Assembly (NCBI RefSeq): GCF_024331145.1
Contig: NZ_JANDJO010000008.1
Coordinates: 62,001-126,000 of the forward strand
Reading direction: 5' to 3'
DNA length: 64,000 bases
From: Shimia sp. CNT1-13L.2
GTDB lineage: Bacteria; Pseudomonadota; Alphaproteobacteria; Rhodobacterales; Rhodobacteraceae
Shown here piece by piece: positions 1 to 64,000 of this stretch. Numbering within the stretch: position 1 is the stretch's first letter; each line of letters opens with the position of its first letter. The notes under the pieces are model-generated. The model saw only the letters and a list, made by a program, of their open reading frames with translations. It did not search any database and was not told the DNA's origin. A program made the position numbers and the translations under genes.

Positions 1-396
1 GTCATGGTTCTCGTTAGCACCATGGAACCCGTCACACTTGGCCACGCGCTCTACCGGATGCGCTGCCCCGAAACACTTGTGCATCTGTTGATGTTCACCA
101 TCCGCTACATCGAAGTGCTGCGCGAAGAATACATGCGCCTGCGTGCCGCGATGAAAATCCGCGGCTTCCGCCCCGGCACCAACTGGCACACCTATCGCAG
201 CTTTGGCTATCTCGTCGGCATGATGCTGGTGCGGGCCATCGAACGCTCCGAACGCATTCTCGGTGCCATGAAATGCCGTGGCTTCTCTGGCAAGCTCCTT
301 TTGCTGCGCGAGTTCGAAATCGGTCGTCGAGATCAGGTTTTTGCCTTCTGCATGGGCGCGGTCTGCCTCGGTCTCTTCCTGCTGGAATTCGCATGA
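1..396 (+). CDS. cbiQ: Cobalt/nickel ECF transporter T component, CbiQ-type (5' end missing)
   Basis: This is the C-terminal part (about 131 residues) of the membrane-embedded T component of an energy-coupling-factor transporter. The family couples ATP hydrolysis by CbiO-type ATPases to a substrate-binding membrane component for Co2+ or Ni2+. Two copies of the family's cytoplasmic coupling motif are visible, AMKIRGF near visible residue 50 and AMKCRGF near residue 90, and a hydrophobic helix ends the protein. The reading frame is open to the first base of the window, so the true start lies upstream. Its stop overlaps the start of the ATPase gene, so the two are translationally coupled. The missing upstream genes would show whether this is a CbiMNQO (cobalt) or NikMNQO (nickel) system. 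A nickel role would fit the urease operon in the same window, but that is inference. Confidence 0.82.
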   Translation, partial: VMVLVSTMEPVTLGHALYRMRCPETLVHLLMFTIRYIEVLREEYMRLRAAMKIRGFRPGTNWHTYRSFGYLVGMMLVRAIERSERILGAMKCRGFSGKLLLLREFEIGRRDQVFAFCMGAVCLGLFLLEFA

Positions 397-1049
397 CCAT
401 CCTTGCGCTCGACGATATTCACTTCGCATATCCCGGCTATGCCCCCGTTCTGGAAGGGGCTTCGCTCTCGCTCGAACCGGGCCAAAGGCTGGCCCTGACC
501 GGCCCCAACGGCGCGGGCAAATCGACCCTTCTGCGGATTGCGCTTGGCCTGCAAAAACCAAGTAAAGGCACGGTGACAGCCTTCGGCAAACTGCGTCAGG
601 ACGAGGCCGACTTCCATGAAGTCCGCCGCCGCGTTGGCCTTGTGTTTCAAGACCCGGATGATCAGCTCTTCTGCCCCACCGTGGCCGAGGACATCGCCTT
701 TGGCCCCCTGAACCTTGGTCGCAGCCGCGAAGAAGCGCTGGCCATCGTCGACAAGGTTCTGGGCGATCTGAGCCTCATGCACCTGAAAGACCGCGTCACC
801 CACAAGCTGTCCGGCGGCGAAAAACGTCTGGTCACGCTGGCGACGGTGCTGGCAATGGAACCCGAAGCCCTCTTGCTGGATGAACCCACCAACGCACTCG
901 ACACCCGCAACGAAGCGCGCCTGCTGGAAATCCTGCAAGGCCTGCCCCAGGCAATCCTCCTGATCAGCCACTCTCCCGGCTTTCGCAAGTCACTTACCGA
1001 CCAAGCATTGGACCTGCGCGATGGAAAACTGGTCAAAGCCGAGGCCTAA
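393..1049 (+). CDS. cbiO: ECF transporter ATP-binding protein, CbiO-type
   Basis: A 218-residue ABC ATPase that powers the cobalt/nickel ECF transporter. Visible in order are Walker A GPNGAGKST (residues 37-45), a Q-loop in VFQDPDDQLF typical of CbiO/EcfA proteins, the signature LSGGEKR, Walker B with ALLLDEPT, and the H-loop LISHS. The start was placed at the ATG at 393, which overlaps the cbiQ stop (ATGA), because the family homology begins there. The frame stays open further upstream but would run through cbiQ. It is on the short side for the family, with little beyond the ATPase core. The gene ends 42 bases before the convergent IclR gene, with no clear terminator between them. Confidence 0.88.
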   Translation: MTILALDDIHFAYPGYAPVLEGASLSLEPGQRLALTGPNGAGKSTLLRIALGLQKPSKGTVTAFGKLRQDEADFHEVRRRVGLVFQDPDDQLFCPTVAEDIAFGPLNLGRSREEALAIVDKVLGDLSLMHLKDRVTHKLSGGEKRLVTLATVLAMEPEALLLDEPTNALDTRNEARLLEILQGLPQAILLISHSPGFRKSLTDQALDLRDGKLVKAEA

Positions 1050-1091
1050 ACACCCTAAAAGCGCACCACTTTTCTGACGCCGATCAAATCC

Positions 1092-1895
1092 TCAACCACT
1101 GACGACCAGCGCAGGTTGCTGCCCTGTGACACGTCGCACTTCAGAAACCGCGCGCGCCAAAGCCGGGCCAACTTCGTCGTGAATACGTGAATCCGTCAAC
1201 AGGCTGGACGTCGAACTTGCGAGGAAGGCGACTGGCTCTCCCAAGTCGCTCGGTCGGTAGGGCACCGCCACTGCGTTGATCGTCTCCGAAAACCTCTCGA
1301 CGCCCCGCACCTGTGTGAACCCGCTGGCCAACAACTCGTCCCGCGCTTGCAGACGAATACGACCAAGCTCCTGCGCAACGGCCTCATCGTCCTGCGCAAA
1401 CCCTTCCACAAGCGTGTCGAACTCGCCATCGTCCAGCGCCCCGAGAAAAGCCTTGCCGCTCGAAGAACTGGGCAGCGGCATCCGATACCCCACATCCAGC
1501 CAGATCGAAGGAGACTCCGCAGGCCGCCATGCCTTGGTCATCAACATCCGGCGATCATCCTTGATGCTGATCGCGGTCAGGGTGCCGGTCTCATCCGCAA
1601 GACGCTGCATCGTCGGCGAGGCAACCTCGACAAACGAGAAAGACGCCGCCGCGATATTGCCCAGGGCCAGCGCCGCTGGTCCCAGGCGATACTTGTCGTG
1701 CTTGCGCCCGTGCGTGAGATACCCGAGCGCGCAGAGAGTAAAGGTCAGCCGCGACACCGTAGGTTTGGGAATGCCCGTCCGTTCCGAGATTTCCAGGTTG
1801 CCAAGCCCGTCATCCGTCGGACGAAACGCGCGCAGGATGGTCAGACCCCTGGCAAGTGTATTGGCATATCTCCTGTCGGATGTGTCGCCTGCCAT
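1092..1895 (-). CDS. IclR-family transcriptional regulator
   Basis: A 267-residue regulator with an N-terminal winged helix-turn-helix (around residues 15-75, recognition region near TGIPKPTVSRL) and a C-terminal IclR effector-binding domain, which in this family senses small organic acids. The ATG at 1895 was chosen because a G-rich ribosome binding site (AGGGGGA) precedes it and family homology begins just after. An upstream TTG at 1964 would add 23 unconserved residues. It is the last gene of the leftward dctP-dctQ-dctM operon, about 70 bases after dctM. IclR-like palindromes lie upstream of dctP and upstream of the beta-oxidation operon. The likely role is to control both operons and, by position, its own expression. 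The effector is unknown; a dicarboxylate or its CoA ester is a guess. Confidence 0.88.
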   Translation of the reverse strand: MAGDTSDRRYANTLARGLTILRAFRPTDDGLGNLEISERTGIPKPTVSRLTFTLCALGYLTHGRKHDKYRLGPAALALGNIAAASFSFVEVASPTMQRLADETGTLTAISIKDDRRMLMTKAWRPAESPSIWLDVGYRMPLPSSSSGKAFLGALDDGEFDTLVEGFAQDDEAVAQELGRIRLQARDELLASGFTQVRGVERFSETINAVAVPYRPSDLGEPVAFLASSTSSLLTDSRIHDEVGPALARAVSEVRRVTGQQPALVVSG

Positions 1896-1968
1896 GTTTC
1901 CCCCTGTCGCGGCCCAATCACGCTTGGACGTGCCCAGACCTTGCTTCTTTGTTCCTTGATCCAAGACT

Positions 1969-3309
1969 TTACTGAACAGAGCTTGCCAGCACCAGAGAGA
2001 TTGACGGGAAGGCCACCAGAAGGATCAGAACGATCACATCCACACTCAGGAACCGCCAGATCCCGGAGAACACCATTCCGATGGGGGCGTCTTTGCCCAC
2101 GACGTTGGACAGGACAAAAACGTTCAATCCAACCGGTGGCGTGATCAGGCCGATTTCCAGAAGCTTTACCACGACAACACCAAACCAGATCAGGTTCAAA
2201 CCATAGGCCTCGACCAACGGCACCACCAGCGGCAGCGTCAGAACCATGATACCGATGGGATCAAGGAACATGCCCAGCATCAGGTAAACCACACAGATCG
2301 CCAGCAAAAGCGTCGCCGTCGAAAGTTCAGCCTGTGACACCCACTCCACCAGCGCCGGCGCCATGCCAGTCAGGGCAATGGCCGCAACGAAAATCTTCGC
2401 CCCCGCCGCGACGAAAAAGATCGCCCCGGTCTGAACACAGGTTTCCCGCACCGCCAGCCAGATATCCCCGAGGCTCAGACGTCGCTGTGCAAACCCGATG
2501 ACACAGGTCAGAACTACGCTGACCGCCGCCGCTGCCGTTGCGGTGAAGAACCCGCCATAGATGCCGACAACGATTACAAGGAAGATCACCGCCGCAGGCC
2601 ATGCACTGCGAAAGGCCGCCATCTTCTCGGCCCAGCTGGCCGATTGCCCCTTGGCCGGCACCGCTTTCGGATCAGCCTGAATCCACAGGAAGATCACCAG
2701 GACAAATCCCGCCAATGTCAGCAATCCAGGCAGGATGCCTGCAATGAACAGCTTGTTCACCGAGGTCTCGGTAAAGATCGCGTAGATGATGAAAAGGATG
2801 CTCGGGGGGATCAGAGAGCCAAGTGTCCCCCCCGCCGCCACACTGGCGGTCGCGAGCCGGGGATCATACCCCAGCCGCAGCATTTCAGGTGTACAGATTT
2901 TGCCCATGGTCGACGCGCAGGCGAGGCTCGATCCGGTGATCGCCGAGAACCCGCCACAGCCCATCACGGACGCCACTGCAATGCCCCCCCGCAAACGCAG
3001 CAACCAGACCTTGGCAGCATCATAAACCGCCGTGGTTATGCCCGCCCGATAGGCGATATTGCCCAGCGCGATGAACAGGGGGATCATCGACAGATCAAAG
3101 GAATGCACGAGGTCGAACGAGTTGGAAAACACCAGCGAAGAGGTCGCCCGGATCGCGCGCTCGGGCATGAACGTGCCGGTGCGAAAGGCAAAGATGGTGA
3201 ACGCCGCCAAGGTCGCGACGCCCATCAGGGCAAAGGCAATCGGCACACGAATGGCCAAAAGCACGAGCATGACGGCAAAGGCGACAAGGCCTACGACAGA
3301 AGGATCCAT
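1969..3309 (-). CDS. dctM: TRAP transporter large permease, DctM family
   Basis: A 446-residue inner-membrane protein with about twelve hydrophobic segments. It forms the main ion-coupled translocation channel of a tripartite ATP-independent periplasmic transporter. Typical DctM stretches are present, including GTLGSLIPPSILFIIYA near residue 165 and LITPPVGLNVFVLSNV near the C-terminus. The ATG at 3309 has a GGAGAG ribosome binding site just upstream. It sits between the small permease (upstream) and the IclR regulator (downstream) on the same strand, consistent with one operon. The substrate cannot be read from the sequence. The neighbouring pim-like beta-oxidation genes suggest a carboxylic acid, probably a dicarboxylate. 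Confidence 0.92.
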   Translation of the reverse strand: MDPSVVGLVAFAVMLVLLAIRVPIAFALMGVATLAAFTIFAFRTGTFMPERAIRATSSLVFSNSFDLVHSFDLSMIPLFIALGNIAYRAGITTAVYDAAKVWLLRLRGGIAVASVMGCGGFSAITGSSLACASTMGKICTPEMLRLGYDPRLATASVAAGGTLGSLIPPSILFIIYAIFTETSVNKLFIAGILPGLLTLAGFVLVIFLWIQADPKAVPAKGQSASWAEKMAAFRSAWPAAVIFLVIVVGIYGGFFTATAAAAVSVVLTCVIGFAQRRLSLGDIWLAVRETCVQTGAIFFVAAGAKIFVAAIALTGMAPALVEWVSQAELSTATLLLAICVVYLMLGMFLDPIGIMVLTLPLVVPLVEAYGLNLIWFGVVVVKLLEIGLITPPVGLNVFVLSNVVGKDAPIGMVFSGIWRFLSVDVIVLILLVAFPSISLVLASSVQ

Positions 3310-3368
3310 GCGGTCTCTCCGAAATAAGGGTTATGTTTGGGCAGACAGTTAAGCAACCGGGGCGCGGA

Positions 3369-3866
3369 TCAGCCGTGGTACAAATCCAACGTTCCGCCTC
3401 GCAAGAGAACGCGCACGTCCTGAAAGACCATCACCAGAAGGCGCAGCCACCCAAGTGCGATACCAATGACAAAGGCCAGACGACCGGGCCATTGCGGCAG
3501 GTCGAGGTCGCCATAGAACACGCTGCCCGTGTTCCATTGGTGCAGGAACTCCTTGCCGCCGGAATACAGGATGGGCGAAAACGCCAGCAGCCCGAAAACC
3601 GATCCAAAGACGACAAGCCAGCCTACCACCCGGTCAGGCAGTTTGTTGGTCAGAAACTCCACCGAGATATGCGCACGGTTCGCAGTCGCCGCAGCGAGCG
3701 GCATCACGATGGCCAACACCATCAGCTCGCGTACGATGACAATCGTGTCCGGCACCGAACTGTTGAAAACATTGAGCGCGATCACATCCGCAAAGATCAA
3801 CAGCGCCAACAGAATGATCGAAGCCGTCGCGATCTCGATAAAGATCTTCTCAAGCCGTTGCAGCAT
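3369..3866 (-). CDS. dctQ: TRAP transporter small permease, DctQ family
   Basis: A 165-residue membrane protein with four predicted hydrophobic helices, the usual layout of the DctQ small subunit that pairs with DctM. The ATG at 3866 has a strong GGAGG ribosome binding site five bases upstream. A start at 3926 would add 20 residues with no family character. It lies between dctP and dctM on the same strand. DctQ proteins are poorly conserved, so the call rests on size, hydrophobicity and gene order as much as on sequence. Confidence 0.88.
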   Translation of the reverse strand: MLQRLEKIFIEIATASIILLALLIFADVIALNVFNSSVPDTIVIVRELMVLAIVMPLAAATANRAHISVEFLTNKLPDRVVGWLVVFGSVFGLLAFSPILYSGGKEFLHQWNTGSVFYGDLDLPQWPGRLAFVIGIALGWLRLLVMVFQDVRVLLRGGTLDLYHG

Positions 3867-3942
3867 CGTTTCCTCCAATCCTGTCCTGTGTACCGGTCGC
3901 GGCCCGAACAGCCATTCGGCCCGCATGTTTGTTGACTAGGGC

Positions 3943-5013
3943 TCAGTTACTGCTCGCCCAGGGGTATCCATTTGCCTCGAACTCAGCGGTGAACTCTGCC
4001 ACAGCCGCGGTGTAGGTCTCCAACAGCTTGTCGGCATCCAACCCCACGCTGCGCGCGTTTTCCTTCCACTCTTCGATGTAGGGAGTGGTCGCCGCGTTCA
4101 TTTTCTCACGGTCTTCGGCGCTCATTTCGATCACTTCGATAGGACGCGCGGTGTCACCCGCCTTCATCATGGTCATCGCCTTGCCGTTGGCGCCGGTCAC
4201 GATCTTGGCAAAGGTATCCGCCAGCTCTTCACCCGCCTGCATCAGGACCGCCTGCTGCTCGGAGGTCAGGCTGTCAAAGGTCTGCTTGTTCATGAACATC
4301 CCATAACCGCCGATCTGTCCCCAGTTCAGAACGGTATAGTTGTCCATGACCTCGTCCCACTTCAGCGCCGGGATCACATAGTCATAGCCCTGGGTACAAT
4401 CGATCAAACCGGTGTCCAGCCCCTGATAGGCCTCATAGACGGACAGGTTGACACGTGTGGCGCCAAGATCGCCAAAGACCTTGCCGTAAACGCCCGCGCC
4501 ACGCACCTTCTTGCCCTTGATGTCTTCGATCGAACGGATCGGATCACCCGCGCAACCAACGTTCACCGCCGACGCCGTGAAGGTGCCGATATAGACCAGG
4601 TTCTGACGCGCCAGGTTCTCGGTGATCTGCGGCTCGCTGCGCATCAGACGGTCCGTAGCCCGCAGCGCGACCCATGCATTGGCCCCGCCAATCGGGAAGT
4701 CCGCGAGCGAATAAGCCGCCATTTCCTTTTGGAAATAGGCCGCGATAACCGAGCCCGCATCCGCAACACCGTCACTGATGCCCTGAACCGCCGCGCTTGC
4801 CTTGAACAGCGCGCCACCCCACTGGATGTCCATCTTGAGATCGCCGCCCGAAAGTTCGCCGATCCGGGTGTTGTACCACTTAAGCGCAGCAGGGATCGTG
4901 CCTCGTGCAGGACCACTGTGGCCATAGTAAATCACGGTTTCCGCTTGGGCGGCGGTTGCGGCCAGACCGGCCGCGATGGTCAGTCCCCCCAGAAAATTCT
5001 TGATCAGTCCCAT
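3943..5013 (-). CDS. dctP: TRAP transporter substrate-binding protein, DctP family
   Basis: A 356-residue periplasmic receptor that captures the substrate for the DctQM permease. The N-terminus from the ATG at 5013 is a clear signal peptide (basic start, hydrophobic core, likely cleavage after AQA near residue 24). The receptor fold follows, with conserved stretches such as IEDIKGKKVRGAGVYGKVFGDLGA. The ATG at 5013 was chosen over 5052 because the signal peptide begins there and GGAGGAG lies about 10 bases upstream. It is the first gene of the TRAP-IclR operon. The 189-base gap before it holds a pair of inverted IclR-like operator sequences. The ligand is not identifiable from sequence; context suggests a carboxylate. 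Confidence 0.92.
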   Translation of the reverse strand: MGLIKNFLGGLTIAAGLAATAAQAETVIYYGHSGPARGTIPAALKWYNTRIGELSGGDLKMDIQWGGALFKASAAVQGISDGVADAGSVIAAYFQKEMAAYSLADFPIGGANAWVALRATDRLMRSEPQITENLARQNLVYIGTFTASAVNVGCAGDPIRSIEDIKGKKVRGAGVYGKVFGDLGATRVNLSVYEAYQGLDTGLIDCTQGYDYVIPALKWDEVMDNYTVLNWGQIGGYGMFMNKQTFDSLTSEQQAVLMQAGEELADTFAKIVTGANGKAMTMMKAGDTARPIEVIEMSAEDREKMNAATTPYIEEWKENARSVGLDADKLLETYTAAVAEFTAEFEANGYPWASSN

Positions 5014-5046
5014 GGCTGGCATCTCCTCCATTTTTGCCGGGTTCAG

Positions 5047-5098
5047 TTTCACTATGTGGAATTTAATCTGTCTGTCCAGACAATTTTACATAGTGAAA
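5047..5098. promoter_or_regulatory. Pair of inverted IclR-like operators upstream of dctP
   Basis: Two 17-base elements face each other in the dctP promoter region. On the + strand TTTCACTATGTGGAATT occupies 5047-5063. On the - strand TTTCACTATGTAAAATT occupies 5098-5082. They match at 15 of 17 positions, and each is an imperfect 6-3-6 palindrome around TAT, the operator style used by IclR proteins. A third copy with one further change lies at 14244-14260, before the beta-oxidation operon. Assignment to the IclR protein at 1092-1895 is inference from location. Confidence 0.6.
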
Positions 5099-5202
5099 AT
5101 TTATTTCATCGAACTCACATGCCTCGAGCAGACACGCAAAATCCTCCCATGTTTTCAGGGCATTAAATAAACCGTAAAAGGGGCCACAGACGGCCCAAAC
5201 CT

Positions 5203-6723
5203 CTAGCCGACGACCGCGAGCTCCTCCGCAAAGGTTTCGATCAGTTTGGCCTTCAGAATTTTGCCTGTCGGCGCAGCAGGCAATGCATCAGCAACAATGA
5301 TTCGCGACGGACGCTTGTAGGGCGCCAGCTTGTCGTGAACCCAGGCCTTCAGGTCGTCCTCACCTATCCCGCTGCCGGTTGCGGCGGTGACAAAGGCCAA
5401 AACTTCCTCATTGCCTTCAACCGCGCGACCAACAACACCGGCCACAACCACATCAGGGTGTTCGGTGAGCGTCGCTTCGATCTCGACAGGATAGACGTTA
5501 AAGCCGGAGCGGATAATCAATTCCTTTGTCCGCCCGGCAATGTGCAGCCGCCCCTCATCATCGAAACGTCCAAGGTCGCCTGTCCGGAAAAAACCGTCTT
5601 CCGTCAGGGCGGCCGCGGTCTGCTCGGGATCGCGGAAATATCCTTTCATCACCTGTGGACCACCGAGCAGAATTTCACCGATCCCTTGATCTGGTGTTGC
5701 CCCTGGGGCCTCCATGTCCAATCGGAAAACGCACTCGCCCATTGGCACCCCGACACTGATATCCGGATTTCCGATCTCGTTTTTTGTAGCACAAACACCG
5801 GCCGCGCCTTCGGTAAGCCCATAGCCGTTCTGCAGGGGAAGTCCGTAAAACGCCTCCGCCTCCCGCTTCCACGCCGGGTCAAGCGGCGCGCCGCCCGACG
5901 ACACGAACCTGAGCTTGCCCGTGTCGTACTTTGGCATGTTGTGGGCCCGGGCATAGTTGAACAAATGCGCGTGCATCTGTGGCACCGCCGGAAGCAGGGT
6001 CACATCCTCTTTCAGGGCGTCATACAGCCGTTCGACCGAGAACTTCGCTTCCATCCGCATGGCTGACTGCGCATGTGCAACCGACAACAGCGTCACTAGC
6101 CCGAAAATATGGCTCAACGGCAGCGCGAGATAGGTCATGTCATCCGCCCTTACCCCCCGAACTTCGGCAGAGGCTATGGCCCCCGCGATCAGGTTGGCAT
6201 GGGTCAACATCGCGGCTTTCGGTGCCCCGGTCGTCCCAGAGGTGTAAAGCAACAGGGCCACCTGCTCCTTGCCATCGTCCAAAACGGGTTCGGACACGCT
6301 GTTCGAACGCGACATGATCGCAGCCGCACCAAACGCCCCGGATACATCCTCTGCGCCAAAGTGCTCTGCATGTGCCTTCGCCGCTTTCGAAGATCCGGTC
6401 GAGAACACCACCGCGCTCGGGTCCGAATGTGCGAAAATACGCTCCAGCTCGGGCACCGACAGCCGCGCGTTCACCACGACTGCCGTCGCATCAATCATGC
6501 TGGTGGCAAAGAAAAACGCGATCACCTCAGCGCAGTTCTCAAACACCAGAACCACGCGGTCTCCGGGGCGGAGATTCTGCGCTTTCAGACACGCCGCCGC
6601 CGCGTCGGCAGCCTCCTTCAGATCAGACCAGGAAAATCTCCGGTCATCGAAATCGATCAGAGCCAGATCGGCAGACCGGTTTGTCGCCGCTGACAACAGC
6701 AGCTCATGTAGGCGATTGGTCAT
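5203..6723 (-). CDS. AMP-forming acyl-CoA synthetase/ligase
   Basis: A 506-residue member of the adenylate-forming superfamily, which activates a carboxylic acid with ATP and CoA to the acyl-CoA thioester. Visible motifs are the ATP-binding loop LLYTSGTTGAPKAAM (around residues 160-175), the A5 motif NGYGLTEGA, the hinge region with TGDLGRFDDEGRLHIAGR, and the C-terminal catalytic lysine in PTGKILK. The ATG at 6723 was preferred to 6750 because AGGAG lies at good distance and homology starts there. It is the last gene of the leftward pim-like operon, placed to activate the acid imported by the TRAP system encoded just downstream. The exact acid is unknown; PimA-like dicarboxylate activation is the best contextual guess. 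Confidence 0.88.
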   Translation of the reverse strand: MTNRLHELLLSAATNRSADLALIDFDDRRFSWSDLKEAADAAAACLKAQNLRPGDRVVLVFENCAEVIAFFFATSMIDATAVVVNARLSVPELERIFAHSDPSAVVFSTGSSKAAKAHAEHFGAEDVSGAFGAAAIMSRSNSVSEPVLDDGKEQVALLLYTSGTTGAPKAAMLTHANLIAGAIASAEVRGVRADDMTYLALPLSHIFGLVTLLSVAHAQSAMRMEAKFSVERLYDALKEDVTLLPAVPQMHAHLFNYARAHNMPKYDTGKLRFVSSGGAPLDPAWKREAEAFYGLPLQNGYGLTEGAAGVCATKNEIGNPDISVGVPMGECVFRLDMEAPGATPDQGIGEILLGGPQVMKGYFRDPEQTAAALTEDGFFRTGDLGRFDDEGRLHIAGRTKELIIRSGFNVYPVEIEATLTEHPDVVVAGVVGRAVEGNEEVLAFVTAATGSGIGEDDLKAWVHDKLAPYKRPSRIIVADALPAAPTGKILKAKLIETFAEELAVVG

Positions 6724-6746
6724 GGTTCTCCTCACAAAGCCCTGTC

Positions 6747-7742
6747 TCAAGCCGCCAGGCCAAGGCGGCCCAGTGCCACAAGGGCCTCGTTTTCAAGCCG
6801 TGAAACGATGTCGGCAAAGGGCTCGATCCTGTCGACAAACCCAAGCGCATGTCCCGCCGACAGAATCCCGCGCGAGACGTCACCAGTGGCATAGGCATTG
6901 CGCCCGATCTTGCCCGACACGTGTTCCAGCAACTCGGTAATCCCGATATCCGGATTGTCCCGCTCAAGCTTGGCCACGGTTTCCGTGGTCTCATTGCGCA
7001 GCGACCGAACCGTGTTGCGCACAGAATGCATGGTCAGCTGCGTATCCAGTTCCGAAGCATCAATCATCGCCTGCTTGTAACCTGGATGCGCCGTCAATTC
7101 CTCGGCCACGAGGAACCGCGTCCCCATCACCACCCCCGAGGCCCCCATCGCCAGCGCGGCGATGATCTGCTTGCCGTGGCCAATGCCACCGCCCACAAGC
7201 CACGGAATGCTCAGCCGCTCATCGGCAAGCCCTGCGTTTACCATGCTGCCCACCATGTCCATACCCGGATGCCCGCCACATTCCGCGCCCACGATCGACA
7301 CCATGTCGACCCCAACTGCCTCGGCCTTCACCGCATATCGCAGCGAGGGCACCTTGTGCAGAACCGTGATCCCCGCATCCTTGAGGATCGGCATAAAGGC
7401 TTCGGGGCTGCGCCCGGATGTTTCCACAAACCGCACACCTTCCTCGGCAATCAGCCGGAACACCTCTTCGGTCTTCTCCCCCGGCACCAGCTTGGGGATC
7501 ATCGACACGTTCACCCCGAACGGCCTGTCACCGCACATCTCGCGACAGCGCCGGATTTCGGCCCGTAGGTCTTCGAGATCGGGAAAGCTCGCCGCGGTGA
7601 TAAAGGAAATGATCCCGGCATGGGCCGCCGCAGACACGTATTCGGCATTGGCAAGCCACTGCAAACCACCGGCGACCACGGGCAGGCGTGTCCCGAAGGT
7701 ACGGGTCACGGCAGTATCAAAAATCTCGGGAATCTGTGTCAT
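6747..7742 (-). CDS. Nitronate monooxygenase/2-nitropropane dioxygenase-like flavoprotein
   Basis: A 331-residue FMN-binding TIM-barrel protein of the nitronate monooxygenase family. The phosphate-binding region is visible as VGGGIGHGKQIIAALAMGASGVVMGTRF (given in part, around residues 175-205), and a GAECGGHPGMD stretch precedes it. The family oxidises nitronates, but many members are annotated only by fold and act as flavin reductases or enoyl reductases. The ATG at 7742 has AAGGA eight bases upstream. The ATG at 7751 overlaps that site and is less likely. It lies inside the beta-oxidation operon, between the isomerase-like protein and the ligase. Its role there is not obvious; nitronate oxidation seems unlikely in this setting. 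Confidence 0.8.
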   Translation of the reverse strand: MTQIPEIFDTAVTRTFGTRLPVVAGGLQWLANAEYVSAAAHAGIISFITAASFPDLEDLRAEIRRCREMCGDRPFGVNVSMIPKLVPGEKTEEVFRLIAEEGVRFVETSGRSPEAFMPILKDAGITVLHKVPSLRYAVKAEAVGVDMVSIVGAECGGHPGMDMVGSMVNAGLADERLSIPWLVGGGIGHGKQIIAALAMGASGVVMGTRFLVAEELTAHPGYKQAMIDASELDTQLTMHSVRNTVRSLRNETTETVAKLERDNPDIGITELLEHVSGKIGRNAYATGDVSRGILSAGHALGFVDRIEPFADIVSRLENEALVALGRLGLAA

Positions 7743-7747
7743 GGGAG

Positions 7748-8533
7748 TCATCCTTGTCGGAACACGGGGGATTTCTTGTTCAGGAAAGCGTTGATGCCAA
7801 TCTGGGCCTCGTCGCCGCCAAGGGCCTCGGCCATCGCATCCCGCTCGTTGGTCAACTGGTCTTCAAACGTGGCGCTTTCGGCTTGGTTGAGGAGGGTCTT
7901 GATCTCGCTGATCGCCACCTCTGGCCCTCGCGCAAGCCGACTGCCCAGATCACAGGCCGCCGCAACGGCTTCGCCCTCTGCCACCAGTTCGGTCACGGCC
8001 CCAAGCGCGTACATGCGCTCTGCCGCCAGCGGCTCACCCAGCATCGCCATCCGCGCCACGGTGGCCCGCGGCATGGCCTGCATCAGCGCATAGGTGGCCC
8101 CGCCATCCGGCACCAGACCGGCCTTCACATAGGCCAGAGTGAACTTGGCACCCTCTGCCGCCACGATCATGTCGCACGCCATGGCCAGCGACAGACCTGC
8201 GCCTGCCGCACCGCCTTCAACCGCCGCGATCACCGGCTTGGGGCAGGCTCGAATGGCACGCATGATGGCGCTTAGCTTCTCGATCTGGATCTTGCGATCC
8301 TCCAGAGACATGTCCCTGCGCTCTCTCAGCATGTTCAGGTTGCCCCCAGAACAGAAGAAGCCACCCTCACCCGCCAAGACAACCGCAGCGATCGCCGGGT
8401 CCGCCGCCGCATCCTCGAGCCCCGAGAGCAATCCCTCGTAGTACTCGGGCGACAGGGCATTGCGCTGGCCCGGATTGCAGTTCCAGATAACCAGCACATT
8501 GCCCATGGCTTCATGTCGAAACAGGGTGCTCAT
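7748..8533 (-). CDS. Crotonase-family protein, PaaG-like isomerase type
   Basis: A 261-residue member of the enoyl-CoA hydratase/isomerase superfamily. The CoA and oxyanion-hole region is visible around SGGNLNML (residues 62-69) and the helix GAGLSLAMACD (111-121). Both glutamates used by true hydratases are absent: the positions are occupied by Ser115 and Tyr135. The segment AYVKAGLVPDGG instead carries an aspartate (Asp143) as in PaaG and related enoyl-CoA isomerases. It is therefore more likely to shift or isomerise a double bond than to hydrate one. The operon's hydratase activity can come from the FadB-like fusion. The start at 8533 has GGAGAG six bases upstream. The stop lies a few bases before the next gene. 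Confidence 0.85.
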   Translation of the reverse strand: MSTLFRHEAMGNVLVIWNCNPGQRNALSPEYYEGLLSGLEDAAADPAIAAVVLAGEGGFFCSGGNLNMLRERRDMSLEDRKIQIEKLSAIMRAIRACPKPVIAAVEGGAAGAGLSLAMACDMIVAAEGAKFTLAYVKAGLVPDGGATYALMQAMPRATVARMAMLGEPLAAERMYALGAVTELVAEGEAVAAACDLGSRLARGPEVAISEIKTLLNQAESATFEDQLTNERDAMAEALGGDEAQIGINAFLNKKSPVFRQG

Positions 8534-8559
8534 GTCTCACTCTCCATTCCGGCCAATCC

Positions 8560-9669
8560 TCAGGCCGCCTTCAGCGCGATGAACCGTGCCAGATGGTGAT
8601 CCACGTCCCCGAACAGGTGGTCGATCATCGTCAGACGGCGGGCAAAATGTGACAACGCGTATTCGTCGGTCATGCCGATCCCGCCGTGCATCTGGATACA
8701 CTCTTCAGCCACCAATGCGCCCACCCGACCAATCAGGTTCTTGGCAGCACTCACATGGCGTTCGCGAATGTCGCGGGGTTGCTCGAGATTGCCAGCAAGG
8801 TTGATTACCGCCGACCGCGCCTGCTCCACCTCGATCAGCATGTCCGCCATACGGTGTTGCAGGGCCTGAAACTTGCCGATCGGAATACCGAACTGCTTGC
8901 GCTCTTTCAGATAGTCGATGGTCAGGGCCTTGGCCGCTTCCATGGCGCCAACGGCGTCGGCACAAATGGCACACAACGCCCGTGCAACCGCCGCTTCCAA
9001 CGCCGCAAACCCCGAACCTGCAACTCCGATCCGCATGGTGTCGTCCACCGCGACGCCCTCGAACCGCACCGTCGCCGCCGAGGTTCCATCGGTGTTGATG
9101 TGGTCGACAACCGTCACACCGGAGGCACCAACGGGCACGAGGAACAGCGAAATGCCGTCTTCGTCATCCACCGCCCCGCTTTCACGCGCCGAAACCACGA
9201 AACTCTGCGCCTGCGCACCGTTCAGGACATGGGTCTTCACCCCGCTCAGCACACCATCGGCCACCGACGTCTCGACGTGGTTCAGATCATACCGCGCCGC
9301 CGCCTCGCCCTGCGCAAGCGCCACGATCTGCGCACCGGCGATGATCTCGCCAACCAGATCGTCGTGTCCGGCATCCGCCAAAAGCCCCCCCGTCAGCACA
9401 GCCGGCAGAACCGGCTCGATCACACCCGCGCGGCCAAGTTCTTCGAACACCACGCTCAAATCAAACCCTGCGCCACCAAAGCCGCCTTGGTCTTCCGAGA
9501 ACAGCGCCCCAAGCACCCCAAGTTCGGCCAGACCGGCGAAAATCTCGGTATCATAGGCCTTGCCCGAGGTGATCAGCTTGCGCCGCGCCTCGTGGTCGTA
9601 CTTGTCCGCTAGGAACCGCGAAAGGGTATCGCGCAGCATGCTGCGTTCTTCGGTCAGATTGAAATCCAT
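8560..9669 (-). CDS. Acyl-CoA dehydrogenase, pimeloyl-CoA dehydrogenase small-subunit type
   Basis: A 369-residue FAD-dependent acyl-CoA dehydrogenase. It begins MDFNLTEERSMLRDTLSRFL, and the C-terminal domain contains IGKFQALQHRMADM and the family segment MHGGIGMTDEYALSHFARR. These resemble the small (PimD-like) subunit of two-component acyl-CoA dehydrogenases that act on dicarboxylyl- or ring-derived CoA esters. The large partner is the next gene upstream, 15 bases away. In such pairs one chain usually supplies most of the active site; which chain that is here cannot be decided by eye. The start at 9669 has GAGGGG upstream. Electrons would pass to electron-transfer flavoprotein, which is not encoded here. 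Confidence 0.88.
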   Translation of the reverse strand: MDFNLTEERSMLRDTLSRFLADKYDHEARRKLITSGKAYDTEIFAGLAELGVLGALFSEDQGGFGGAGFDLSVVFEELGRAGVIEPVLPAVLTGGLLADAGHDDLVGEIIAGAQIVALAQGEAAARYDLNHVETSVADGVLSGVKTHVLNGAQAQSFVVSARESGAVDDEDGISLFLVPVGASGVTVVDHINTDGTSAATVRFEGVAVDDTMRIGVAGSGFAALEAAVARALCAICADAVGAMEAAKALTIDYLKERKQFGIPIGKFQALQHRMADMLIEVEQARSAVINLAGNLEQPRDIRERHVSAAKNLIGRVGALVAEECIQMHGGIGMTDEYALSHFARRLTMIDHLFGDVDHHLARFIALKAA

Positions 9670-9684
9670 GGTCCGTTTCCCCTC

Positions 9685-10881
9685 TTAAAGCCCAAGAATG
9701 GCCTTGGTGATGATGGTGCGCTGCACCTCGTTCGAACCGCCGAAGATCGACAGCTTTCGCATATTGAAATAGTTGGGCGCCGCCGCAGCCGCATGTTCCG
9801 GCCCCATGGCCTCGACATTGTCGCCACCGTTCAGAAAATCGCTTTGGAACGGCATCGCGTCCGGCCCCACGGCACGGCGCAACAGCGATGTCAGCTCCTG
9901 TCGGATCACCGTCCCCTTGACCTTCAGCATCGAGCTTTCAGCGCCCGGCGCCTGCCCCTTGGCCGCCGCCGACACCACACGAAGGTTGGTTGTCGCCATA
10001 GCCATCAGGTCAATCTCGACCTGCGCCATACGCGCCGCAAACAGCGGGTCCTGGGCAAGCGGCCTGCCGCCTGATTTCACCTGCTCTGCCACCTGCTTGA
10101 GGGTATCCAGCGCCGCCGTCGAAAACCCGACCCCGGCAATATTGGTCCGCTCGTGGGTCAACAGGTACTTGGCATAGGTCCAGCCCTTGTTCTCTTCGCC
10201 AACAAGGTTTTCCACCGGCACCCGCACGTTGTCAAAGAACACCTCGTTCACCTCGGCCTCGCCGTCGATAAGAACGATCGGGCGCACGGTCACGCCCGGC
10301 GTATTCATGTCGATCAGCAGAAAGGAAATCCCCTCCTGCTTCTTGGCGTCCGGATCGGTGCGCACAAGGCAGAAAATCCAGTTCGCGTGCTGCCCAAGGG
10401 TGGTCCAGGTCTTCTGGCCGTTGACGACATATTCGTCGCCCTCGCGCACCGCACGGGTTTTCACCGCCGCAAGGTCGGAACCCGCCCCCGGTTCGGAATA
10501 GCCCTGACACCACCAGTCCTCACCGTTGAGGATACGGGGTAGAAACGTCTGGCGCTGCTCTTCGCTGCCAAAAGCCATCAAAACAGGCGCCAGCATACTC
10601 AGGCCAAACGGCAGATTGCGGGGCGCATGTGCAAGACAGGCTTCTTCTTCATAGATATGGCGCTGCACGGCATTCCATTCGCACCCGCCATAGGCACGTG
10701 GCCAGTTCGGCGCGAGCCAGCCGCGTTCGTTCAGCAGACTGTGCCACAGTTCCACGTCGGCTTTACCCAGGCGTTTGCCAAGACGCACCTTCTCGCTCAG
10801 GTCGCGGGGCAGCGTATCTTTCAGCCAGTCCCGCACCTCGGCGCGAAACGCCTGTTCCTCTTCGGTATAACTCAGGTCCAT
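9685..10881 (-). CDS. Acyl-CoA dehydrogenase, pimeloyl-CoA dehydrogenase large-subunit type
   Basis: A 398-residue acyl-CoA dehydrogenase. The flavin and substrate motif YSEPGAGSDLAAVKTRA (around residue 130), the segment NGQKTWTTLGQHANW, and the C-terminal signature FGGSNEVQRTIITKAILGL are all present. The form matches the large (PimC-like) subunit of dicarboxylyl-CoA dehydrogenases and pairs with the small subunit directly downstream. The ATG at 10881 was chosen because homology starts with MDLSYTEEEQAFRAEVRDWL and AGAGGG precedes it. The longer frame to 10941 would run into the thiolase gene. It overlaps none of the coding sequence of the thiolase (ending at 10893) and is close enough to be in the same transcript. 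Confidence 0.9.
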   Translation of the reverse strand: MDLSYTEEEQAFRAEVRDWLKDTLPRDLSEKVRLGKRLGKADVELWHSLLNERGWLAPNWPRAYGGCEWNAVQRHIYEEEACLAHAPRNLPFGLSMLAPVLMAFGSEEQRQTFLPRILNGEDWWCQGYSEPGAGSDLAAVKTRAVREGDEYVVNGQKTWTTLGQHANWIFCLVRTDPDAKKQEGISFLLIDMNTPGVTVRPIVLIDGEAEVNEVFFDNVRVPVENLVGEENKGWTYAKYLLTHERTNIAGVGFSTAALDTLKQVAEQVKSGGRPLAQDPLFAARMAQVEIDLMAMATTNLRVVSAAAKGQAPGAESSMLKVKGTVIRQELTSLLRRAVGPDAMPFQSDFLNGGDNVEAMGPEHAAAAAPNYFNMRKLSIFGGSNEVQRTIITKAILGL

Positions 10882-10892
10882 CTTTTGCCCTC

Positions 10893-12071
10893 TCAGAAGA
10901 TTTCGAACAGACCGGCAGCGCCCATGCCACCGCCGATGCACATGGTGACAACACCCAGCTTGGCACCACGCCGCTTGCCTTCGATCATCAGATGTCCGGT
11001 CATCCGCGCGCCTGTCATCCCGAACGGGTGGCCAATCGAAATAGACCCGCCGTTGACGTTGCAGAGTTCGGGATCAATCCCAAGCCGGTCACGGCAATAC
11101 AGGGCCTGCGACGCAAAGGCTTCGTTCAACTCCCAAAGGTCGATGTCCGACACCTTGAGACCATGACGCTCCAGAAGACGCGGCACTGCAAAGACCGGCC
11201 CGATGCCCATCTCGTCCGGTTCACATCCGGCCACCACAAAGCCCTTGAACGCCCCCATCGGTTCGACGCCCTGCTTTTCGGCCAGATCGCTGTCCATCAG
11301 CACCAACGCCGCCGCACCATCACTCAGCTGCGAGGCATTGCCCGCCGTTACGAAATGCCCCTCACCCTGCACCGGCGCCAGACCAGCAAGGCCTTCCAAC
11401 GTTGTATTCGGGCGGTTGCAGTCATCCATGCCAAAGGTCACCTCCTTGCGGGTCACCTCGCCGGTTTCACGATCCTTGAAGGCCTGCGTCACGGTGATCG
11501 GCACGATCTCGTCATCCAGACGCCCCGCCGCCTGCGCCGCCGCAGTCCGCTTCTGGCTTTCCAGCGACAGTTCGTCCTGTGCCTCGCGGCTGATGCCATA
11601 GCGCTCTGCCACGATATCCGCGGTCTGGATCATCGAATGATACAGTTCCGGCTTGTTCTCGGCGATCCAGCTTTCCCGTGCCTGAGGCGGGCGCGACGGG
11701 GGCATCTGGCTGATGCTTTCCACCCCTGCGCCGATTGCAGCAGGCGCCCCTTCCATCACGATCGAATGTGCTGCCATTGCCACCGTCTGAAGCCCGGAGG
11801 AACAGAACCGGTTCACCGTCGCCGCCGATACGCTGACCGGCAGACCGGCGCGGATCACGCACTGGCGCGCAATGTTCGATCCGGTCCAACCTTCCGGATA
11901 CCCGCACCCGACAAAGGCGTCCTCGATCAGGCCCGGGTCAATGCCCGCCCGTTTGACCGCATGTTCAATGGCATGGCCGCCCATCGTGGCACCATGCGTT
12001 TCGTTAAAAGCACCGCGATAGGACTTGGCAAGTCCGGTCCGTGCCGTCGAGACGATAACCGCCTGTTTCAT
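10893..12071 (-). CDS. Acetyl-CoA acyltransferase (thiolase)
   Basis: A 392-residue thiolase that cleaves 3-ketoacyl-CoA with CoA to give acetyl-CoA and a shortened acyl-CoA. The nucleophilic cysteine is in [10 protein letters not shown] (Cys90). The active-site histidine lies in [14 protein letters not shown], and the second catalytic cysteine in [11 protein letters not shown] near the C-terminus. The second of two nearby ATGs (12071) was chosen because AAGGAG lies eight bases before it but only two before the first. It is the second gene of the pim-like operon, matching the thiolase role of PimB. Biosynthetic thiolase activity is possible in principle, but the context is degradative. Confidence 0.92.
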
Positions 12072-12083
12072 CTTCATCTCTCC

Positions 12084-14177
12084 TTATGCGTTCAAGCTGG
12101 CAAAGGTCCGGCCTTCCGAGGCCAGTTTCTCAAGCAAGGGGGCCGGCTTCCAGAAGGTCGCGTCTTCCTCGGCAAAGCGACCAATATCAGCCAAAATCTT
12201 CTCAAGACCGACGGTGTCGGCATAGTGCATCGGGCCACCGCGCCAGCGCGGGAAACCATAGCCGTTCAAAAGCGTCACATCGACGTCCAGCGGGCGCAGC
12301 GCGATGCCTTCTCCCACCACACGGGCGGATTCGTTCACCATCGCGGCCATGTAGCGGTCAATCATCTCGCCACTGTCGATCTCGCGGGCCTCGATCCCCT
12401 TCTCCGCCCGTTCCTTGGCAATGATCTCTTCGACCTCGGGATCGGGCCGCCCGCCTCTGGACGTCTCGTCATAGATATAAAACCCGCGACCCGTCTTGCG
12501 CCCAAACCGCCCAAGCTCACAAATGCGATCGGCAAATTCCGGATAGGTCTCGTTCGGGTCCCGCATCGGGGCCACACGCTTGCGATTGGCCCAGCCGATA
12601 TCCAGCCCCGCCAAATCACCCACGGCAAACGGCCCCATCGCCAATCCAAAGTCCGTCAGTGCCTTGTCCACCGCATAGGGGCTCGCGCCGGCGAGAACCA
12701 TGTTGTAGACCGCTTTGCCATAGTGCGAGAGAATCCGGTTGCCGATAAAGCCGTCACAGACCCCTGCCCGCACGGCGACCTTTTTCAACCGCTTGGCCAA
12801 TGCGAACCCGCTGGCAACCACATCCGCCGAGGTCTCGTTTCCGACAACGACCTCCAAAAGGCGCATCACGTGGGCCGGTGAGAAGAAGTGCAGGCCGATC
12901 ACGTCCTGCGGGCGGTTTGTCATCGCCGCGATCTCGTTCAGATCAAGATACGAAGTGTTCGACGCAAGGATCGCGCCGGGCTTGCAGATGCTGTCCAGCT
13001 TGGTGAACACATCCTTCTTCACCTCCATGCTCTCGAACACCGCTTCGATCACGAGGTCCACATCGGCAAAATCACCATAGTTCGTGGTTACCCGGAACTT
13101 GCCCGCGAGGATCGCATCCCGCGCCGCCTCTGCCAGCTTGCCGCGTTTGACAGCCTCGCCCAGCATTCCGGAAACCCGCGACTGTGCACCGGCAACCGCC
13201 TCGTCGTCGCGCTCGGCAAGTGTCACATCCAACCCGCTCAGAAGGGCGCTGACGGCAATACCTGCCCCCATGGTCCCGCCCCCAACAACACCAACCTGTG
13301 CAATCTCCCGCGCCGTGCCGGTCGCCAGTTCAGGAACCTTGCCAACTTGGCGATCCGAGAAGAACGCATGGATCATCGCGCCGCGCTGATCCGAGTTCAT
13401 AAGGTCGTAAAACAGCTCGCGCTCGCGCTTCAGCCCAAGATCAAACGGCAGGGTCATCGCCGCATCAATCGCATCCAGACAGCTCAGAGGCGCAATCGCA
13501 CCCCGCGCGGACTTGGCAACTTTCGCCCGCAGGGTCGCAGCGGCCTCATCACTCATCGAGTTGCAGGCCAAGGCACGCGTCATTCGCACGCCCTGCCCAT
13601 CTTCGATCAACTTACGGGCAAAGTTCACGCCTGCGGCACGCATGTCGCTGCCCTCGGCGATCTCGTCAATCAACCCCAATGCCAGGGCCTTTCTTGCGCC
13701 AATCGGTTTGCCGCTCGTGATCATCGCAGCCGCGTCCTCGACAGGGATCAGGCGCGGCAAACGCTGCGTCCCACCCGCTCCGGGCAACAGACCAAGGGCA
13801 ACTTCGGGAAGACCGAACTTGGCACTCTTGGCCCCAACGCGGTAGTGCGCCCCCATCGCCACCTCGAGGCCGCCGCCAAGCGCCGTGCCATGAATGGCCG
13901 CAACCACCGGGATCGTCGTCGCCTCGATTTCGTCGATCAAGTCGGGCAAATGCGGTGGCATTGGCGGCTTGCCGAATTCGCGAATATCGGCCCCGGCAAA
14001 AAAGCTGCGTCCCTCGCAATAGATGACAATCGCCTTTGCCAAACCGTCTTTCAGCACCCCGCGCACGGCCTCTTGCAACCCTTCACGGACGGCATGCGAC
14101 AAGGCATTGACCGGCGGGTTGTCGATTCCGATCACGGCAATATCACCCTCTAGGTTCACGTTGATAAGACTTGGCAT
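12084..14177 (-). CDS. Bifunctional enoyl-CoA hydratase / 3-hydroxyacyl-CoA dehydrogenase (FadB/PimF-like)
   Basis: A 697-residue fusion that carries out two steps of beta-oxidation. The N-terminal crotonase domain (about residues 1-190) has both catalytic glutamates, in ALGGGLEVAMG and KFGLPEVALG. The NAD-binding dehydrogenase domain starts near residue 295 with VGVVGGGTMGAGIAVSALL, has the catalytic histidine in IGLHFFSPAHVMRLLE, and is followed by two C-terminal dehydrogenase domains (from about 475). The start at 14177 has GGAGAA upstream. It is the first gene of the leftward operon, the position PimF occupies in the Rhodopseudomonas palustris pim operon. An IclR-like operator lies about 70 bases upstream at 14244-14260. 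Confidence 0.92.
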   Translation of the reverse strand: MPSLINVNLEGDIAVIGIDNPPVNALSHAVREGLQEAVRGVLKDGLAKAIVIYCEGRSFFAGADIREFGKPPMPPHLPDLIDEIEATTIPVVAAIHGTALGGGLEVAMGAHYRVGAKSAKFGLPEVALGLLPGAGGTQRLPRLIPVEDAAAMITSGKPIGARKALALGLIDEIAEGSDMRAAGVNFARKLIEDGQGVRMTRALACNSMSDEAAATLRAKVAKSARGAIAPLSCLDAIDAAMTLPFDLGLKRERELFYDLMNSDQRGAMIHAFFSDRQVGKVPELATGTAREIAQVGVVGGGTMGAGIAVSALLSGLDVTLAERDDEAVAGAQSRVSGMLGEAVKRGKLAEAARDAILAGKFRVTTNYGDFADVDLVIEAVFESMEVKKDVFTKLDSICKPGAILASNTSYLDLNEIAAMTNRPQDVIGLHFFSPAHVMRLLEVVVGNETSADVVASGFALAKRLKKVAVRAGVCDGFIGNRILSHYGKAVYNMVLAGASPYAVDKALTDFGLAMGPFAVGDLAGLDIGWANRKRVAPMRDPNETYPEFADRICELGRFGRKTGRGFYIYDETSRGGRPDPEVEEIIAKERAEKGIEAREIDSGEMIDRYMAAMVNESARVVGEGIALRPLDVDVTLLNGYGFPRWRGGPMHYADTVGLEKILADIGRFAEEDATFWKPAPLLEKLASEGRTFASLNA

Positions 14178-14243
14178 TGCGCGTTCTCCAGTTCTTCAGG
14201 GCAACTACTGATCGAATCCAGAGGTACCTGCCGGCCTATCAAA

Positions 14244-14260
14244 TTTCAATATGTAAAATT
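14244..14260. promoter_or_regulatory. IclR-like operator before the beta-oxidation operon
   Basis: TTTCAATATGTAAAATT differs at one position from the copy at 5082-5098 (read on the - strand) and lies 67 bases upstream of the first gene of the beta-oxidation operon. The shared element links this promoter to the TRAP-IclR operon 9 kb away. Regulation by the IclR protein at 1092-1895 is inferred. Confidence 0.5.
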
Positions 14261-14331
14261 CAATTTCATTTTCAGACGTAACGTCGCTTCTCTTCTCACT
14301 CCCCGCAGAGACTTCAATATTCCCTAAAACT

Positions 14332-14349
14332 TGTCTCAGAACTGAGACA
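14332..14349. promoter_or_regulatory. Perfect 18-bp palindrome upstream of the GAF-Fis regulator
   Basis: TGTCTCAGAACTGAGACA is a perfect 8-2-8 inverted repeat 73 bases before the regulator start. The same arms with a different two-base centre recur at 15390-15407 before the aldehyde dehydrogenase gene. It is very likely the operator of the Fis-type helix-turn-helix protein encoded between the two copies. Confidence 0.72.
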
Positions 14350-14422
14350 GGTCATCCCCCCTAAATTTGCCATACACGCATTCTTCACCTACCGTTGCCC
14401 TAATTTCCAAACCCCAAGGCCC

Positions 14423-15382
14423 ATGACCCGATCCGTCGCCCATATCGAAAAAGTCCTCGAAGTCGCGAACTCCCCCTCTGCGGCGGCACGCTCCCGGCTG
14501 GCGGCAAGCTGGCGGCGCTCGGCGGAAAAACACGGCCTTGATCCCGGCGAACACCGCAGCCCGATGCGGCTGGAAGGCACGCATCTGCGCGAACGCCTCG
14601 AAGCCTTCGAGAAATTCATGACGGTGGCCTCCCCCCGCCTCGACACGCTGTTTTCCCTCGTCGGCCAGTCGGGATGTGCGGTGCTGCTGACGGATGACGA
14701 CGGCGTCGTTCTGGACCAGCGAATATCCGAGGCCGACACCGCCATCTTCGAAGCCTGGGGCCTTTGTGTCGGTGCCGACTGGAGCGAAGAGCACGAAGGC
14801 ACCAACGGCATCGGCACCTGCCTTGCCGAACAACGCCGCGTCATCATCCACCGCGACGAACACTTTTACGCCCGCAACACCGCCATGAGCTGCATCGACG
14901 CCCCGATCTACGGGGCCGAGGGCCAGATCCTCGCCGCTCTGGACGTTTCCTCTGCCCGCGCCGACCAGACCGAGGCCTTCAACCGTCTGATCGGCGCACA
15001 GGTGGCGCAAACCGCCCGCGCCATCGAGGAAGCCAACTTTCGCGCGGCCTATGACAAGGCCCGCATCGTGGTGGCCGAAAGCGAAGACGCCGAGGCCACG
15101 ACCCTCCTTGCCATCGACGATCACGACCTGATCATCGGGGCCACCCGCGAGGCCCGCCGCGCCTTCGGCCTCGCCGCCGCTGGCCCGCTCGCCCCACGCC
15201 CGGCAAATGACGTGTTGGGACGGCAAGACGGGGCAACCGGATTTGAAAAGGCCGAACGCGCCGCCGTCATTCGCGCCCTCACGCGCGCTGGCGGCAACGT
15301 CTCGGCAGCGGCCCGACAGCTCGGCATCGGTCGCGCAACCCTCTACCGCCGCATGAAACGGCTGGGCCTCGAGCAAAACTAG
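14423..15382 (+). CDS. GAF-domain / Fis-type HTH regulator (AcoR-like, no AAA+ domain)
   Basis: A 319-residue regulator. An N-terminal AcoR-like region with a GAF sensor (about residues 60-185, including [20 protein letters not shown] and the segment [16 protein letters not shown]) leads by a linker to a C-terminal Fis-type helix-turn-helix (about 275-316, [20 protein letters not shown]). AcoR-type activators normally carry a sigma-54-interacting AAA+ ATPase domain between these parts. Here there is no room for it and no GAFTGA motif, so the protein cannot act as a classical sigma-54 activator. It precedes an aldehyde dehydrogenase gene on the same strand, and matching perfect palindromes lie before both genes, which points to autoregulation and control of the dehydrogenase. 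The ligand is unknown; an aldehyde or alcohol-derived signal is likely. Confidence 0.85.
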
Positions 15383-15389
15383 GCGCACC

Positions 15390-15407
15390 TGTCTCAGCCC
15401 TGAGACA
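15390..15407. promoter_or_regulatory. Second perfect 18-bp palindrome, before the aldehyde dehydrogenase gene
   Basis: TGTCTCAGCCCTGAGACA has the same eight-base arms as the site at 14332-14349 and lies just after the regulator stop, 109 bases before the dehydrogenase start. Identical arms with different centres are what a dimeric DNA-binding protein would select. Confidence 0.72.
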
Positions 15408-15515
15408 CTTCCCCCTCCTACGCCCCTTTCCCCCCGCAGACTCCGGCCTGCCCCTTGGTCATGTTCATTGGCAATTCCGGAGGAGGTCCGGTCTTACAAG
15501 GAGGAGAAAACCCAA

Positions 15516-17039
15516 ATGAACGATATGACTCACACCGAGGCAGGCACCTATGTCTCGCCCTTCAAGGCCCGCTATGACAACTTCATCGGCGGAAAATTCA
15601 CCCCGCCCGTGAACGGCCGCTACTTTACCAACGTGACCCCGATCACCGGCGAAGCCATCACCGAATGCGCCCGTTCGGATGAAGCTGACATCGAGCTGGC
15701 ACTGGACGCGGCCCACGCCGCCAAGGAAAGCTGGGGCAAGACCTCGGCAGCGGAACGCTCGAACATCCTGCTCAAGATCGCGGATGCCATCGACGCAAAC
15801 CTTGATCGCCTTGCTCAGGCCGAAACCTGGGACAACGGCAAGCCGATCCGCGAAACCATGGCCGCCGACATCCCGCTGTCCGCCGACCACTTCCGCTACT
15901 TCGCGGGCGTGTTGCGCAGCCAGGAAGGCAATATGTCGGAAATCGACGCCGACACCGTGGCCTACCATTTCCACGAACCCCTTGGCGTCGTCGGCCAGAT
16001 CATCCCGTGGAACTTCTCGATCCTGATGGCGGCGTGGAAACTGGCGCCCGCGCTGGCCGCCGGCAACTGCATCGTCCTCAAACCCGCCGAACAAACCCCG
16101 GCCGCGATCATGATCCTGGCCGAGATCATGGCAGATTTCCTGCCTGCCGGTGTCCTGAACATCGTCAACGGCTATGGCGCAGAAGTCGGCGCACCGCTGG
16201 CCCGCTCGCCCCGGATCGCCAAGATCGCCTTCACCGGCTCCACCGCGACCGGCAAGAAGATCATGCAGGCCGCGACGGACAACCTGATCCCCGTCACCCT
16301 CGAACTTGGCGGCAAAAGCCCCAACATCTTCTTCTCCGACGTCATGGCCAAGGATGACGCCTTCCTCGACAAGGCCGTCGAAGGCTTTGTCCTCTTTGCC
16401 TTCAATCAGGGCGAAGTCTGCACCTGCCCGTCCCGCGCCCTGATCCAGGAAGACATCTACGAAGAGTTCATCGCCCGCTGCATCGAACGCGTCAAAGCCA
16501 TCAAACAGGGCGACCCGCGCAACCCAGAAACCATGGTCGGCGCGCAGGCCAGCACCGAACAGCAGGAGAAAATCCTCTCCTACCTGACCATCGGCGTCGA
16601 GGAAGGGGCCGAGGTTCTGACCGGCGGCGGCGCGGCCCTCTTCAACGGCGAGCTGGCAGGCGGCAACTATATCCAGCCCACGATCCTCAAGGGCCACAAC
16701 AAGATGCGCGTCTTCCAGGAGGAAATCTTTGGTCCTGTGGTCTCGGTCACCACTTTCAAAGACGAAGAAGAGGCCCTCCAGATCGCCAACGACACCATGT
16801 ACGGCCTTGGCGCCGGCGTCTGGTCGCGCGATGCCAACACCTGCTACCGCTTTGGCCGCGCTATCGAAGCCGGTCGCGTCTGGGTCAACAACTACCACGC
16901 CTATCCGGCCCACGCAGCCTTTGGCGGTTACAAACAGTCAGGCATCGGGCGCGAAACGCACAAGATGATGCTGGATCACTACCAGCAGACCAAGAACATC
17001 CTGATGAGCTACAACCCCAACAAACTGGGCTTCTTCTAA
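15516..17039 (+). CDS. NAD(P)+-dependent aldehyde dehydrogenase (AcoD/ExaC-like)
   Basis: A 507-residue aldehyde dehydrogenase that oxidises an aldehyde to the acid. The cofactor region includes [20 protein letters not shown] and [11 protein letters not shown]. The general-base glutamate is in [12 protein letters not shown], and the catalytic cysteine in [15 protein letters not shown]. The length and the C-terminal [19 protein letters not shown] region match the AcoD/ExaC group (about 506 residues), which acts on acetaldehyde and other short aldehydes. The ATG at 15516 has AAGGAGGAG nine bases upstream. An in-frame start at 15468 would overlap that ribosome binding site. Expression is probably controlled by the GAF-Fis protein encoded just upstream. 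Confidence 0.93.
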
Positions 17040-17048
17040 AAACCAAAC

Positions 17049-17070
17049 GCAGGGGCCACGTGGCCCCTGC
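17049..17070. terminator. Palindromic terminator between convergent genes
   Basis: Ten-base arms GCAGGGGCCA and TGGCCCCTGC flank a CG centre, ten bases after the aldehyde dehydrogenase stop and 47 bases after the end of urtE on the other strand. There is no T-run on either side, so it may be a bidirectional but imperfect intrinsic terminator. Confidence 0.6.
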
Positions 17071-17116
17071 ACTCCCTTCGCATGATCCCATTAAGCAAAG
17101 GGCAAATGCCACCGCG

Positions 17117-17812
17117 TCAGACGGACACGCCCTTCAGCACGTCCTCTTTCGAAAACTCCGCCTTCGGCCCCGACATCATCACCTCGCCCCGACGCAGCAC
17201 GACGAAACGGTCTGCAAGCTCGTAAGCAAACTCGAAATACTGTTCGACCAGCACAATCGCCATGTCGCCACGATCCCGCAGGAGTTTGATAACCTCGCCA
17301 ATCTGCTGGATGATGTTGGGCTGAATGCCTTCGGTCGGCTCGTCCAGCAACAACAGACGCGGCTTGGTGATCAGGGCGCGCGCAATGGCCAGCTGCTGCT
17401 GTTGCCCGCCCGACAGGTCGCCCCCCCGGCGGTTCTGCATCTCTTTCAGCACGGGAAACAGCTCGAAAATCTCGTCGGGGATGAAATGCTCGGATGCGGG
17501 AAGACAGACAAACCCCGTCTCGAGATTTTCGCGCACGGTCAAAAGCGGAAAGATCTCGCGCCCCTGCGGAACAAGCGCCACCCCCATCTGCGCCAGGACA
17601 TGCGCGGGCAGAACGCCAAGCGGCTCCCCTTCCAGCGCGACTGTGCCCCCCGAACGCGGATGCGTGCCCGAAATCGCCTTGATCAGGCTTGTCTTGCCCA
17701 CGCCATTGGTACCCATCACACAGGTCACCTCGCCCCGTGCCGCCTCCATCGAAATCCCGTTCAGGATTTGCGAATGCCCATAGTGCAGGGTCAGGTCTTG
17801 CAGCTTCAGCAT
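17117..17812 (-). CDS. urtE: Urea ABC transporter ATP-binding protein UrtE
   Basis: A 231-residue ABC ATPase of the branched-chain amino acid (LivF-like) group. Walker A is GTNGVGKTS (about residues 34-42), the signature LSGGQQQQLAIARAL, Walker B LLLLDEPTEGIQPN. UrtE has a variant T in place of the usual P or E in GxNGxGKT, as here. With UrtD it energises urea uptake through the UrtBC permease. It is the last gene of the leftward urtABCDE operon, three bases after urtD. Confidence 0.94.
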   Translation of the reverse strand: MLKLQDLTLHYGHSQILNGISMEAARGEVTCVMGTNGVGKTSLIKAISGTHPRSGGTVALEGEPLGVLPAHVLAQMGVALVPQGREIFPLLTVRENLETGFVCLPASEHFIPDEIFELFPVLKEMQNRRGGDLSGGQQQQLAIARALITKPRLLLLDEPTEGIQPNIIQQIGEVIKLLRDRGDMAIVLVEQYFEFAYELADRFVVLRRGEVMMSGPKAEFSKEDVLKGVSV

Positions 17813-17815
17813 CTC

Positions 17816-18556
17816 TCAGCGCCCCAGATAAACATCGATGACTTCCTGGTTCGACGTCACGTGATCCAGGCTCCCCTCGGCCAGAACCGCCCCTTCGTGC
17901 AGCACCGTCACCTTGCAGTTCAGCCGCCGCACGAACTCCATGTCATGTTCAACCACCACAACCGCCCGCGTTTCGGCCGCCTTCAAAAGCAGGTCGGTTG
18001 TGTGCTCGCGCTCCTGCGGCGTCATGCCGGCGGCCGGTTCATCCACCAATAGCAACCGCGGCTCCTGCGCCAGCAACATCCCGATCTCGAGCCATTGCTT
18101 CTGGCCGTGGCTCAACTCCCCCGACGTGCGCCCAAGGGCATCGTGCAGCCCGATCTCGCGGGCCAGCTCGGCCACCCTGTCCAGATCTTCGCCCGCAGGC
18201 CGATAGGTCAGAACGGCCAGCCAGCCACGCGGCTTTTTCAGCGCCATCAACAGGTTTTCCTGCACTGTCTGGTCTTCGAAAACCGTGGGCTTCTGAAACT
18301 TCCGCCCGATCCCGGCCTGCGCGATCTGGGCTTCGTTCATCTTCAACAGGGAAACCGATTTCTCGCCCCAGATCACCCGCCCCTCATCCGGCTTGGTCTT
18401 GCCGGTCACGATATCCATAAAGGTCGTCTTGCCCGCTCCGTTCGGCCCGATCACCGCCCGTAACTCGGCCTCGCCAATCTGGAACGACAGGTTGTTGATT
18501 GCGCGAAACCCATCAAAGCTGACCGAGACGCCGGAAACTTCCAGTAGAGTGCTCAT
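17816..18556 (-). CDS. urtD: Urea ABC transporter ATP-binding protein UrtD
   Basis: A 246-residue ABC ATPase (LivG-like). Walker A is GPNGAGKTTFMD (about 37-48), the signature region LSHGQKQWLEIGMLL, Walker B LLLVDEPAAGMTPQE, and the H-loop VVVEHDMEFV. The signature has H in place of the second conserved G (LSHGQ), which is common in UrtD. The start overlaps the urtC stop as ATGA, showing translational coupling. It works with UrtE in urea import. Confidence 0.94.
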   Translation of the reverse strand: MSTLLEVSGVSVSFDGFRAINNLSFQIGEAELRAVIGPNGAGKTTFMDIVTGKTKPDEGRVIWGEKSVSLLKMNEAQIAQAGIGRKFQKPTVFEDQTVQENLLMALKKPRGWLAVLTYRPAGEDLDRVAELAREIGLHDALGRTSGELSHGQKQWLEIGMLLAQEPRLLLVDEPAAGMTPQEREHTTDLLLKAAETRAVVVVEHDMEFVRRLNCKVTVLHEGAVLAEGSLDHVTSNQEVIDVYLGR

Positions 18557-19782
18557 TTTCTGGCCTCCTGTTCGCGCAATGCCCCGTCATCCGGCCCGAG
18601 GTCCGCACCATGACGGTTGGGCGCGCGCCGCTGCGTCCAGAGGTCCACCAATCCACCCATGCCTTTCGGCGCAAAAAGCGTCACCGCGACAAAGGACATG
18701 CCAAGCAGCACCAGCCACCAGTCCACCCACTTGATCGTATAGAAACCCAACGGAATGTCCGGTGCCTGCCCGCCCGTGAACCACGTCGACAAGAGGCTGA
18801 CAAAGGCCGCCCCGATGACTGCGCCGTACAGCCGCCCGCGCCCACCGATGGCCACCCAGACCGCAAGATAGATCGAAGCGATCGGCGCGATCTCGGCTGG
18901 ATTGATGATGCCCGCCTGCGGATAATACAGTGCGCCTGCGATGGCCGCGATACAGGCGGTCAGGGTGAAGATCATCAGCTTGTAGGTCTCCACCGAATAC
19001 CCGATGAACCGCACCCGCGCCTCGTTGTCACGAATGCCGCGAATGACCGAACCGAACTTGCCCGACACCACCCAGGCCGCCAGCAGATAGCCAAGACCCA
19101 GCGCCAGTGCAGAGGCCCAGAGGAACCAGAGCGACACCACATCCTGCGAGGCCTCGACGCCGGGCAGGTTCTGCAGGCCCGAAAGCCCGTTGTTGCCGCG
19201 CAGCCCGCTGTCGTTCTGAAAAAGATAAAGCGCCAGCGCCAGTGTCATCGCCTGCGTCAGGATCGACAGGTAGACGCCCGTCACCCGGCTGCGAAACGCC
19301 AGCCAGCCAAAGACCAGCGCCAAGACCCCCGGCACCAGCACCACCAGCACCAGCTGCAGGAACAGGCTATCGGCAAAGGCCCAGATCACCGGAAACTCGC
19401 TTGATCCCACGACACCGAAAATCTGGTTGCCGATGGCGTCCACGACTTCGGCACCAGTGGGCGGTATCTCGGCCTGAGACAGCGAGTCCACAACGATCAA
19501 CCGCGTCCGTTCATACATCAGCCACATGCCGATCATGTACCCGCCCAGACCAAAAAACGCGAAGTGGCCAAGCGACAGGATACCGGCAAAACCCCAGATC
19601 AGGTCCATCGCCACGGCGATCAGGCACAGACACAGGGTCTTGCCCAGCGTCTTGACGAAACTGGTCGAGATCATCCCGACCCCAAAGCCCTCTGACAGCA
19701 CCGTCACCATCAGCGTGAACAGCGCAAGACAGGCAAGAAAGATCAGAACCGACGGGTTCTTGGCAATGAAACTACGCTGCAT
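18553..19782 (-). CDS. urtC: Urea ABC transporter permease UrtC
   Basis: A 409-residue inner-membrane permease of the LivM type with about ten hydrophobic segments. Conserved stretches include WGFAGILSLGHFAFFGLGGYMIGMW (shown in part: LSLGHFAFFGLGGYM), RVTGVYLSILTQAMTLALAL and AVWVAIGGRGRLYGAVIGA. The ATG at 19782 was chosen because the hydrophobic N-terminus (MQRSFIAKNPSVLIFLACLA) begins there. The open frame reaches 19854 but gives no family homology. The ribosome binding site is weak (a run of G). It pairs with UrtB to form the channel. Confidence 0.92.
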   Translation of the reverse strand: MQRSFIAKNPSVLIFLACLALFTLMVTVLSEGFGVGMISTSFVKTLGKTLCLCLIAVAMDLIWGFAGILSLGHFAFFGLGGYMIGMWLMYERTRLIVVDSLSQAEIPPTGAEVVDAIGNQIFGVVGSSEFPVIWAFADSLFLQLVLVVLVPGVLALVFGWLAFRSRVTGVYLSILTQAMTLALALYLFQNDSGLRGNNGLSGLQNLPGVEASQDVVSLWFLWASALALGLGYLLAAWVVSGKFGSVIRGIRDNEARVRFIGYSVETYKLMIFTLTACIAAIAGALYYPQAGIINPAEIAPIASIYLAVWVAIGGRGRLYGAVIGAAFVSLLSTWFTGGQAPDIPLGFYTIKWVDWWLVLLGMSFVAVTLFAPKGMGGLVDLWTQRRAPNRHGADLGPDDGALREQEARK

Positions 19783-19867
19783 GAGACACCCCCCCGGCAA
19801 TCTGCACCACCCGACCGACAGGCCGGACAGCCCCCGCACCGCCCTGAATATCAAGTCCCGACATGGA

Positions 19868-21823
19868 TCAGTCCCCCGCCGCGCGGCCCTTGAGGGCGAT
19901 GATGCCCCTCGGCCGGAATTGGATAAAGATGATGATAAAGACGATCATGTAGGTCTGCGCCGCCAGCGTATTCGACGGGTTCAGCCACTCGATCCCCTTC
20001 TGCAGGAAGCCAATCATCGCAGCCCCAGCAAGCGTGCCCCAGATATTGCCAACCCCGCCCACAACCACGGTCATGAAACTCTGCACGATGTAATCGCTGC
20101 CCAGCTCCGAGGTCACCTTGGCGAACAACCCGATCGCCACCCCGGCGATCCCGGCAATGCCCGACCCAAGACCAAAGGTCAGCATGTTCACGCGCCCCGG
20201 GTTGATCCCCATCGAGGCCGCCATGCGCGGGTTCTGCGTCACGGCGCGGGTCTCCAGCCCCAGCCGTGTCCGCTTCATGATGAACAGGAACACACCGAGG
20301 AAGATCAGTGCCAGAATGAAGATGGCAATGCGGATATAGCTGATCGACACCACGTCGTTCATCACCAGCGCCCCATCCAGCCAGCCCGGGGCCGTCAACG
20401 GCCGCGCCTGCGTGCCAAAGATGTTCTTGGCCAGCTGCTGCAAGGCAATCGAAATCCCGAAGGTCGCCAAAAGCGTCTCAAGCGGACGCGCATAAAGCCA
20501 GCGGATCACCAGCCGCTCCATCGCCACACCCGCCGCAAAGGTCACCGCAAAGGCCAGCGGGATCGCCACGATGATCGACGCCGTATGATCGGGAATGATC
20601 TGCTGCACCACATAACCCGTGTAGGCGCCCATCATGATGAACTCGCCATGCGCCATGTTGATCACGCCCATCACACCGAACGTGATGGCAAGGCCAATGG
20701 CGGCAAGGAAATAGATCGACGCGAGCGACAACGCATCCAGCGTCAGATCAAGCGTCTGGTTCATCCCCACCTTGAGCGCGATATCCTCCAACGCCGCTTC
20801 GGCAGCCTCCGCCACCTGGGCAGAGGGTTCGGCATAGGTGTCATAAAACACATGCGCTGCAAGGGCCGCCTGAACGTCTGCCGATGTCACAAGCGGCGCC
20901 ACCTTGCCCGCCTCGGCCAGCGCGGCATAGGCGCGGGCGCGGTTCTCGTCCGTATTCAACTGCGCCACCGGAACACCGCCCACCGTCGCGCCTTCGATAT
21001 GCGCCGCCAGCCCAAGACGCATGTCATCCAGCGTCACGCGCGCCGGCGCAAACCCTTTCGCAACCAACAGGTCATAGGCCTCGACCTGCGGAAATCCGTC
21101 CTTTCCGGGCACCAGCGTCGCCGCAACGTTCACCCCGTCCGGCACCGTCCCCGGCGCAACATCCCGCGTCGTCGCCACCAGCGGGTTCAGCGTGGCGCGC
21201 ACGTCCACACCCAGATCGCCCGACATCTCTTTGATCGCCGCCACACGCGCCGCCGTGTCTGCGTCATAGCCAATGGTCAGCAACCGCTCCAGCCGCTGCT
21301 TTTGCGCCTTCAACCCCGCGTCCGGCTCGGCTTCGATTGACGCCCGCAACGGGGCCAGCAAGGCCGCCTCAGGATCCCGTTGGATCGAGGTCAGCGCCGC
21401 CTGCCGCTTGGCAATATCGGCGTCCAGCAACTGGAACTGCACCAGCGCGGTGCCGATCATCGCCCGGATACCGCTGTTCGGTTTCAGTTGCTTCAATTCT
21501 TTTTTGGCAAAGGTCCCGACCACCTCGCCACTGTCAAAATCCGTCAACTGATAGGTCTTGCTGTCCAGCTTCTCACCGGCAAAGAAATGCCCGTCGGATT
21601 TGCGCATCCACATGGCTTTCGCCGCCCAGGTCTCCAGCACCCTCTGTGCCTGCGGCAGGCCACTGCCCGCGATGGCATCAATGGCCGGGGCAATCGTCTT
21701 GCGCGAGCTCTTGGCGATCACCTCGCGGTGCTCCTGCAACAAGGGCTGGATCGCGCCGTCTTCGGCCGTTGCCATCACGCATGACAGCAGAATTGCGAGA
21801 CCCGCAAGGAAAAGTCGTAACAT
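19868..21823 (-). CDS. urtB: Urea ABC transporter permease UrtB, with long periplasmic N-terminal domain
   Basis: A 651-residue protein in two parts. Residues 1-20 are a signal sequence or first membrane anchor, and residues 21 to about 355 form a soluble, probably periplasmic, region rich in Ala, Leu and charged residues. The LivH-type permease follows from about 360 (SIYFLAAIGLAITFGVMGVI, MAHGEFIMMGAYTGYVVQQI) to the end, with eight or more membrane helices. A LivH permease alone needs about 300 residues, so more than half of the protein is the extension. Such extensions occur in other UrtB proteins, and their role is not established. The gene lies 63 bases after urtA and 85 before urtC. 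Confidence 0.92.
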   Translation of the reverse strand: MLRLFLAGLAILLSCVMATAEDGAIQPLLQEHREVIAKSSRKTIAPAIDAIAGSGLPQAQRVLETWAAKAMWMRKSDGHFFAGEKLDSKTYQLTDFDSGEVVGTFAKKELKQLKPNSGIRAMIGTALVQFQLLDADIAKRQAALTSIQRDPEAALLAPLRASIEAEPDAGLKAQKQRLERLLTIGYDADTAARVAAIKEMSGDLGVDVRATLNPLVATTRDVAPGTVPDGVNVAATLVPGKDGFPQVEAYDLLVAKGFAPARVTLDDMRLGLAAHIEGATVGGVPVAQLNTDENRARAYAALAEAGKVAPLVTSADVQAALAAHVFYDTYAEPSAQVAEAAEAALEDIALKVGMNQTLDLTLDALSLASIYFLAAIGLAITFGVMGVINMAHGEFIMMGAYTGYVVQQIIPDHTASIIVAIPLAFAVTFAAGVAMERLVIRWLYARPLETLLATFGISIALQQLAKNIFGTQARPLTAPGWLDGALVMNDVVSISYIRIAIFILALIFLGVFLFIMKRTRLGLETRAVTQNPRMAASMGINPGRVNMLTFGLGSGIAGIAGVAIGLFAKVTSELGSDYIVQSFMTVVVGGVGNIWGTLAGAAMIGFLQKGIEWLNPSNTLAAQTYMIVFIIIFIQFRPRGIIALKGRAAGD

Positions 21824-21886
21824 GTCGGGAATGTCCGCGTGTTTGGGTGGAAGGGGCCAGTGCTCGGCCCCTTCCCAATGTCAGGA

Positions 21887-23167
21887 TCAGTAGTTCGACA
21901 GGGTCTGAACACAGCTCTTGGTTTCGGTGTTGTACATACCGCAACCCAGATCTTTCCAATCCGAAACCAGAACGGCCGATTCCGGCAGGTAGTCGGTCCA
22001 GGCATCGCCCGGCACTTCGGTGGTCTGGCTGATGATGTCGAACTGACCGTCTTCCTGGATTTCACCAATCAGCACCGGCTTGGCCAGGTGGTGGTTCGGT
22101 AGCATCACGGCAGTACCGCCGGTCAGGTTCGGGTATTCCTGCCCGTACATCTTGGCACGAACCGCATCAACTTCGGTCGAACCGGCTTCGGTCGCCGCGT
22201 TCACCCACATGTTGAAACCGATGTAGTGCGCTTCCATCGGGTCGTTGGTGACACGCTCTTCGCCCATGGTGGCTTTCCAGGTTTCCACGAAGGATGCGTT
22301 CACATCGCTGTCTGCCGACTGGAAGTAGTTCCACGCCGCCAGGTGACCAACAAGGTTCGAGGTGTCGAGGCCAGCCAGCTCTTCTTCACCGACCGAGAAG
22401 GCCACAACCGGAATGTCATCCGCCGATACGCCAGCCGCCGCCAGTTCCTTGTAGAAACCGATGTTGGCGTCGCCGTTGATGGTCGAGATCACGCCAACCT
22501 TCTTACCGTCCGCGCCCAGCGCGACAACGTCTGCCACGATCTTGGACCAGTCCGAATGCCCAAAGGGCGTGTAGTTCACGAAGATATCGCTATCCGCGAT
22601 GCCTTTGCCCTTCAGATAGCTTTCCAGGATGTTGTTGGTGGTACGCGGATAAACATAGTCGGTACCCAGCAGCGCGAATTTCTCGACGCCCAGTTCCTCA
22701 AGGAAATAGTCGGTCGCAGGGATCGCCTGCTGGTTCGGCGCGGCACCGGTATAGAACACGTTCTTCGACGATTCCTCGCCTTCATACTGCACCGGATAGA
22801 ACAAGAGGCCGTTCAGCTCTTCGATCACCGGCAGCACCGATTTGCGCGAAACGCTGGTCCAGTTGCCAAAGATCACGTCCACCTCGTGCACGGTCAGCAG
22901 CTCGCGGGCCTTTTCGGCAAACAGCGGCCAATCCGATGCCGGGTCGACCACCACGGCCTCCAGCTGTTTGCCCAGAAGGCCACCCTTTGCGTTCTGCTGG
23001 TCGATCAGCATCAGCATGGTGTCTTTCAAAGTGGTTTCCGAAATGGCCATGGTGCCCGACAGCGAGTGCAGTACGCCAACCTTGATAGTGTCTTCAGCGG
23101 CCATGGCAGCGCCCGCCAGCGTGGCAAAAACAACCGATCCGGCAAGTGTGGATTTAAGAAAGTTCAT
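21887..23167 (-). CDS. urtA: Urea ABC transporter substrate-binding protein UrtA
   Basis: A 426-residue periplasmic binding protein with a signal peptide (MNFLKSTLAGSVVFATLAGA, cleavage near residue 23). The mature part begins EDTIKVGVLHSLSGTMAISETTLKD and contains GNWTSVSRKSVLPVIEELNG and LFYPVQYEGEESSKNVFYTG, segments typical of the UrtA/FmdD group and distinct from amino-acid receptors. The start at 23167 has GGAGG five bases upstream. It is the first gene of the leftward urt operon and lies divergent from the urease operon, so uptake and hydrolysis of urea are encoded back to back. Confidence 0.95.
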   Translation of the reverse strand: MNFLKSTLAGSVVFATLAGAAMAAEDTIKVGVLHSLSGTMAISETTLKDTMLMLIDQQNAKGGLLGKQLEAVVVDPASDWPLFAEKARELLTVHEVDVIFGNWTSVSRKSVLPVIEELNGLLFYPVQYEGEESSKNVFYTGAAPNQQAIPATDYFLEELGVEKFALLGTDYVYPRTTNNILESYLKGKGIADSDIFVNYTPFGHSDWSKIVADVVALGADGKKVGVISTINGDANIGFYKELAAAGVSADDIPVVAFSVGEEELAGLDTSNLVGHLAAWNYFQSADSDVNASFVETWKATMGEERVTNDPMEAHYIGFNMWVNAATEAGSTEVDAVRAKMYGQEYPNLTGGTAVMLPNHHLAKPVLIGEIQEDGQFDIISQTTEVPGDAWTDYLPESAVLVSDWKDLGCGMYNTETKSCVQTLSNY

Positions 23168-23617
23168 ACGATCCTCCAGGCGGGTCCGTCGCCGTCAGGG
23201 CTTGCACATATGTGCCCCATCCCATTAGCTATCCCCCGCAACTTGATGTTGCATTTCGTGTGGCGGCCGCTTCGAGGTCCAATTCGTATGGTCGCCACAC
23301 ACCCCCGATTTCGGACAAGCTGTCCCCGGCGGGTGCCCTATCGATTCTGCATCGCAGCGAATTTAGCAAACTTGGGGGTGGGGTTTTCCTGACCACTGCC
23401 AGTGAGCGCCTAATTTTCAGACTCCCATCCCGACTGCTGCCTAAAAAATAACCAGCAAGAGCCGCGCTCTGTCCGCAAAATGCCGTTTGCAATGGCGATT
23501 TGCCCTTTGGATGGCAAAACCTGAGGCAGTCCGAAATGACCCGGGATCAAGCCGATCACCCAACAGTCAGACATATCGACCGCTCACCACGTCCAGCCGC
23601 CCCGCGCGCTGGGCACC
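23168..23617. other. Divergent urt/ure control region, no gene seen
   Basis: This 450-base gap separates urtA (leftward) from ureD (rightward) and must hold both promoters. It contains a 12-base palindrome GCACATATGTGC at 23205-23216 close to urtA and several TTTGC/GCAAA half-sites between 23475 and 23518, including TTTGCC and GGCAAA eight bases apart. No convincing sigma-54 promoter or NtrC box was found. Part of the UreD N-terminus may be encoded at the right edge (see ureD). Confidence 0.5.
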
Positions 23618-24391
23618 GTGCATCTGGGCACCAAGACCTCCGGCACGAGCAGCGTCCTGAGTGATTTTCGCCAGTCCGGCTCTTTCAAATGTCTCTTCCC
23701 GCGCAGCCGCGGTCCTGCGCTTGAGGCCGTTCTCCTCAACACTGCCGGTGGCGTGACAGGGGGCGACCAGTTCACCTTTTCCGCCCACGCCGCACCGGCG
23801 ACGACCCTGACCCTGACCACCCAGGCCTGCGAACGCGCCTACAAGGCGCAGGCCGGTCAGGTCGGACGCCTGCGCAACCGGCTCAAGATCGCATCCGGCG
23901 CGCGCGTCAATTGGCTGCCGCAGGAAACCATCCTCTTCAACGGCAGCGCGCTTGATCGCCACTTGCGGGTCGACCTCGCTGCCGATGCCTCATTCCTGAT
24001 GGTCGAACCGCTGGTCTTCGGCCGCCCTGCCATGGGCGAAACCCTGACCGACATTCACTTCCGTGATCGAATAGAAATTCGCCGCGACGGAACCCCGCTG
24101 TTCCTTGATGCCATGAACCTCAATGGCAACGTGGCCCGCCACCTTGCCCGCCCCTTCATCGCGGGTGGTGCCGGGGCAATGGCCCTCGTGGTGCTGGTCG
24201 CGGCCAATGCCGAAGCGCACCTCGCCCCCTTGCAGGCCGCCCTGCCCGACACCGCAGGCGTCAGCCTCCTGCACGATGACACGCTTGTCCTGCGCCTTCT
24301 GGCCGAGGACAGCTTTGCCCTCAGACAAACCCTCCTGCCGGTCCTGCACCGCCTGAACGGCAGCCCCCTCCCCCGATGCTGGATGATGTGA
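23618..24391 (+). CDS. ureD: Urease accessory protein UreD (UreH)
   Basis: About 257 residues from a GTG at 23618. UreD is a scaffold that, with UreF and UreG, delivers nickel to apo-urease. The motifs [27 protein letters not shown] and the ACERAYKA region are typical of the family. The start is uncertain. The frame upstream of the GTG, back to a stop at 23537-23539, reads HHVQPPRALGT just before it, which resembles the usual UreD N-terminus, but that stretch holds no ATG, GTG or TTG. Either translation begins at the GTG and the protein lacks the normal first strand, or an unusual start (CTG at 23609 or an ATC/ATA codon) is used, or a small frameshift exists near the ATG at 23536. It is the first gene of the rightward urease operon. 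Confidence 0.88.
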
Positions 24392-24392
24392 G

Positions 24393-24695
24393 ATGAACCT
24401 GACCCCCAGAGAAAAAGACAAGCTTCTGGTCGCCATGGCCGCCGAAGTCGCCCGCAAGCGTCTTGCCCGTGGCGTGAAACTCAACCACCCCGAGGCCATC
24501 GCCCTCATCACCGACGCCGTTGTCGAAGGCGCGCGCGATGGCCGCTCGGTGGCCGACCTGATGGAAGCGGGCGCCCATGTCATCACTGCCGACCAGTGCA
24601 TGGAGGGCATCGCCTCGATGATCCACGAAGTGCAGGTGGAAGCCACCTTTCCCGATGGCACCAAACTCGTCACCGTTCACAATCCGATCCGCTGA
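24393..24695 (+). CDS. ureA: Urease gamma subunit UreA
   Basis: A 100-residue structural subunit of urease, the usual length. It begins [20 protein letters not shown] and contains [10 protein letters not shown] and the C-terminal [18 protein letters not shown] typical of UreA. The gene starts one base after the ureD stop, so it is translated from the same message. UreA with UreB and UreC forms the trimeric building block of the enzyme. Confidence 0.96.
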
Positions 24696-24707
24696 AGGAG
24701 AACCATT

Positions 24708-24875
24708 ATGAAACCCACCCTGACCGTTCTCGCCCTCATCGCCGCCGCACCCGCCTTTGCCCATACCGGCGCGCATATGCACCCGCACGCCGATGATCCG
24801 GTCTGGCTGCCGCTGCTGATTGGCGCACTCACCGCCGCCGGCGCCGCCATGCTTGCATGGGCGCGCAGGAAATGA
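24708..24875 (+). CDS. Small His-rich membrane protein inside the urease operon
   Basis: A 55-residue open frame between ureA and ureB, with an ATG preceded by AAGGAG seven bases upstream and a stop that overlaps the ureB start (ATGA). The N-terminus is a signal peptide ([18 protein letters not shown], likely cleavage near residue 18). A short His-rich loop [12 protein letters not shown] follows, then one hydrophobic helix (about residues 32-51) ending WARRK. The layout is that of a tiny exported or single-span membrane protein with four histidines facing the periplasm. No known family was recognised. The good ribosome binding site and the tight overlap argue that it is real. A role in metal handling for urease is only a suggestion from the histidines and the position. 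Confidence 0.75.
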
Positions 24876-25177
24876 TCCCCGGCGAAATCTTTCCGGCCGA
24901 AGGGGAAATCACCCTCAACGAAGGCCGCGAGGTCACCACGCTGATGGTCGCCAACACCGGCGACCGGCCGGTTCAGGTCGGCAGCCACTACCACTTTGCC
25001 GAAACCAACCCCGCGCTCGATTTTGACCGCGAGGCCGCCTACGGCCTGCGCCTCGACATCGCCGCCGGAACCGCCGTCCGTTTCGAACCCGGCCAACGGC
25101 GCGAGGTCGCGTTGATCCCGATTGGCGGCGCACGCCGCGTGTTCGGCTTCAATCAAAAGGTCATGGGGGACCTGTGA
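24872..25177 (+). CDS. ureB: Urease beta subunit UreB
   Basis: A 101-residue structural subunit of urease. It begins [20 protein letters not shown] and contains the conserved [19 protein letters not shown] and [19 protein letters not shown] stretches. The ATG at 24872 overlaps the stop of the small His-rich gene. The frame is open to 24857 but homology starts at MIPGE. It is followed by a GC-rich palindromic spacer before ureC. Confidence 0.96.
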
Positions 25178-25193
25178 CCTAAGACATCTTCCC

Positions 25194-25266
25194 GCCCGGG
25201 CCTCAGGCCCGGGCAGCCCCCGACCGCCCCCATGGGCGGGGGCTTCACCCCCACCCGCGGTCGGGG
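25194..25266. repeat. GC-rich palindromic (REP-like) element between ureB and ureC
   Basis: Two strong stem-loops stand side by side. GCCCGGGCC (25194-25202) and GGCCCGGGC (25206-25214) pair across a TCA loop. CCCCGACCGC (25218-25227) and GCGGTCGGGG (25257-25266) pair around an inner stem GCCCCC/GGGGGC (25226-25231 and 25238-25243). The layout resembles the intergenic palindromic repeats scattered in bacterial genomes. It could shape mRNA stability or weaken transcription into ureC. Confidence 0.6.
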
Positions 25267-25323
25267 CCCGCCCTTGGTGAAAAACCTCTTCGGGTGTGGA
25301 CCAGACAAAAGAAGAGACGACAT

Positions 25324-27084
<1,761 letters not shown>

Positions 27085-27094
27085 GGCCCCGAAA

Positions 27095-27541
27095 ATGACC
27101 CAAACCATCGCCCGCGCCTATCACGCCCATGCCCACAAGGCCCTCGCGGCCCAGATCGCGCTCGACTACGAAGCGCGTTTCCTGCGGCGCAAGGTTCTGA
27201 AAACCGAGGATGGGCAATCCATCCTCGTCGACCTGCCCAAGACAACCTCGCTGGATCACGGCGGTGTTCTGGTGCTGGAAGATGGTCGCGAGATCGGCAT
27301 CGTTGCCGCCCCCGAAAACCTTCTGGAAGTCACCGGCCCCGACCTGCCGCGCCTTGCCTGGCACATCGGCAACCGCCACACCCCCTGCCAGATCGAAGCG
27401 ACCCGCCTGCTGATCCAGCGCGACCATGTGATCCGCGACATGCTCGGCAAGATCGGCGCGACAGTGCGCGAGGTGGTGGAACCTTTCACCCCCGAAGGCG
27501 GAGCCTATGGACACGGACGCACCCATGGCCACAGCCACTGA
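27095..27541 (+). CDS. ureE: Urease accessory nickel chaperone UreE
   Basis: A 148-residue nickel-binding chaperone. The N-terminal domain has LDYEARFLRRKVLKTEDG. The C-terminal metal-binding domain has LAWHIGNRHTPCQIE with the conserved nickel-site histidine, and the tail is HGRTHGHSH, a short His-rich nickel-binding end. The gene overlaps ureF by 35 bases, and the bases that encode the His-rich tail also encode the start of UreF. It starts ten bases after ureC. Confidence 0.95.
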   Translation: MTQTIARAYHAHAHKALAAQIALDYEARFLRRKVLKTEDGQSILVDLPKTTSLDHGGVLVLEDGREIGIVAAPENLLEVTGPDLPRLAWHIGNRHTPCQIEATRLLIQRDHVIRDMLGKIGATVREVVEPFTPEGGAYGHGRTHGHSH

Positions 27542-28169
27542 CATCCTCACGCTGACCCAGTGGTTTTCGCCCGCCTATCCGGTGGGGGCCTTCGCCTATT
27601 CGCACGGGCTGGAATGGGCCATTGACGCGGGCGAGGTGGCAACCGCCGCGCAGACCCATGCATGGATCGAAGACGTGCTGCGCCACGGCGCGGGCTGGAA
27701 CGATGGTCTGTTCCTCGCCGCCGCCTATCACGCCGAACAAGACGGCCTCGCTGAGATCGACGCAACCTCCCGCGCCTTTGCCGCCTCTTCGGAACGCCTC
27801 AAGGAAACCCGCCTGCAGGGTGCGGCCTTTTGCGATGTCACGGCCAAGGTCTGGGCAACCGACCTCGCCCAACTGACCTATCCGGTCGCCGTCGGCCGTG
27901 CAGCCCGCCTCGAAGGCCTGCCGCTGGACCTCACCACGCAGTTCTACCTGATGGCCTTTGTCTCCAACCTTGCCGCGGTCGCCATGCGGCTGGTGCCCCT
28001 GGGGCAGACCGACGGCCAAAGGCTGATCCGCGATCTCACCCCGCTTTGCACCGAAATCGCGGAGCAGACCTGCGAAGGCTCGCTTGATGCCCTCACCAGC
28101 ACCGCCTTTCTTGGCGACATCGCCGCGATGAAACACGAAACCCAATATTCAAGGATTTTCCGCACATGA
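27507..28169 (+). CDS. ureF: Urease accessory protein UreF
   Basis: A 220-residue helical protein that joins UreD and UreG in the activation complex. It contains [25 protein letters not shown] (shown in part: [18 protein letters not shown]), the family's N-terminal signature, and [10 protein letters not shown] further on. The ATG at 27507 lies inside the end of ureE with GGCGGAG close upstream. A second ATG at 27525 has no such site. Its stop overlaps the ureG start (ATGA). Confidence 0.94.
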
Positions 28170-28813
28170 GCACGATGAACGGACCGCTCCGCGTCGGCAT
28201 CGGTGGCCCCGTCGGCGCCGGAAAGACAACCCTGACCGCCGCCCTGAGCGAAGCCCTGCGCGAGACGCATTCGATCGGGGTGATCACCAACGACATCTAC
28301 ACACAGGAAGACGCCGAAGCCCTGACCCGGCTGCAAATCCTGCCCCAGGACCGGATCATCGGGGTCGAGACCGGCGGCTGCCCCCACACCGCCATCCGCG
28401 AAGATGCCTCGATCAACCTCGCCGCCGTGGCGGAAATGGTGGAACGTCATCCCGACGTCGAAGTTGTGCTGATCGAAAGCGGCGGCGACAACCTCTCTGC
28501 AACCTTCAGCCCGGAACTTGCCGACGTGACACTCTACGTGATCGACGTTGCCGCAGGCGAGGAAATCCCGCGCAAGGGTGGCCCTGCCATCACCAAGTCC
28601 GACATTCTCATCATCAACAAGACCGATCTGGCCCCGCACGTCGGCGCCTCGCTTGAGGTGATGGACCGCGATGCCACGCGGATGCGGCAGGGGCGGCCCT
28701 TTGTCTTCACCGCCATGCGCCACCGCGAAGGCGTGGCCGATGTGCTGGCATTGCTGGCCGAGGTCGGCGGCCTGACGTTGCAGACACCGGAACCCGAACG
28801 CGCCGCGTCCTGA
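28166..28813 (+). CDS. ureG: Urease accessory GTPase UreG
   Basis: A 215-residue SIMIBI-class GTPase that drives nickel insertion into urease. The P-loop is [13 protein letters not shown] (about residues 11-23). The nickel-binding CPH motif is in [13 protein letters not shown] (around 70-82), and the guanine-specificity motif is [11 protein letters not shown]. The start overlaps the ureF stop. It is the last gene of the urease operon, and no ureJ/hupE-like permease follows. A possible terminator stem lies just after the stop. Confidence 0.96.
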
Positions 28814-28817
28814 ACAA

Positions 28818-28842
28818 CTGGCAGGCCCTACTGGCCCGCCAG
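28818..28842. terminator. Stem-loop between convergent ureG and GMC genes
   Basis: CTGGC and GCCAG form the outer stem and GGCC pairs with GGCC inside, around a short CTACT loop with one mismatch. It starts five bases after the ureG stop and overlaps the last codons of the convergent oxidoreductase gene. No T-run follows on either strand, so terminator function is a guess. Confidence 0.4.
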
Positions 28843-30501
28843 CATCCAGCCCGCCGCCTTTTCCGCGATCATGATCGTGGGCGAATTCGTGTTGCCGCTG
28901 GTAATCTCCGGCATCACCGACGCATCAACCACACGCAGCCCCGCTACCCCCTTCATACGCAGGTGCGGATCAAGAACCGCCGTCTCGTCATCGACGCGCC
29001 CCATCTTGATCGTGCCAACTGGGTGAAAGATCGTGCTGGCAATATCCCCCGCCAGACGGGCCAGCTCTTCATCGCTCTGATACTGGATGCCCGGCTTGAA
29101 CTCTTCCGGCTCATAGGCCCGCATCGCAGGCTGCGCCATGATCTCGCGCACCTGCCGCAGGCTCTGCGCCGCAACAATGCGGTCTTCCTCGGTATCAAGG
29201 TAATTCGGCGCAATCTCCGGCGCCTTTCGGAAATCCGAAGACGCGATCCGGATGTGGCCACGGCTGGTCGGGTTGAGGTTGCAGACACTCACCGTCATCG
29301 CCGGAAAGTCATGCAGGTCCTCACCAAAGGCCTCAAGGCTCAGCGGCTGGATATGGTATTCAAGGTTGGCATGCGGCCGGCTCGGGTCTGACCGCGTGAA
29401 CGCCCCAAGCTGGCTTGGCGACATGCTCATCGGCCCGCTTCGCTTGAACATATACTCAAGCCCAATCCGCGCCTTGCCCACCAGCGAATTCGCCAGCGTG
29501 TTCAGGGTTCTGGTCCCCTTGACCTTATAGACCGCGCGGATTTGCAGGTGATCCTGCAGGTTCTCCCCCACATAAGGGGCATCCATCACCACCTCGATGC
29601 CGTGTTCCTTCAACACCCCCGCCGGACCAATCCCCGACAGCTGCAGGATCTGCGGTGAGTTCACAGCCCCCGCCGAGAGAACAACCTCCTTCGTTGCATA
29701 CGCCGTCACCGGCCTGCCCGCGCGATGCACCACGGCACCGGAACACTGCAACGCGCCATCCGCGCCCCTGTCGAATGTCAGCTTCTCAACCTGCGCCTCG
29801 GTCCAGACCGTCAGGTTCGGCCGCGACCTGGCCGGACGCAGAAACGCCTTCGAGGTATTCCACCGCCAGCCCGAACGCTGGTTCACATCGAAATAGCCCA
29901 CGCCCGCATTATCGCCGGTGTTGAAATCCTCGGTGCGCGAAATCCCGGTCTCCACCGCGGCATCCGCAAAACTGTCAAGAACATCCCAACGCAGCCGCTG
30001 TTTCTCGATACGCCACTCCCCGCCATGCCCGTGCATGTCGGAAAACCGGCTGTTGTCTCCGGTAACCGGATCAGCCCCGCCATCCAGCTTGTAATGGTCT
30101 TCATGCGCCTTGAAATCGTCCAGCGAGTTTTCCCAACTCCACGCCGCCTCGCCGGTCAACGCCGCCCAGTTGTCATAATCCCGCGCCTGCCCGCGCATAT
30201 AGATCATGCCGTTGATCGACGAACAGCCACCCAGCGTCTTGCCACGAGGATACAGCAGGCTGCGCCCGTTCAATCCCTTGGCGGGCTGCGTCTTGTACAT
30301 CCAGTCCGCCCGCGGGTTGCCGATGCAATAGAGATAGCCCACCGGAATATGGATCCACGCATAGGTGTCTGGCTTGCCCGCCTCCAGCAACAGCACCCGG
30401 TTCTTCGGATCGGCACTCAGCCGGTTCGCCATCAGGCACCCCGCCGAGCCTGCCCCAACCACGATATAGTCAAACCTGTTCTCGCCTTCAGACACGCGCA
30501 C
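28828..30501 (-). CDS. GMC-family FAD-dependent alcohol (choline-type) dehydrogenase
   Basis: A 557-residue glucose-methanol-choline oxidoreductase. The FAD-binding motif is VVGAGSAGCLMANRL (about residues 16-30). The first GMC signature surrounds PRGKTLGGCSSINGMIYMRG, the second is GAVNSPQILQLSGIGP, and the C-terminal active-site region is TIFHPVGTIKMG with NTNSPTIMIAEKAA. It resembles BetA and the alcohol dehydrogenases often misnamed choline dehydrogenase; the substrate cannot be fixed by eye. The start is a GTG at 30501 with AAGGA seven bases upstream. It stands alone on its strand, convergent with ureG. Its upstream region shares a block of sequence with the dctP promoter. Confidence 0.88.
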   Translation of the reverse strand: MRVSEGENRFDYIVVGAGSAGCLMANRLSADPKNRVLLLEAGKPDTYAWIHIPVGYLYCIGNPRADWMYKTQPAKGLNGRSLLYPRGKTLGGCSSINGMIYMRGQARDYDNWAALTGEAAWSWENSLDDFKAHEDHYKLDGGADPVTGDNSRFSDMHGHGGEWRIEKQRLRWDVLDSFADAAVETGISRTEDFNTGDNAGVGYFDVNQRSGWRWNTSKAFLRPARSRPNLTVWTEAQVEKLTFDRGADGALQCSGAVVHRAGRPVTAYATKEVVLSAGAVNSPQILQLSGIGPAGVLKEHGIEVVMDAPYVGENLQDHLQIRAVYKVKGTRTLNTLANSLVGKARIGLEYMFKRSGPMSMSPSQLGAFTRSDPSRPHANLEYHIQPLSLEAFGEDLHDFPAMTVSVCNLNPTSRGHIRIASSDFRKAPEIAPNYLDTEEDRIVAAQSLRQVREIMAQPAMRAYEPEEFKPGIQYQSDEELARLAGDIASTIFHPVGTIKMGRVDDETAVLDPHLRMKGVAGLRVVDASVMPEITSGNTNSPTIMIAEKAAGWMLAGQ

Positions 30502-30958
30502 GACCCATTCCTTGTTTCCCGATCAACTCTGCACGACAAAGGGGGCAGTCTTCGGTTTCACAGTCTGGCACCAGATATGCCTGCTATGAAACCCGATGAA
30601 TGCCACTCTCCTCCCTGCTCACACAATGAACCATTTCATGCGTCCAGTCAGGACAATTTCCTAGTGCAAAACCTCACAATGGCAACTTACGAAAAAATGT
30701 TTGACAGCTTCTCGAAAATGAACACGCACTTGGCCTTCGTGACCTTGGCCCGATAAATCAACGTTTCACATGCTGCCGCAGTTCTAAACCCGGCGTCACC
30801 AGCGGTGCGCATTTGCGCCCTATGGAAACGTCTGGAAACGGACCAGAATCTAACCAGTTCCCAATCAGAACATTGCGCGGCCTCGACATGGCTGACAAAC
30901 GTATTGAAAGGCCACGTCCAAAAGGACACGCATTACGTATAGATAATCACCTTTGGAC
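30502..30958. other. Intergenic region, no gene supported
   Basis: This 457-base stretch lies upstream of the GMC gene and downstream of tcuB. Short open frames here lack ribosome binding sites and family features. At 30641-30671 a block read on the - strand (TTTTGCACTAG, then GGAAATTGTCC and TGGAC) resembles the dctP promoter block at 5071-5099. A GTCC-N5-GGAC inverted repeat lies at 30642-30654. Confidence 0.45.
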
Positions 30959-32029
30959 CTAATCAGAAAGACGTTTGCGCTGCGCGTCGCGGATCAACGC
31001 CGCTAAGCGATAGAAGCCATGTGCCATCTTGGTGAAGGGCGTGAGCAGGAAAAACGTTAGAACCGCTCCAAGGTGAACCGCAAGAAGCAACGGCATCAAG
31101 GCGGTGCCTCCAAGTGCGTAGAGCGCCAGCCCGGAAAACCCGACGAACCCAAGAAGTGCGACAAAGGCAATATCGCCCCCCCAAGCCTTTGCATCACCCA
31201 CATGACGATCTGATCTAAGTTTGAGCGCCACCATTTTGATGCAGCCAATTGTCAGGAGCACACCACCGCTAAGACCAAACAGCTTGGGCAGCGAAAGCAA
31301 CGGATAGGGAGCAGGCATGTTCATAACATAGTGCATGAGCGTGGCGACGGTCGTAGAGGCAAAGCAAAGCAGGAATCCGTACATGATCGCCTGATGAACG
31401 TGGCGCCGGCCATGGGAGAACCGGTCTTCCTCCTCAAAGTTGCATCCCTCACCGTGACCAGCCGCAAGGTCTTGCATCTTTGCTGCGCGTCCAAGTGCGC
31501 CACTAATGTCTGCAAATTTCACTCCTTTGCCACCGACCTCGCGCCAGTATCGCCGGACGCTGATTAAAATGCTAAGCAACGGCAGCACGAAAGCCGGGGC
31601 AAAGATCGCAACCATCGCATTGTGGGAAAGCACCGCATAAAATCCTTCGCCGCCAGCCGAACCAATTGCCCTGATTGCCGCGAAAATCAAAGCAAACCCA
31701 ACCACCAAAGCAGCCACAATCGCCCCGCCGTGCGTATTGAATCGGCGTGCCATCGTCTGTGGCCAGGCAAAACTCTCCCAACTGTCGCGACGAACTTCCG
31801 CCAAAGCGGCGGGCAGATTCAGGTCAAACTCATGCGGCGCGGTGTACTGGCAGGCGTAGTAGCAACCACGGCAGTTATGGCACAGGTTTGCCAGTTGCGT
31901 GATATCACCATCGGTAAACGCGCGCTTGGCGTGAAGAGAGGGAAAGACCGAACAATAGCCCTCGCAATACCGGCAAGCGTTGCAGATTTCCGCCTGACGG
32001 CGGGCTTCCTGAATGAGATCAGCTTGCAT
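30959..32029 (-). CDS. tcuB: Tricarballylate utilization protein TcuB (iron-sulfur, heme-type membrane protein)
   Basis: A 356-residue membrane protein that reoxidises the FAD of TcuA and passes electrons to the quinone pool. The N-terminus holds two ferredoxin-like clusters, CNACRYCEGYC (about residues 16-26) and CHNCRGCYYAC (about 52-62). Several membrane helices with spaced histidines follow, suited to heme b. The ATG at 32029 overlaps the end of tcuA and has GGGAGG nine bases upstream. The longer frame to 32074 lies within tcuA. In Salmonella the tcu genes convert tricarballylate to cis-aconitate. No tcuC transporter gene is adjacent here. Confidence 0.9.
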   Translation of the reverse strand: MQADLIQEARRQAEICNACRYCEGYCSVFPSLHAKRAFTDGDITQLANLCHNCRGCYYACQYTAPHEFDLNLPAALAEVRRDSWESFAWPQTMARRFNTHGGAIVAALVVGFALIFAAIRAIGSAGGEGFYAVLSHNAMVAIFAPAFVLPLLSILISVRRYWREVGGKGVKFADISGALGRAAKMQDLAAGHGEGCNFEEEDRFSHGRRHVHQAIMYGFLLCFASTTVATLMHYVMNMPAPYPLLSLPKLFGLSGGVLLTIGCIKMVALKLRSDRHVGDAKAWGGDIAFVALLGFVGFSGLALYALGGTALMPLLLAVHLGAVLTFFLLTPFTKMAHGFYRLAALIRDAQRKRLSD

Positions 32030-33401
32030 ATGTGGCGGCCTCCCGTCCTGCAATGCGTCCAAAAACCGTTCCAATAGTCATGCCATAGCCAGCGAGATAG
32101 CCTTGCCCAAGGATCGAACCTGCCATCGTCTCGCCCGCGGCCCAGAGGTTCTTGATGGGGCCTTCTTGCGTGCTGCACTGCGCGTTTTCATCCACCTTCA
32201 GCCCAAGATAGGTAAAGGTTACGCCTGTACGCAGCGAATAACCATAAAACGGCGGATCGTTGATCGGGCGTGCCCAGTTGGTCTTGGCTGGCATTACCCC
32301 CTTGGTGGCCACACCGTCCAACTCCGTAGGATGAAAGGCAGACGTGTCCCCACATGCCTTGTTGAACTCATTCACGGTGGCCTTGAGTTTGGTGCCGTCG
32401 ATACCCATCATCTCAGCAAGGACTTCCAATGTATCCGCCTTGAGCGGCGGAAAGACCGAAGGCATGAACAGGTTTATGGACTTGCTGTCAATCACGACAT
32501 GCCCCACCTGTTCTGGTTGCGCCGCAATGAGACGGCCCCAAATCGCATAGCGTTTGGGCCAGACATCTTCACCCTCATCGTAAAATCGCTCCGCGTCCTT
32601 GTTCACGACAATAGAGAAAGGCACGCAATCCAGCCGGGTCACGATACCGCCGTCAAATTTTGGTGCCCGCCCGTCGATCGCCACGGCATGGCATTGGTCG
32701 GCGTCCCCTACTTGATTAACGCCCTGCTCCAAGAGGTCCGCCAAAACCACGCCGCGATTGTAAGGCGTGCCACGGATCAGAAAGTTCTTGGCCGCAGGCC
32801 CCCACCCACGAGTCAACCAGTCGGTGTCCGCCTGAAACCCTCCCGAAGCCACGACAATCGCTTTGGGTTTGATACGATGCGATTTGCCCTCGTGGGTATA
32901 GTCAACCCACTCGACCACATCTCCATTCAGCTCCAGATGTGTGACAGCAGCCCCATAAATCACATCCACACCAAGCTTCTCTGAGGTGCGGTAATAGGCA
33001 TTTACGAGACTTTTGCCCCCCCCCATGAAGAACGCGTTGGTTCGTGCAAGCGAGAGGGTGCCAGATAAAGACGGTTGAAAACGGACACCTCGTTGCTCCA
33101 TCCACGGCAGGCATTCTTCAGAGGTTCGGATCGCCAACCGGGCCAGGTTTTCGTCTGTCTTCCCCTTGGTGACCTTCATCAGGTCATCAAAGTACTCGTC
33201 TTCGGTGTAATCTTCGACAAGTGGACCAAGGGGCCCCCTGTGCATGCATCGAAAGTTGCGGGTATGTCGAGAGTTCCCCCCGCGATATGCCTTTGGTGCG
33301 GCCTCAAGTATAAGCACTTTCGCACCGGCTTCCGCCGCGGTCATGGCGGCACACAGAGCCGCATTCCCGCCGCCGATCACCGCAATATCATACTGTGTCA
33401 T
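32019..33401 (-). CDS. tcuA: FAD-dependent tricarballylate dehydrogenase TcuA
   Basis: A 460-residue flavoprotein of the fumarate reductase/succinate dehydrogenase group. The dinucleotide fold is IAVIGGGNAALCAAMTAAEAG (shown in part: VIGGGNAALCAAMTAAEAG) at residues 6-26. The TcuA-type GGNSRHTRNFRCMH follows, and the C-terminal FAD region is NLWAAGETMAGSILGQGYLA. It dehydrogenates tricarballylate to cis-aconitate, which enters the citric acid cycle. The ATG at 33401 has AAAGGA eight bases upstream; an in-frame TTG two codons earlier is less likely. It is divergent from the LysR gene tcuR. Confidence 0.92.
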   Translation of the reverse strand: MTQYDIAVIGGGNAALCAAMTAAEAGAKVLILEAAPKAYRGGNSRHTRNFRCMHRGPLGPLVEDYTEDEYFDDLMKVTKGKTDENLARLAIRTSEECLPWMEQRGVRFQPSLSGTLSLARTNAFFMGGGKSLVNAYYRTSEKLGVDVIYGAAVTHLELNGDVVEWVDYTHEGKSHRIKPKAIVVASGGFQADTDWLTRGWGPAAKNFLIRGTPYNRGVVLADLLEQGVNQVGDADQCHAVAIDGRAPKFDGGIVTRLDCVPFSIVVNKDAERFYDEGEDVWPKRYAIWGRLIAAQPEQVGHVVIDSKSINLFMPSVFPPLKADTLEVLAEMMGIDGTKLKATVNEFNKACGDTSAFHPTELDGVATKGVMPAKTNWARPINDPPFYGYSLRTGVTFTYLGLKVDENAQCSTQEGPIKNLWAAGETMAGSILGQGYLAGYGMTIGTVFGRIAGREAATYAS

Positions 33402-33482
33402 GGTCAAAGTCCTTTGTTATCCAATCGGCTAAAGCGTGGCATCTGATTTGACAAATGACTAAAAATTCTCGATTAATGCGAT

Positions 33483-34391
33483 ATGAGCATCAATTACGAC
33501 TTTGGTGACCTGGAAGCCTTTCTCGCGGTCAAGGAAACAGGCTCATTTCATGCAGCCGCAACCCGTTTGAATCTGTCGCAATCTGCAATCACCCGTCGGG
33601 TCCGCAAACTGGAAAACGCGTTGGACAGCCAATTGTTCGTCCGCACCACACGTGCAGTGAAACCCACCTTGGCCGCAAAACGCCTCCAGGCGCGGGCCGA
33701 AGCTTTGCTTCAGGATGCGCGCGAAACATCTGAAGCGATGCGCGATGAAAGCGTCGCTTTCGCACATCAGCGCAACGCCCTCGTCACCGTTGCTGCAATC
33801 CCAACCGTCATCAGCCGTGTTGTGCTGCCTGCATTGGACACACTTCGCGAGCAGGGTCTCCTCCTCCGGGTTCGTTTCCTCGACATGTCTGCAAATGACG
33901 TCGCTGAAGCGGTTGCCGACGGCGAAGCAGACTTTGGTATTTCCTCAATTCCGGCGCTTGAACCGACAACCGAATTTGAACCTCTATTCGAAGAGCGCAT
34001 TGTGCTCGCGCTGTCTCGCAGTCACTCTTTGGCAGGACGAAGCACTCTGGATTGGACTGATCTGCAAAATGTTCCGCTCATTTTGCCCGCGCGAGGCACC
34101 GGCAATCGTTTGCTGATCGACGAGGCCATAGCCCAAGCCCATCAAACGAAAACATGGAGATACGAGGTAGGCCGAACCTCCACAGCCCTTGAAATGGTAA
34201 TCGGCGGTTTCGGGGCCGCACTTGTCCCGGAATCCGCTGCCCTAAACGACCATATCGCCTGCGTGCCTCTAAACGACCCACGATTGCTTCGGAGCATTGG
34301 TATCCTTAGGGGAATCGGGCGCTTGGAGACCGAACCGGTCGCCGCTCTGATCAAGGCAATCAAACAAGCGAAGCAAGAGGCACGGCTATAG
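33483..34391 (+). CDS. tcuR: LysR-family regulator, TcuR-like
   Basis: A 302-residue LysR-type regulator. The helix-turn-helix is near residues 18-40 (GSFHAAATRLNLSQSAITRRVRKLE in part: AATRLNLSQSAITRRV), followed by the substrate-binding domain. It is divergent from tcuAB with 81 bases between the coding regions, the usual arrangement for a LysR activator and its target. A TTGACA hexamer at 33448-33453 could be a -35 element for tcuR. The name rests on position and on general similarity, not on a recognised specific motif. Confidence 0.82.
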   Translation: MSINYDFGDLEAFLAVKETGSFHAAATRLNLSQSAITRRVRKLENALDSQLFVRTTRAVKPTLAAKRLQARAEALLQDARETSEAMRDESVAFAHQRNALVTVAAIPTVISRVVLPALDTLREQGLLLRVRFLDMSANDVAEAVADGEADFGISSIPALEPTTEFEPLFEERIVLALSRSHSLAGRSTLDWTDLQNVPLILPARGTGNRLLIDEAIAQAHQTKTWRYEVGRTSTALEMVIGGFGAALVPESAALNDHIACVPLNDPRLLRSIGILRGIGRLETEPVAALIKAIKQAKQEARL

Positions 34392-34537
34392 TCAGCAAGA
34401 ACGAAGCCGATCCGCCCTCAACCACCAAGACCCGGTATTGGGTGATGCAATCATTCAGACTACGTCTGCATCATCCTGCAAAACTCCCGTCTCTGCGATG
34501 GTCCCCGGAAAACTCTGCGAACAAATGGGATCTACTA

Positions 34538-35458
34538 CTATTGTCCAATATCTAGCGTCGAATGCATATAGACCGACCATGCTTCTATGAACTCCCGCGC
34601 AACTGATGAAAGTGGTCGTTGGCTGGGAGTGACGATTGAGTAATGAAATGGAAGGCTTGGTTCCAGCCTCACAAAACGCACGGCATCGCTCGACGCGAAC
34701 ATCTTTTGATAACTGACCAAACTCAACGGGTCGATGATTGCACAGATTGATCCGGTTTCAACGAACCGAAGAAGCGGAAGAAAGAACTGCGTCTGTACCT
34801 TGACGTTGAACTCTGCCTTGGCCGACTGAAACACCTGACGCGTCTGATCAACAATATGATGTGTATCGTGGAGTGTCCCCATCGGTTCACCCGAAAGGTC
34901 TGACACAGTCAATGACTCACATTTTGCCAAGTGATGCGAGGCGGAAAGGGCAACGACACAATGCCCTTCCAAGCTTTCACTTGCGCAAAGATGAGCCTGG
35001 TCTCTTGTGATTCTAACATCGCAGAACCCCACGTCATAATTCTGCGCAGCAATGAGATTCAGAACCTGGGGCGAACTTCGAGTCGTCAATGTAATGCGCA
35101 AATCTTTCTTTTTCGCGGCAAAACGGCTTACGAAATCCGGCATCAAATAGGCGGACGTTCCAGGCATGGCCGCCACGCGAAGTTCGCCGCTTTCGCCTGT
35201 CGACATGTCTTGGAAATGGGCTTTGGTTGTTTGGAGCCGGTCAAGAATACCTATAGCTTCAGACAACAGGTAGTGCGCTTCGGGAACAGGAGCTAACCTA
35301 CGGCCCTCACGGTGAAAAAGCTTGGCACCCAGGCTTGCCTCTAGCGCCTTCAGAGAGGCGCTTATTGCGGGTTGTGTACGATTTAGGTTCCGGGCGGCGG
35401 CAGAGACCGACCCGGTTTCCATAACTTCACGAAAAACGGCAAGCTGCTGGGTATTCAT
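34538..35458 (-). CDS. LysR-family regulator divergent from the TRAP-TAXI operon
   Basis: A 306-residue LysR-type regulator with the helix-turn-helix near residues 16-40 (VSAAARNLNRTQPAISASLKALE in part: AARNLNRTQPAISASLKAL) and a C-terminal effector domain. It lies divergent from the TRAP-TAXI receptor gene with 139 AT-rich bases between them, which include a GTAATT-N5-AATTAC inverted repeat. It probably controls the downstream transporter, dehydrogenase and racemase genes. Its convergent neighbour is tcuR, with a 146-base gap that holds a weak stem-loop at 34443-34473. Confidence 0.86.
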   Translation of the reverse strand: MNTQQLAVFREVMETGSVSAAARNLNRTQPAISASLKALEASLGAKLFHREGRRLAPVPEAHYLLSEAIGILDRLQTTKAHFQDMSTGESGELRVAAMPGTSAYLMPDFVSRFAAKKKDLRITLTTRSSPQVLNLIAAQNYDVGFCDVRITRDQAHLCASESLEGHCVVALSASHHLAKCESLTVSDLSGEPMGTLHDTHHIVDQTRQVFQSAKAEFNVKVQTQFFLPLLRFVETGSICAIIDPLSLVSYQKMFASSDAVRFVRLEPSLPFHYSIVTPSQRPLSSVAREFIEAWSVYMHSTLDIGQ

Positions 35459-35482
35459 ACCTTAATCATAAATTCCTTTTAT

Positions 35483-35499
35483 GTAATTACAATAATTAC
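35483..35499. promoter_or_regulatory. Candidate LysR operator before the TRAP-TAXI operon
   Basis: GTAATTACAATAATTAC is a 6-5-6 inverted repeat in the AT-rich divergent gap, 25 bases from the LysR start and 99 bases from the receptor start. Position and symmetry suit the recognition site of the LysR protein at 34538-35458. Confidence 0.45.
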
Positions 35500-35597
35500 C
35501 AATTTGTTTTTATTCTTTCGCTGATTTCTCATATCTCCGTGAAAACCAAATGCGATCAGTACGCATCGCGAGAACGATAACGTCAGGGAGTTTGACA

Positions 35598-36608
35598 ATG
35601 AATTTCACTAAAAAGCTGACCGCTATGGCGATTGCCACGCTGCTGAGCGCGTCGCTTGCGGCGGCACAGAGCCCGACCTTTTTCCGCATCGGCACCGGCG
35701 GTGCCGGCGGCACCTACTTCCCGATTGGCGGTACCATCGCCAACGGCATCTCCGCCCCTCCCGGTGCGCGTCCCTGTGACAAGGGTGGCCAGTGTGGCGT
35801 GCCCGGCCTGATCGCAATTGCGCAGTCCACCACCGCATCCGTTTTCAACAATGCGGCCGTTCAGAACGGCGAACTCGAGGCTGGTCTGGCTGCGGCTGAC
35901 GTGACCCGGTCCATGTACCTGGGCGAAGGCAAGTTCGAAGGCAAACCGCACCCGAACCTGCGCATCATTGCCAACCTCTTCCCGGAAGACCTGCACCTCG
36001 TCCTGCCAAAGGGCGGCTCGATCAATGACCTCGGCGACCTCGAAGGCAAGCGTGTCGGTATCGCGCAAGCCGGTTCCGGCACCCAGGTTGCCGTGCTTCA
36101 GATGCTGGAAGCATGGGGTGTGAACCGCGACAACATGGACGAAGCCGAACTGAACAACTCGCAATCGGCCGAACGTCTGGCTGACGGCCAACTGGATGGC
36201 TACTTCTACGCGGCGGGCTGGCCCGTTGCGGCGATGGTTCAGCTGGCCTCGACCAAGGGCATGGACCTGCACTCTTTCACCGAGGCAGACCTGGCCAAGA
36301 TCAACGAAATCATTCCGGCCTACATCCCGTCCAAAATCCCGGCGGGCGTCTACGAAGGCGTTGACTACGACGTGAACACCCCTGCCGTGTCCGCGATGCT
36401 GGTTGTCTCGGCTGAGCAAGACGAAGAACTGATCTACGGCATCACAAAAGCGCTGTGGAACTCCAACACCCGCAAGCTGCTGGACAATGGTCACGCCAAG
36501 GGCAAGCAGATCACCGTTGAATCTTCGCTGGACGGCGTCGAAGCACTGGGCGTGCCGCTGCACGCCGGGGCTGAGCGTTTCTACCGCGAAATCGGTATGA
36601 TCGACTAA
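35598..36608 (+). CDS. TRAP transporter substrate-binding protein, TAXI family
   Basis: A 336-residue periplasmic receptor with a signal peptide (MNFTKKLTAMAIATLLSASLAAAQ, shown in part: KKLTAMAIATLLSASLAAAQ). The TAXI hallmark FRIGTGGAGGTYFPIGGTIA follows directly. A loop with two cysteines (CDKGGQC) lies near residue 57, and LEGKRVGIAQAGSGTQV near residue 160. The ATG at 35598 has GGGAG seven bases upstream; an upstream ATG at 35550 would put the signal peptide inside the chain. TAXI receptors often bind glutamate or other acids. The downstream dehydrogenase and racemase suggest an amino acid, perhaps a D-isomer. Confidence 0.92.
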   Translation: MNFTKKLTAMAIATLLSASLAAAQSPTFFRIGTGGAGGTYFPIGGTIANGISAPPGARPCDKGGQCGVPGLIAIAQSTTASVFNNAAVQNGELEAGLAAADVTRSMYLGEGKFEGKPHPNLRIIANLFPEDLHLVLPKGGSINDLGDLEGKRVGIAQAGSGTQVAVLQMLEAWGVNRDNMDEAELNNSQSAERLADGQLDGYFYAAGWPVAAMVQLASTKGMDLHSFTEADLAKINEIIPAYIPSKIPAGVYEGVDYDVNTPAVSAMLVVSAEQDEELIYGITKALWNSNTRKLLDNGHAKGKQITVESSLDGVEALGVPLHAGAERFYREIGMID

Positions 36609-36633
36609 GGCGACCAGACTTTCCGCAAGACTG

Positions 36634-36669
36634 AATCGGGCGGTGGAACGACAATTCTGCCGCCCAATT
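36634..36669 (+). terminator. Intercistronic stem-loop after the TAXI receptor gene
   Basis: GGGCGG (36638-36643) pairs with CCGCCC (36660-36665), extended by AAT/ATT, and is followed by TTT. It lies between the receptor and permease genes. Partial termination or mRNA protection here would give the usual excess of receptor over permease. Confidence 0.45.
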
Positions 36670-36704
36670 TCCGAGAAAAACAAAAAGGTACCCTGGGGGA
36701 CACG

Positions 36705-38906
36705 ATGGCCGACAATACCCATGAGCTTTCAGCCGAAGAGCTGGCCGCCATTGAAGAAAAATACGATGAAGGCGCCGCGACCCGCTCAGTTGGTCAGAAA
36801 ACCGGGTTGCTGCTGCGCGGGGTGGCGCTGGCATTCGCCATTTATCACTATCTGACGGCCGGTTTCGCCCTGCCGCCCGATCATTGGCACATGGGGTGGC
36901 ACCTGGCCGGGCTCTTCATCCTGATTTATGCGTTCTTCCCCCTCGCGAAAACGAAAACGTCTTTCGATCTGAAAACCGGGGCGCTGCACCTGGGAGGCAT
37001 CCCACATCTGGACTGGTTGCTGATGGTCCTTGGTGTATCGGCGGCGCTTTACCTCGGGTTTGCATGGCATGGTGTTCCCTGGCTGGGGATCGAGGAACAG
37101 ACGTTCCGCATGGGCAACCCCAATACCTATGACATGGTCTTTGGCTGCATCATCATCGTACTGGTTCTGGATATCGCGCGACGTACGCTGGGTTGGGTTC
37201 TGCCACTGATCATCTGCGTGTTCATGTGCTACGCCCTGTTCGGCCCGATCTTCCCCGGCATCCTTCAGCACCCGGGCGTGAAATTCCGCACCTTTGTTTC
37301 GTCGATGTATTTTCCGCAGGAAGGCATCTACGGCGTGACCCTGTGGGTCGTTTCCACCATCGTATTCCATTTCGTCCTGTTCGGCGTGATCGCCCAGCGT
37401 ACGGGTCTGGGACAGCTGTTCATCGACAACGCTACCATTCTGGCAGGCCGTTATACGGGCGGGCCCGCGAAAGTCTCTGTGGTATCGTCCGCTTTCTTCG
37501 GCACGATCTCGGGCTCTTCGGTGGCAAACACCGTTTCAACCGGTGCGCTGACAATTCCGAACATGCGTCGCCTTGGCTATCCCGGCCATTTCGCGGGCGG
37601 GGTTGAGGCCGCGTCCTCCGCTGGCGGCCAAATCACGCCGCCGATCATGGGCGCCGCTGCCTTTATCATGGCCGAGTTCCTCGAGGTCTCCTACACCACC
37701 ATCGTGATTGCAGCGATCTTTCCGGCCATCCTGCACTACACCGGCGTTTTTGCCGTGGTGCACCTGATGGCGCGCAAGCTCGACCTGAAGGGATTGAGCA
37801 AAGACATGCTCCCCAAGTTCAAGGAAGTCTGGGCCGATGGTTGGGCGAATATGCTGCCGTTGATTGCCCTCCTGGTCGTGCTGTTTTCAGGCTACACGCC
37901 GTTCATGTCGGCGTTCTGCGGTATCTCGGTTGCGATTATCGCAGGCATGGCGCGATACAAAAATCCGATGACGCTGGTCTATCCGGCGGCCTTCATCGCG
38001 TTTGTCATATGGAAATACTCCAATGGCGGGTTCGATTTGCCGATGTCCGCCCTTCTTATCGCCTGCTCCGCATTGGCCACCCTCAACCCACAGAAACGTA
38101 TCAACCTGCCGCAGATGGCCGAGACGTTTGAGACTGGCGTGAAGTACGCGCTGGCCGTGGGCGCGGCCTCGGCTGCAGTGGGCATCGTCGTAGGCGTGAT
38201 CAACACCACCGGGATCGGCTTTCGCATCGGTTTCATGGTCACCCAGGGCGCGGGCTCTCTTGGCGCGGATCTGCACGGGTTGTTCAGCTTTGGCGGCTTT
38301 GAACTGTTCTCGGTTGAAGATCTGACCCTGTTTATCTCCCTCGTCTTCATCGCTCTGGCCTGTATTCTGATGGGCGCGGGCATCCCGACCACGGCACTTT
38401 ACATCATGCTGGTGTCCGTGGCGCAGCCTGCGCTTGCCCAGTTGGGTGTTCCTCCGATCGCAAGCCACCTGTTCGTTCTCTACTACGGTGTCGTAGCCGA
38501 AATCACACCTCCCGTTTGTACCTCGGCCTATGCGGCAGCGGCGATTGCCAATTCCAACCCCTTCAGAACCGGCATATCGGCCTTTACGCTGGGCTTGGGC
38601 AAAGTGGTTGCGCCGATGGCCTTTGTCTACGCGCCGGTTCTCCTGTTCGTGTCCTCGACCGGATTCGATCTGTGGGAGTTCACCTATACCGCCGCAAGCT
38701 GCATCATGGGGGTTGTCGCCCTTTCGGCCGCAGTGGTTGGCTATTGGCTGGCCCCCATGGGCACGGTGTATCGCTGGCTGATGGCGCTTGCAGGGCTGAT
38801 CTTTATCGCGCCCACATTGCAAGCTGATCTGGTGGCGCTGATCGTGGCATCACCCGCGATCATCAGTCAGCTGATCGCGCGGCGTAACCGGGAAGCGGCG
38901 GCGTAA
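36705..38906 (+). CDS. TRAP transporter fused permease (DctQ-DctM fusion, TAXI type)
   Basis: A 733-residue inner-membrane protein that joins the small and large TRAP permease parts, as is usual for TAXI systems. The N-terminal third (to about residue 190) holds the DctQ-like helices and the rest the DctM-like channel, with segments such as ISGSSVANTVSTGALTIPNM and SSAGGQITPPIMGAAAFIMA. Near the end, YGVVAEITPPVCTSAYAAAA corresponds to a DctM motif. The ATG at 36705 follows a G-rich stretch. It is 96 bases after the receptor gene and 2 bases before the dehydrogenase gene, so the operon is tight. Confidence 0.93.
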   Translation: MADNTHELSAEELAAIEEKYDEGAATRSVGQKTGLLLRGVALAFAIYHYLTAGFALPPDHWHMGWHLAGLFILIYAFFPLAKTKTSFDLKTGALHLGGIPHLDWLLMVLGVSAALYLGFAWHGVPWLGIEEQTFRMGNPNTYDMVFGCIIIVLVLDIARRTLGWVLPLIICVFMCYALFGPIFPGILQHPGVKFRTFVSSMYFPQEGIYGVTLWVVSTIVFHFVLFGVIAQRTGLGQLFIDNATILAGRYTGGPAKVSVVSSAFFGTISGSSVANTVSTGALTIPNMRRLGYPGHFAGGVEAASSAGGQITPPIMGAAAFIMAEFLEVSYTTIVIAAIFPAILHYTGVFAVVHLMARKLDLKGLSKDMLPKFKEVWADGWANMLPLIALLVVLFSGYTPFMSAFCGISVAIIAGMARYKNPMTLVYPAAFIAFVIWKYSNGGFDLPMSALLIACSALATLNPQKRINLPQMAETFETGVKYALAVGAASAAVGIVVGVINTTGIGFRIGFMVTQGAGSLGADLHGLFSFGGFELFSVEDLTLFISLVFIALACILMGAGIPTTALYIMLVSVAQPALAQLGVPPIASHLFVLYYGVVAEITPPVCTSAYAAAAIANSNPFRTGISAFTLGLGKVVAPMAFVYAPVLLFVSSTGFDLWEFTYTAASCIMGVVALSAAVVGYWLAPMGTVYRWLMALAGLIFIAPTLQADLVALIVASPAIISQLIARRNREAAA

Positions 38907-38908
38907 CC

Positions 38909-40144
38909 ATGACGACACAAGTCACCGTACTAGGGGCTGGCATTGTTGGCATCTGCTCTGCGCTGTCCCTGCTGGAACGTGGCCATCAGGTCACATTGAT
39001 CGACCGCGACGCACCGGGCCAAGCCACCTCTCTTGGCAATGCGGGCGTAATCTCCCCGTGGTCGATCATTCCCCAATCCATGCCGGGCACCTGGAAAAAG
39101 GTGCCTGGCTGGATGCTGGACCCGCTGGGTCCCGTATCTGTCCCCGTCAGGTATTTTCCCTGGATCGCCACTTGGGGACTCAGGTTTCTGGCCAACAGTC
39201 GGGAACACAGGGTCCGTGAGATTTCGGCTGGCATGGAGACGCTGAACAGGGATTGTGTCACCGGGTTTCGAAACCATCTGCGCGGAACCGGGGCCGAGGA
39301 CTTGGTGGAAGATAGCTATTATGTTCACGCCTACCGCGACCCGAATGCAGCCAGTCTGGACACCCTCGACAATCGCATTCGCTTGGCTGCAGGAGCCGAA
39401 CTGGATTGCGTGTCCGGTGGAGAGTTGCTGGAGATAGAACCCGACTTGTCACCCGATTTCAAATCCGCTGTGATCATCAAGGGCCAGGCGCGGGCCCGCT
39501 CGCCAGGTCGGATTGGCGCGGTTCTGGCCGAGAAATTCCAGACCATGGGTGGTGAAATCCGTCGAGAAGCGCTGCACAGTATCGCGCCGAATGGAGACCA
39601 GTGGATTTACCGCACGGACGCGGGCGAATTCATCACCCCCAAACTGGTGCTATCCATGGGGGCTTGGTCCGCGAAGTTCCTGAAGCCACTCGGCATTCGC
39701 TTACCGCTTGAGGCAGAACGCGGTTATCATGTCACCTTTACCAAGCCCGGCATAAAGCTGAACAACTCGGTGCTGGATGCGGACAATAAATTTGTGGCCT
39801 CCTCGATGGAAGACGGAGTCCGCGCTGCGGGCACTGCCGAATTCGCGGGGCTTGACGCACCAATCAACGAAAAGCGCATCACGGGCCTGATCGAACTGGC
39901 CAAACGCATTTCCCCCAAGCTGAAAACCGAGGCACGGACCACATGGTCGGGCCAGCGCCCAAGCTTTCCAGACAGCCTGCCCGCGATTGGCGAAATTCCC
40001 GGGTTCCCGAACCTGATAACGGCCTTCGGCCACAGCCACTATGGGCTGATGCAGGCCCCGAAAACAGGGCAGTTGGTGGCCGAACTGGTTTCGGGCGCGC
40101 GTCCCAATATCGACATGAACATCTATTCTCCAACAAGGTTCTAA
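38909..40144 (+). CDS. FAD-dependent D-amino-acid dehydrogenase-like oxidoreductase (DadA family)
   Basis: A 411-residue flavoprotein of the DAO/DadA family. The FAD-binding motif VLGAGIVGICSALSLLERGH lies at residues 7-26, followed by the family stretch ATSLGNAGVISPWSI. The C-terminal segment TWSGQRPSFPDSLPAIG and HSHYGLMQAPKTGQLVAEL are also typical. Family members oxidise D-amino acids, releasing the 2-oxo acid and ammonia. It starts two bases after the permease stop and ends three bases before the racemase gene, so the three are co-transcribed. The substrate is inferred to be a D-amino acid delivered by the transporter or made by the racemase. Confidence 0.88.
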   Translation: MTTQVTVLGAGIVGICSALSLLERGHQVTLIDRDAPGQATSLGNAGVISPWSIIPQSMPGTWKKVPGWMLDPLGPVSVPVRYFPWIATWGLRFLANSREHRVREISAGMETLNRDCVTGFRNHLRGTGAEDLVEDSYYVHAYRDPNAASLDTLDNRIRLAAGAELDCVSGGELLEIEPDLSPDFKSAVIIKGQARARSPGRIGAVLAEKFQTMGGEIRREALHSIAPNGDQWIYRTDAGEFITPKLVLSMGAWSAKFLKPLGIRLPLEAERGYHVTFTKPGIKLNNSVLDADNKFVASSMEDGVRAAGTAEFAGLDAPINEKRITGLIELAKRISPKLKTEARTTWSGQRPSFPDSLPAIGEIPGFPNLITAFGHSHYGLMQAPKTGQLVAELVSGARPNIDMNIYSPTRF

Positions 40145-40147
40145 ACA

Positions 40148-40870
40148 ATGCTTCAATCCGGCGGAAAAAACATCTGCGGCGTCTCTATCGGCGTGCTGTC
40201 ATTGGAAAGCTATTTCCCCAAACCACCCGGTCATATCAAGAACCCGTCAAGTCTGCCCTTCACCTTGTCGTACGAAATACTTGATGGGATCACGGTGCCG
40301 GAATTGCTCAGCAATCCGAACGGCGCGATGAAAGACCAGATCATCAAGGCCGCCAAACGTCTTGAGGCCTCGGGCGTGCGGGCGATCACGGGATCATGCG
40401 GATTTCTGGCGCTTTATCAGAACGATATTGCAGCAGCAGTCGAAGTCCCCGTTTTCGTATCGTCCCTCGTGCAGGTGCAAATGGCCCACGTGATGACCGC
40501 CGCACCAGTTGGCATCCTGACGGCCTCTGCCCCTTCGCTGACCAAGGCGCATTTGAACAATGCCGGGGCGGGAGGTGTTCCCGTGGAAATCCAGGGGCTG
40601 GAAGAGACCAGCGAGTTCGCCACGGTCATTCTCCGCAACGAGCGCGATGACATGGACCTTGCCAAAGTTGCAGATGAAGTGATTGCAGCCGGCAAAGCAC
40701 TTGTCGCCCGTGCGCCGGAGATTGGAGCCATCGTTCTGGAATGCACCGACCTGCCCCCCTATGCGCACCGCATTCAGGCTGCCCTGGAACGCCCAGTGTT
40801 TGACCTGACAACTCTCTCCACCATGGTTGCGTCGTGCGTGAACCGGACGAGTTACCAAGGTTACGTTTGA
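40148..40870 (+). CDS. Aspartate/glutamate/hydantoin racemase-family protein
   Basis: A 240-residue member of the cofactor-independent Asp/Glu racemase superfamily. The two expected active-site cysteines are present, Cys84 in AITGSCGFLALY and Cys199 in IVLECTDLPPYAH. The family includes amino-acid and hydantoin racemases and maleate isomerase. The residues seen do not decide between them. Last gene of the TRAP-TAXI-dehydrogenase operon, it could convert the L-form of the imported compound to the D-form that the DadA-like enzyme oxidises. Stem-loops at 40930-40955 and 41005-41036 follow. Confidence 0.83.
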   Translation: MLQSGGKNICGVSIGVLSLESYFPKPPGHIKNPSSLPFTLSYEILDGITVPELLSNPNGAMKDQIIKAAKRLEASGVRAITGSCGFLALYQNDIAAAVEVPVFVSSLVQVQMAHVMTAAPVGILTASAPSLTKAHLNNAGAGGVPVEIQGLEETSEFATVILRNERDDMDLAKVADEVIAAGKALVARAPEIGAIVLECTDLPPYAHRIQAALERPVFDLTTLSTMVASCVNRTSYQGYV

Positions 40871-40929
40871 ATTCCGTCAGGCAAAACGGCCATTCGCACT
40901 GTCCAGCGCACCGATGCCTGCAAGCAAAA

Positions 40930-40955
40930 GTCTCACGGCTCCAATGCCGTGAGAC
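40930..40955. terminator. Stem-loop after the racemase gene
   Basis: GTCTCACGGC and GCCGTGAGAC form a perfect ten-base stem with a six-base loop, 60 bases after the racemase stop. No T-run follows, but the stability and place between convergent operons suit a terminator. Confidence 0.55.
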
Positions 40956-41004
40956 ACCCAAACATCCGCGGGACACTTTACCTTAGTAAACCGCATCACA
41001 TTTG

Positions 41005-41036
41005 GCGCGCAGACACATACTTCGATGTGTGCGCGC
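41005..41036. terminator. Stem-loop after the choline sulfatase gene
   Basis: GCGCGC pairs with GCGCGC and ACACAT with ATGTGT around an ACTTCG loop, with a two-base bulge. It lies 68 bases beyond the end of the leftward sulfatase gene and next to the stem-loop at 40930-40955, so each convergent operon has its own. Confidence 0.5.
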
Positions 41037-41103
41037 AACCAAACGAAACAGGTTCACCGGCTCTTACGTACAGCCGATCCGTCTTCTTTCCAAATTCCCC
41101 CGC

Positions 41104-42597
41104 TCAGATATAGTCAAACGCCCACTCGTTATAGCCCTGTTCACCTCGGTACCAGATAACCTGATCCTTGCTGCTTTCCCCGTGGTTCCAGCGTTGCTTT
41201 TCCCCTTTGCTCATGGCGTCACGGACGATGGCGCGACGTTTCTGGCTCAACAAAATGTCACGCGTCAGGTCTTCTTCGCTCCATTTCTCCGCGACCTCCT
41301 GCCGGAAACGTGAGACCACCTCTTGATGGTCGGCATCCGCGACAAGGTTGACGCGCTCGTTTGGATCGTTCCCGAGATCAAACAGAAGCTCTCCATCATG
41401 CGAGGAGCTGATAAACTTGTACGGCCCACGACGGATCATGAATATTGGCACGGGCGTAGCTTCGGCGAGATACTCTGCATAGACAGCCCGCGCCGGTTCC
41501 GGATCGCCACGATCGGTCAATGTCGCAAGATCGACTCCTTCAAGGGGTTCGCTTTCCTCTTCCACTCCAGCAATTGCGTTGAAGGTCGGCACAAGATCGA
41601 CGAGTGACGTCAGTTCCTGCACCCTCTGAGGGGTGATACCGTGGCCAGACATAATCAGGGGGATACGCAGGGATTTCTCGAAGAAATGCTTCTTGAACCA
41701 CATGCCGCGTTCGCCCAACATCTCGCCGTGGTCCGACGTGAAGAGAATGACCGTATTCTTGTCTGCGCCAGTTGCCCGCAGAGCATCCAGAACCCGTGCC
41801 ACCAAGGAGTCGATGAAGCTGATGGAGCCATAGTAGGCCCGAATGGCCCGCTGAATGTCCTCGTCGCTGAACTGGATGCCCAGCATGCCAAAGTCCTTCA
41901 ACAGGCGCGCTGAATGCGGATCGTGCTCCTGTTCTGGCAATGCCCCGACATGCGGCATGGGAATGTCCTTGCCATCGTAGAGGTCCCAGAATTCCTTGCG
42001 GCACAGATAAGGCTCGTGTGGATGCGTATAGGATACCTGAAGGAAGAAGGGGCGCTCATCGCCTGAGCGCGCCATGTCAAAAATGTGTTGCACCGCTTTG
42101 AACGTGACTTCTTCGTCATAGTCGATTTGAACCGAACGCTCGCAGATGCCGGCAATACGCACAGCCCTTGGATCGTTGGTATCGCGTTTTCCTTCGTTCC
42201 CCCAGTTTGGAACCCAGGCAAAGTCAGCCGGATAGAGATCAGCCGTCAGGCGCTTTTCAAATCCGTGAAATTGATCCGGCCCAATGAAGTGCATCTTGCC
42301 GGACAGCGCTGTCTGGTATCCGGCTGCACGCAGGTAGTGGGCATAGGTCGGGATTTCAGCAGAGAACTCCGCGGCGTTGTCATAGGCGCCGACTTTGCTT
42401 GCCAACTGTCCCGTGGCCATTGAAAACCGCGACGGCGCGCAGAGCGGAAAGTTGCAATAGGCGTTTTCGAACACGACGCCATTCTCAGCCAGGGCATCCA
42501 GCGTCGGCGCATGGCAAACCTTGTCACCATAGGATCGCAGGGCTCCGGCGGTGAGCTGGTCGACCTGAATGAACAGGATGTTTGGACGATCCGTCAT
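41104..42597 (-). CDS. betC: Choline sulfatase BetC
   Basis: A 497-residue type I sulfatase. The cysteine that is converted to formylglycine lies in PLCAPSRFSMATGQ (Cys53 in the CxPxR motif). The metal-binding FIQVDQLTAGALRSYG is at the N-terminus and FTSDHGEMLGERGMWFKK in the middle. The KMHFIGPDQFHGFEKRL region is characteristic of choline-O-sulfate hydrolases, which release choline and sulfate. The C-terminal segment (DQVIWYRGEQGYNEWAFDYI) fits the BetC oligomerisation tail. It is the last gene of the leftward ABC transporter operon, with choW ending four bases before its start. Choline could feed glycine betaine synthesis or carbon use; betA and betB are not adjacent. Confidence 0.94.
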   Translation of the reverse strand: MTDRPNILFIQVDQLTAGALRSYGDKVCHAPTLDALAENGVVFENAYCNFPLCAPSRFSMATGQLASKVGAYDNAAEFSAEIPTYAHYLRAAGYQTALSGKMHFIGPDQFHGFEKRLTADLYPADFAWVPNWGNEGKRDTNDPRAVRIAGICERSVQIDYDEEVTFKAVQHIFDMARSGDERPFFLQVSYTHPHEPYLCRKEFWDLYDGKDIPMPHVGALPEQEHDPHSARLLKDFGMLGIQFSDEDIQRAIRAYYGSISFIDSLVARVLDALRATGADKNTVILFTSDHGEMLGERGMWFKKHFFEKSLRIPLIMSGHGITPQRVQELTSLVDLVPTFNAIAGVEEESEPLEGVDLATLTDRGDPEPARAVYAEYLAEATPVPIFMIRRGPYKFISSSHDGELLFDLGNDPNERVNLVADADHQEVVSRFRQEVAEKWSEEDLTRDILLSQKRRAIVRDAMSKGEKQRWNHGESSKDQVIWYRGEQGYNEWAFDYI

Positions 42598-42600
42598 GAC

Positions 42601-43518
42601 CTACCCCTTCTTCACAAGGCTGCGAATTGCCCCGACGGGCCCGGTCTCGTACCACTTCTTATGCCCGCGATCGCGCGCCGAGATGCCAAAGCTTTGCGAG
42701 GTTCTGTCGATCACAATGGCAAGGAAAACGATGCCAAGCCCGCCCACGGTCGCCAGCCCCATGTCGAGGCGGCCGATGCCGCGCAGAACCATCTGCCCCA
42801 AGCCCGTCACCGAGATCATGGACGAGACCACAACCATCGAAAGTGCCATCATGATGGTCTGGTTGACCCCTGCCATGATCGTGGGCATCGCAAGCGGCAG
42901 TTCCACCTTGAAAAGGGTCTGCTGGTTCGAGGCCCCAAACGCGCGCGCGGCCTCAACCATGTCGGCACGCACCTGTCGAATACCAAGATTGGTCAGGCGC
43001 ACGACAGGTGGAAGCGCATAGATGAAGGTCACGATCACGCCCGACACATTTCCGATGGAGAACAACATCACGATCGGCACGAGGTAAACAAACGACGGGA
43101 TGGTCTGCATCAAGTCGAGAAGCGGTTGCAGGATCATCCAGAACCGGTTGTTCTTCGCTGCAATCACCCCCAGCGGTATGCCGATCAGCGAGCAGAACAC
43201 CACGCAGGTCAGGACAATGGAGAGCGTGGTCATACTCTCTTCCCAAGCGCCCATGAGACCGATGGCCGTCATGCACGCAAGTGAAATCAACCCCAGCCTA
43301 CGGCCACCTGCCTGCCAGGCAACCAGAACAATGAGAGTCAGGATCAAGAGATCCGGCGCTTGGGTCAGCCCGTCTTCAAGTCCGGTTAGAACGATATCAA
43401 AGGGAACTTTGATCGCCTGAAAAATGAAACGGAAGTTGGCCACGACCCATTGCAGGGCGCTTTCCACCCATGCGCCGACCGGGACCCATTCGGTATCGAA
43501 AATGTTCCAGAGTTCCAT
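42601..43518 (-). CDS. ProW/ChoW-type ABC transporter permease
   Basis: A 305-residue inner-membrane permease of the glycine betaine/choline (ProW) family with about six helices. The EAA loop is visible as VEAARAFGASNQQTLFKVEL (about residue 175). The ATG at 43518 has AAGGAG six bases upstream; the longer frame to 43587 runs into the ATPase gene. It forms the channel for the ATPase and receptor encoded upstream in the operon. Because the operon also encodes choline sulfatase, the transported compound is probably choline-O-sulfate, choline or glycine betaine. Confidence 0.92.
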   Translation of the reverse strand: MELWNIFDTEWVPVGAWVESALQWVVANFRFIFQAIKVPFDIVLTGLEDGLTQAPDLLILTLIVLVAWQAGGRRLGLISLACMTAIGLMGAWEESMTTLSIVLTCVVFCSLIGIPLGVIAAKNNRFWMILQPLLDLMQTIPSFVYLVPIVMLFSIGNVSGVIVTFIYALPPVVRLTNLGIRQVRADMVEAARAFGASNQQTLFKVELPLAMPTIMAGVNQTIMMALSMVVVSSMISVTGLGQMVLRGIGRLDMGLATVGGLGIVFLAIVIDRTSQSFGISARDRGHKKWYETGPVGAIRSLVKKG

Positions 43519-43528
43519 AGTCGTCTCC

Positions 43529-44548
43529 TTATCCGCGCAAGGCCTGAAGGGCGGATTTGATGGTGATCTGTCCCACTGCGGGCCCATCCGGGCTCATCAC
43601 GGTGACGGGGGACTGATCTTCCATGAAGTGCTCGATGATCTCGCCAAGTTCAGCGTTGAGCCCAACCTGTTTGGCAGTCGGATCACGCCCGTCGAGCTTG
43701 TCCATTATGGTTTCCGCACGCACGAGACCAACGCGGCTGATGCCCTTGACGAATTCTGCGACGTAGTCGTCTTTCGGGTTGGTGACAATTTCCTCTGGTG
43801 TGCCGATCTGGACGATTTCACCATCGTTCATGATGGCAATGTGATCCCCCATGCGGATCGCTTCGTCGAGGTCATGGGTGATGAAGAGCGTGGTCTTGTC
43901 CATGTGCGCAGACAGGTCGAGGAACTGGTCTTGCAACTGTCGCCGGATCAGAGGATCGAGTGCGGAAAAGGGCTCGTCCATCAAAAGGATCTCCGGATCA
44001 GCCGCCAAGGCGCGTGCCAGACCCACCCGCTGCTGCATCCCGCCAGACAGTTGGTCGGGGTAGTGGTCAATCCACCCGCCCAAATCCATCGCCTCAAGCG
44101 CCTTTACCGAAGCCTCCCGGCGTTTCTCAGGCGCGACACCACGCACCTCCAGACCAAAGCCAACGTTGTCGCCCAGTGTACGGTGCGGCCAGAGCGCCAT
44201 GTGCTGAAACACCATTCCGATGGTTTCGGCGCGAAGTTGACGAAGTTCCCCTTCGTTCATCGTGTCGACGCGCTGACCCGCGACATGGATTTCGCCTGAC
44301 GTCGGTTCAATCAGCCTGTTCACATGGCGCACCAGCGTGGACTTTCCTGATCCCGAAAGACCCATGATGCAGAAAATCTCCCCCTTTCGGACGCTGAAGC
44401 TGGCATCCCGGACACCCAGAACACAGTCGTACCGATCGCGCACCTCTTCCTTGCTAAGGCCCTCGGCCAAAACGGCTTTCATGGCCTCGTCGGCGCGGCG
44501 TCCATAAATCTTCCACAGATCACGGCATTCGATTTGCGCTTCACTCAT
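43529..44548 (-). CDS. ProV/ChoV-type ABC transporter ATP-binding protein
   Basis: A 339-residue ABC ATPase. Walker A is GLSGSGKSTLVRHVNRL (about residues 56-72), with the IEPTSGEIHVAG stretch typical of ProV, then the signature LSGGMQQRVGLARAL, Walker B ILLMDEPFSALDPLIRR and an H-loop in FITHDLDEA. The C-terminal part beyond about residue 260 corresponds to a regulatory region, shortened compared with E. coli ProV (400 residues). The ATG at 44548 was chosen because homology starts there (MSEAQIECRDLWKIYG) and AAGGGA lies upstream. The longer frame to 44743 would overlap the receptor gene. Confidence 0.92.
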   Translation of the reverse strand: MSEAQIECRDLWKIYGRRADEAMKAVLAEGLSKEEVRDRYDCVLGVRDASFSVRKGEIFCIMGLSGSGKSTLVRHVNRLIEPTSGEIHVAGQRVDTMNEGELRQLRAETIGMVFQHMALWPHRTLGDNVGFGLEVRGVAPEKRREASVKALEAMDLGGWIDHYPDQLSGGMQQRVGLARALAADPEILLMDEPFSALDPLIRRQLQDQFLDLSAHMDKTTLFITHDLDEAIRMGDHIAIMNDGEIVQIGTPEEIVTNPKDDYVAEFVKGISRVGLVRAETIMDKLDGRDPTAKQVGLNAELGEIIEHFMEDQSPVTVMSPDGPAVGQITIKSALQALRG

Positions 44549-44612
44549 GGCGCTGTTCCCTTCGGAAAAAACGGGCGCGGAAATTTCCACGCCCGGGAGT
44601 TGCAGGGAGGGA

Positions 44613-45569
44613 TCAGTTGGCTTTGGCCGCCTCGGCGACCCAACCGTCGAAGGTTGCTTGGTTCGCGGAAACCCAATCCTCGGCGTGCCGGCGGAAATCG
44701 TCCAAAGTATTCTCGCCATCGCGCAGTTTGACCTGTGCGGCATTCACGGCACCGATCGGGATGTCGACGAGTTCAAAGAACTTCGCGGCAGCAGGGTTGT
44801 CCTTCAGGAAGTCGTTGTTTGCGACAATGTAGACATCGTTCACTGCAAACCCGGTATCGATGTCTCCTTCAGCCTGAACACCGATCTGCACCACATCTGT
44901 TCCGGGCACCAACACGTCGCTGATCCAGTTCGGGGTCCAGGTGTAGTAGAGGATCGAGCCACCCTCGTTGTAGCGGGTAATCGTGTCCGCCATGATCGCA
45001 AAATAGCTCCCCTGATCATGCTGCACCGTGTCACGCAGTTTTAGGTTGTCGAGATGATCCTCGATCGCGATCTCGCACCCCCATCCGGGGTTGCAGCCGG
45101 AAAGGTTGGCGCGACCGTCACCATCTGCGTCAAACAATGCAGCCACCGCCGGATCACCCAGTTGTTGAATGCTGGTAATGCCATTGGCCTCGGCGGTTTT
45201 CTTGTCCATGAAGAACCCCTGCCCCGCGCCCTTGATCGCCGGGTTCACGCGAGTCATGACGCTTTCGCCCCCGGATTTGTCAAAGAAACCGTTGTGCAGT
45301 GGTTTCCAGTGATTGAACGTGTAGTCCGCATCGCCCGAGGCAACGGCGAGGTGAACAGCCGGAAAATCCGCTTCAAGCGTTTCTTCCATTTCATAGCCCA
45401 GCGCCTCCAGCCCCAGCTGCACGACCATGTGCTGGAACCAGGCGTTCGCGGGCGAGCCCTTGATGGGGGACACTGACACGCCCTTTCCGGGCATATCGGC
45501 CGCCGCAGCCGGAATGGAAAGTGTTGCCGACAGGGCTGTCGCCAGCGCGATTTTCTTGAAGTGTTTCAT
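44613..45569 (-). CDS. ProX-type periplasmic betaine/choline-binding protein
   Basis: A 318-residue periplasmic receptor with a signal peptide (MKHFKKIALATALSATLSIP, cleavage near residue 23). The segment GCNPGWGCE matches the disulfide-bearing loop of E. coli ProX. FNHWKPLH and YYTWTPNW carry the tryptophans that form the aromatic cage for a quaternary ammonium group. The sequence therefore fits a betaine- or choline-type ligand, and with betC in the operon choline-O-sulfate is plausible. The ATG at 45569 has GGGAGGA three bases before it. It is the first gene of the leftward operon, divergent from a LysR gene. Confidence 0.9.
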   Translation of the reverse strand: MKHFKKIALATALSATLSIPAAAADMPGKGVSVSPIKGSPANAWFQHMVVQLGLEALGYEMEETLEADFPAVHLAVASGDADYTFNHWKPLHNGFFDKSGGESVMTRVNPAIKGAGQGFFMDKKTAEANGITSIQQLGDPAVAALFDADGDGRANLSGCNPGWGCEIAIEDHLDNLKLRDTVQHDQGSYFAIMADTITRYNEGGSILYYTWTPNWISDVLVPGTDVVQIGVQAEGDIDTGFAVNDVYIVANNDFLKDNPAAAKFFELVDIPIGAVNAAQVKLRDGENTLDDFRRHAEDWVSANQATFDGWVAEAAKAN

Positions 45570-45690
45570 GATGTCCTCCCATGAATGCGGGCCCTGATCG
45601 GTGCCGCAGCTAATCTTTGATGTCATGGTTTGTCAGAAAATGCGCATTGTGAAGTTCCAAAATCCGAAGCAAAATGTTAACCACAGCGTT

Positions 45691-46605
45691 ATGGCAAACT
45701 TACGAAAAACCCTTACCAAGCTGCCTCACTTGATTACTTTTGAGGCGGCATGCCGACACAGTAACTTTACAAGAGCCGCCGAATATCTCGGGGTTACGCG
45801 TGTATCCGTCAGCCGCCAGATTGCCGAGTTGGAAGAGGCACTTGGAACAAAACTGTTCTATCGGGATCATCGCAAGGTAACCCTGACTCAGGCCGGGCGT
45901 GCTTTGGAAACCGAGGTGTCTCCAGCACTGCACCAAATTGCCGAAGCCCTTTTGAACGCGACGGCGCGCGCAAGTGACACGCGTTTGACTGTCACCACGA
46001 CCTCGGCCTTCGCCACCTACTGGTTGATGCCGCGCCTGGTCGATTTCAGCAACCAGCACCCCGACATCGAATTGAACCTCGTGGTGTCCGATCGAAAACT
46101 CGATCTCGAAGCCGAAGGGATCGATGTTGCCATTCGATATTCCAAGACGCCACCAAACTGGGAAAACGTGACGCCTCTATTGCAGGAACGCGTCTTTCCC
46201 GTTTACAGCCCGAACTACAGGGCCCGTACAGGTATGGAAACTCCGGAAGACCTGCTCAATGAGAACCTGCTGCACCTCTCAGGGATTTACCGCCCGGGCG
46301 CACGATGGCCGAACTGGTTCCGCAATTGCGAAATCCCGCCTCCGCCAGAGTCCAGCGGCGTGGTCTTGAATACCTATATCAACATGCTTCAGGCTGCGAT
46401 CGCAGGACAAGGCATCGCCCTGGCCGGCAACCCACTGGTGGACCCTTACCTTTCAGATGGATCACTCAGAAAACTGGAAGGGTTCCCGGAAATCGAACGG
46501 GATTTCTTCTACCTCATTGATGCCACGGAAAACCGGAAAGACGCGGCCACTTTCTGCGATTGGGTTCGCGATCAGGCAAGCATCACATCTCAAGCCGCTG
46601 AGTGA
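45691..46605 (+). CDS. LysR-family regulator (GcvA-like) divergent from the choline sulfate operon
   Basis: A 304-residue LysR-type regulator of the GcvA-like group. It begins MANLRKTLTKLPHLITFEAA; the helix-turn-helix covers NFTRAAEYLGVTRVSVSRQI (about residues 27-46). The ATG at 45691 was chosen because homology begins there, though its ribosome binding site is weak; an in-frame ATG at 45640 is possible. It is divergent from the ProX-type receptor gene with about 120 bases between, so it probably controls that operon in response to choline or choline sulfate. Confidence 0.85.
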   Translation: MANLRKTLTKLPHLITFEAACRHSNFTRAAEYLGVTRVSVSRQIAELEEALGTKLFYRDHRKVTLTQAGRALETEVSPALHQIAEALLNATARASDTRLTVTTTSAFATYWLMPRLVDFSNQHPDIELNLVVSDRKLDLEAEGIDVAIRYSKTPPNWENVTPLLQERVFPVYSPNYRARTGMETPEDLLNENLLHLSGIYRPGARWPNWFRNCEIPPPPESSGVVLNTYINMLQAAIAGQGIALAGNPLVDPYLSDGSLRKLEGFPEIERDFFYLIDATENRKDAATFCDWVRDQASITSQAAE

Positions 46606-46810
46606 ACAACGGCGTGACTTGAATATATTCGAGTAGGACGGGGAGTGTAGAGCGGCTCTGCGACAAGGTCACAGCCTCCAAGTGGATTTGGGATGTATTG
46701 GAGGCCCTGCCTTTCGGATACACCGCCGCAACACCCTATTTTCCTTTTCGCTGAACTTCTCCCGGAAAAGTCCTGATTGCTGCAACGATGGAGCAACTGG
46801 TTAGATGCCA

Positions 46811-47806
46811 CTACTCACCGAATGTGCGCGGCCGAGACCAAACCTCCGGATTGATCATCTGGATCGGTGCACCCTTGGCATAGGCCACCACCTGGTCGAA
46901 GATGTCGGCGAACTGCTTTTCAAACTCGTCTTCGGTCACGAAACCGATATGCGGCGTCGCTATGAGATTTGGATGCGCCAAAAGCGGGTCCTCGGGGTTG
47001 GTCAGCGGTTCGGTATCGAAAACATCAATGGCCGCCTTGCCGGGTCGCCCAACATTCAGCGCTTTCAAAAGCGCCCCCGGCTCGATCAACCCGGCCCGCG
47101 AGGTGTTCACGAACAGAGCACCGGGCTGCATATGGGTGAGGTCATCAGCCGTTATGACCCCGCGGGTCCCGGGCTTGAGGCGCACATGCAGCGAAACCAC
47201 ATCGCTTTCAGCAAAAAAAGCAGTGCGACTTTTCGAAACAAACTCTCCTTCGGCCAAAGCGCGTGCTCTGCCCTCCTCGGAGGACCACCAAATGACATCC
47301 ATGCCAAAGGCCCGAGCATATTCCGCGACCGCCTTGGCGATCCGGCCATAGCCGTAGAGGCCGAGCCGACGCCCCCGCAATGTCTTGCCAACGCCCACCT
47401 GCCAATGTCCGGACTTTACTGAGTCCATCTGCGCAGGCAAGTCGCGCATTCCCATCATGATAAGCGCCCATGTAAGCTCTGCAGCGGCATAGTTCGGGCC
47501 GCCTCCCGCGGGCATCCGGGAACACAGCAGCACGCCAAGATCTGTGCACGCTTCTACATCCACATGCGGATAGACACCGCGTTGACTGATGAGCCGGAGG
47601 TTGGGCAGTTTCTTCAACAAATCGCGCGTGATCTGTGTTCGCTCGCGAAACAAAACCACGGCGTCGGCCTCTCGCAACCGCTCAGCCAGCACGTCAACAT
47701 CCTCAACATGATCGTTCCAGACCGTCACATCATGGCCGCGAAGCTTTTCAAAACAGGGCAAGCTGCCCAATGTGTCAAACCAGTCATCAAGAATGTGAAC
47801 TTTCAT
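46811..47806 (-). CDS. D-isomer-specific 2-hydroxyacid dehydrogenase
   Basis: A 331-residue NAD(P)-dependent dehydrogenase. The nucleotide-binding region is GRRLGLYGYGRIAKAVAEYA (about residues 145-164). The catalytic arginine is in VNTSRAGLIEPG, the glutamate in DVFDTEPLTNPEDP, and the histidine in IATPHIGFVTEDEF. It is similar in layout to phosphoglycerate dehydrogenase-like and hydroxyacid dehydrogenase proteins and interconverts a 2-oxo acid and a D-2-hydroxy acid. It lies about 200 bases downstream of the universal stress gene on the same strand and could belong to the TTT transporter operon or be separate. Confidence 0.87.
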   Translation of the reverse strand: MKVHILDDWFDTLGSLPCFEKLRGHDVTVWNDHVEDVDVLAERLREADAVVLFRERTQITRDLLKKLPNLRLISQRGVYPHVDVEACTDLGVLLCSRMPAGGGPNYAAAELTWALIMMGMRDLPAQMDSVKSGHWQVGVGKTLRGRRLGLYGYGRIAKAVAEYARAFGMDVIWWSSEEGRARALAEGEFVSKSRTAFFAESDVVSLHVRLKPGTRGVITADDLTHMQPGALFVNTSRAGLIEPGALLKALNVGRPGKAAIDVFDTEPLTNPEDPLLAHPNLIATPHIGFVTEDEFEKQFADIFDQVVAYAKGAPIQMINPEVWSRPRTFGE

Positions 47807-48005
47807 TTTAGACCCCGCGACAAAGAACTATGAACAAAATGGCAAATCGGGCCTTGAATTCTGAGAGACGACATGTCCCTTCTCGTCGGAAATCAGCAAT
47901 TCTATCTGCAAAAACGCTGCCGATCTCATCGTGTAAAACGCCCAGCTTGTTCTTGCACTCGTTGACGCGTCTCTGAATTTTGGAAGATTGCATGGTCTTT
48001 CTTTT

Positions 48006-48824
48006 TCAGTGGGACAGGAGAACAGGCACTGTCGTGTTTCGCAGCACTCGTGTGGTGACGCCGCCGAGGAAATCCTCGCGGAATTTGGAGTGTTCATGGG
48101 CCCCCATAACAAGGAGGCACGGGTCCTTTTCAGTGCAATAGGCAAGCAATGCCCGCGCCGGTCCGGGAGACGTCAAGAGGGTGCCGTGGGAAGCGTCGAT
48201 GCCATGCCGGTGCAGGTGATCAAGCACCTCATCGACCGGACGCGCCAATTCAGTTTCGCCCAAAGTCAAAACCGTAACCCTACCTTGAGCTTCCAGAAGG
48301 TCGAGGCCATCCGAGAGCGCACGCGCCGAAGCCCGCGTTCCTTCCCAGGCTACGACAGCATGGGTGCGGCACCCGCCCCTGTCATGGCCCTTTGGTACGA
48401 TCAAAACAGGGCGACCACTCATCAGTGCGATCCGGTCGGGGTGAATGGTGACATGCTCGTCGACGACTTCGGACTGATCTTGACCAATCACCAGTAGATC
48501 AAAGCCTCGTGCATATTCCGCAAGAACCGCATCGACCCGCCCGGTTTGACGCCGGAAATGCAGTCTGCCGCCAAGCCCGAAACCCTCCTTGGCCGTTTCA
48601 AACCGCGCCTCAATTTCACTCAGAATATCGGCGTTGGCCTGTTCAATGATCTCGCGGGCCTTTGCCGGCACCCAGGGCGCTCGGCTGTTTACAACCTCAT
48701 GGGTTGAATACGCCAGAACTGCCGTGACGTGGGCCGAGTCCCCCGCCATCTTCGCAGCGTACTTTAGTGCGCTGACCGCGCTTTCGGAACCATTGAAAGC
48801 AACCATGATATTGCGGATAGTCAT
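48006..48824 (-). CDS. Universal stress protein, tandem UspA domains
   Basis: A 272-residue cytoplasmic protein with two UspA-like domains (about 1-140 and 150-272). The second ends with an ATP-binding-like stretch VMGAHEHSKFREDFLGGVTT (about residues 235-254) and the terminal VLRNTTVPVLLSH. The function is not specific; such proteins bind nucleotides and respond to stress or starvation. The start overlaps the stop of the PrpF-like gene (ATGA) and has AAGGAG upstream, so it is translated with that gene. Its place in a transporter operon is common for TRAP and TTT systems. Confidence 0.9.
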   Translation of the reverse strand: MTIRNIMVAFNGSESAVSALKYAAKMAGDSAHVTAVLAYSTHEVVNSRAPWVPAKAREIIEQANADILSEIEARFETAKEGFGLGGRLHFRRQTGRVDAVLAEYARGFDLLVIGQDQSEVVDEHVTIHPDRIALMSGRPVLIVPKGHDRGGCRTHAVVAWEGTRASARALSDGLDLLEAQGRVTVLTLGETELARPVDEVLDHLHRHGIDASHGTLLTSPGPARALLAYCTEKDPCLLVMGAHEHSKFREDFLGGVTTRVLRNTTVPVLLSH

Positions 48825-49918
48825 GCGAACTCCTTTCCGGCCCAGACCGATGTAGGCACATAAACATGGCCATCAGCCAGTTTGCGGGCAGTACGCACAA
48901 GACCCGCCGCATTGAGTGAAAAGCCATTATTGACCGTGAAATCGACCAACACGTCAATTGTTCCCGAAGCATGTTCGAGCACGACTTCTGCGGGTGAGTC
49001 CGATGGGCGTTCCAGCATGCCATCAGCCACTGTTCCGGGAGTAAGTGCGCAAGAGGCGATGCATTGCGCGCCGGTAACCGCCATTGTGGGGTGTGTGTTC
49101 CATGGCATGAAGTATCGCGAAGAGATCGTACCGCCTGCCCGCGCCTCAGCAAGGATTGCAAATTTCGGCGTCACACTCTCACGGACATCGCCCATCCCCA
49201 TTCGTTTCCCCGCTTCTAAGCGGATCGCCTCCATGCGCTTGAAAAAGGCGCTATTAGAATCCAGCTCTGCGGCGCTTTCATATCCCGTCAGTCCGAAATC
49301 ACGCGCGCGCGCCAGGACCACGGGCATGGCCACATCCATGCAAGTCACCTCAACCCCGTCGATTTCATCGCGCAGGTTCTGCGTTGGCAGGAAGGCACCG
49401 GTTGAAGATCCGACAACACCCATGAAGGTCAACTGTACCGGTGCGGAACTACCTGGCGCTCCGGCAATGACTGTATCGCCCGCGTATTCGAGCTGCCCGC
49501 CGGGTGTCGCAACCTTGGCGATGATCCTCGCACCCGTATTGACGGCACGGACACGTACTTCAGTTTGATCGTCAGTTGGGGTGATGAGCCCCATCTCGAT
49601 CGCCGCTGGGCCTACACCAGAGAGGATATTGCCACAGGTCGGTTTGAAGTCGACCAACTGGTCCTCAACCGAAACCTGAGCGAAGAAATAGTCCACGTCA
49701 GCCCACTCGTCATCTGACATCGAGAGCATCGCGACCTTGGTGGTCACGGCGGCCCCACCGCCGATCCCGTCGATATTGAGTGCATGGCCTGACCCCACCG
49801 CCGAGATGAGCACCTCAGACAGGGTGTCGAGGTCTTCAGGCAGGTCCTCCCGCCGAAAGTAAGGGCCCTTTGAAGTACCGCCGCGCATGAAGATGTAGGG
49901 AATAGCTGTCTGTGTCAT
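48821..49918 (-). CDS. PrpF/GalD-family isomerase (4-oxalomesaconate tautomerase or methylaconitate isomerase type)
   Basis: A 365-residue member of the PrpF family, which shifts double bonds in unsaturated tri- or dicarboxylates. It opens IPYIFMRGGTSKGPYFRRED, close to the GalD/PrpF N-terminus. TCGNILSGVGPAAIEMGLI carries the active-site cysteine-type loop, and GAQCIASCALTPGTVADG the second. The ATG at 49918 was chosen because homology begins there; the longer frame to 50059 overlaps the transporter gene. It lies 11 bases after the fused permease gene. Together they suggest a tricarboxylate such as an aconitate or oxalomesaconate as substrate. Confidence 0.86.
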   Translation of the reverse strand: MTQTAIPYIFMRGGTSKGPYFRREDLPEDLDTLSEVLISAVGSGHALNIDGIGGGAAVTTKVAMLSMSDDEWADVDYFFAQVSVEDQLVDFKPTCGNILSGVGPAAIEMGLITPTDDQTEVRVRAVNTGARIIAKVATPGGQLEYAGDTVIAGAPGSSAPVQLTFMGVVGSSTGAFLPTQNLRDEIDGVEVTCMDVAMPVVLARARDFGLTGYESAAELDSNSAFFKRMEAIRLEAGKRMGMGDVRESVTPKFAILAEARAGGTISSRYFMPWNTHPTMAVTGAQCIASCALTPGTVADGMLERPSDSPAEVVLEHASGTIDVLVDFTVNNGFSLNAAGLVRTARKLADGHVYVPTSVWAGKEFA

Positions 49919-49929
49919 AACTATCCCGC

Positions 49930-51960
49930 TCACTTCAATGGCCACGGCAGTGCGACAGCGTTTTGTAGAAGGCCCGGCGGAAAATCTCGGTTCAAAGCGC
50001 CAGCCATAAGGCACATGAAGCCGATACCCACGGCAGTGAGAAGCAGAGTTTTGCCCCACTCAGCCCCGGCGCGAACCCGGAAGAACGTAATCAGGAAACC
50101 GACCAAAGCGATGATGAAGCCAACAAACCAGGTGGCAACGATCAACCCGGCGAACCACGCCAGCGTAGACCAAAGACCATAGGGCGCATCCGCGTCTTCA
50201 CCCGCAACCTCCTTGTCGGCAAAGATACTGTCGCCTTCGGGGCGGCGCACCATCTGCACCATCAGGATCAGGCAACAGGCCAACGAGAAGCCTCCCACGA
50301 CAAGCGGGATAATCTTGTCGGTCATGTTGTAGTCCGGGATCGAATTGGCATTGACGAGAGCAAAAGTCAGGTAGCCCAAGATCACCAGAAGAAAGACGAG
50401 AGGCGCGCGTTTGGAGCCCGACTCAACCTCGCCTTCGGCCATGATCGACTTGGCCTGACGAATGCCAAGAACGACCGACGCCATCGTAATAATGATAAGC
50501 ACGATCACGATTGGGCTAAAGACATACTCAAGGCCTGCGTCAAAGCTCTTGCGGAAACGGAAGGACGCGATCTGAAAGGCTTGGTTGGTAAATTTTTCGA
50601 CCGGATTCGACAGGACGAAACCAATCAGAAACGCCGGGCGCGACCAATCAAAGCGGCGCAGGAAGATACCGATCAAGCCGATCGCGAATAGCGCCAGAAG
50701 ATCTTCGAAGTTCTGCCCCGACTGGAAAGCTGCAAAGCTAATGAGCATGAACAAGAAAGGAGCGAGATAGGTGAAGCGGATGGTGGTCAACTTGGCAATA
50801 CCACCAGAGGCTGCGATGCAGAGGATCGTGCCGACAACATTGGCCAGCGCCAACAACCATACGATAGAGTATGTGATGTCGAGATTGTTCTTGAGCATGC
50901 CGGGGCCGACTTCGATGTCGCCAGAACCAAGCAATGCGACGGCACCAATGAAAATCGCCATGGAACCCGAGCCCGGAATACCGAAAAGAAGTGTCGGCAC
51001 GAGACCACCGCCTTCTTTGGCATTGTTCGAACTTTCCGGCCCGATCACACCACGGACTTCACCCTTGCCAAAATTGGACTTGTCCTTGGTAGTCTGCACA
51101 GAATGACCATAGGCGATCCAATCGACAACTGAGCCACCGAGGCCGGGAATGATGCCGACAACAACCCCAATGATCGAGCAGCGTACCGAGAGCCAGATGT
51201 TGGCAAACCAATCCTTCACACCATCTAACCAACCGCCACCGAGCGAGGCACCTTTGGCAATCGAGCGATCCTGGCGCAGCAGTGAAACAATTTCGGGAAT
51301 GGCGAAGATACCGAGGCCGACAATCACCAGTTTCAAACCATCGGCGAGATATGGAATGTCATAAGATGCCATGCGCAAGCTGCCGCCCGCATCGGCCTCG
51401 CCAATTGTGCCGATCATGATACCCAGACCGGCTGCTGCAAGGCCCTTCAGGGGAATACGACCTGCAAGCACCGCAACCATGGACAGGCCAAGGATGGTAA
51501 TCATCAGCATTTCCGGGAGACCGAAAGCGAGAACGATCGGGCGCGCGACAAGGATGAATATGGTTAGGAAAGTGGCCCCTACAAGCCCACCGAAGAGTGA
51601 CGAGGAGAACGCGGCGGAAAGCGCGCGGGCAGCTTCACCTTTCTTGGCCATTGGGAAACCGTCGAGCACGGTCGCCTGTGACGCGGATGAGCCGGGTATG
51701 CCCATGAGCACCGAAGCAAAGGTGTCCGAGGTCGGAACCACGGCAACCATGCCGATCATCAGGGCCAAACCAAGGATCGGGTCCATGCCGAACATGAAAG
51801 GCAGGAGCAAAGAGAGCCCGGCAATGCCGCCAAGTCCAGGAAAGACCCCCACGGCCAGCCCCATTACGACGCCAAGAACCAGATAGCCAAGAACAACGGG
51901 TTGCAGGATCAGGGCCCACGCCTCACCGAGCGCAGGAAGAGCTGTGGCGAAAGCCTCCAT
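49930..51960 (-). CDS. Fused TctA-TctB tripartite tricarboxylate transporter permease
   Basis: A 676-residue inner-membrane protein. Residues 1 to about 500 match the large TctA permease, with GVFPGLGGIAGLSLLLPFMF near the start, PTSDTFASVLMGIPGSSASQ and GGSVVDWIAYGHSVQTTKD. From about residue 510 the sequence becomes TctB-like, with four helices (PLVFLLVILGYLTFALVNAN, KIIPLVVGGFSLACCLILMV and others). TctA and TctB are usually separate genes, so this is a natural fusion. Together with TctC it imports a carboxylic acid using the ion gradient. The start at 51960 has AAAGGCGG upstream. Confidence 0.92.
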   Translation of the reverse strand: MEAFATALPALGEAWALILQPVVLGYLVLGVVMGLAVGVFPGLGGIAGLSLLLPFMFGMDPILGLALMIGMVAVVPTSDTFASVLMGIPGSSASQATVLDGFPMAKKGEAARALSAAFSSSLFGGLVGATFLTIFILVARPIVLAFGLPEMLMITILGLSMVAVLAGRIPLKGLAAAGLGIMIGTIGEADAGGSLRMASYDIPYLADGLKLVIVGLGIFAIPEIVSLLRQDRSIAKGASLGGGWLDGVKDWFANIWLSVRCSIIGVVVGIIPGLGGSVVDWIAYGHSVQTTKDKSNFGKGEVRGVIGPESSNNAKEGGGLVPTLLFGIPGSGSMAIFIGAVALLGSGDIEVGPGMLKNNLDITYSIVWLLALANVVGTILCIAASGGIAKLTTIRFTYLAPFLFMLISFAAFQSGQNFEDLLALFAIGLIGIFLRRFDWSRPAFLIGFVLSNPVEKFTNQAFQIASFRFRKSFDAGLEYVFSPIVIVLIIITMASVVLGIRQAKSIMAEGEVESGSKRAPLVFLLVILGYLTFALVNANSIPDYNMTDKIIPLVVGGFSLACCLILMVQMVRRPEGDSIFADKEVAGEDADAPYGLWSTLAWFAGLIVATWFVGFIIALVGFLITFFRVRAGAEWGKTLLLTAVGIGFMCLMAGALNRDFPPGLLQNAVALPWPLK

Positions 51961-51995
51961 GGGAGCCGCCTTTCTGTAGAGATGTAGAGAAGGGT

Positions 51996-52030
51996 GGCGC
52001 GCGCTCGTGTCTCGCGAACCGACGCGCGCC
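51996..52030. terminator. Intercistronic stem-loop between tctC and the fused permease gene
   Basis: GGCGCGCG (51996-52003) pairs with CGCGCGCC (52023-52030) around a 19-base loop, shortly after the tctC stop. No T-run follows. As with other receptor-permease pairs it probably protects the receptor message or reduces read-through into the permease. Confidence 0.5.
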
Positions 52031-52044
52031 TTGAGGAGGAGAGC

Positions 52045-53133
52045 TTACTTCAGCTCGACGCCATAGGCTTCTTTGAGCCAGTTGGTGACGTAAACTTTGG
52101 CTGCGTCCGGCACCGAGGTTGCAGTGCCCAAAGCAGCGTTTGCCCCGTTACCGGTAAAGACCTTGTACTTGCCAACACGCTTGGATGAGATGTCGGCAAA
52201 GTCATCCCGCGCGACCACGGCTTCGAATGCCTTTGTGTAGGTATCAATCACATCCTGCGGAGTGCCAGCAGGCAGGAAGGCGAGTTTCTGCACCGGGAAC
52301 CCGGCAACGAAGAAGGCTTTCCACGCATCCCATGCTTCGCCCGAAGTCTCGCAGCCATCGGTAGCTTCACAGACTTCCTTGAAAGTCGGAATATCGGGGA
52401 AGGTCGGATCGCGCACGATATTGCTATCTTCATCCAATGCCCCCCAAGTCATCATCGCGACGGCCTGACCATTGGCAACCATTTCTGCGGATCCTTTGAG
52501 GTAACCGGATGAGGTCTGATAGTCGATGTTAGCTTCCCCTCGCTCGAACATCAGGCGGCCGTCACCGCGCCCCTTAATGCCAAAGACCGGCTCGACATTC
52601 ATACCAAGCATCTGCCACGCCAAGAGCGGCACGAGGTCGAGGCGGGTTGCCCCCTGCGAACCATAGATGAAGTCCGTCTCCTGTAGAGCATTGGCAGAGC
52701 CGTCAAACTTGGCGCCATCTTCAGCATTCAGATAGGCTACACCACCTGTTCCTGAGGCCATGACTGGGCTCCAGTCCTTGTACTCATAGCGCACGCGAGG
52801 ATCGTCGAGAAGATAGGGAAACTGGGTGGACCCTGACGAACCAAATAGCAGAGTGCCATCTTCGTGTTTCTGTTCCTGGAACCAATTAGCGCCCTTGGTC
52901 GATCCTGCACCCGGCATGAACTTGACGACGACCGTCGGCTGGCCGGGCAGAGCCTCACTCAGCAGCGGGGCGAAGAAGTTGGCCCATTTCGCCGATCCAC
53001 CGGTTTCGGAGAAGGGAATAACCCATTCAACGGTTTTGCCTGACAGATCCACATCGGCAACGGCCGGGGCTGCGACACCAGCAGCTGCAATCAGCCCTAG
53101 AACGGCTCGACGGGTGAGTTGGGTAACGGTCAT
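52045..53133 (-). CDS. tctC: Tripartite tricarboxylate transporter receptor TctC
   Basis: A 362-residue periplasmic receptor. The N-terminus MTVTQLTRRAVLGLIAAAGV has a twin-arginine-like signal and a likely cleavage site after AVA near residue 26. The receptor begins with VEWVIPFSETGGSAKWANFF, a variant of the usual TctC start, and continues with VVVKFMPGAGSTKGANWF. The ATG at 53133 has GGGAGG five bases upstream; the longer frame to 53298 has no support. First gene of the leftward operon tctC - fused permease - PrpF-like - universal stress, it is divergent from the two-component genes tctD and tctE. Confidence 0.9.
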   Translation of the reverse strand: MTVTQLTRRAVLGLIAAAGVAAPAVADVDLSGKTVEWVIPFSETGGSAKWANFFAPLLSEALPGQPTVVVKFMPGAGSTKGANWFQEQKHEDGTLLFGSSGSTQFPYLLDDPRVRYEYKDWSPVMASGTGGVAYLNAEDGAKFDGSANALQETDFIYGSQGATRLDLVPLLAWQMLGMNVEPVFGIKGRGDGRLMFERGEANIDYQTSSGYLKGSAEMVANGQAVAMMTWGALDEDSNIVRDPTFPDIPTFKEVCEATDGCETSGEAWDAWKAFFVAGFPVQKLAFLPAGTPQDVIDTYTKAFEAVVARDDFADISSKRVGKYKVFTGNGANAALGTATSVPDAAKVYVTNWLKEAYGVELK

Positions 53134-53241
53134 GAGATCCTCCCTGTTGACCAGACAATCACAGTCACGTCCTCCACGCCACCATGATTGAGATTCGAAA
53201 TGCAGGGTTGATTCCCCCTTCGATGTGACCAACATGGAACT

Positions 53242-53263
53242 CCAACCTTGCGCCAACCTTGCG
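53242..53263. repeat. Tandem 11-base direct repeat before tctD
   Basis: CCAACCTTGCG occurs twice in a row (53242-53252 and 53253-53263), with a further CCAAC at 53229. The 11-base period is one helical turn, as expected for tandem binding of an OmpR-type response regulator. It lies 10 bases before the tctD start codon and may be an autoregulatory or shared operator site. Confidence 0.5.
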
Positions 53264-53272
53264 GGAGCGGAC

Positions 53273-53944
53273 ATGAGAATAGTCATCGTCGAAGACAACG
53301 AAACCTTGGCGAGAGCGATTTCTTACCGACTGAAAGACCGTGGCCATGCCGCGGATGTCTTACATGATGGCAGCGATGCGGACCAGTTCCTCGCACAGGA
53401 AAGTGCCGATCTGATCGTCCTGGATATTAATCTGCCCGGGAAGAGCGGCTTGGATATTCTGCGCGCGCTTCGGGAGCGTGGAGACAATGCCCCCGTTATC
53501 CTGCTAACCGCACGCAGCGAGATCGAGGACAGGGTGACAGGTCTTGATCTGGGCGCGGATGACTACCTTGTGAAACCTTTCGAAATGGATGAGCTCGAAG
53601 CGCGCATCCGTGCGCTGTCACGCCGCAAGAACCTTGAGTTTGGTGCCAAGGACACTATCGGTGGGATTGAATTCGACAAGACCACGCGACATGTAACAGC
53701 GAACGGAGCACCGGTGGACATTCCCCGCAAGGAGCTTGCTGTTCTGGAGTGCCTTCTGGAAAGGCGAGGTCGAATTGTCTCCAAGGCGGATCTGACGGAT
53801 CATGTCTACGGCGTCGGGGCTGATGTCGACGATACGGCTGTCGAACCTCACGTATCACGGCTGCGGCGGCGACTGGTCGTTCATGGCATCGCCATCAAGA
53901 CGGCGCGCGGTCTGGGGTACATGCTTGAAGTGACAGCGCGATGA
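53273..53944 (+). CDS. tctD: Response regulator TctD (OmpR family)
   Basis: A 223-residue response regulator. The receiver domain has the acidic pocket IVEDNE (residues 5-10), the phospho-acceptor Asp51 in IVLDINLPGKSG, Thr79 in LLTARSE and Lys101 in YLVKPFE. A winged-helix DNA-binding domain fills about 125-223. The ATG at 53273 has GGGAG six bases upstream. It is divergent from tctC and overlaps the kinase gene (ATGA). The pair most likely activates the tctC operon when the substrate is present. Confidence 0.92.
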   Translation: MRIVIVEDNETLARAISYRLKDRGHAADVLHDGSDADQFLAQESADLIVLDINLPGKSGLDILRALRERGDNAPVILLTARSEIEDRVTGLDLGADDYLVKPFEMDELEARIRALSRRKNLEFGAKDTIGGIEFDKTTRHVTANGAPVDIPRKELAVLECLLERRGRIVSKADLTDHVYGVGADVDDTAVEPHVSRLRRRLVVHGIAIKTARGLGYMLEVTAR

Positions 53945-55308
53945 CCCGCGTCTACTCGCTGCGCCAAAGGCTCTTCTTCCTTATCCTGACGCCGCTGGTT
54001 CTGATGGCGGTCTTGCTTGGGTTTTGGCGCGTCTCCGTTGCACAACGCACTGCCGAGGAGCTGTTTGACCGCTCACTCCTGTCGGCGGCGCTCGCCATTT
54101 CGCGCGATGTGGCGATCTCTGGCGGAGACGCATTGCTCCCCTCCACGAGCGATCTGATCAGGGACGCAGCCGGTGGTGAAGTCTTCTATCACGCCACCGG
54201 CCCCGGCGGCATCTATGTGACGGGCTATGCCTACCCGCCCCCGCATGGCGAACCGGAGGGGGGAGACCTCTATGTACCGCTGTACTTCGAAGCAACATAC
54301 CGCGCAGAACCTGTCCGTGTTCTGCGCATCATGGAACGCGCGACCATCGATGGCATGACAGGCAATTCGACAGTCACGGTTTGGCAACGGATTTCCGACA
54401 GAAACGAATTTGCATCTCAGCTCGCCAAGCGTGCTGCCGCCCTGATGGGAGGGCTGCTTCTAACTCTGGCACTGGTCGTATGGTTCGCCGTGGCGCGTGG
54501 CCTGCGTCCACTCTTGGATCTGCAGGATGCAATCGCTATCCGGTCACCAGACGACCTGAGCCGCATCAAACGCCCCGTTCCAATCGAAGCACAGGGCATC
54601 GTAGCAACTCTCAATCGTCTGTTTGCAAGAGTGGAAGAGAGCATCTCCGCCCATCAGGTCTTTATTTCCAATGCCGCCCATCAACTCCGAAATCCAGCTG
54701 CAGCGGTCCAGTCCATGGCGGAATCTCTGCGCGATGCACCCTCCGATGAAATCCGAAACCAGAGAATTGAAGAACTTGTGACCGCTGCCCGCGGAGCAGC
54801 CCGCGTGACCGATCAATTGCTGTCGATGGATCGCCTGCGACAACCCATGCCTTCCACCCGCATGGAACAATTCGATCTTGCAGCGGAGATACAGAATGTC
54901 TGTGAAGATATGGCACCGGACGTACTCTCTCGGGGCCTGGCTTTCGAATGGGTTGCTCCGGATAGGAGCATTGAAGTGTGCGGGGACCGGATATTCATTG
55001 CTGAGGCGGTCAAAAATCTGATCGACAACGCGCTCAAACATGGGGGCGCTGAAATGACTTCCATAACTGTTGCATTGCGCCAACAGGACGAGACTGCACT
55101 GATTACGATCAGCGATGACGGAGCGGGACTTTCTCCGGATGACACAGAGCTTGCGCTCGGGCGTTTTTCTCAAGTCCAACCTTCCGATGGCAGCGGGCTG
55201 GGCCTGGCAATCGCAGCCTCAGTTGCAGAGAGGCACGGCGGAACGCTGTCTATAGACAGGGTGGCGATGGGCGCCAGCTTGACCATGGAGCTCATGCTTG
55301 CAACTTGA
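53941..55308 (+). CDS. tctE: Sensor histidine kinase TctE
   Basis: A 455-residue membrane sensor. A first helix (about 11-28) and a second (about 168-184) enclose a periplasmic sensor domain of roughly 140 residues. The HAMP-like linker is followed by the phospho-acceptor His247 in AAHQLRNP, a variant of the usual HELRTP that is common in TctE-type kinases. The ATP-binding domain has the N-box NLIDNALKHGG, the G1 box ISDDGAGLS and the G2 box GSGLGLAIA. The start overlaps the tctD stop. The ligand is probably the carboxylate taken up by TctC. Confidence 0.92.
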   Translation: MTRVYSLRQRLFFLILTPLVLMAVLLGFWRVSVAQRTAEELFDRSLLSAALAISRDVAISGGDALLPSTSDLIRDAAGGEVFYHATGPGGIYVTGYAYPPPHGEPEGGDLYVPLYFEATYRAEPVRVLRIMERATIDGMTGNSTVTVWQRISDRNEFASQLAKRAAALMGGLLLTLALVVWFAVARGLRPLLDLQDAIAIRSPDDLSRIKRPVPIEAQGIVATLNRLFARVEESISAHQVFISNAAHQLRNPAAAVQSMAESLRDAPSDEIRNQRIEELVTAARGAARVTDQLLSMDRLRQPMPSTRMEQFDLAAEIQNVCEDMAPDVLSRGLAFEWVAPDRSIEVCGDRIFIAEAVKNLIDNALKHGGAEMTSITVALRQQDETALITISDDGAGLSPDDTELALGRFSQVQPSDGSGLGLAIAASVAERHGGTLSIDRVAMGASLTMELMLAT

Positions 55309-55803
55309 GCGATTTTTGCAGACTGGAAGGAGCCAAAGCAATGCCTTTTGAAAAGGCAGTCGTTGCGAATTCAACGTGACCGCTAGGGTGTTTGGTAAAC
55401 TAAGTTGCTGAGTTTAAGCTGAGCTAGTTCGAATCTACTCAAATGCATTTCACTTCCCTGGTGCATTCCTAGAAAGGTAGTTGGCAACCAATAGGACACC
55501 GCCCAGGTAGACAGAGACTTCTTTCGGCAAATCGAACCTTGGTGTTTAACGAAGCGAACAGACGGTTCGAAGCTCGTGTGATCGAGGCTGCAATGCGCAG
55601 GGATACCTGATTACAAAGTTTGCCAAGATGATGCTGAAGGAACACCTGTATAGTTGCACCCTAGGCTCTGCGGGCGCTGTCCTTTCTCAGGCATCATCGA
55701 ACCGGAAATTGGAAACGAACAACAATGTGACTTCTGTGAAGTCGAGGGAGATAAAGTCCCATCCAGCACTCGTGAAAGACACTATCAATGGTTTCTCCAA
55801 ACA
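55309..55803. other. Intergenic region, no gene supported
   Basis: About 495 bases between tctE and the terminator of the BMP operon, visibly poorer in GC than the neighbouring genes. It holds short inverted repeats: TGCCTTTT/AAAAGGCA at 55342-55358, CGTTG/CAACG at 55361-55376, and CGAAC/GTTCG near 55556. A 68-codon frame at 55628-55834 runs into the terminator and has no family features. The stretch may be decayed coding or mobile DNA, but no recognisable remnant was found. Confidence 0.4.
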
Positions 55804-55829
55804 TAAAAAACGCCCCCAGGCTTGGGGGC
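55804..55829 (-). terminator. Intrinsic terminator of the BMP-ABC operon
   Basis: CGCCCCCA (55810-55817) pairs with TGGGGGCG (55822-55829) around GGCT. On the - strand the stem is followed by six T (55809-55804). It lies 34 bases beyond the stop of the receptor gene, the last gene of the leftward operon, and is the clearest intrinsic terminator in the window. Confidence 0.85.
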
Positions 55830-55862
55830 GATAGTAAGAAGAGGATCGCTTGGTTTCGGGTT

Positions 55863-56816
55863 TTATTGAGGTTCTACAACCAAGTCACCTGACGTCATGG
55901 CCTCGATTAGATTACCGACTTCGGCCACAACGTCTGCCGGGATGTCCGGGTGGAAAGACCCGATCCGCATGGCACGCTCATTGCCCATATCCGCCCGATA
56001 GAGCGCGCCTTCCAGTTTGCCGGCTGCTGCCAGCTCCAGGTACGACCGCATGTTGCCACGGACATCCAGGATGGCGGATTGCAGGATTTCCGGCCATTCG
56101 TTGATTGCATCCCGATAGATGCCGATGCCATAGACGCCTTTTTCCTGAACGGCCTGCATGGAGCCCAGCGTCGCGCTGTCCATTGTCGGCCAGACGACAT
56201 CGGCACCCTGGGAAATCTGGTTCAGGGCAGCCTCTTTGCCCTTGGCAATGTCATCCCAATCGCCCGTCCAGGTAACCAGAACACTGACGTCGGGATTGGC
56301 CGCCTTGGCGCCCGCTTCGTAGCCCGCAACCGTGTCGGTCGTGAACTTGAACTTCTGCGCCGCGATGATGCCGATGGTGCCTGTGTCGGACATGGAACCC
56401 GCGACATAGCCCATCAGATAGGCGATTTGGCTGAAATAGAAGTCCGCGTTGGCAATGTTGCCCTTTGTGCCCAATCCGTTGTTCACCATGAACATGGTAT
56501 CTGGGAAGCGGGTTGCGACGCGTTCCACTGCGTCCTGGAATTCTCCACCGTGGCCGATCACCAGATCATATCCCCGGCGCGCATAGTCGCTCAGGACTTC
56601 AATCTGCTCCGGCTGATGCACGCTTTCGGAAAAAGCGGCTTCAAAGCCGAGTGCATCCCCTGCCTGGGTGAGACCTTCGAAACCAGCCTGGTTCCAGCCA
56701 TTGTCGGAAATCGATCCGGGCATGACGATCGCGGCGCGCTCGATCCCTTCAGCCACCGCAGGCCCTGCCAACATCAGCGCTGTAAGCCCCGCCAATAGTT
56801 TGGATTTCAGTTGCAT
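55863..56816 (-). CDS. BMP-family ABC transporter substrate-binding protein
   Basis: A 317-residue periplasmic (or lipoprotein-like) receptor of the BmpA/PnrA family, whose members bind nucleosides or related bases. It has a signal peptide (MQLKSKLLAGLTALMLAGPA, cleavage near residue 22) without a lipobox cysteine. The motif IVMPGSISDNGWNQAGFEGL at residues 29-48 is typical. GHGGEFQDAVERVATRFPDT and FYFSQIAYLMGYVAGSM are conserved further on. The ATG at 56816 has GGGAGA upstream. It is the last gene of the leftward operon and is followed by a strong terminator. Confidence 0.9.
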   Translation of the reverse strand: MQLKSKLLAGLTALMLAGPAVAEGIERAAIVMPGSISDNGWNQAGFEGLTQAGDALGFEAAFSESVHQPEQIEVLSDYARRGYDLVIGHGGEFQDAVERVATRFPDTMFMVNNGLGTKGNIANADFYFSQIAYLMGYVAGSMSDTGTIGIIAAQKFKFTTDTVAGYEAGAKAANPDVSVLVTWTGDWDDIAKGKEAALNQISQGADVVWPTMDSATLGSMQAVQEKGVYGIGIYRDAINEWPEILQSAILDVRGNMRSYLELAAAGKLEGALYRADMGNERAMRIGSFHPDIPADVVAEVGNLIEAMTSGDLVVEPQ

Positions 56817-56905
56817 TGCTTTTCTCCCTTATTGGATATGCGTTGTCAGGGTGACGGGAGGATCGTGACGTGAAAAACGATGGTTTCTCACGTCACGGCT
56901 GAGAT

Positions 56906-57838
56906 TTATCGATGCTCTCGATCGTAGGGCAGCCCAACGCTGGCAGGTGCGCTGGCCTTGGCGCCAAGAGCCACCAGAGCGATCAGCGACGCCAGGTAAG
57001 GCAATATCAGGAAGAGCTGATAGGGTATCTCTGGCGACGTGAATTGCAGCTTGAACTGCACGGCATCACAGAAGCCGAAGAAGAGCGCCGCGCATATTGC
57101 GCCGACCGGCGACCAACGGCCCAAGATGATGGCCGCAAGCGCAATGAACCCTTTGCCAGCGCTCATCCCTTCCGCAAACACATAGACTTGCGACAAGACC
57201 AGATGCACCCCAGCCAGCGCCGCGAGAGCACCGCTGACTCCGATCGCGAGGAATTGCATGCGAAAGACGGGAACCCCAGCCAGATCCGCAGCCTTCGGGT
57301 TTTCACCAACGGCGCGCAGGTCCAGCCCCTTGTGGGATTTCATCAGCCAGAACCAGCCCACGATTGCCAAGCCGATCAATAGGTAGAACAGCGGATCCTG
57401 GGAAAACAGGGACGGTCCCACAACGGGAATATCCGACAGGAAGGGAATGTTGATCTGCGAGAACCCGTTCACCCGCGCCCCTCCGGCCTGAGCGCCGAAT
57501 ATCTGGCGGGACAGAAACGCTGTGAGACCCGCCAGAAGAAGGTTCAGCGCGATACCGCCAACCAGCTGGTTTATGCGCAGGCGGATAGACATATACCCAA
57601 GAAGCAAACCAGAAATCAGGCCGCAAACGATGCCGCACCCGAGCCCGATCATGGCCGAGCCCGTAGCGAAGGAACCTGCCGCGGCACCAAGCGCGCCGGC
57701 AAGGATCTGACCTTCGAGGCCGATGTTGTACAGCCCGCCGCGTTCCGCGATCACCCCACCAAGGGCAGCGAACGCAATTGGCGTCCCCAATCGGGCGGTT
57801 CCGGCAAGGATGTCGCCCAGCAAAACAAGATCAATCAT
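56906..57838 (-). CDS. BMP-type ABC transporter permease (second)
   Basis: A 310-residue inner-membrane permease of the BPD_transp_2 group with about eight helices. It has AFAALGGVIAERGGLYNIGLEG near residue 25 (shown in part: ALGGVIAERGGLYNIGLEG), a family hallmark. GENPKAADLAGVPVFRMQF is also typical of the RbsC-like sugar and nucleoside permeases. It begins three bases after the other permease and is followed by the receptor gene. The two permeases, the dual ATPase and the receptor make one complete importer. Confidence 0.9.
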   Translation of the reverse strand: MIDLVLLGDILAGTARLGTPIAFAALGGVIAERGGLYNIGLEGQILAGALGAAAGSFATGSAMIGLGCGIVCGLISGLLLGYMSIRLRINQLVGGIALNLLLAGLTAFLSRQIFGAQAGGARVNGFSQINIPFLSDIPVVGPSLFSQDPLFYLLIGLAIVGWFWLMKSHKGLDLRAVGENPKAADLAGVPVFRMQFLAIGVSGALAALAGVHLVLSQVYVFAEGMSAGKGFIALAAIILGRWSPVGAICAALFFGFCDAVQFKLQFTSPEIPYQLFLILPYLASLIALVALGAKASAPASVGLPYDREHR

Positions 57839-57841
57839 AGC

Positions 57842-58927
57842 CTATGCCTCTTTCTGTTGGCGTTGTGTCTGGCGGCGCAGTCGCAGGTTCTCCACCAGAC
57901 GTTTCAGAATGGGTTTTGACCCGTTTCGCGGTGCCACGAGAGCGGCCGCGACAAGAACCACGACAAGCCCCTCGACCACTTCGATGACGGAACTGTCGAC
58001 TCCGACGGCACGTTGCATCGTGCCTGCCCCGGCGGAGAGCCCCGCGAGGAAAAGCGCGGTCAACGGCGCGACAATTGGGTTAAGGGCCGCGAGAAAGGCG
58101 ACAACAATTCCGTCATAGCCGTAGCCATCGCTAAACAGGTGGAACAGGCGATACTTCAACCCGATCACCTCGATCGCGCCGGCCATGCCTGCAAGGCTGC
58201 CGCCGATCAACATGGCGCGGATGATGGTCTTTTTCTGATCGACACCGGCATAGGCCGCAGCGCGCGCATTGCGCCCCACCAGATCGAGTTGGAACCCAGA
58301 TGGCGTGAAGCGCAGCCAGAAATACAAGATGAGCGCCATCGCCAGCCCGAAAACAAAGCCCACATGGGTATCAGATTGCGGCATCAGAATAGGCAGGCGA
58401 TAGGCTTCCGAGACTTCATCGGAATAAGGGTATGGCGCGCCTTCAGCCAAGAGCGGCCCGGCCACGGCGTAGCTGACGATGTGAATCGCGATGAAGTTCA
58501 TCAAGAGCGTGACAATGACCTCATTCGTGCCTCGGTAGGCTTTGAGATACGCGGGGATTGCCGCCCAGAAGGCCCCGCCAACGGCGGCGGCGAGAAAGAT
58601 CAGCGGCACGCCCAAAACACCGGGCAAATCGGGGACCGCCAAAGCAAACACAGCGCCGAACAACCCGCCAATATAGATCTGCCCCTCGCCACCGATGTTG
58701 AACACACCAGCGCGCATCGGAATGATCACGGCCAGCCCAGCAAGAAGCATCGGCGAGGCTTTGACGAGGGTATTGGAGAAGCCCCAATAGTTCAGGAAGG
58801 ATTCCAGGAACAGAACCTTGTAGGCTTCAAACGGGTTGTGCCCGTCCAGCAGGATCAGCACACCGCCGACGCTCAGCGCCAACAACAAGGCAATCCCGAT
58901 CCGGCGTTGCATGGTAAATCTGTTCAT
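57842..58927 (-). CDS. BMP-type ABC transporter permease (first)
   Basis: A 361-residue inner-membrane permease with about nine to ten helices. It contains LVKASPMLLAGLAVIIPMRAGVFNIGGEGQIYIGG (shown in part: IPMRAGVFNIGGEGQIYIGG) around residue 70, typical of the family. The segment GRNARAAAYAGVDQKKTIIR is also conserved. Its start overlaps the ATPase stop (ATGA). It pairs with the shorter permease in a heterodimeric channel. Confidence 0.9.
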   Translation of the reverse strand: MNRFTMQRRIGIALLLALSVGGVLILLDGHNPFEAYKVLFLESFLNYWGFSNTLVKASPMLLAGLAVIIPMRAGVFNIGGEGQIYIGGLFGAVFALAVPDLPGVLGVPLIFLAAAVGGAFWAAIPAYLKAYRGTNEVIVTLLMNFIAIHIVSYAVAGPLLAEGAPYPYSDEVSEAYRLPILMPQSDTHVGFVFGLAMALILYFWLRFTPSGFQLDLVGRNARAAAYAGVDQKKTIIRAMLIGGSLAGMAGAIEVIGLKYRLFHLFSDGYGYDGIVVAFLAALNPIVAPLTALFLAGLSAGAGTMQRAVGVDSSVIEVVEGLVVVLVAAALVAPRNGSKPILKRLVENLRLRRQTQRQQKEA

Positions 58928-60453
58928 TGTACCTCCTCCGGCGCTGCGGTCATCAAGAGCCCGATGTCTTGAAGAGTTGTGTTTTCTGGATCGACAACAC
59001 CTGTGATCCGGCCAAAGGCCATCACGGCGACGCGGTCAGAGATGTCGAGCACATGTTCAAGTTCGGTGGAGATGTAGAGAACCCCCACACCGCTTTGGGC
59101 GACGGCGCGGATCTGGTTCTGAACAAACTCTGTTGCGCCGACATCAAGCCCTTTGGTCGGTTGTACGACGACCAAAAGATTGCGCGCGCGGGCCACTTCT
59201 CGGGCCAGAACGATCTTTTGTTGGTTGCCACCCGATAGGGCAGATGCGTTCAACTTCGGGTCCGGGGGCCGAATGTCAAAACCCGCAATCACGTCGTTCG
59301 CGATCTCGTGCATCGCACGCCGGGAAATCAGGCCACCAGACTTGAACCTGTCTTCGCCGATAGAGCGGAAGGCCAGATTTTCTTCGACGCTCAGCGACAG
59401 AACCAAACCTTCGGCATGGCGGTCCTCGGGCACGAAGCCGATGCCATCTTCTATGCGCGAAGCGATGGAGGCGCTGGATATCTCCGTACCATTCAGGAGG
59501 ATGGCACCGCGGGTCTGCCTTTTGAGACCGGTGATCACCTCGCTCAACTCGGTCTGACCATTGCCGTCGATCCCGGCGATGCCAAGGATTTCGCCAGCCT
59601 TCACCGTGAGGGTCACATCCTTCAGTATTTCCGCGCCGCCTGGATCGGTCAGGCAGACACCAGAGACAACCAGGGCGTCCCATTCAGAGATGGTGTCGTT
59701 TTGGGCCCTTTTGGCCTTGGGCGTCTCACCCGTTTCGCCGGACGGTGTTTCTCCCATCATAAGCGCTGACATCTGGGCCATAGGCGTGGTCGCAACCGGA
59801 AGAATGCCCTCGACACGCCCATGGCGCATAATCATGACGCGATCGGCAATTTCGCGGATTTCATCGAGCTTGTGGCTGATGAAAAAGACAAGACAGCCGT
59901 TGGCGACCAGCTTGCGCACCCCTTGCAGAAACGGCGCAACCTCGGTCGGGGCAAGCACGCTGGTAGGCTCATCCAGGATGAGGATCGATACATCGCGAAA
60001 CAACGCCTTGAGGATTTCCACCCGCTGCTTCATTCCCACGGGCATTTCCGCGACGCGGATGTCAAAATCCACGACAAAGTCAAAGTCCCTGCAAAGCTGG
60101 CGAATGCGCGCCCGCGCTTCGGCACCCCTCTTTGTGCTGGGCAAACCTATCAGAATGTTCTCTTCGGCGGTCATCGCGCCAACCAGGCTGAAATGCTGGT
60201 GGATCATGCCGATCCCATGCTCAATCGCCTTTGCTGGGCTGGTCACCGAAACAGGTGTTCCTCCCAGTGTGATTTCGCCGTTATCGGGCTGATACAATCC
60301 GATCAGAACGCTTGCGAGCGTGGTTTTCCCCGCTCCGTTTTCACCCAGAATCGCAATGCACTCGCCTTTTGAGGCCAGCAGATTGACGTCGCGCAATGCA
60401 CGCACAGCGCCAAACGACTTGTCGATGCCGGTGACTTTCAAAAATGGTTCCAA
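58924..60453 (-). CDS. BMP-type ABC transporter ATP-binding protein (two ATPase domains)
   Basis: A 509-residue protein with two ABC domains in one chain. The first (about 5-240) has an intact Walker A, ILGENGAGKTTLAS. The second (about 265-505) has a degenerate Walker A, GIDGNGQTELS, without the lysine, but a good signature ALSGGNQQKIVLAREVA. This layout is usual for RbsA-like and BMP importers. The start codon is TTG at 60453, because GGGAGG lies six bases upstream and homology begins there (EPFLKVTGIDKSFGAV). A TTG at 60483 has no ribosome binding site. It is the first gene of the leftward operon. Confidence 0.9.
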   Translation of the reverse strand: MEPFLKVTGIDKSFGAVRALRDVNLLASKGECIAILGENGAGKTTLASVLIGLYQPDNGEITLGGTPVSVTSPAKAIEHGIGMIHQHFSLVGAMTAEENILIGLPSTKRGAEARARIRQLCRDFDFVVDFDIRVAEMPVGMKQRVEILKALFRDVSILILDEPTSVLAPTEVAPFLQGVRKLVANGCLVFFISHKLDEIREIADRVMIMRHGRVEGILPVATTPMAQMSALMMGETPSGETGETPKAKRAQNDTISEWDALVVSGVCLTDPGGAEILKDVTLTVKAGEILGIAGIDGNGQTELSEVITGLKRQTRGAILLNGTEISSASIASRIEDGIGFVPEDRHAEGLVLSLSVEENLAFRSIGEDRFKSGGLISRRAMHEIANDVIAGFDIRPPDPKLNASALSGGNQQKIVLAREVARARNLLVVVQPTKGLDVGATEFVQNQIRAVAQSGVGVLYISTELEHVLDISDRVAVMAFGRITGVVDPENTTLQDIGLLMTAAPEEVQ

Positions 60454-60498
60454 GACAACCTCCCAACTTTCACCCAAATTCAAGAGAGGATGCCCCGT

Positions 60499-60532
60499 CT
60501 TCTCAAATTAGAAGATTTCACCTCACAGGTGA
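60499..60532. promoter_or_regulatory. Two LysR-type palindromes in the divergent promoter region
   Basis: CTTCTCAAATTAGAAG (60499-60514) is a 5-6-5 inverted repeat with a T-N11-A core, the classic LysR box. TCACCTCACAGGTGA (60518-60532) is a 6-3-6 palindrome immediately next to it. Both lie between the BMP importer operon and the LysR gene and could serve as its two binding sites. Confidence 0.55.
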
Positions 60533-60616
60533 GAATTTCGCCCACATGTGAACGGGCAATCGGGTTAGAGTAGAGTAACGAAACAACAACCCATCAGGAG
60601 AGCAAAGCCGCGCACC

Positions 60617-61543
60617 ATGGCGAAGATACCGTCGTTGAAAAGCATTCAGGCCTTCGAAGCGGCCTGCCGACATCTGAGCTTCAAGGATGCCGCCGATGAA
60701 CTATGCGTTACTCCGACGGCTATTTCTCATCAGATCAAATCGCTGGAGGATCAACTTGGGGTGCCCCTGTTTCACCGGCTGACCCGCGCCTTGAAACTGA
60801 CGGAAGATGGGGCCAACTACGCGCCGCACATCATAGAGGCCTTCAAGAACATCGAAGCCGCCTCTCTCGCGCTGGAAGAAGACGACCTCGCGGGCACTTT
60901 GACAATCTCGACAACCGGGTCGTTTGCAGCCAATTGGCTTAGCCCGCGACTGCGAGGCTTTTACGAGAAATACCCGGAGATTTCGGTAAGGGTTCTGTCT
61001 AGCGATCACTTGGTGGATTTCAAATCCAGCGATGTAGATGTCGCCATTCGGTACGGTCATGGCGATTACCCTGACAGCCATGTGGCCTGGGTCCTGAATG
61101 ACTGGGTGGCCCCTGTCTGTAGCGCCGAAAAGGCTGGGTCACTGGGTTCTCCAGAAGACCTCCTGAAGTCTCGTTTGATCGAATACCAATGGAGCGGATT
61201 TTCAGACGTGGATCCGAACTGGGAACGCTGGATGGATGCGGTTGGCTTACGAACCGGTGCAGTTGAGCCCTACGTAACCTACTCCGAGGAACACATCTGC
61301 TTGTTGACGGCAAGCGATGGTCATGGCGTGGCCCTTGTCAGCCTATTGGCCGCCGCACGTTTTCTGGAACGTGGCATGCTGGTCGCACCCTTTGACACGG
61401 CATTGAAAAACAAGAGCTATTTTCTTGTCTGCCCAGAGACTTACGCCAACCGTGCACGCGTGCGCGTGTTCCGCGAATGGCTCTTGGACCAGGCGGATGA
61501 ATTTCGCGACAGCGCCGTAGGTCGACGGTTTTTCGAAGACTAA
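60617..61543 (+). CDS. LysR-family regulator (GcvA-like) of the BMP/amidohydrolase cluster
   Basis: A 308-residue LysR-type regulator. It begins MAKIPSLKSIQAFEAACRHL, with the helix-turn-helix over LSFKDAADELCVTPTAISHQIKSLE (shown in part: AADELCVTPTAISHQIKSL). It belongs to the GcvA-like group. It lies divergent from the BMP importer and upstream of the DUF1989, amidohydrolase and deacetylase genes on its own strand, so it is placed to control both arms of the cluster. The start has AGGAG 14 bases upstream, rather far, but no better site was seen. Confidence 0.88.
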   Translation: MAKIPSLKSIQAFEAACRHLSFKDAADELCVTPTAISHQIKSLEDQLGVPLFHRLTRALKLTEDGANYAPHIIEAFKNIEAASLALEEDDLAGTLTISTTGSFAANWLSPRLRGFYEKYPEISVRVLSSDHLVDFKSSDVDVAIRYGHGDYPDSHVAWVLNDWVAPVCSAEKAGSLGSPEDLLKSRLIEYQWSGFSDVDPNWERWMDAVGLRTGAVEPYVTYSEEHICLLTASDGHGVALVSLLAAARFLERGMLVAPFDTALKNKSYFLVCPETYANRARVRVFREWLLDQADEFRDSAVGRRFFED

Positions 61544-61640
61544 AGAAGCCGCCACAATCTAATCCGTCGCTTGAATTTTTGTCATTTCTAAATTGCCGTG
61601 AAGCATGCGTTTCTGAGCCCCTAATCAGGAGTTCTTGCAC

Positions 61641-62324
61641 ATGCAAAATTTTGACCCTTCTCAACCCGATGGCTTCAATCAAACGATGGACAGCTCGGTC
61701 TCCGCAGACGGCCTCCCGATCATTGCAGAACGGTACACGGTACCAGCACGCAGCGGGGTCGCAGTGTATTTGGCCACTGGACAGACTTTGACAATCACCA
61801 ATCCGACCGGCTGGCAAGTCTGCGATTTCTGGGCCTTCAATGCCGCAGAGCTGCACGAATATATGTCCATGTCGCACGTGCATACGGACCTTCTGTCTGT
61901 TTTTCCAAAGGTTGGTGACTCGTTGGTCAGCAATCTTCGCAATCCGCTTCTGACGCTGACCCAAGATTCGTCGCCGGGAGTTCATGACACAACGATCGCC
62001 GCTTGCGATGCCAACCGGTACAAGCAACTTGGGGTGCCCCACTACCACGAGAACTGCGCCGACAACTTGAGGCAGGCCCTGCTTGTCATCGGGCAAAAAG
62101 CACCGCTTGTGCCAGCCCCCTTCAATCTTTGGATGAACGTCCCGGTTGCCCCTGATGGCAGCCTTGCATGGGCGGCGCCAGTGTCCAAACCGGGGGAAGC
62201 CATTACCTTCAAGGCCGAGATGCCAGTCTACGCCGTAATGTCGGCCTGCCCGCAGGATGTCACTCCGGTCAATGGGGATGAAGGCCAACCAAGCGCCCTG
62301 GAATTTGTCGTCCATGAAGGCTGA
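61641..62324 (+). CDS. DUF1989 (urea carboxylase-associated) family protein
   Basis: A 227-residue protein of the DUF1989 family, members of which are found near urea carboxylase, guanidine and purine-use genes. Visible features are TLTITNPTGWQVCDFWAFNA (about residues 48-67), SNLRNPLLTLTQDS, and the C-x-H-type stretch GVPHYHENCADNL (about 132-144), which may bind a metal. The biochemical role is not settled. The ATG at 61641 has AGGAG nine bases upstream; a TTG two codons earlier is possible. The stop overlaps the amidohydrolase gene, so the two proteins are made together. Confidence 0.86.
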   Translation: MQNFDPSQPDGFNQTMDSSVSADGLPIIAERYTVPARSGVAVYLATGQTLTITNPTGWQVCDFWAFNAAELHEYMSMSHVHTDLLSVFPKVGDSLVSNLRNPLLTLTQDSSPGVHDTTIAACDANRYKQLGVPHYHENCADNLRQALLVIGQKAPLVPAPFNLWMNVPVAPDGSLAWAAPVSKPGEAITFKAEMPVYAVMSACPQDVTPVNGDEGQPSALEFVVHEG

Positions 62325-63825
62325 CGGCGGTGACATATTTTCCGCCCGCTGGATCATCGAAGATGCGTTCCACAGTCACAAAGACTTTGGACTTTATGTT
62401 CTGGACGGCAAGATCGTTGGCCTGGCACCGCTGGTCGAATTGCAATCACGCTTTCCCGACGCAAGGGTGCACTCGGACACCAACACGGCGATCCTGCCCG
62501 GGTTCGTGAATGCCCACCACCATTGCTATGGGCTAAACCTGATCAACCAAGGGATACGGGATGACCTGTTGGAACCTTGGATTTTCGCCTCCGCAGGCGC
62601 GGCCGATATTGCGTCGCGCCTTACCACCGAATACGCGGCAATTCGCTTGCTGAAGAATGGGGTGACGGGTGTTGTGGATGCCTGCACCGCAGGTCAGACA
62701 GCGGCACTTGCCGAAGCGAAGATCAGGGACAAAATCGACGCATATAGTCGGCTTGGCTTGTCCTGTGCGATCGCACCGGGCGAGAGATGGCAAAACCAGC
62801 TTGTGCATCCAAACGGGCAAAGCCAGTCGTTTCTAAAGACCTTGCCAGAGGGCCTTCGGTGCAAACTGCAACGTCAGCACGTTGCGCGCTCACGTATTGA
62901 TCCGACAAATTTTGTGCAGCTTCTGTCTCGAATGCACGACGCATACAGGACTTTTGATTGCGCTGATGTGTGGTTTGGCCCCACAGCACCACATTGGACA
63001 GGCCAAGAGATCCTGCGCGACATCGCCAAGGCGGCCCGCGAAAGCGGCCAGCGTATTCACACCCACGCCGAGGAGTCTCGGCTACAACACCTGTCGGCCA
63101 CAGCCGGGCGTTCAAAGGGTGCCATCGCGCAATTGTGCGAAGCTGGCCTGATGACTGATGGCTTGTCCTTGGCGCATATGGTCTGGGCCAGTGAAAAAGA
63201 TCTGGCGCGCGTGGCCAAGGCGCGCGGGCATATCGTCTGCAATCCCAGCTCCAATTTGCGGCTACGCTCCGGCATTGCCCCCGCGCCATTGATGAAACGG
63301 ATGGGCATCAGCCTCGCCCTGGGGATGGATGGAACGAGCCTTGCGGGCGACGACGACATGTTCGCCGAAATGCGTTTGGCACAAAGCCTCTACTGGTCTC
63401 GTGACCCGGCAACCCCCAGCCTGACGGCGAAAGACGTTTTCGACATGGCCACCATGGGTGGCGCGCGCCTGATGGGCATGGATCACAGCATCGGAAGCCT
63501 GGCCATCGGCAAACGCGCAAACTTCGTGATCCTGTGTCTGGAGCGTCTTGAAGGGCCTTGGTTGGACCCCAGCACCGACCCGGTAGAGCTGCTGGTCAGT
63601 TCGGCCAAATCCACCGATATCCAGAGCGTTTACACCGACGGGCAACTGGCCGTTTCCCACGGTGAAATCAAAAACTGCGACGAAAAGAAAATTCTCCAAA
63701 ACATCACCGACGCCATGCAACAGGCCGCGGATCAAAGACTGAACGCCAGTGAATATCACGCCGTCAAATCCGCATTGCAGCGCTGGTATGACGATTGGCT
63801 GACCAACAACACCCCGCAATTGTGA
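62314..63825 (+). CDS. Amidohydrolase-superfamily deaminase/hydrolase (TrzN/ATZ-like)
   Basis: A 503-residue metal-dependent hydrolase of the amidohydrolase superfamily. The metal ligands are visible as GFVNAHHHCYG (about residues 64-74), RIHTHAEESRLQH in the middle, the histidine in LAHMVWASE and the aspartate in LGMDGTSLAGDDDMF. The order and the NPSSNLRLRSGIAP stretch fit the AtzA/TrzN, cytosine or guanine deaminase and 8-oxoguanine deaminase branch. It would deaminate or hydrolyse a nitrogen heterocycle. The ATG at 62314 lies within the DUF1989 gene end; the longer frame to 62257 is inside that gene. It is followed 15 bases later by a deacetylase-type gene. Confidence 0.88.
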   Translation: MKADGGDIFSARWIIEDAFHSHKDFGLYVLDGKIVGLAPLVELQSRFPDARVHSDTNTAILPGFVNAHHHCYGLNLINQGIRDDLLEPWIFASAGAADIASRLTTEYAAIRLLKNGVTGVVDACTAGQTAALAEAKIRDKIDAYSRLGLSCAIAPGERWQNQLVHPNGQSQSFLKTLPEGLRCKLQRQHVARSRIDPTNFVQLLSRMHDAYRTFDCADVWFGPTAPHWTGQEILRDIAKAARESGQRIHTHAEESRLQHLSATAGRSKGAIAQLCEAGLMTDGLSLAHMVWASEKDLARVAKARGHIVCNPSSNLRLRSGIAPAPLMKRMGISLALGMDGTSLAGDDDMFAEMRLAQSLYWSRDPATPSLTAKDVFDMATMGGARLMGMDHSIGSLAIGKRANFVILCLERLEGPWLDPSTDPVELLVSSAKSTDIQSVYTDGQLAVSHGEIKNCDEKKILQNITDAMQQAADQRLNASEYHAVKSALQRWYDDWLTNNTPQL

Positions 63826-63840
63826 CAGAGGAGCAAGACC

Positions 63841-64000
63841 ATGCAGAAGAAGATTATTTGGCCAAACGGCGCGCAATGCGCCTGTGCAATCACCTTTGAT
63901 ATAGATGCGGACAGCCTGATCCATATCGCAAAGCCGGTCGACGGGCATGATCGTCTCTATCCAATCTCCATGGGGCGCTACGGGCCAACAGTTGCCATCC
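63841..64000 (+). CDS. Polysaccharide deacetylase/PuuE-type hydrolase (3' end missing)
   Basis: The first 53 codons of a gene cut by the window edge. It starts at an ATG with GAGGAG 11 bases upstream. The visible part has CACAITFDIDADSLIH, a NodB-like first motif in which TFD is followed by D two residues later, and the segment ISMGRYGPTVAI. This combination is typical of the polysaccharide-deacetylase-fold enzymes related to PuuE allantoinase and other ureide or imide hydrolases rather than of sugar deacetylases. Position after the amidohydrolase supports a role in opening or trimming a nitrogen heterocycle. The substrate is not known. Confidence 0.75.
   Translation, partial: MQKKIIWPNGAQCACAITFDIDADSLIHIAKPVDGHDRLYPISMGRYGPTVAI

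Follow-up and report, generated by a model that had tools for sequence, protein, structure and literature searches.

The end of the window (the whole stretch of 64,000 nucleotides that was analysed) carries a complete BMP-type ABC importer on the minus strand, which consists of a BMP-family (PnrA-like) solute-binding receptor (55863–56816; PF02608, 172 bits), two permeases (56906–57838 and 57842–58927; PF02653, 147.4 and 114 bits) and a double ATP-binding subunit (58924–60483; two PF00005 stretches), the latter read from a TTG with a provisional start. The receptor scored 120.3 bits with the NCBIfam model of a putative B6 receptor, far below the cut-off of 400. Divergent from the importer, the plus strand encodes a LysR regulator of the GcvA kind (60617–61543; PF00126 and PF03466; 307.3 bits with the NCBIfam GcvA subfamily, above the cut-off of 288), followed by a DUF1989 protein (61641–62324; PF09347, 158.5 bits against a cut-off of 27; alternative TTG start at 61635) and an amidohydrolase, AH (62314–63825; PF01979, 124.1 bits), a candidate cog0402-type deaminase. 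All of these open reading frames are intact and each Pfam match lies above its cut-off, in agreement with the initial annotation, which had described this importer, the divergent LysR gene, DUF1989, the amidohydrolase and a third hydrolase. The AH frame opens at 62257, and its start was set at the ATG at 62314 because the N-termini of relatives match there. With this likely start, AH overlaps the DUF1989 frame by 11 nt, and the translational coupling proposed earlier is therefore real.

The window edge at 64000 cuts the gene set, and examination of the contig sequence past it confirmed the suspicion that the set continues. The third hydrolase, a CE4-fold (polysaccharide-deacetylase-fold) enzyme termed PSD (63841 to ~64728, plus strand; PF01522, 56.3 bits), overlaps by 4 nt with an amidase, AMD (~64725–65996, plus strand; PF01425, 231.3 bits), which is followed by an azoreductase-type flavoprotein, NQO (~66092–66751, plus strand; PF02525, 99.1 bits); AMD and NQO lie outside the window. 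The set thus comprises the BMP-type importer, LysR, DUF1989, AH, PSD, AMD and NQO, and ends at ~66,751. DNA similarity from BMP to NQO, a block of ~11 kb that ends at both sides, was found in seven other loci at 87.5–88.9%, and two further loci share it at 73.5–76.7%. Because the borders of the similarity coincide almost exactly with those of the gene set, the importer and the enzymes travel as one cassette, whose gene content, linkage and borders were observed directly. A tyrosine integrase follows NQO at ~67230, also outside the window. No tRNA that could serve as integration site was detected in locus L003, and AH occurs patchily, in 0 of 24 same-genus genomes. The stretch from ~55,580 to ~66,880 is probably a catabolic cassette that moves horizontally and makes a small amino-substituted N-heterocycle available as nitrogen source. 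Its ten genes form a self-contained block that most likely serves the import of a small nitrogen-rich ring compound, its deamination and ring opening, and the release of ammonia. A riboswitch was sought as a substrate clue, with no match in positions 1–12,500 of L003 at E up to 0.5, and the close loci were too alike to reveal a conserved LysR box.

The catalytic residues of the encoded enzymes are kept. In AH, His87, His89, His270, Glu273, His307 and Asp358 are invariant in 17 sequences, and we take them to be metal-site residues; the PF01979 match together with the HxH, His, His and Asp residues places AH among the cog0402 amidohydrolases. Its fold is nearest to adenosine-type deaminases, and the top 50 fold matches are 16–24% identical to AH. 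No NCBIfam equivalog cut-off for a named cog0402 enzyme was reached (the best model gave 194.9 bits, with a cut-off of 540); AH thus matches no characterised enzyme, in line with the earlier proposal of an undescribed catabolic unit. In AMD, Lys57, Ser132, Ser133 and Ser156 are invariant in seven sequences and include, presumably, the catalytic Lys, cis-Ser and Ser; these residues and the PF01425 match assign AMD to the amidase signature family.

The DUF1989 protein is 47.7% identical to PDB 3ORU over 218 residues, and 3ORU is itself 85.4% identical to the DUF1989 proteins of two related modules. Cys124, Cys141 and Cys205 (numbered in the 229-residue frame from 61635) are conserved in no fewer than 98% of the 58 DUF1989 sequences compared. 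Family membership is supported by PF09347 and by the pairing of these zinc cysteines with those named for Tdm in the literature. Carboxyguanidine deiminase is also described as belonging to this family. Identity with the carboxyguanidine deiminase CgdAB was rejected, since the cassette protein scored 97.4 bits against a cut-off of 284.7 (UAAP1) and 49.9 against 205.95 (UAAP2).

PSD had been labelled a PuuE-type hydrolase, and this label does not hold. The score was 66.8 bits (65.4 in the genome search) against a curated cut-off of 424.6, and the metal ligand His100, kept in PSD, is Trp in PuuE. Moreover, the genome has a genuine puuE (507.3 bits) and xdhA (655.6 bits), both above cut-off and ~4.2 kb apart on another contig (C11); the reported lack of purine genes is thus correct within the window but not for the genome. 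Asp22, Asp24, His96, His100 and His231 of PSD are invariant in 26 sequences and align with the metal and water ligands Asp12, Asp14, His86, His90 and His247 of HpPgdA, as listed in the literature. The HpPgdA relative HxnM is described as a cyclic imidase that acts before an amidase. The closeness of PSD to the imidase/HpPgdA subfamily was assessed with the A7 profile, which scored 3QBU at 139.1 bits and 3RXZ at 234.2 bits; with these scores and 26.8% identity to the HpPgdA-type protein of locus L043, a close sequence relation was not found. PSD is a sister of the imidase group, for which membership and imidase activity are candidate assignments.

Gene neighbourhoods were compared across 80 loci with close PSDs, whose genes were labelled by profiles in place of gene-cluster labels that split the amidases; Fisher tests on these loci ignore the relatedness among them and therefore do not serve as proof. 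AH is accompanied by DUF1989, AMD and NQO in 17 of the 18 AH loci found through PSD. The exception, L069, has DUF1989 and AH, a weak AMD match and no NQO, on a contig that ends 4.8 kb after PSD. When genomes were chosen by AH instead, all three AH genomes among 394 had adjoining DUF1989, PSD and AMD, although the PSD set had already included these three genomes. In a receptor-first control (E up to 1e-70), the receptor was recovered from two of the 394 genomes, that of the window and one other; the second copy has 45% identity, and its locus, covered over 3.9 kb, contains just a receptor and an ATPase, so that this control carries little weight. Beyond the closest clade, a branched-chain-type ABC system, NCS1 or PotABCD takes the place of the importer, whereas the enzymes stay. 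Joint conservation of importer and hydrolases is therefore limited to the closest clade. The earlier interpretation is thus upheld for a conserved unit that reaches past the edge, for an AH that matches no characterised enzyme and for the substrate class, likely an N-heterocycle, imide or ureide, but not for PuuE, and importer linkage holds within that clade only.

A yeast-type cytosine deaminase, unrelated to AH and matching the yeast enzyme at 1e-40, is present in 21 of the 80 loci (one copy is a 90-residue fragment). AH and this deaminase never occur together (0/87 loci); they are alternatives. Five of the cytosine deaminase loci also contain uracil genes of the URC1–URC4–UPRT type (GTP-cyclohydrolase-II-like, DUF1688 and UPRT), which we take to correspond to the yeast URC pathway, and a sixth has UPRT alone. 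These bacterial loci are operon-like and bring URC-type uracil genes together with a cytosine deaminase of the yeast type. DUF1688 (URC4) had no match in 19 of 24 searched PotD/cytosine-deaminase-type genomes or in the window genome, and a connection to uracil is not supported for the PSD loci as a whole. An arginase-family gene is found in five of the 80 loci.

We tentatively propose, at somewhat less than an even chance, that a widespread bacterial route, hitherto undescribed and directed at amino-pyrimidine-type or cyclic guanidine rings, is built around PSD and DUF1989, with exchangeable deaminases (AH or the yeast-type cytosine deaminase), exchangeable endings (amidase and azoreductase, or URC-type genes) and a new C–N bond reaction for DUF1989. 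For the cassette itself, a scheme of the following kind is more likely than not, in which we infer all reactions, their order and the substrate. The BMP-type importer would take up a nucleobase-like compound, and AH would remove the exocyclic amino group of a ring amidine by hydrolysis, releasing NH3 and leaving a cyclic imide or ureide. PSD, as a metal-dependent relative of cyclic imidases, would open the ring at an N–C(=O) bond, and AMD would hydrolyse the resulting half-amide or ureido group with release of more NH3. DUF1989 would hydrolyse a leftover amidine, guanidine or carbamoyl C–N bond. NQO, which has no firm role, might reduce a double bond of the ring or some other intermediate, and LysR would control both arms. 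Among 30 untruncated NQO loci, 12 lack AMD within a distance of 6 kb, which counts against this scheme, as do the exception L069, the low identity of PSD to a true HpPgdA-type relative and the negative riboswitch search. No paper on this gene set was found in the published literature searched, in which subscription journals are sparsely covered. If true, these proposals would offer a testable function for a branch of DUF1989 with a solved structure (3ORU) but no function, a second ring-opening subfamily alongside imidases and PuuE, and a nitrogen source possibly common to roseobacters, rhizobia and a SAR116 bacterium.

A narrower form of this scheme, possible but doubtful, holds that the substrate is of the cytosine, isocytosine or modified-pyrimidine type, and that its deamination gives a uracil-type product. 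AMD, NQO and DUF1989 would complete the breakdown of this product in the cassette, and URC-type genes would do so in some other loci. The FCY1-type cytosine deaminases adjoining PSD, the URC-type genes beside them and the nucleobase-type nature of the BMP and NCS1 transporters are consistent with it, as is a RutR-like regulator adjoining L121 (200.9 bits, below the cut-off of 368). However, the DUF1688 search argues against it, AH lies no nearer to the cytosine and isocytosine deaminases than to other ones, and uracil as product would leave the need for PSD unexplained. A creatinine- or 2-amino-imidazolinone-type cyclic guanidine is unlikely. Here AH or cytosine deaminase would deaminate the ring before opening, DUF1989 would be a deiminase, and in other loci the arginase-family enzyme would split the opened guanidino acid. 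By family, the partners of PSD (the deaminases, DUF1989 as carboxyguanidine deiminase family, the arginase family) do act on amidine or guanidine carbons, and allophanate and biuret hydrolases are among the AMD profile matches; yet agmatinase-type genes are common, two of the five arginase-family genes lie on the opposite strand, and nucleobase-type transporters fit such a ring less well.

Quite unlikely is a nicotinate-like route to a pyridine-derived imide, in which NQO would reduce, PSD would open a glutarimide-type ring and AMD would hydrolyse the half-amide, like HxnM and HxnN. Aspergillus nidulans is described as having this order of imidase and amidase plus a flavin reductase, and on a plasmid of Leisingera a close relative of HpPgdA lies with an amidase and an NCS1 transporter ~7 kb from the module, but the cassette contains no pyridine-ring hydroxylase or monooxygenase, and such a route has no place for DUF1989 or AH. 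The patchy occurrence, the adjoining integrase and an azoreductase-type enzyme would also suit a cassette that destroys a toxic heterocyclic antimetabolite, a reading we consider improbable because a dedicated importer and several successive C–N hydrolases favour nutrient use. Purine or allantoin degradation with PSD as PuuE, suggested by PuuE being the best NCBIfam model for PSD, is already contradicted by the score, the His100 ligand and the genuine puuE and xdhA described above, and is extremely improbable.

The proposed route resembles several known systems in part. Among them are HxnM–HxnN of A. nidulans and the imidase of Pseudomonas putida YZ-26, which are described as likewise pairing a CE4-fold hydrolase with an amidase-signature amidase and keeping the metal-site residues; in contrast, PSD forms a separate subfamily, the cassette adds DUF1989 and a deaminase, and the fungal route begins at nicotinate. 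PuuE allantoinase shares the superfamily of PSD and the ring opening of a small cyclic nitrogen compound, but PSD scores far below the PuuE cut-off, keeps its metal ligands and coexists with a separate genuine puuE. CgdAB has the DUF1989 family in common with the cassette, whose protein falls far below both urea-amidolyase-associated models and has a deaminase and a ring hydrolase as neighbours. AH shares fold and metal-site residue pattern with the TRZ/ATZ-type and 8-oxoguanine/isocytosine deaminases of cog0402, but its identity to them is low and their equivalog cut-offs are unreached. Finally, URC-type uracil genes are present in the PSD loci of five relatives, but neither the cassette of the window nor its genome has them.

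The initial annotation placed every gene correctly and allowed that the set might run past the window edge; the DNA beyond it (locus L003) completes the unit. The gene set is real, bigger than the window shows, and a cassette. An importer arm on the minus strand (BMP-family receptor, two permeases and a double ATPase) is divergent from plus-strand genes encoding LysR, a DUF1989 (PF09347) protein, the amidohydrolase AH, the CE4-fold hydrolase PSD, the amidase AMD, and NQO, an azoreductase-type flavoprotein (flavodoxin-type oxidoreductase). AH overlaps the DUF1989 gene by 11 nt, counted from its likely ATG, and lies 15 nt before PSD; PSD and AMD overlap by 4 nt, and 95 nt separate AMD from NQO. 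About 0.5 kb past NQO, a tyrosine integrase is followed by transposase-like ORFs (L003:12230–18722, window ~67230–73722; named by reading translations), and no tRNA was found in L003. Directly before the cassette, at 52045–55308, a TctC-like periplasmic protein is divergent from a two-component regulator pair (named by reading ORFs). The window spans C19:62001–126000, and its genome (4.14 Mb) also carries a second, distant DUF1989 gene (25% identity) on contig C1 (L001/L005:9390–10280).

The borders of the cassette were evaluated using BLASTN, with window positions 50,001 to ~74,900 as the query and nine related loci as subjects. L047–L053 (one Leisingera, four Ruegeria, one Roseobacter and one MAG) share a single block of 10,970–11,307 bp at 87.5–88.9% identity, and no further match >150 bp at E 1e-20 was found in them outside it. 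The outermost block ends were 55,576 and 66,881, the importer-side border resting on short flanks because most loci reach just 1.7–2.0 kb past the block (L048, 0.2 kb). A near-identical span matched L055 and L056 at 73.5–76.7%. AH was absent from all 24 same-genus genomes (E up to 1e-30). Across the family, 3 of 394 genomes have it, one of them being that of the window (E up to 1e-60). A single bounded block together with patchy AH occurrence is what a transferred cassette shows.

Scanning the PSD alignment against 84,980 species genomes gave at least 584 pattern matches, at least 511 of them encoding a relative. Neighbours were counted by profile labels within 6 kb in the best 80 of these at least 511 relatives (flanks up to 10 kb per side), 25 of which meet a contig end within 6 kb. 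Among these best 80, neighbours were DUF1989 (48), NQO (32), a PotD-type receptor (23), the yeast-type cytosine deaminase CDA (21, one a 90-aa fragment), AMD (19), BtpA (19), AH (18), phosphoribosyltransferase (15), NCS1 (13), UPRT (6), and URC1, URC4 and the arginase family (5 each). DUF1989, AMD and NQO accompany AH in 17 of its 18 loci; the exception, L069, has DUF1989 and AH without NQO and with a weak AMD match, on a contig that stops 4.8 kb past PSD. In loci not cut by a contig end, DUF1989 occurs in 30/30 and AMD in 18/30 of those with NQO, and DUF1989 in 6/13 and NQO in 0/13 of those with CDA. No group accommodates 14 of the 80 loci, and 11 of these meet a contig end. The labels cluster on the PSD tree (87 rows; 21 changes vs. 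54.9 in shuffles), although 31 of its 83 inner branches are weakly supported. As the loci were picked by PSD, a selection by AH was also made; DUF1989, PSD and AMD flank AH in 3/3 of the family genomes carrying it, a weak control, since the PSD set already included each of them.

Other settings were also observed. The BtpA-family gene and an adenine-PRT-like phosphoribosyltransferase (19 and 15 of the best 80 of at least 511) adjoin the PotD-type importer, the pair occurring in L066, L072, L074, L076, L079, L085, L090, L091, L099, L103 and others. In L070, L075, L117, L125 and L126, PSD sits with a pair of short-chain dehydrogenase genes and one of the arginase family; two of these loci also have DUF1989 and a Rieske oxygenase. 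On plasmids (L038:6799–15354, and the same place in L039), SnoaL-like, VOC, SDR and ADP-ribosylglycohydrolase genes, perhaps extra route steps, precede DUF1989-AH-PSD-AMD on the same strand. The PSD locus of L118, a contig titled Oceanobacillus, is of alphaproteobacterial type, and the title is probably wrong.

Joint conservation of importer and hydrolases, whose absence had been named beforehand as refuting the proposal, was borne out in the close clade, where nine of the ten closest genome loci (L047–L053, L055 and L056) hold BMP receptor, ATPase and enzymes together; the tenth (L054) is a 5.6-kb contig ending before the importer. The linkage was not seen in the second AH clade (L038, L039, L057, L058, L060–L064), which keeps the enzymes, and in which no BMP receptor was found and 8/9 loci carry a branched-chain-type ABC system. 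The NCS1 permeases belong to loci without AH, 12 of the 13 with NQO; other such loci have a BMP importer (L042, L080, L107) or PotABCD (L043, L119). A single receptor ligand for all loci cannot be assumed.

AH retains the cog0402 residue pattern. Modelled with AlphaFold2 (17 sequences; mean pLDDT of 84.7), it comes closest in fold to adenosine-type deaminases, followed by triazine hydrolases and isocytosine deaminase (16–24% identity in the 50 best). Other PSD loci encode instead an unrelated deaminase, CDA, matching yeast cytosine deaminase at 1e-40 and keeping the HGE and PCMMC motifs in the four sequences inspected; AH and CDA were found together in 0/87 loci. Gene context thus hints at the AH role, because CDA stands in its place. 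AMD retains the amidase residues and matches profiles of general amidases as well as those of allophanate and biuret hydrolases. The nearest assignment for NQO is azoreductase 1 (2e-59); of all steps in the proposed route, the one given to NQO is the weakest.

The cassette probably works by imidase/amidase-like ring opening, to which a deaminase and a DUF1989 step are added, a combination for which literature searches found no paper. A pyrimidine is a candidate substrate, in line with CDA beside PSD, URC1-URC4-UPRT-type genes in five of the best 80 of at least 511 loci, nucleobase-type transporters and, in L121, a neighbouring RutR-like gene whose score is under the cut-off. However, DUF1688 (URC4) was not found in the window genome or in 19 of 24 PotD/CDA-type genomes, the absence resting on positive genomes, as 14 control genomes also gave no match; it sits in the PSD locus itself in the remaining five and occurs in 3/23 other module genomes. 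In L071, L072, L074, L076 and L113, the genes after PSD and CDA encode a GTP-cyclohydrolase-II-like protein, DUF1688 and uracil phosphoribosyltransferase, the URC set known from yeast, making these loci a candidate bacterial cytosine-to-urea route.

A cyclic guanidine is also a candidate, as PSD partners by family act on amidine or guanidine carbons. The DUF1989 protein and PDB 3ORU share 47.7% identity over 218 residues (85.4% for the DUF1989 proteins of the L043 and L119 modules). Known reactions of its family are carboxyguanidine deimination (PMC11271267) and that of the TMAO demethylase domain, whose zinc cysteines, as named in PMC12560246, match Cys124, Cys141 and Cys205 here; at least 98% of 58 sequences retain these residues.

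A pyridine-derived imide, the third candidate, is suggested by the HxnM–HxnN parallel. According to PMC9304392 and PMC8478523, A. nidulans HxnM is an imidase opening 3-hydroxypiperidine-2,6-dione, after which the amidase HxnN frees nitrogen; HxnM resembles HpPgdA in structure and shares 64.2% identity with the imidase homologue from P. putida. The Leisingera methylohalidivorans plasmid NC_023146 encodes a close HpPgdA relative (530.8 bits on 3QBU) beside an amidase and an NCS1 transporter (L043:20142–23936), likely a true cyclic-imide locus, ~7 kb from a module of the window kind. With 26.8% identity between this relative and the window PSD, imidase-like activity of the latter is inferred. A purine or allantoin is the less likely substrate; true puuE and xdhA genes sit on contig C11.

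The HpPgdA metal ligands Asp14, His86 and His90 and water-side Asp12 and His247, as given in PMC3084791, align with PSD Asp24, His96, His100, Asp22 and His231, all invariant in 26 PSD sequences. The initial reading of PSD as PuuE-like did not hold, since PuuE, which according to that paper does not bind the metal, carries Trp in place of the metal ligand His100 in the alignment. PotD-type PSD loci have a polyamine importer nearby, as the paper describes for HpPgdA relatives.
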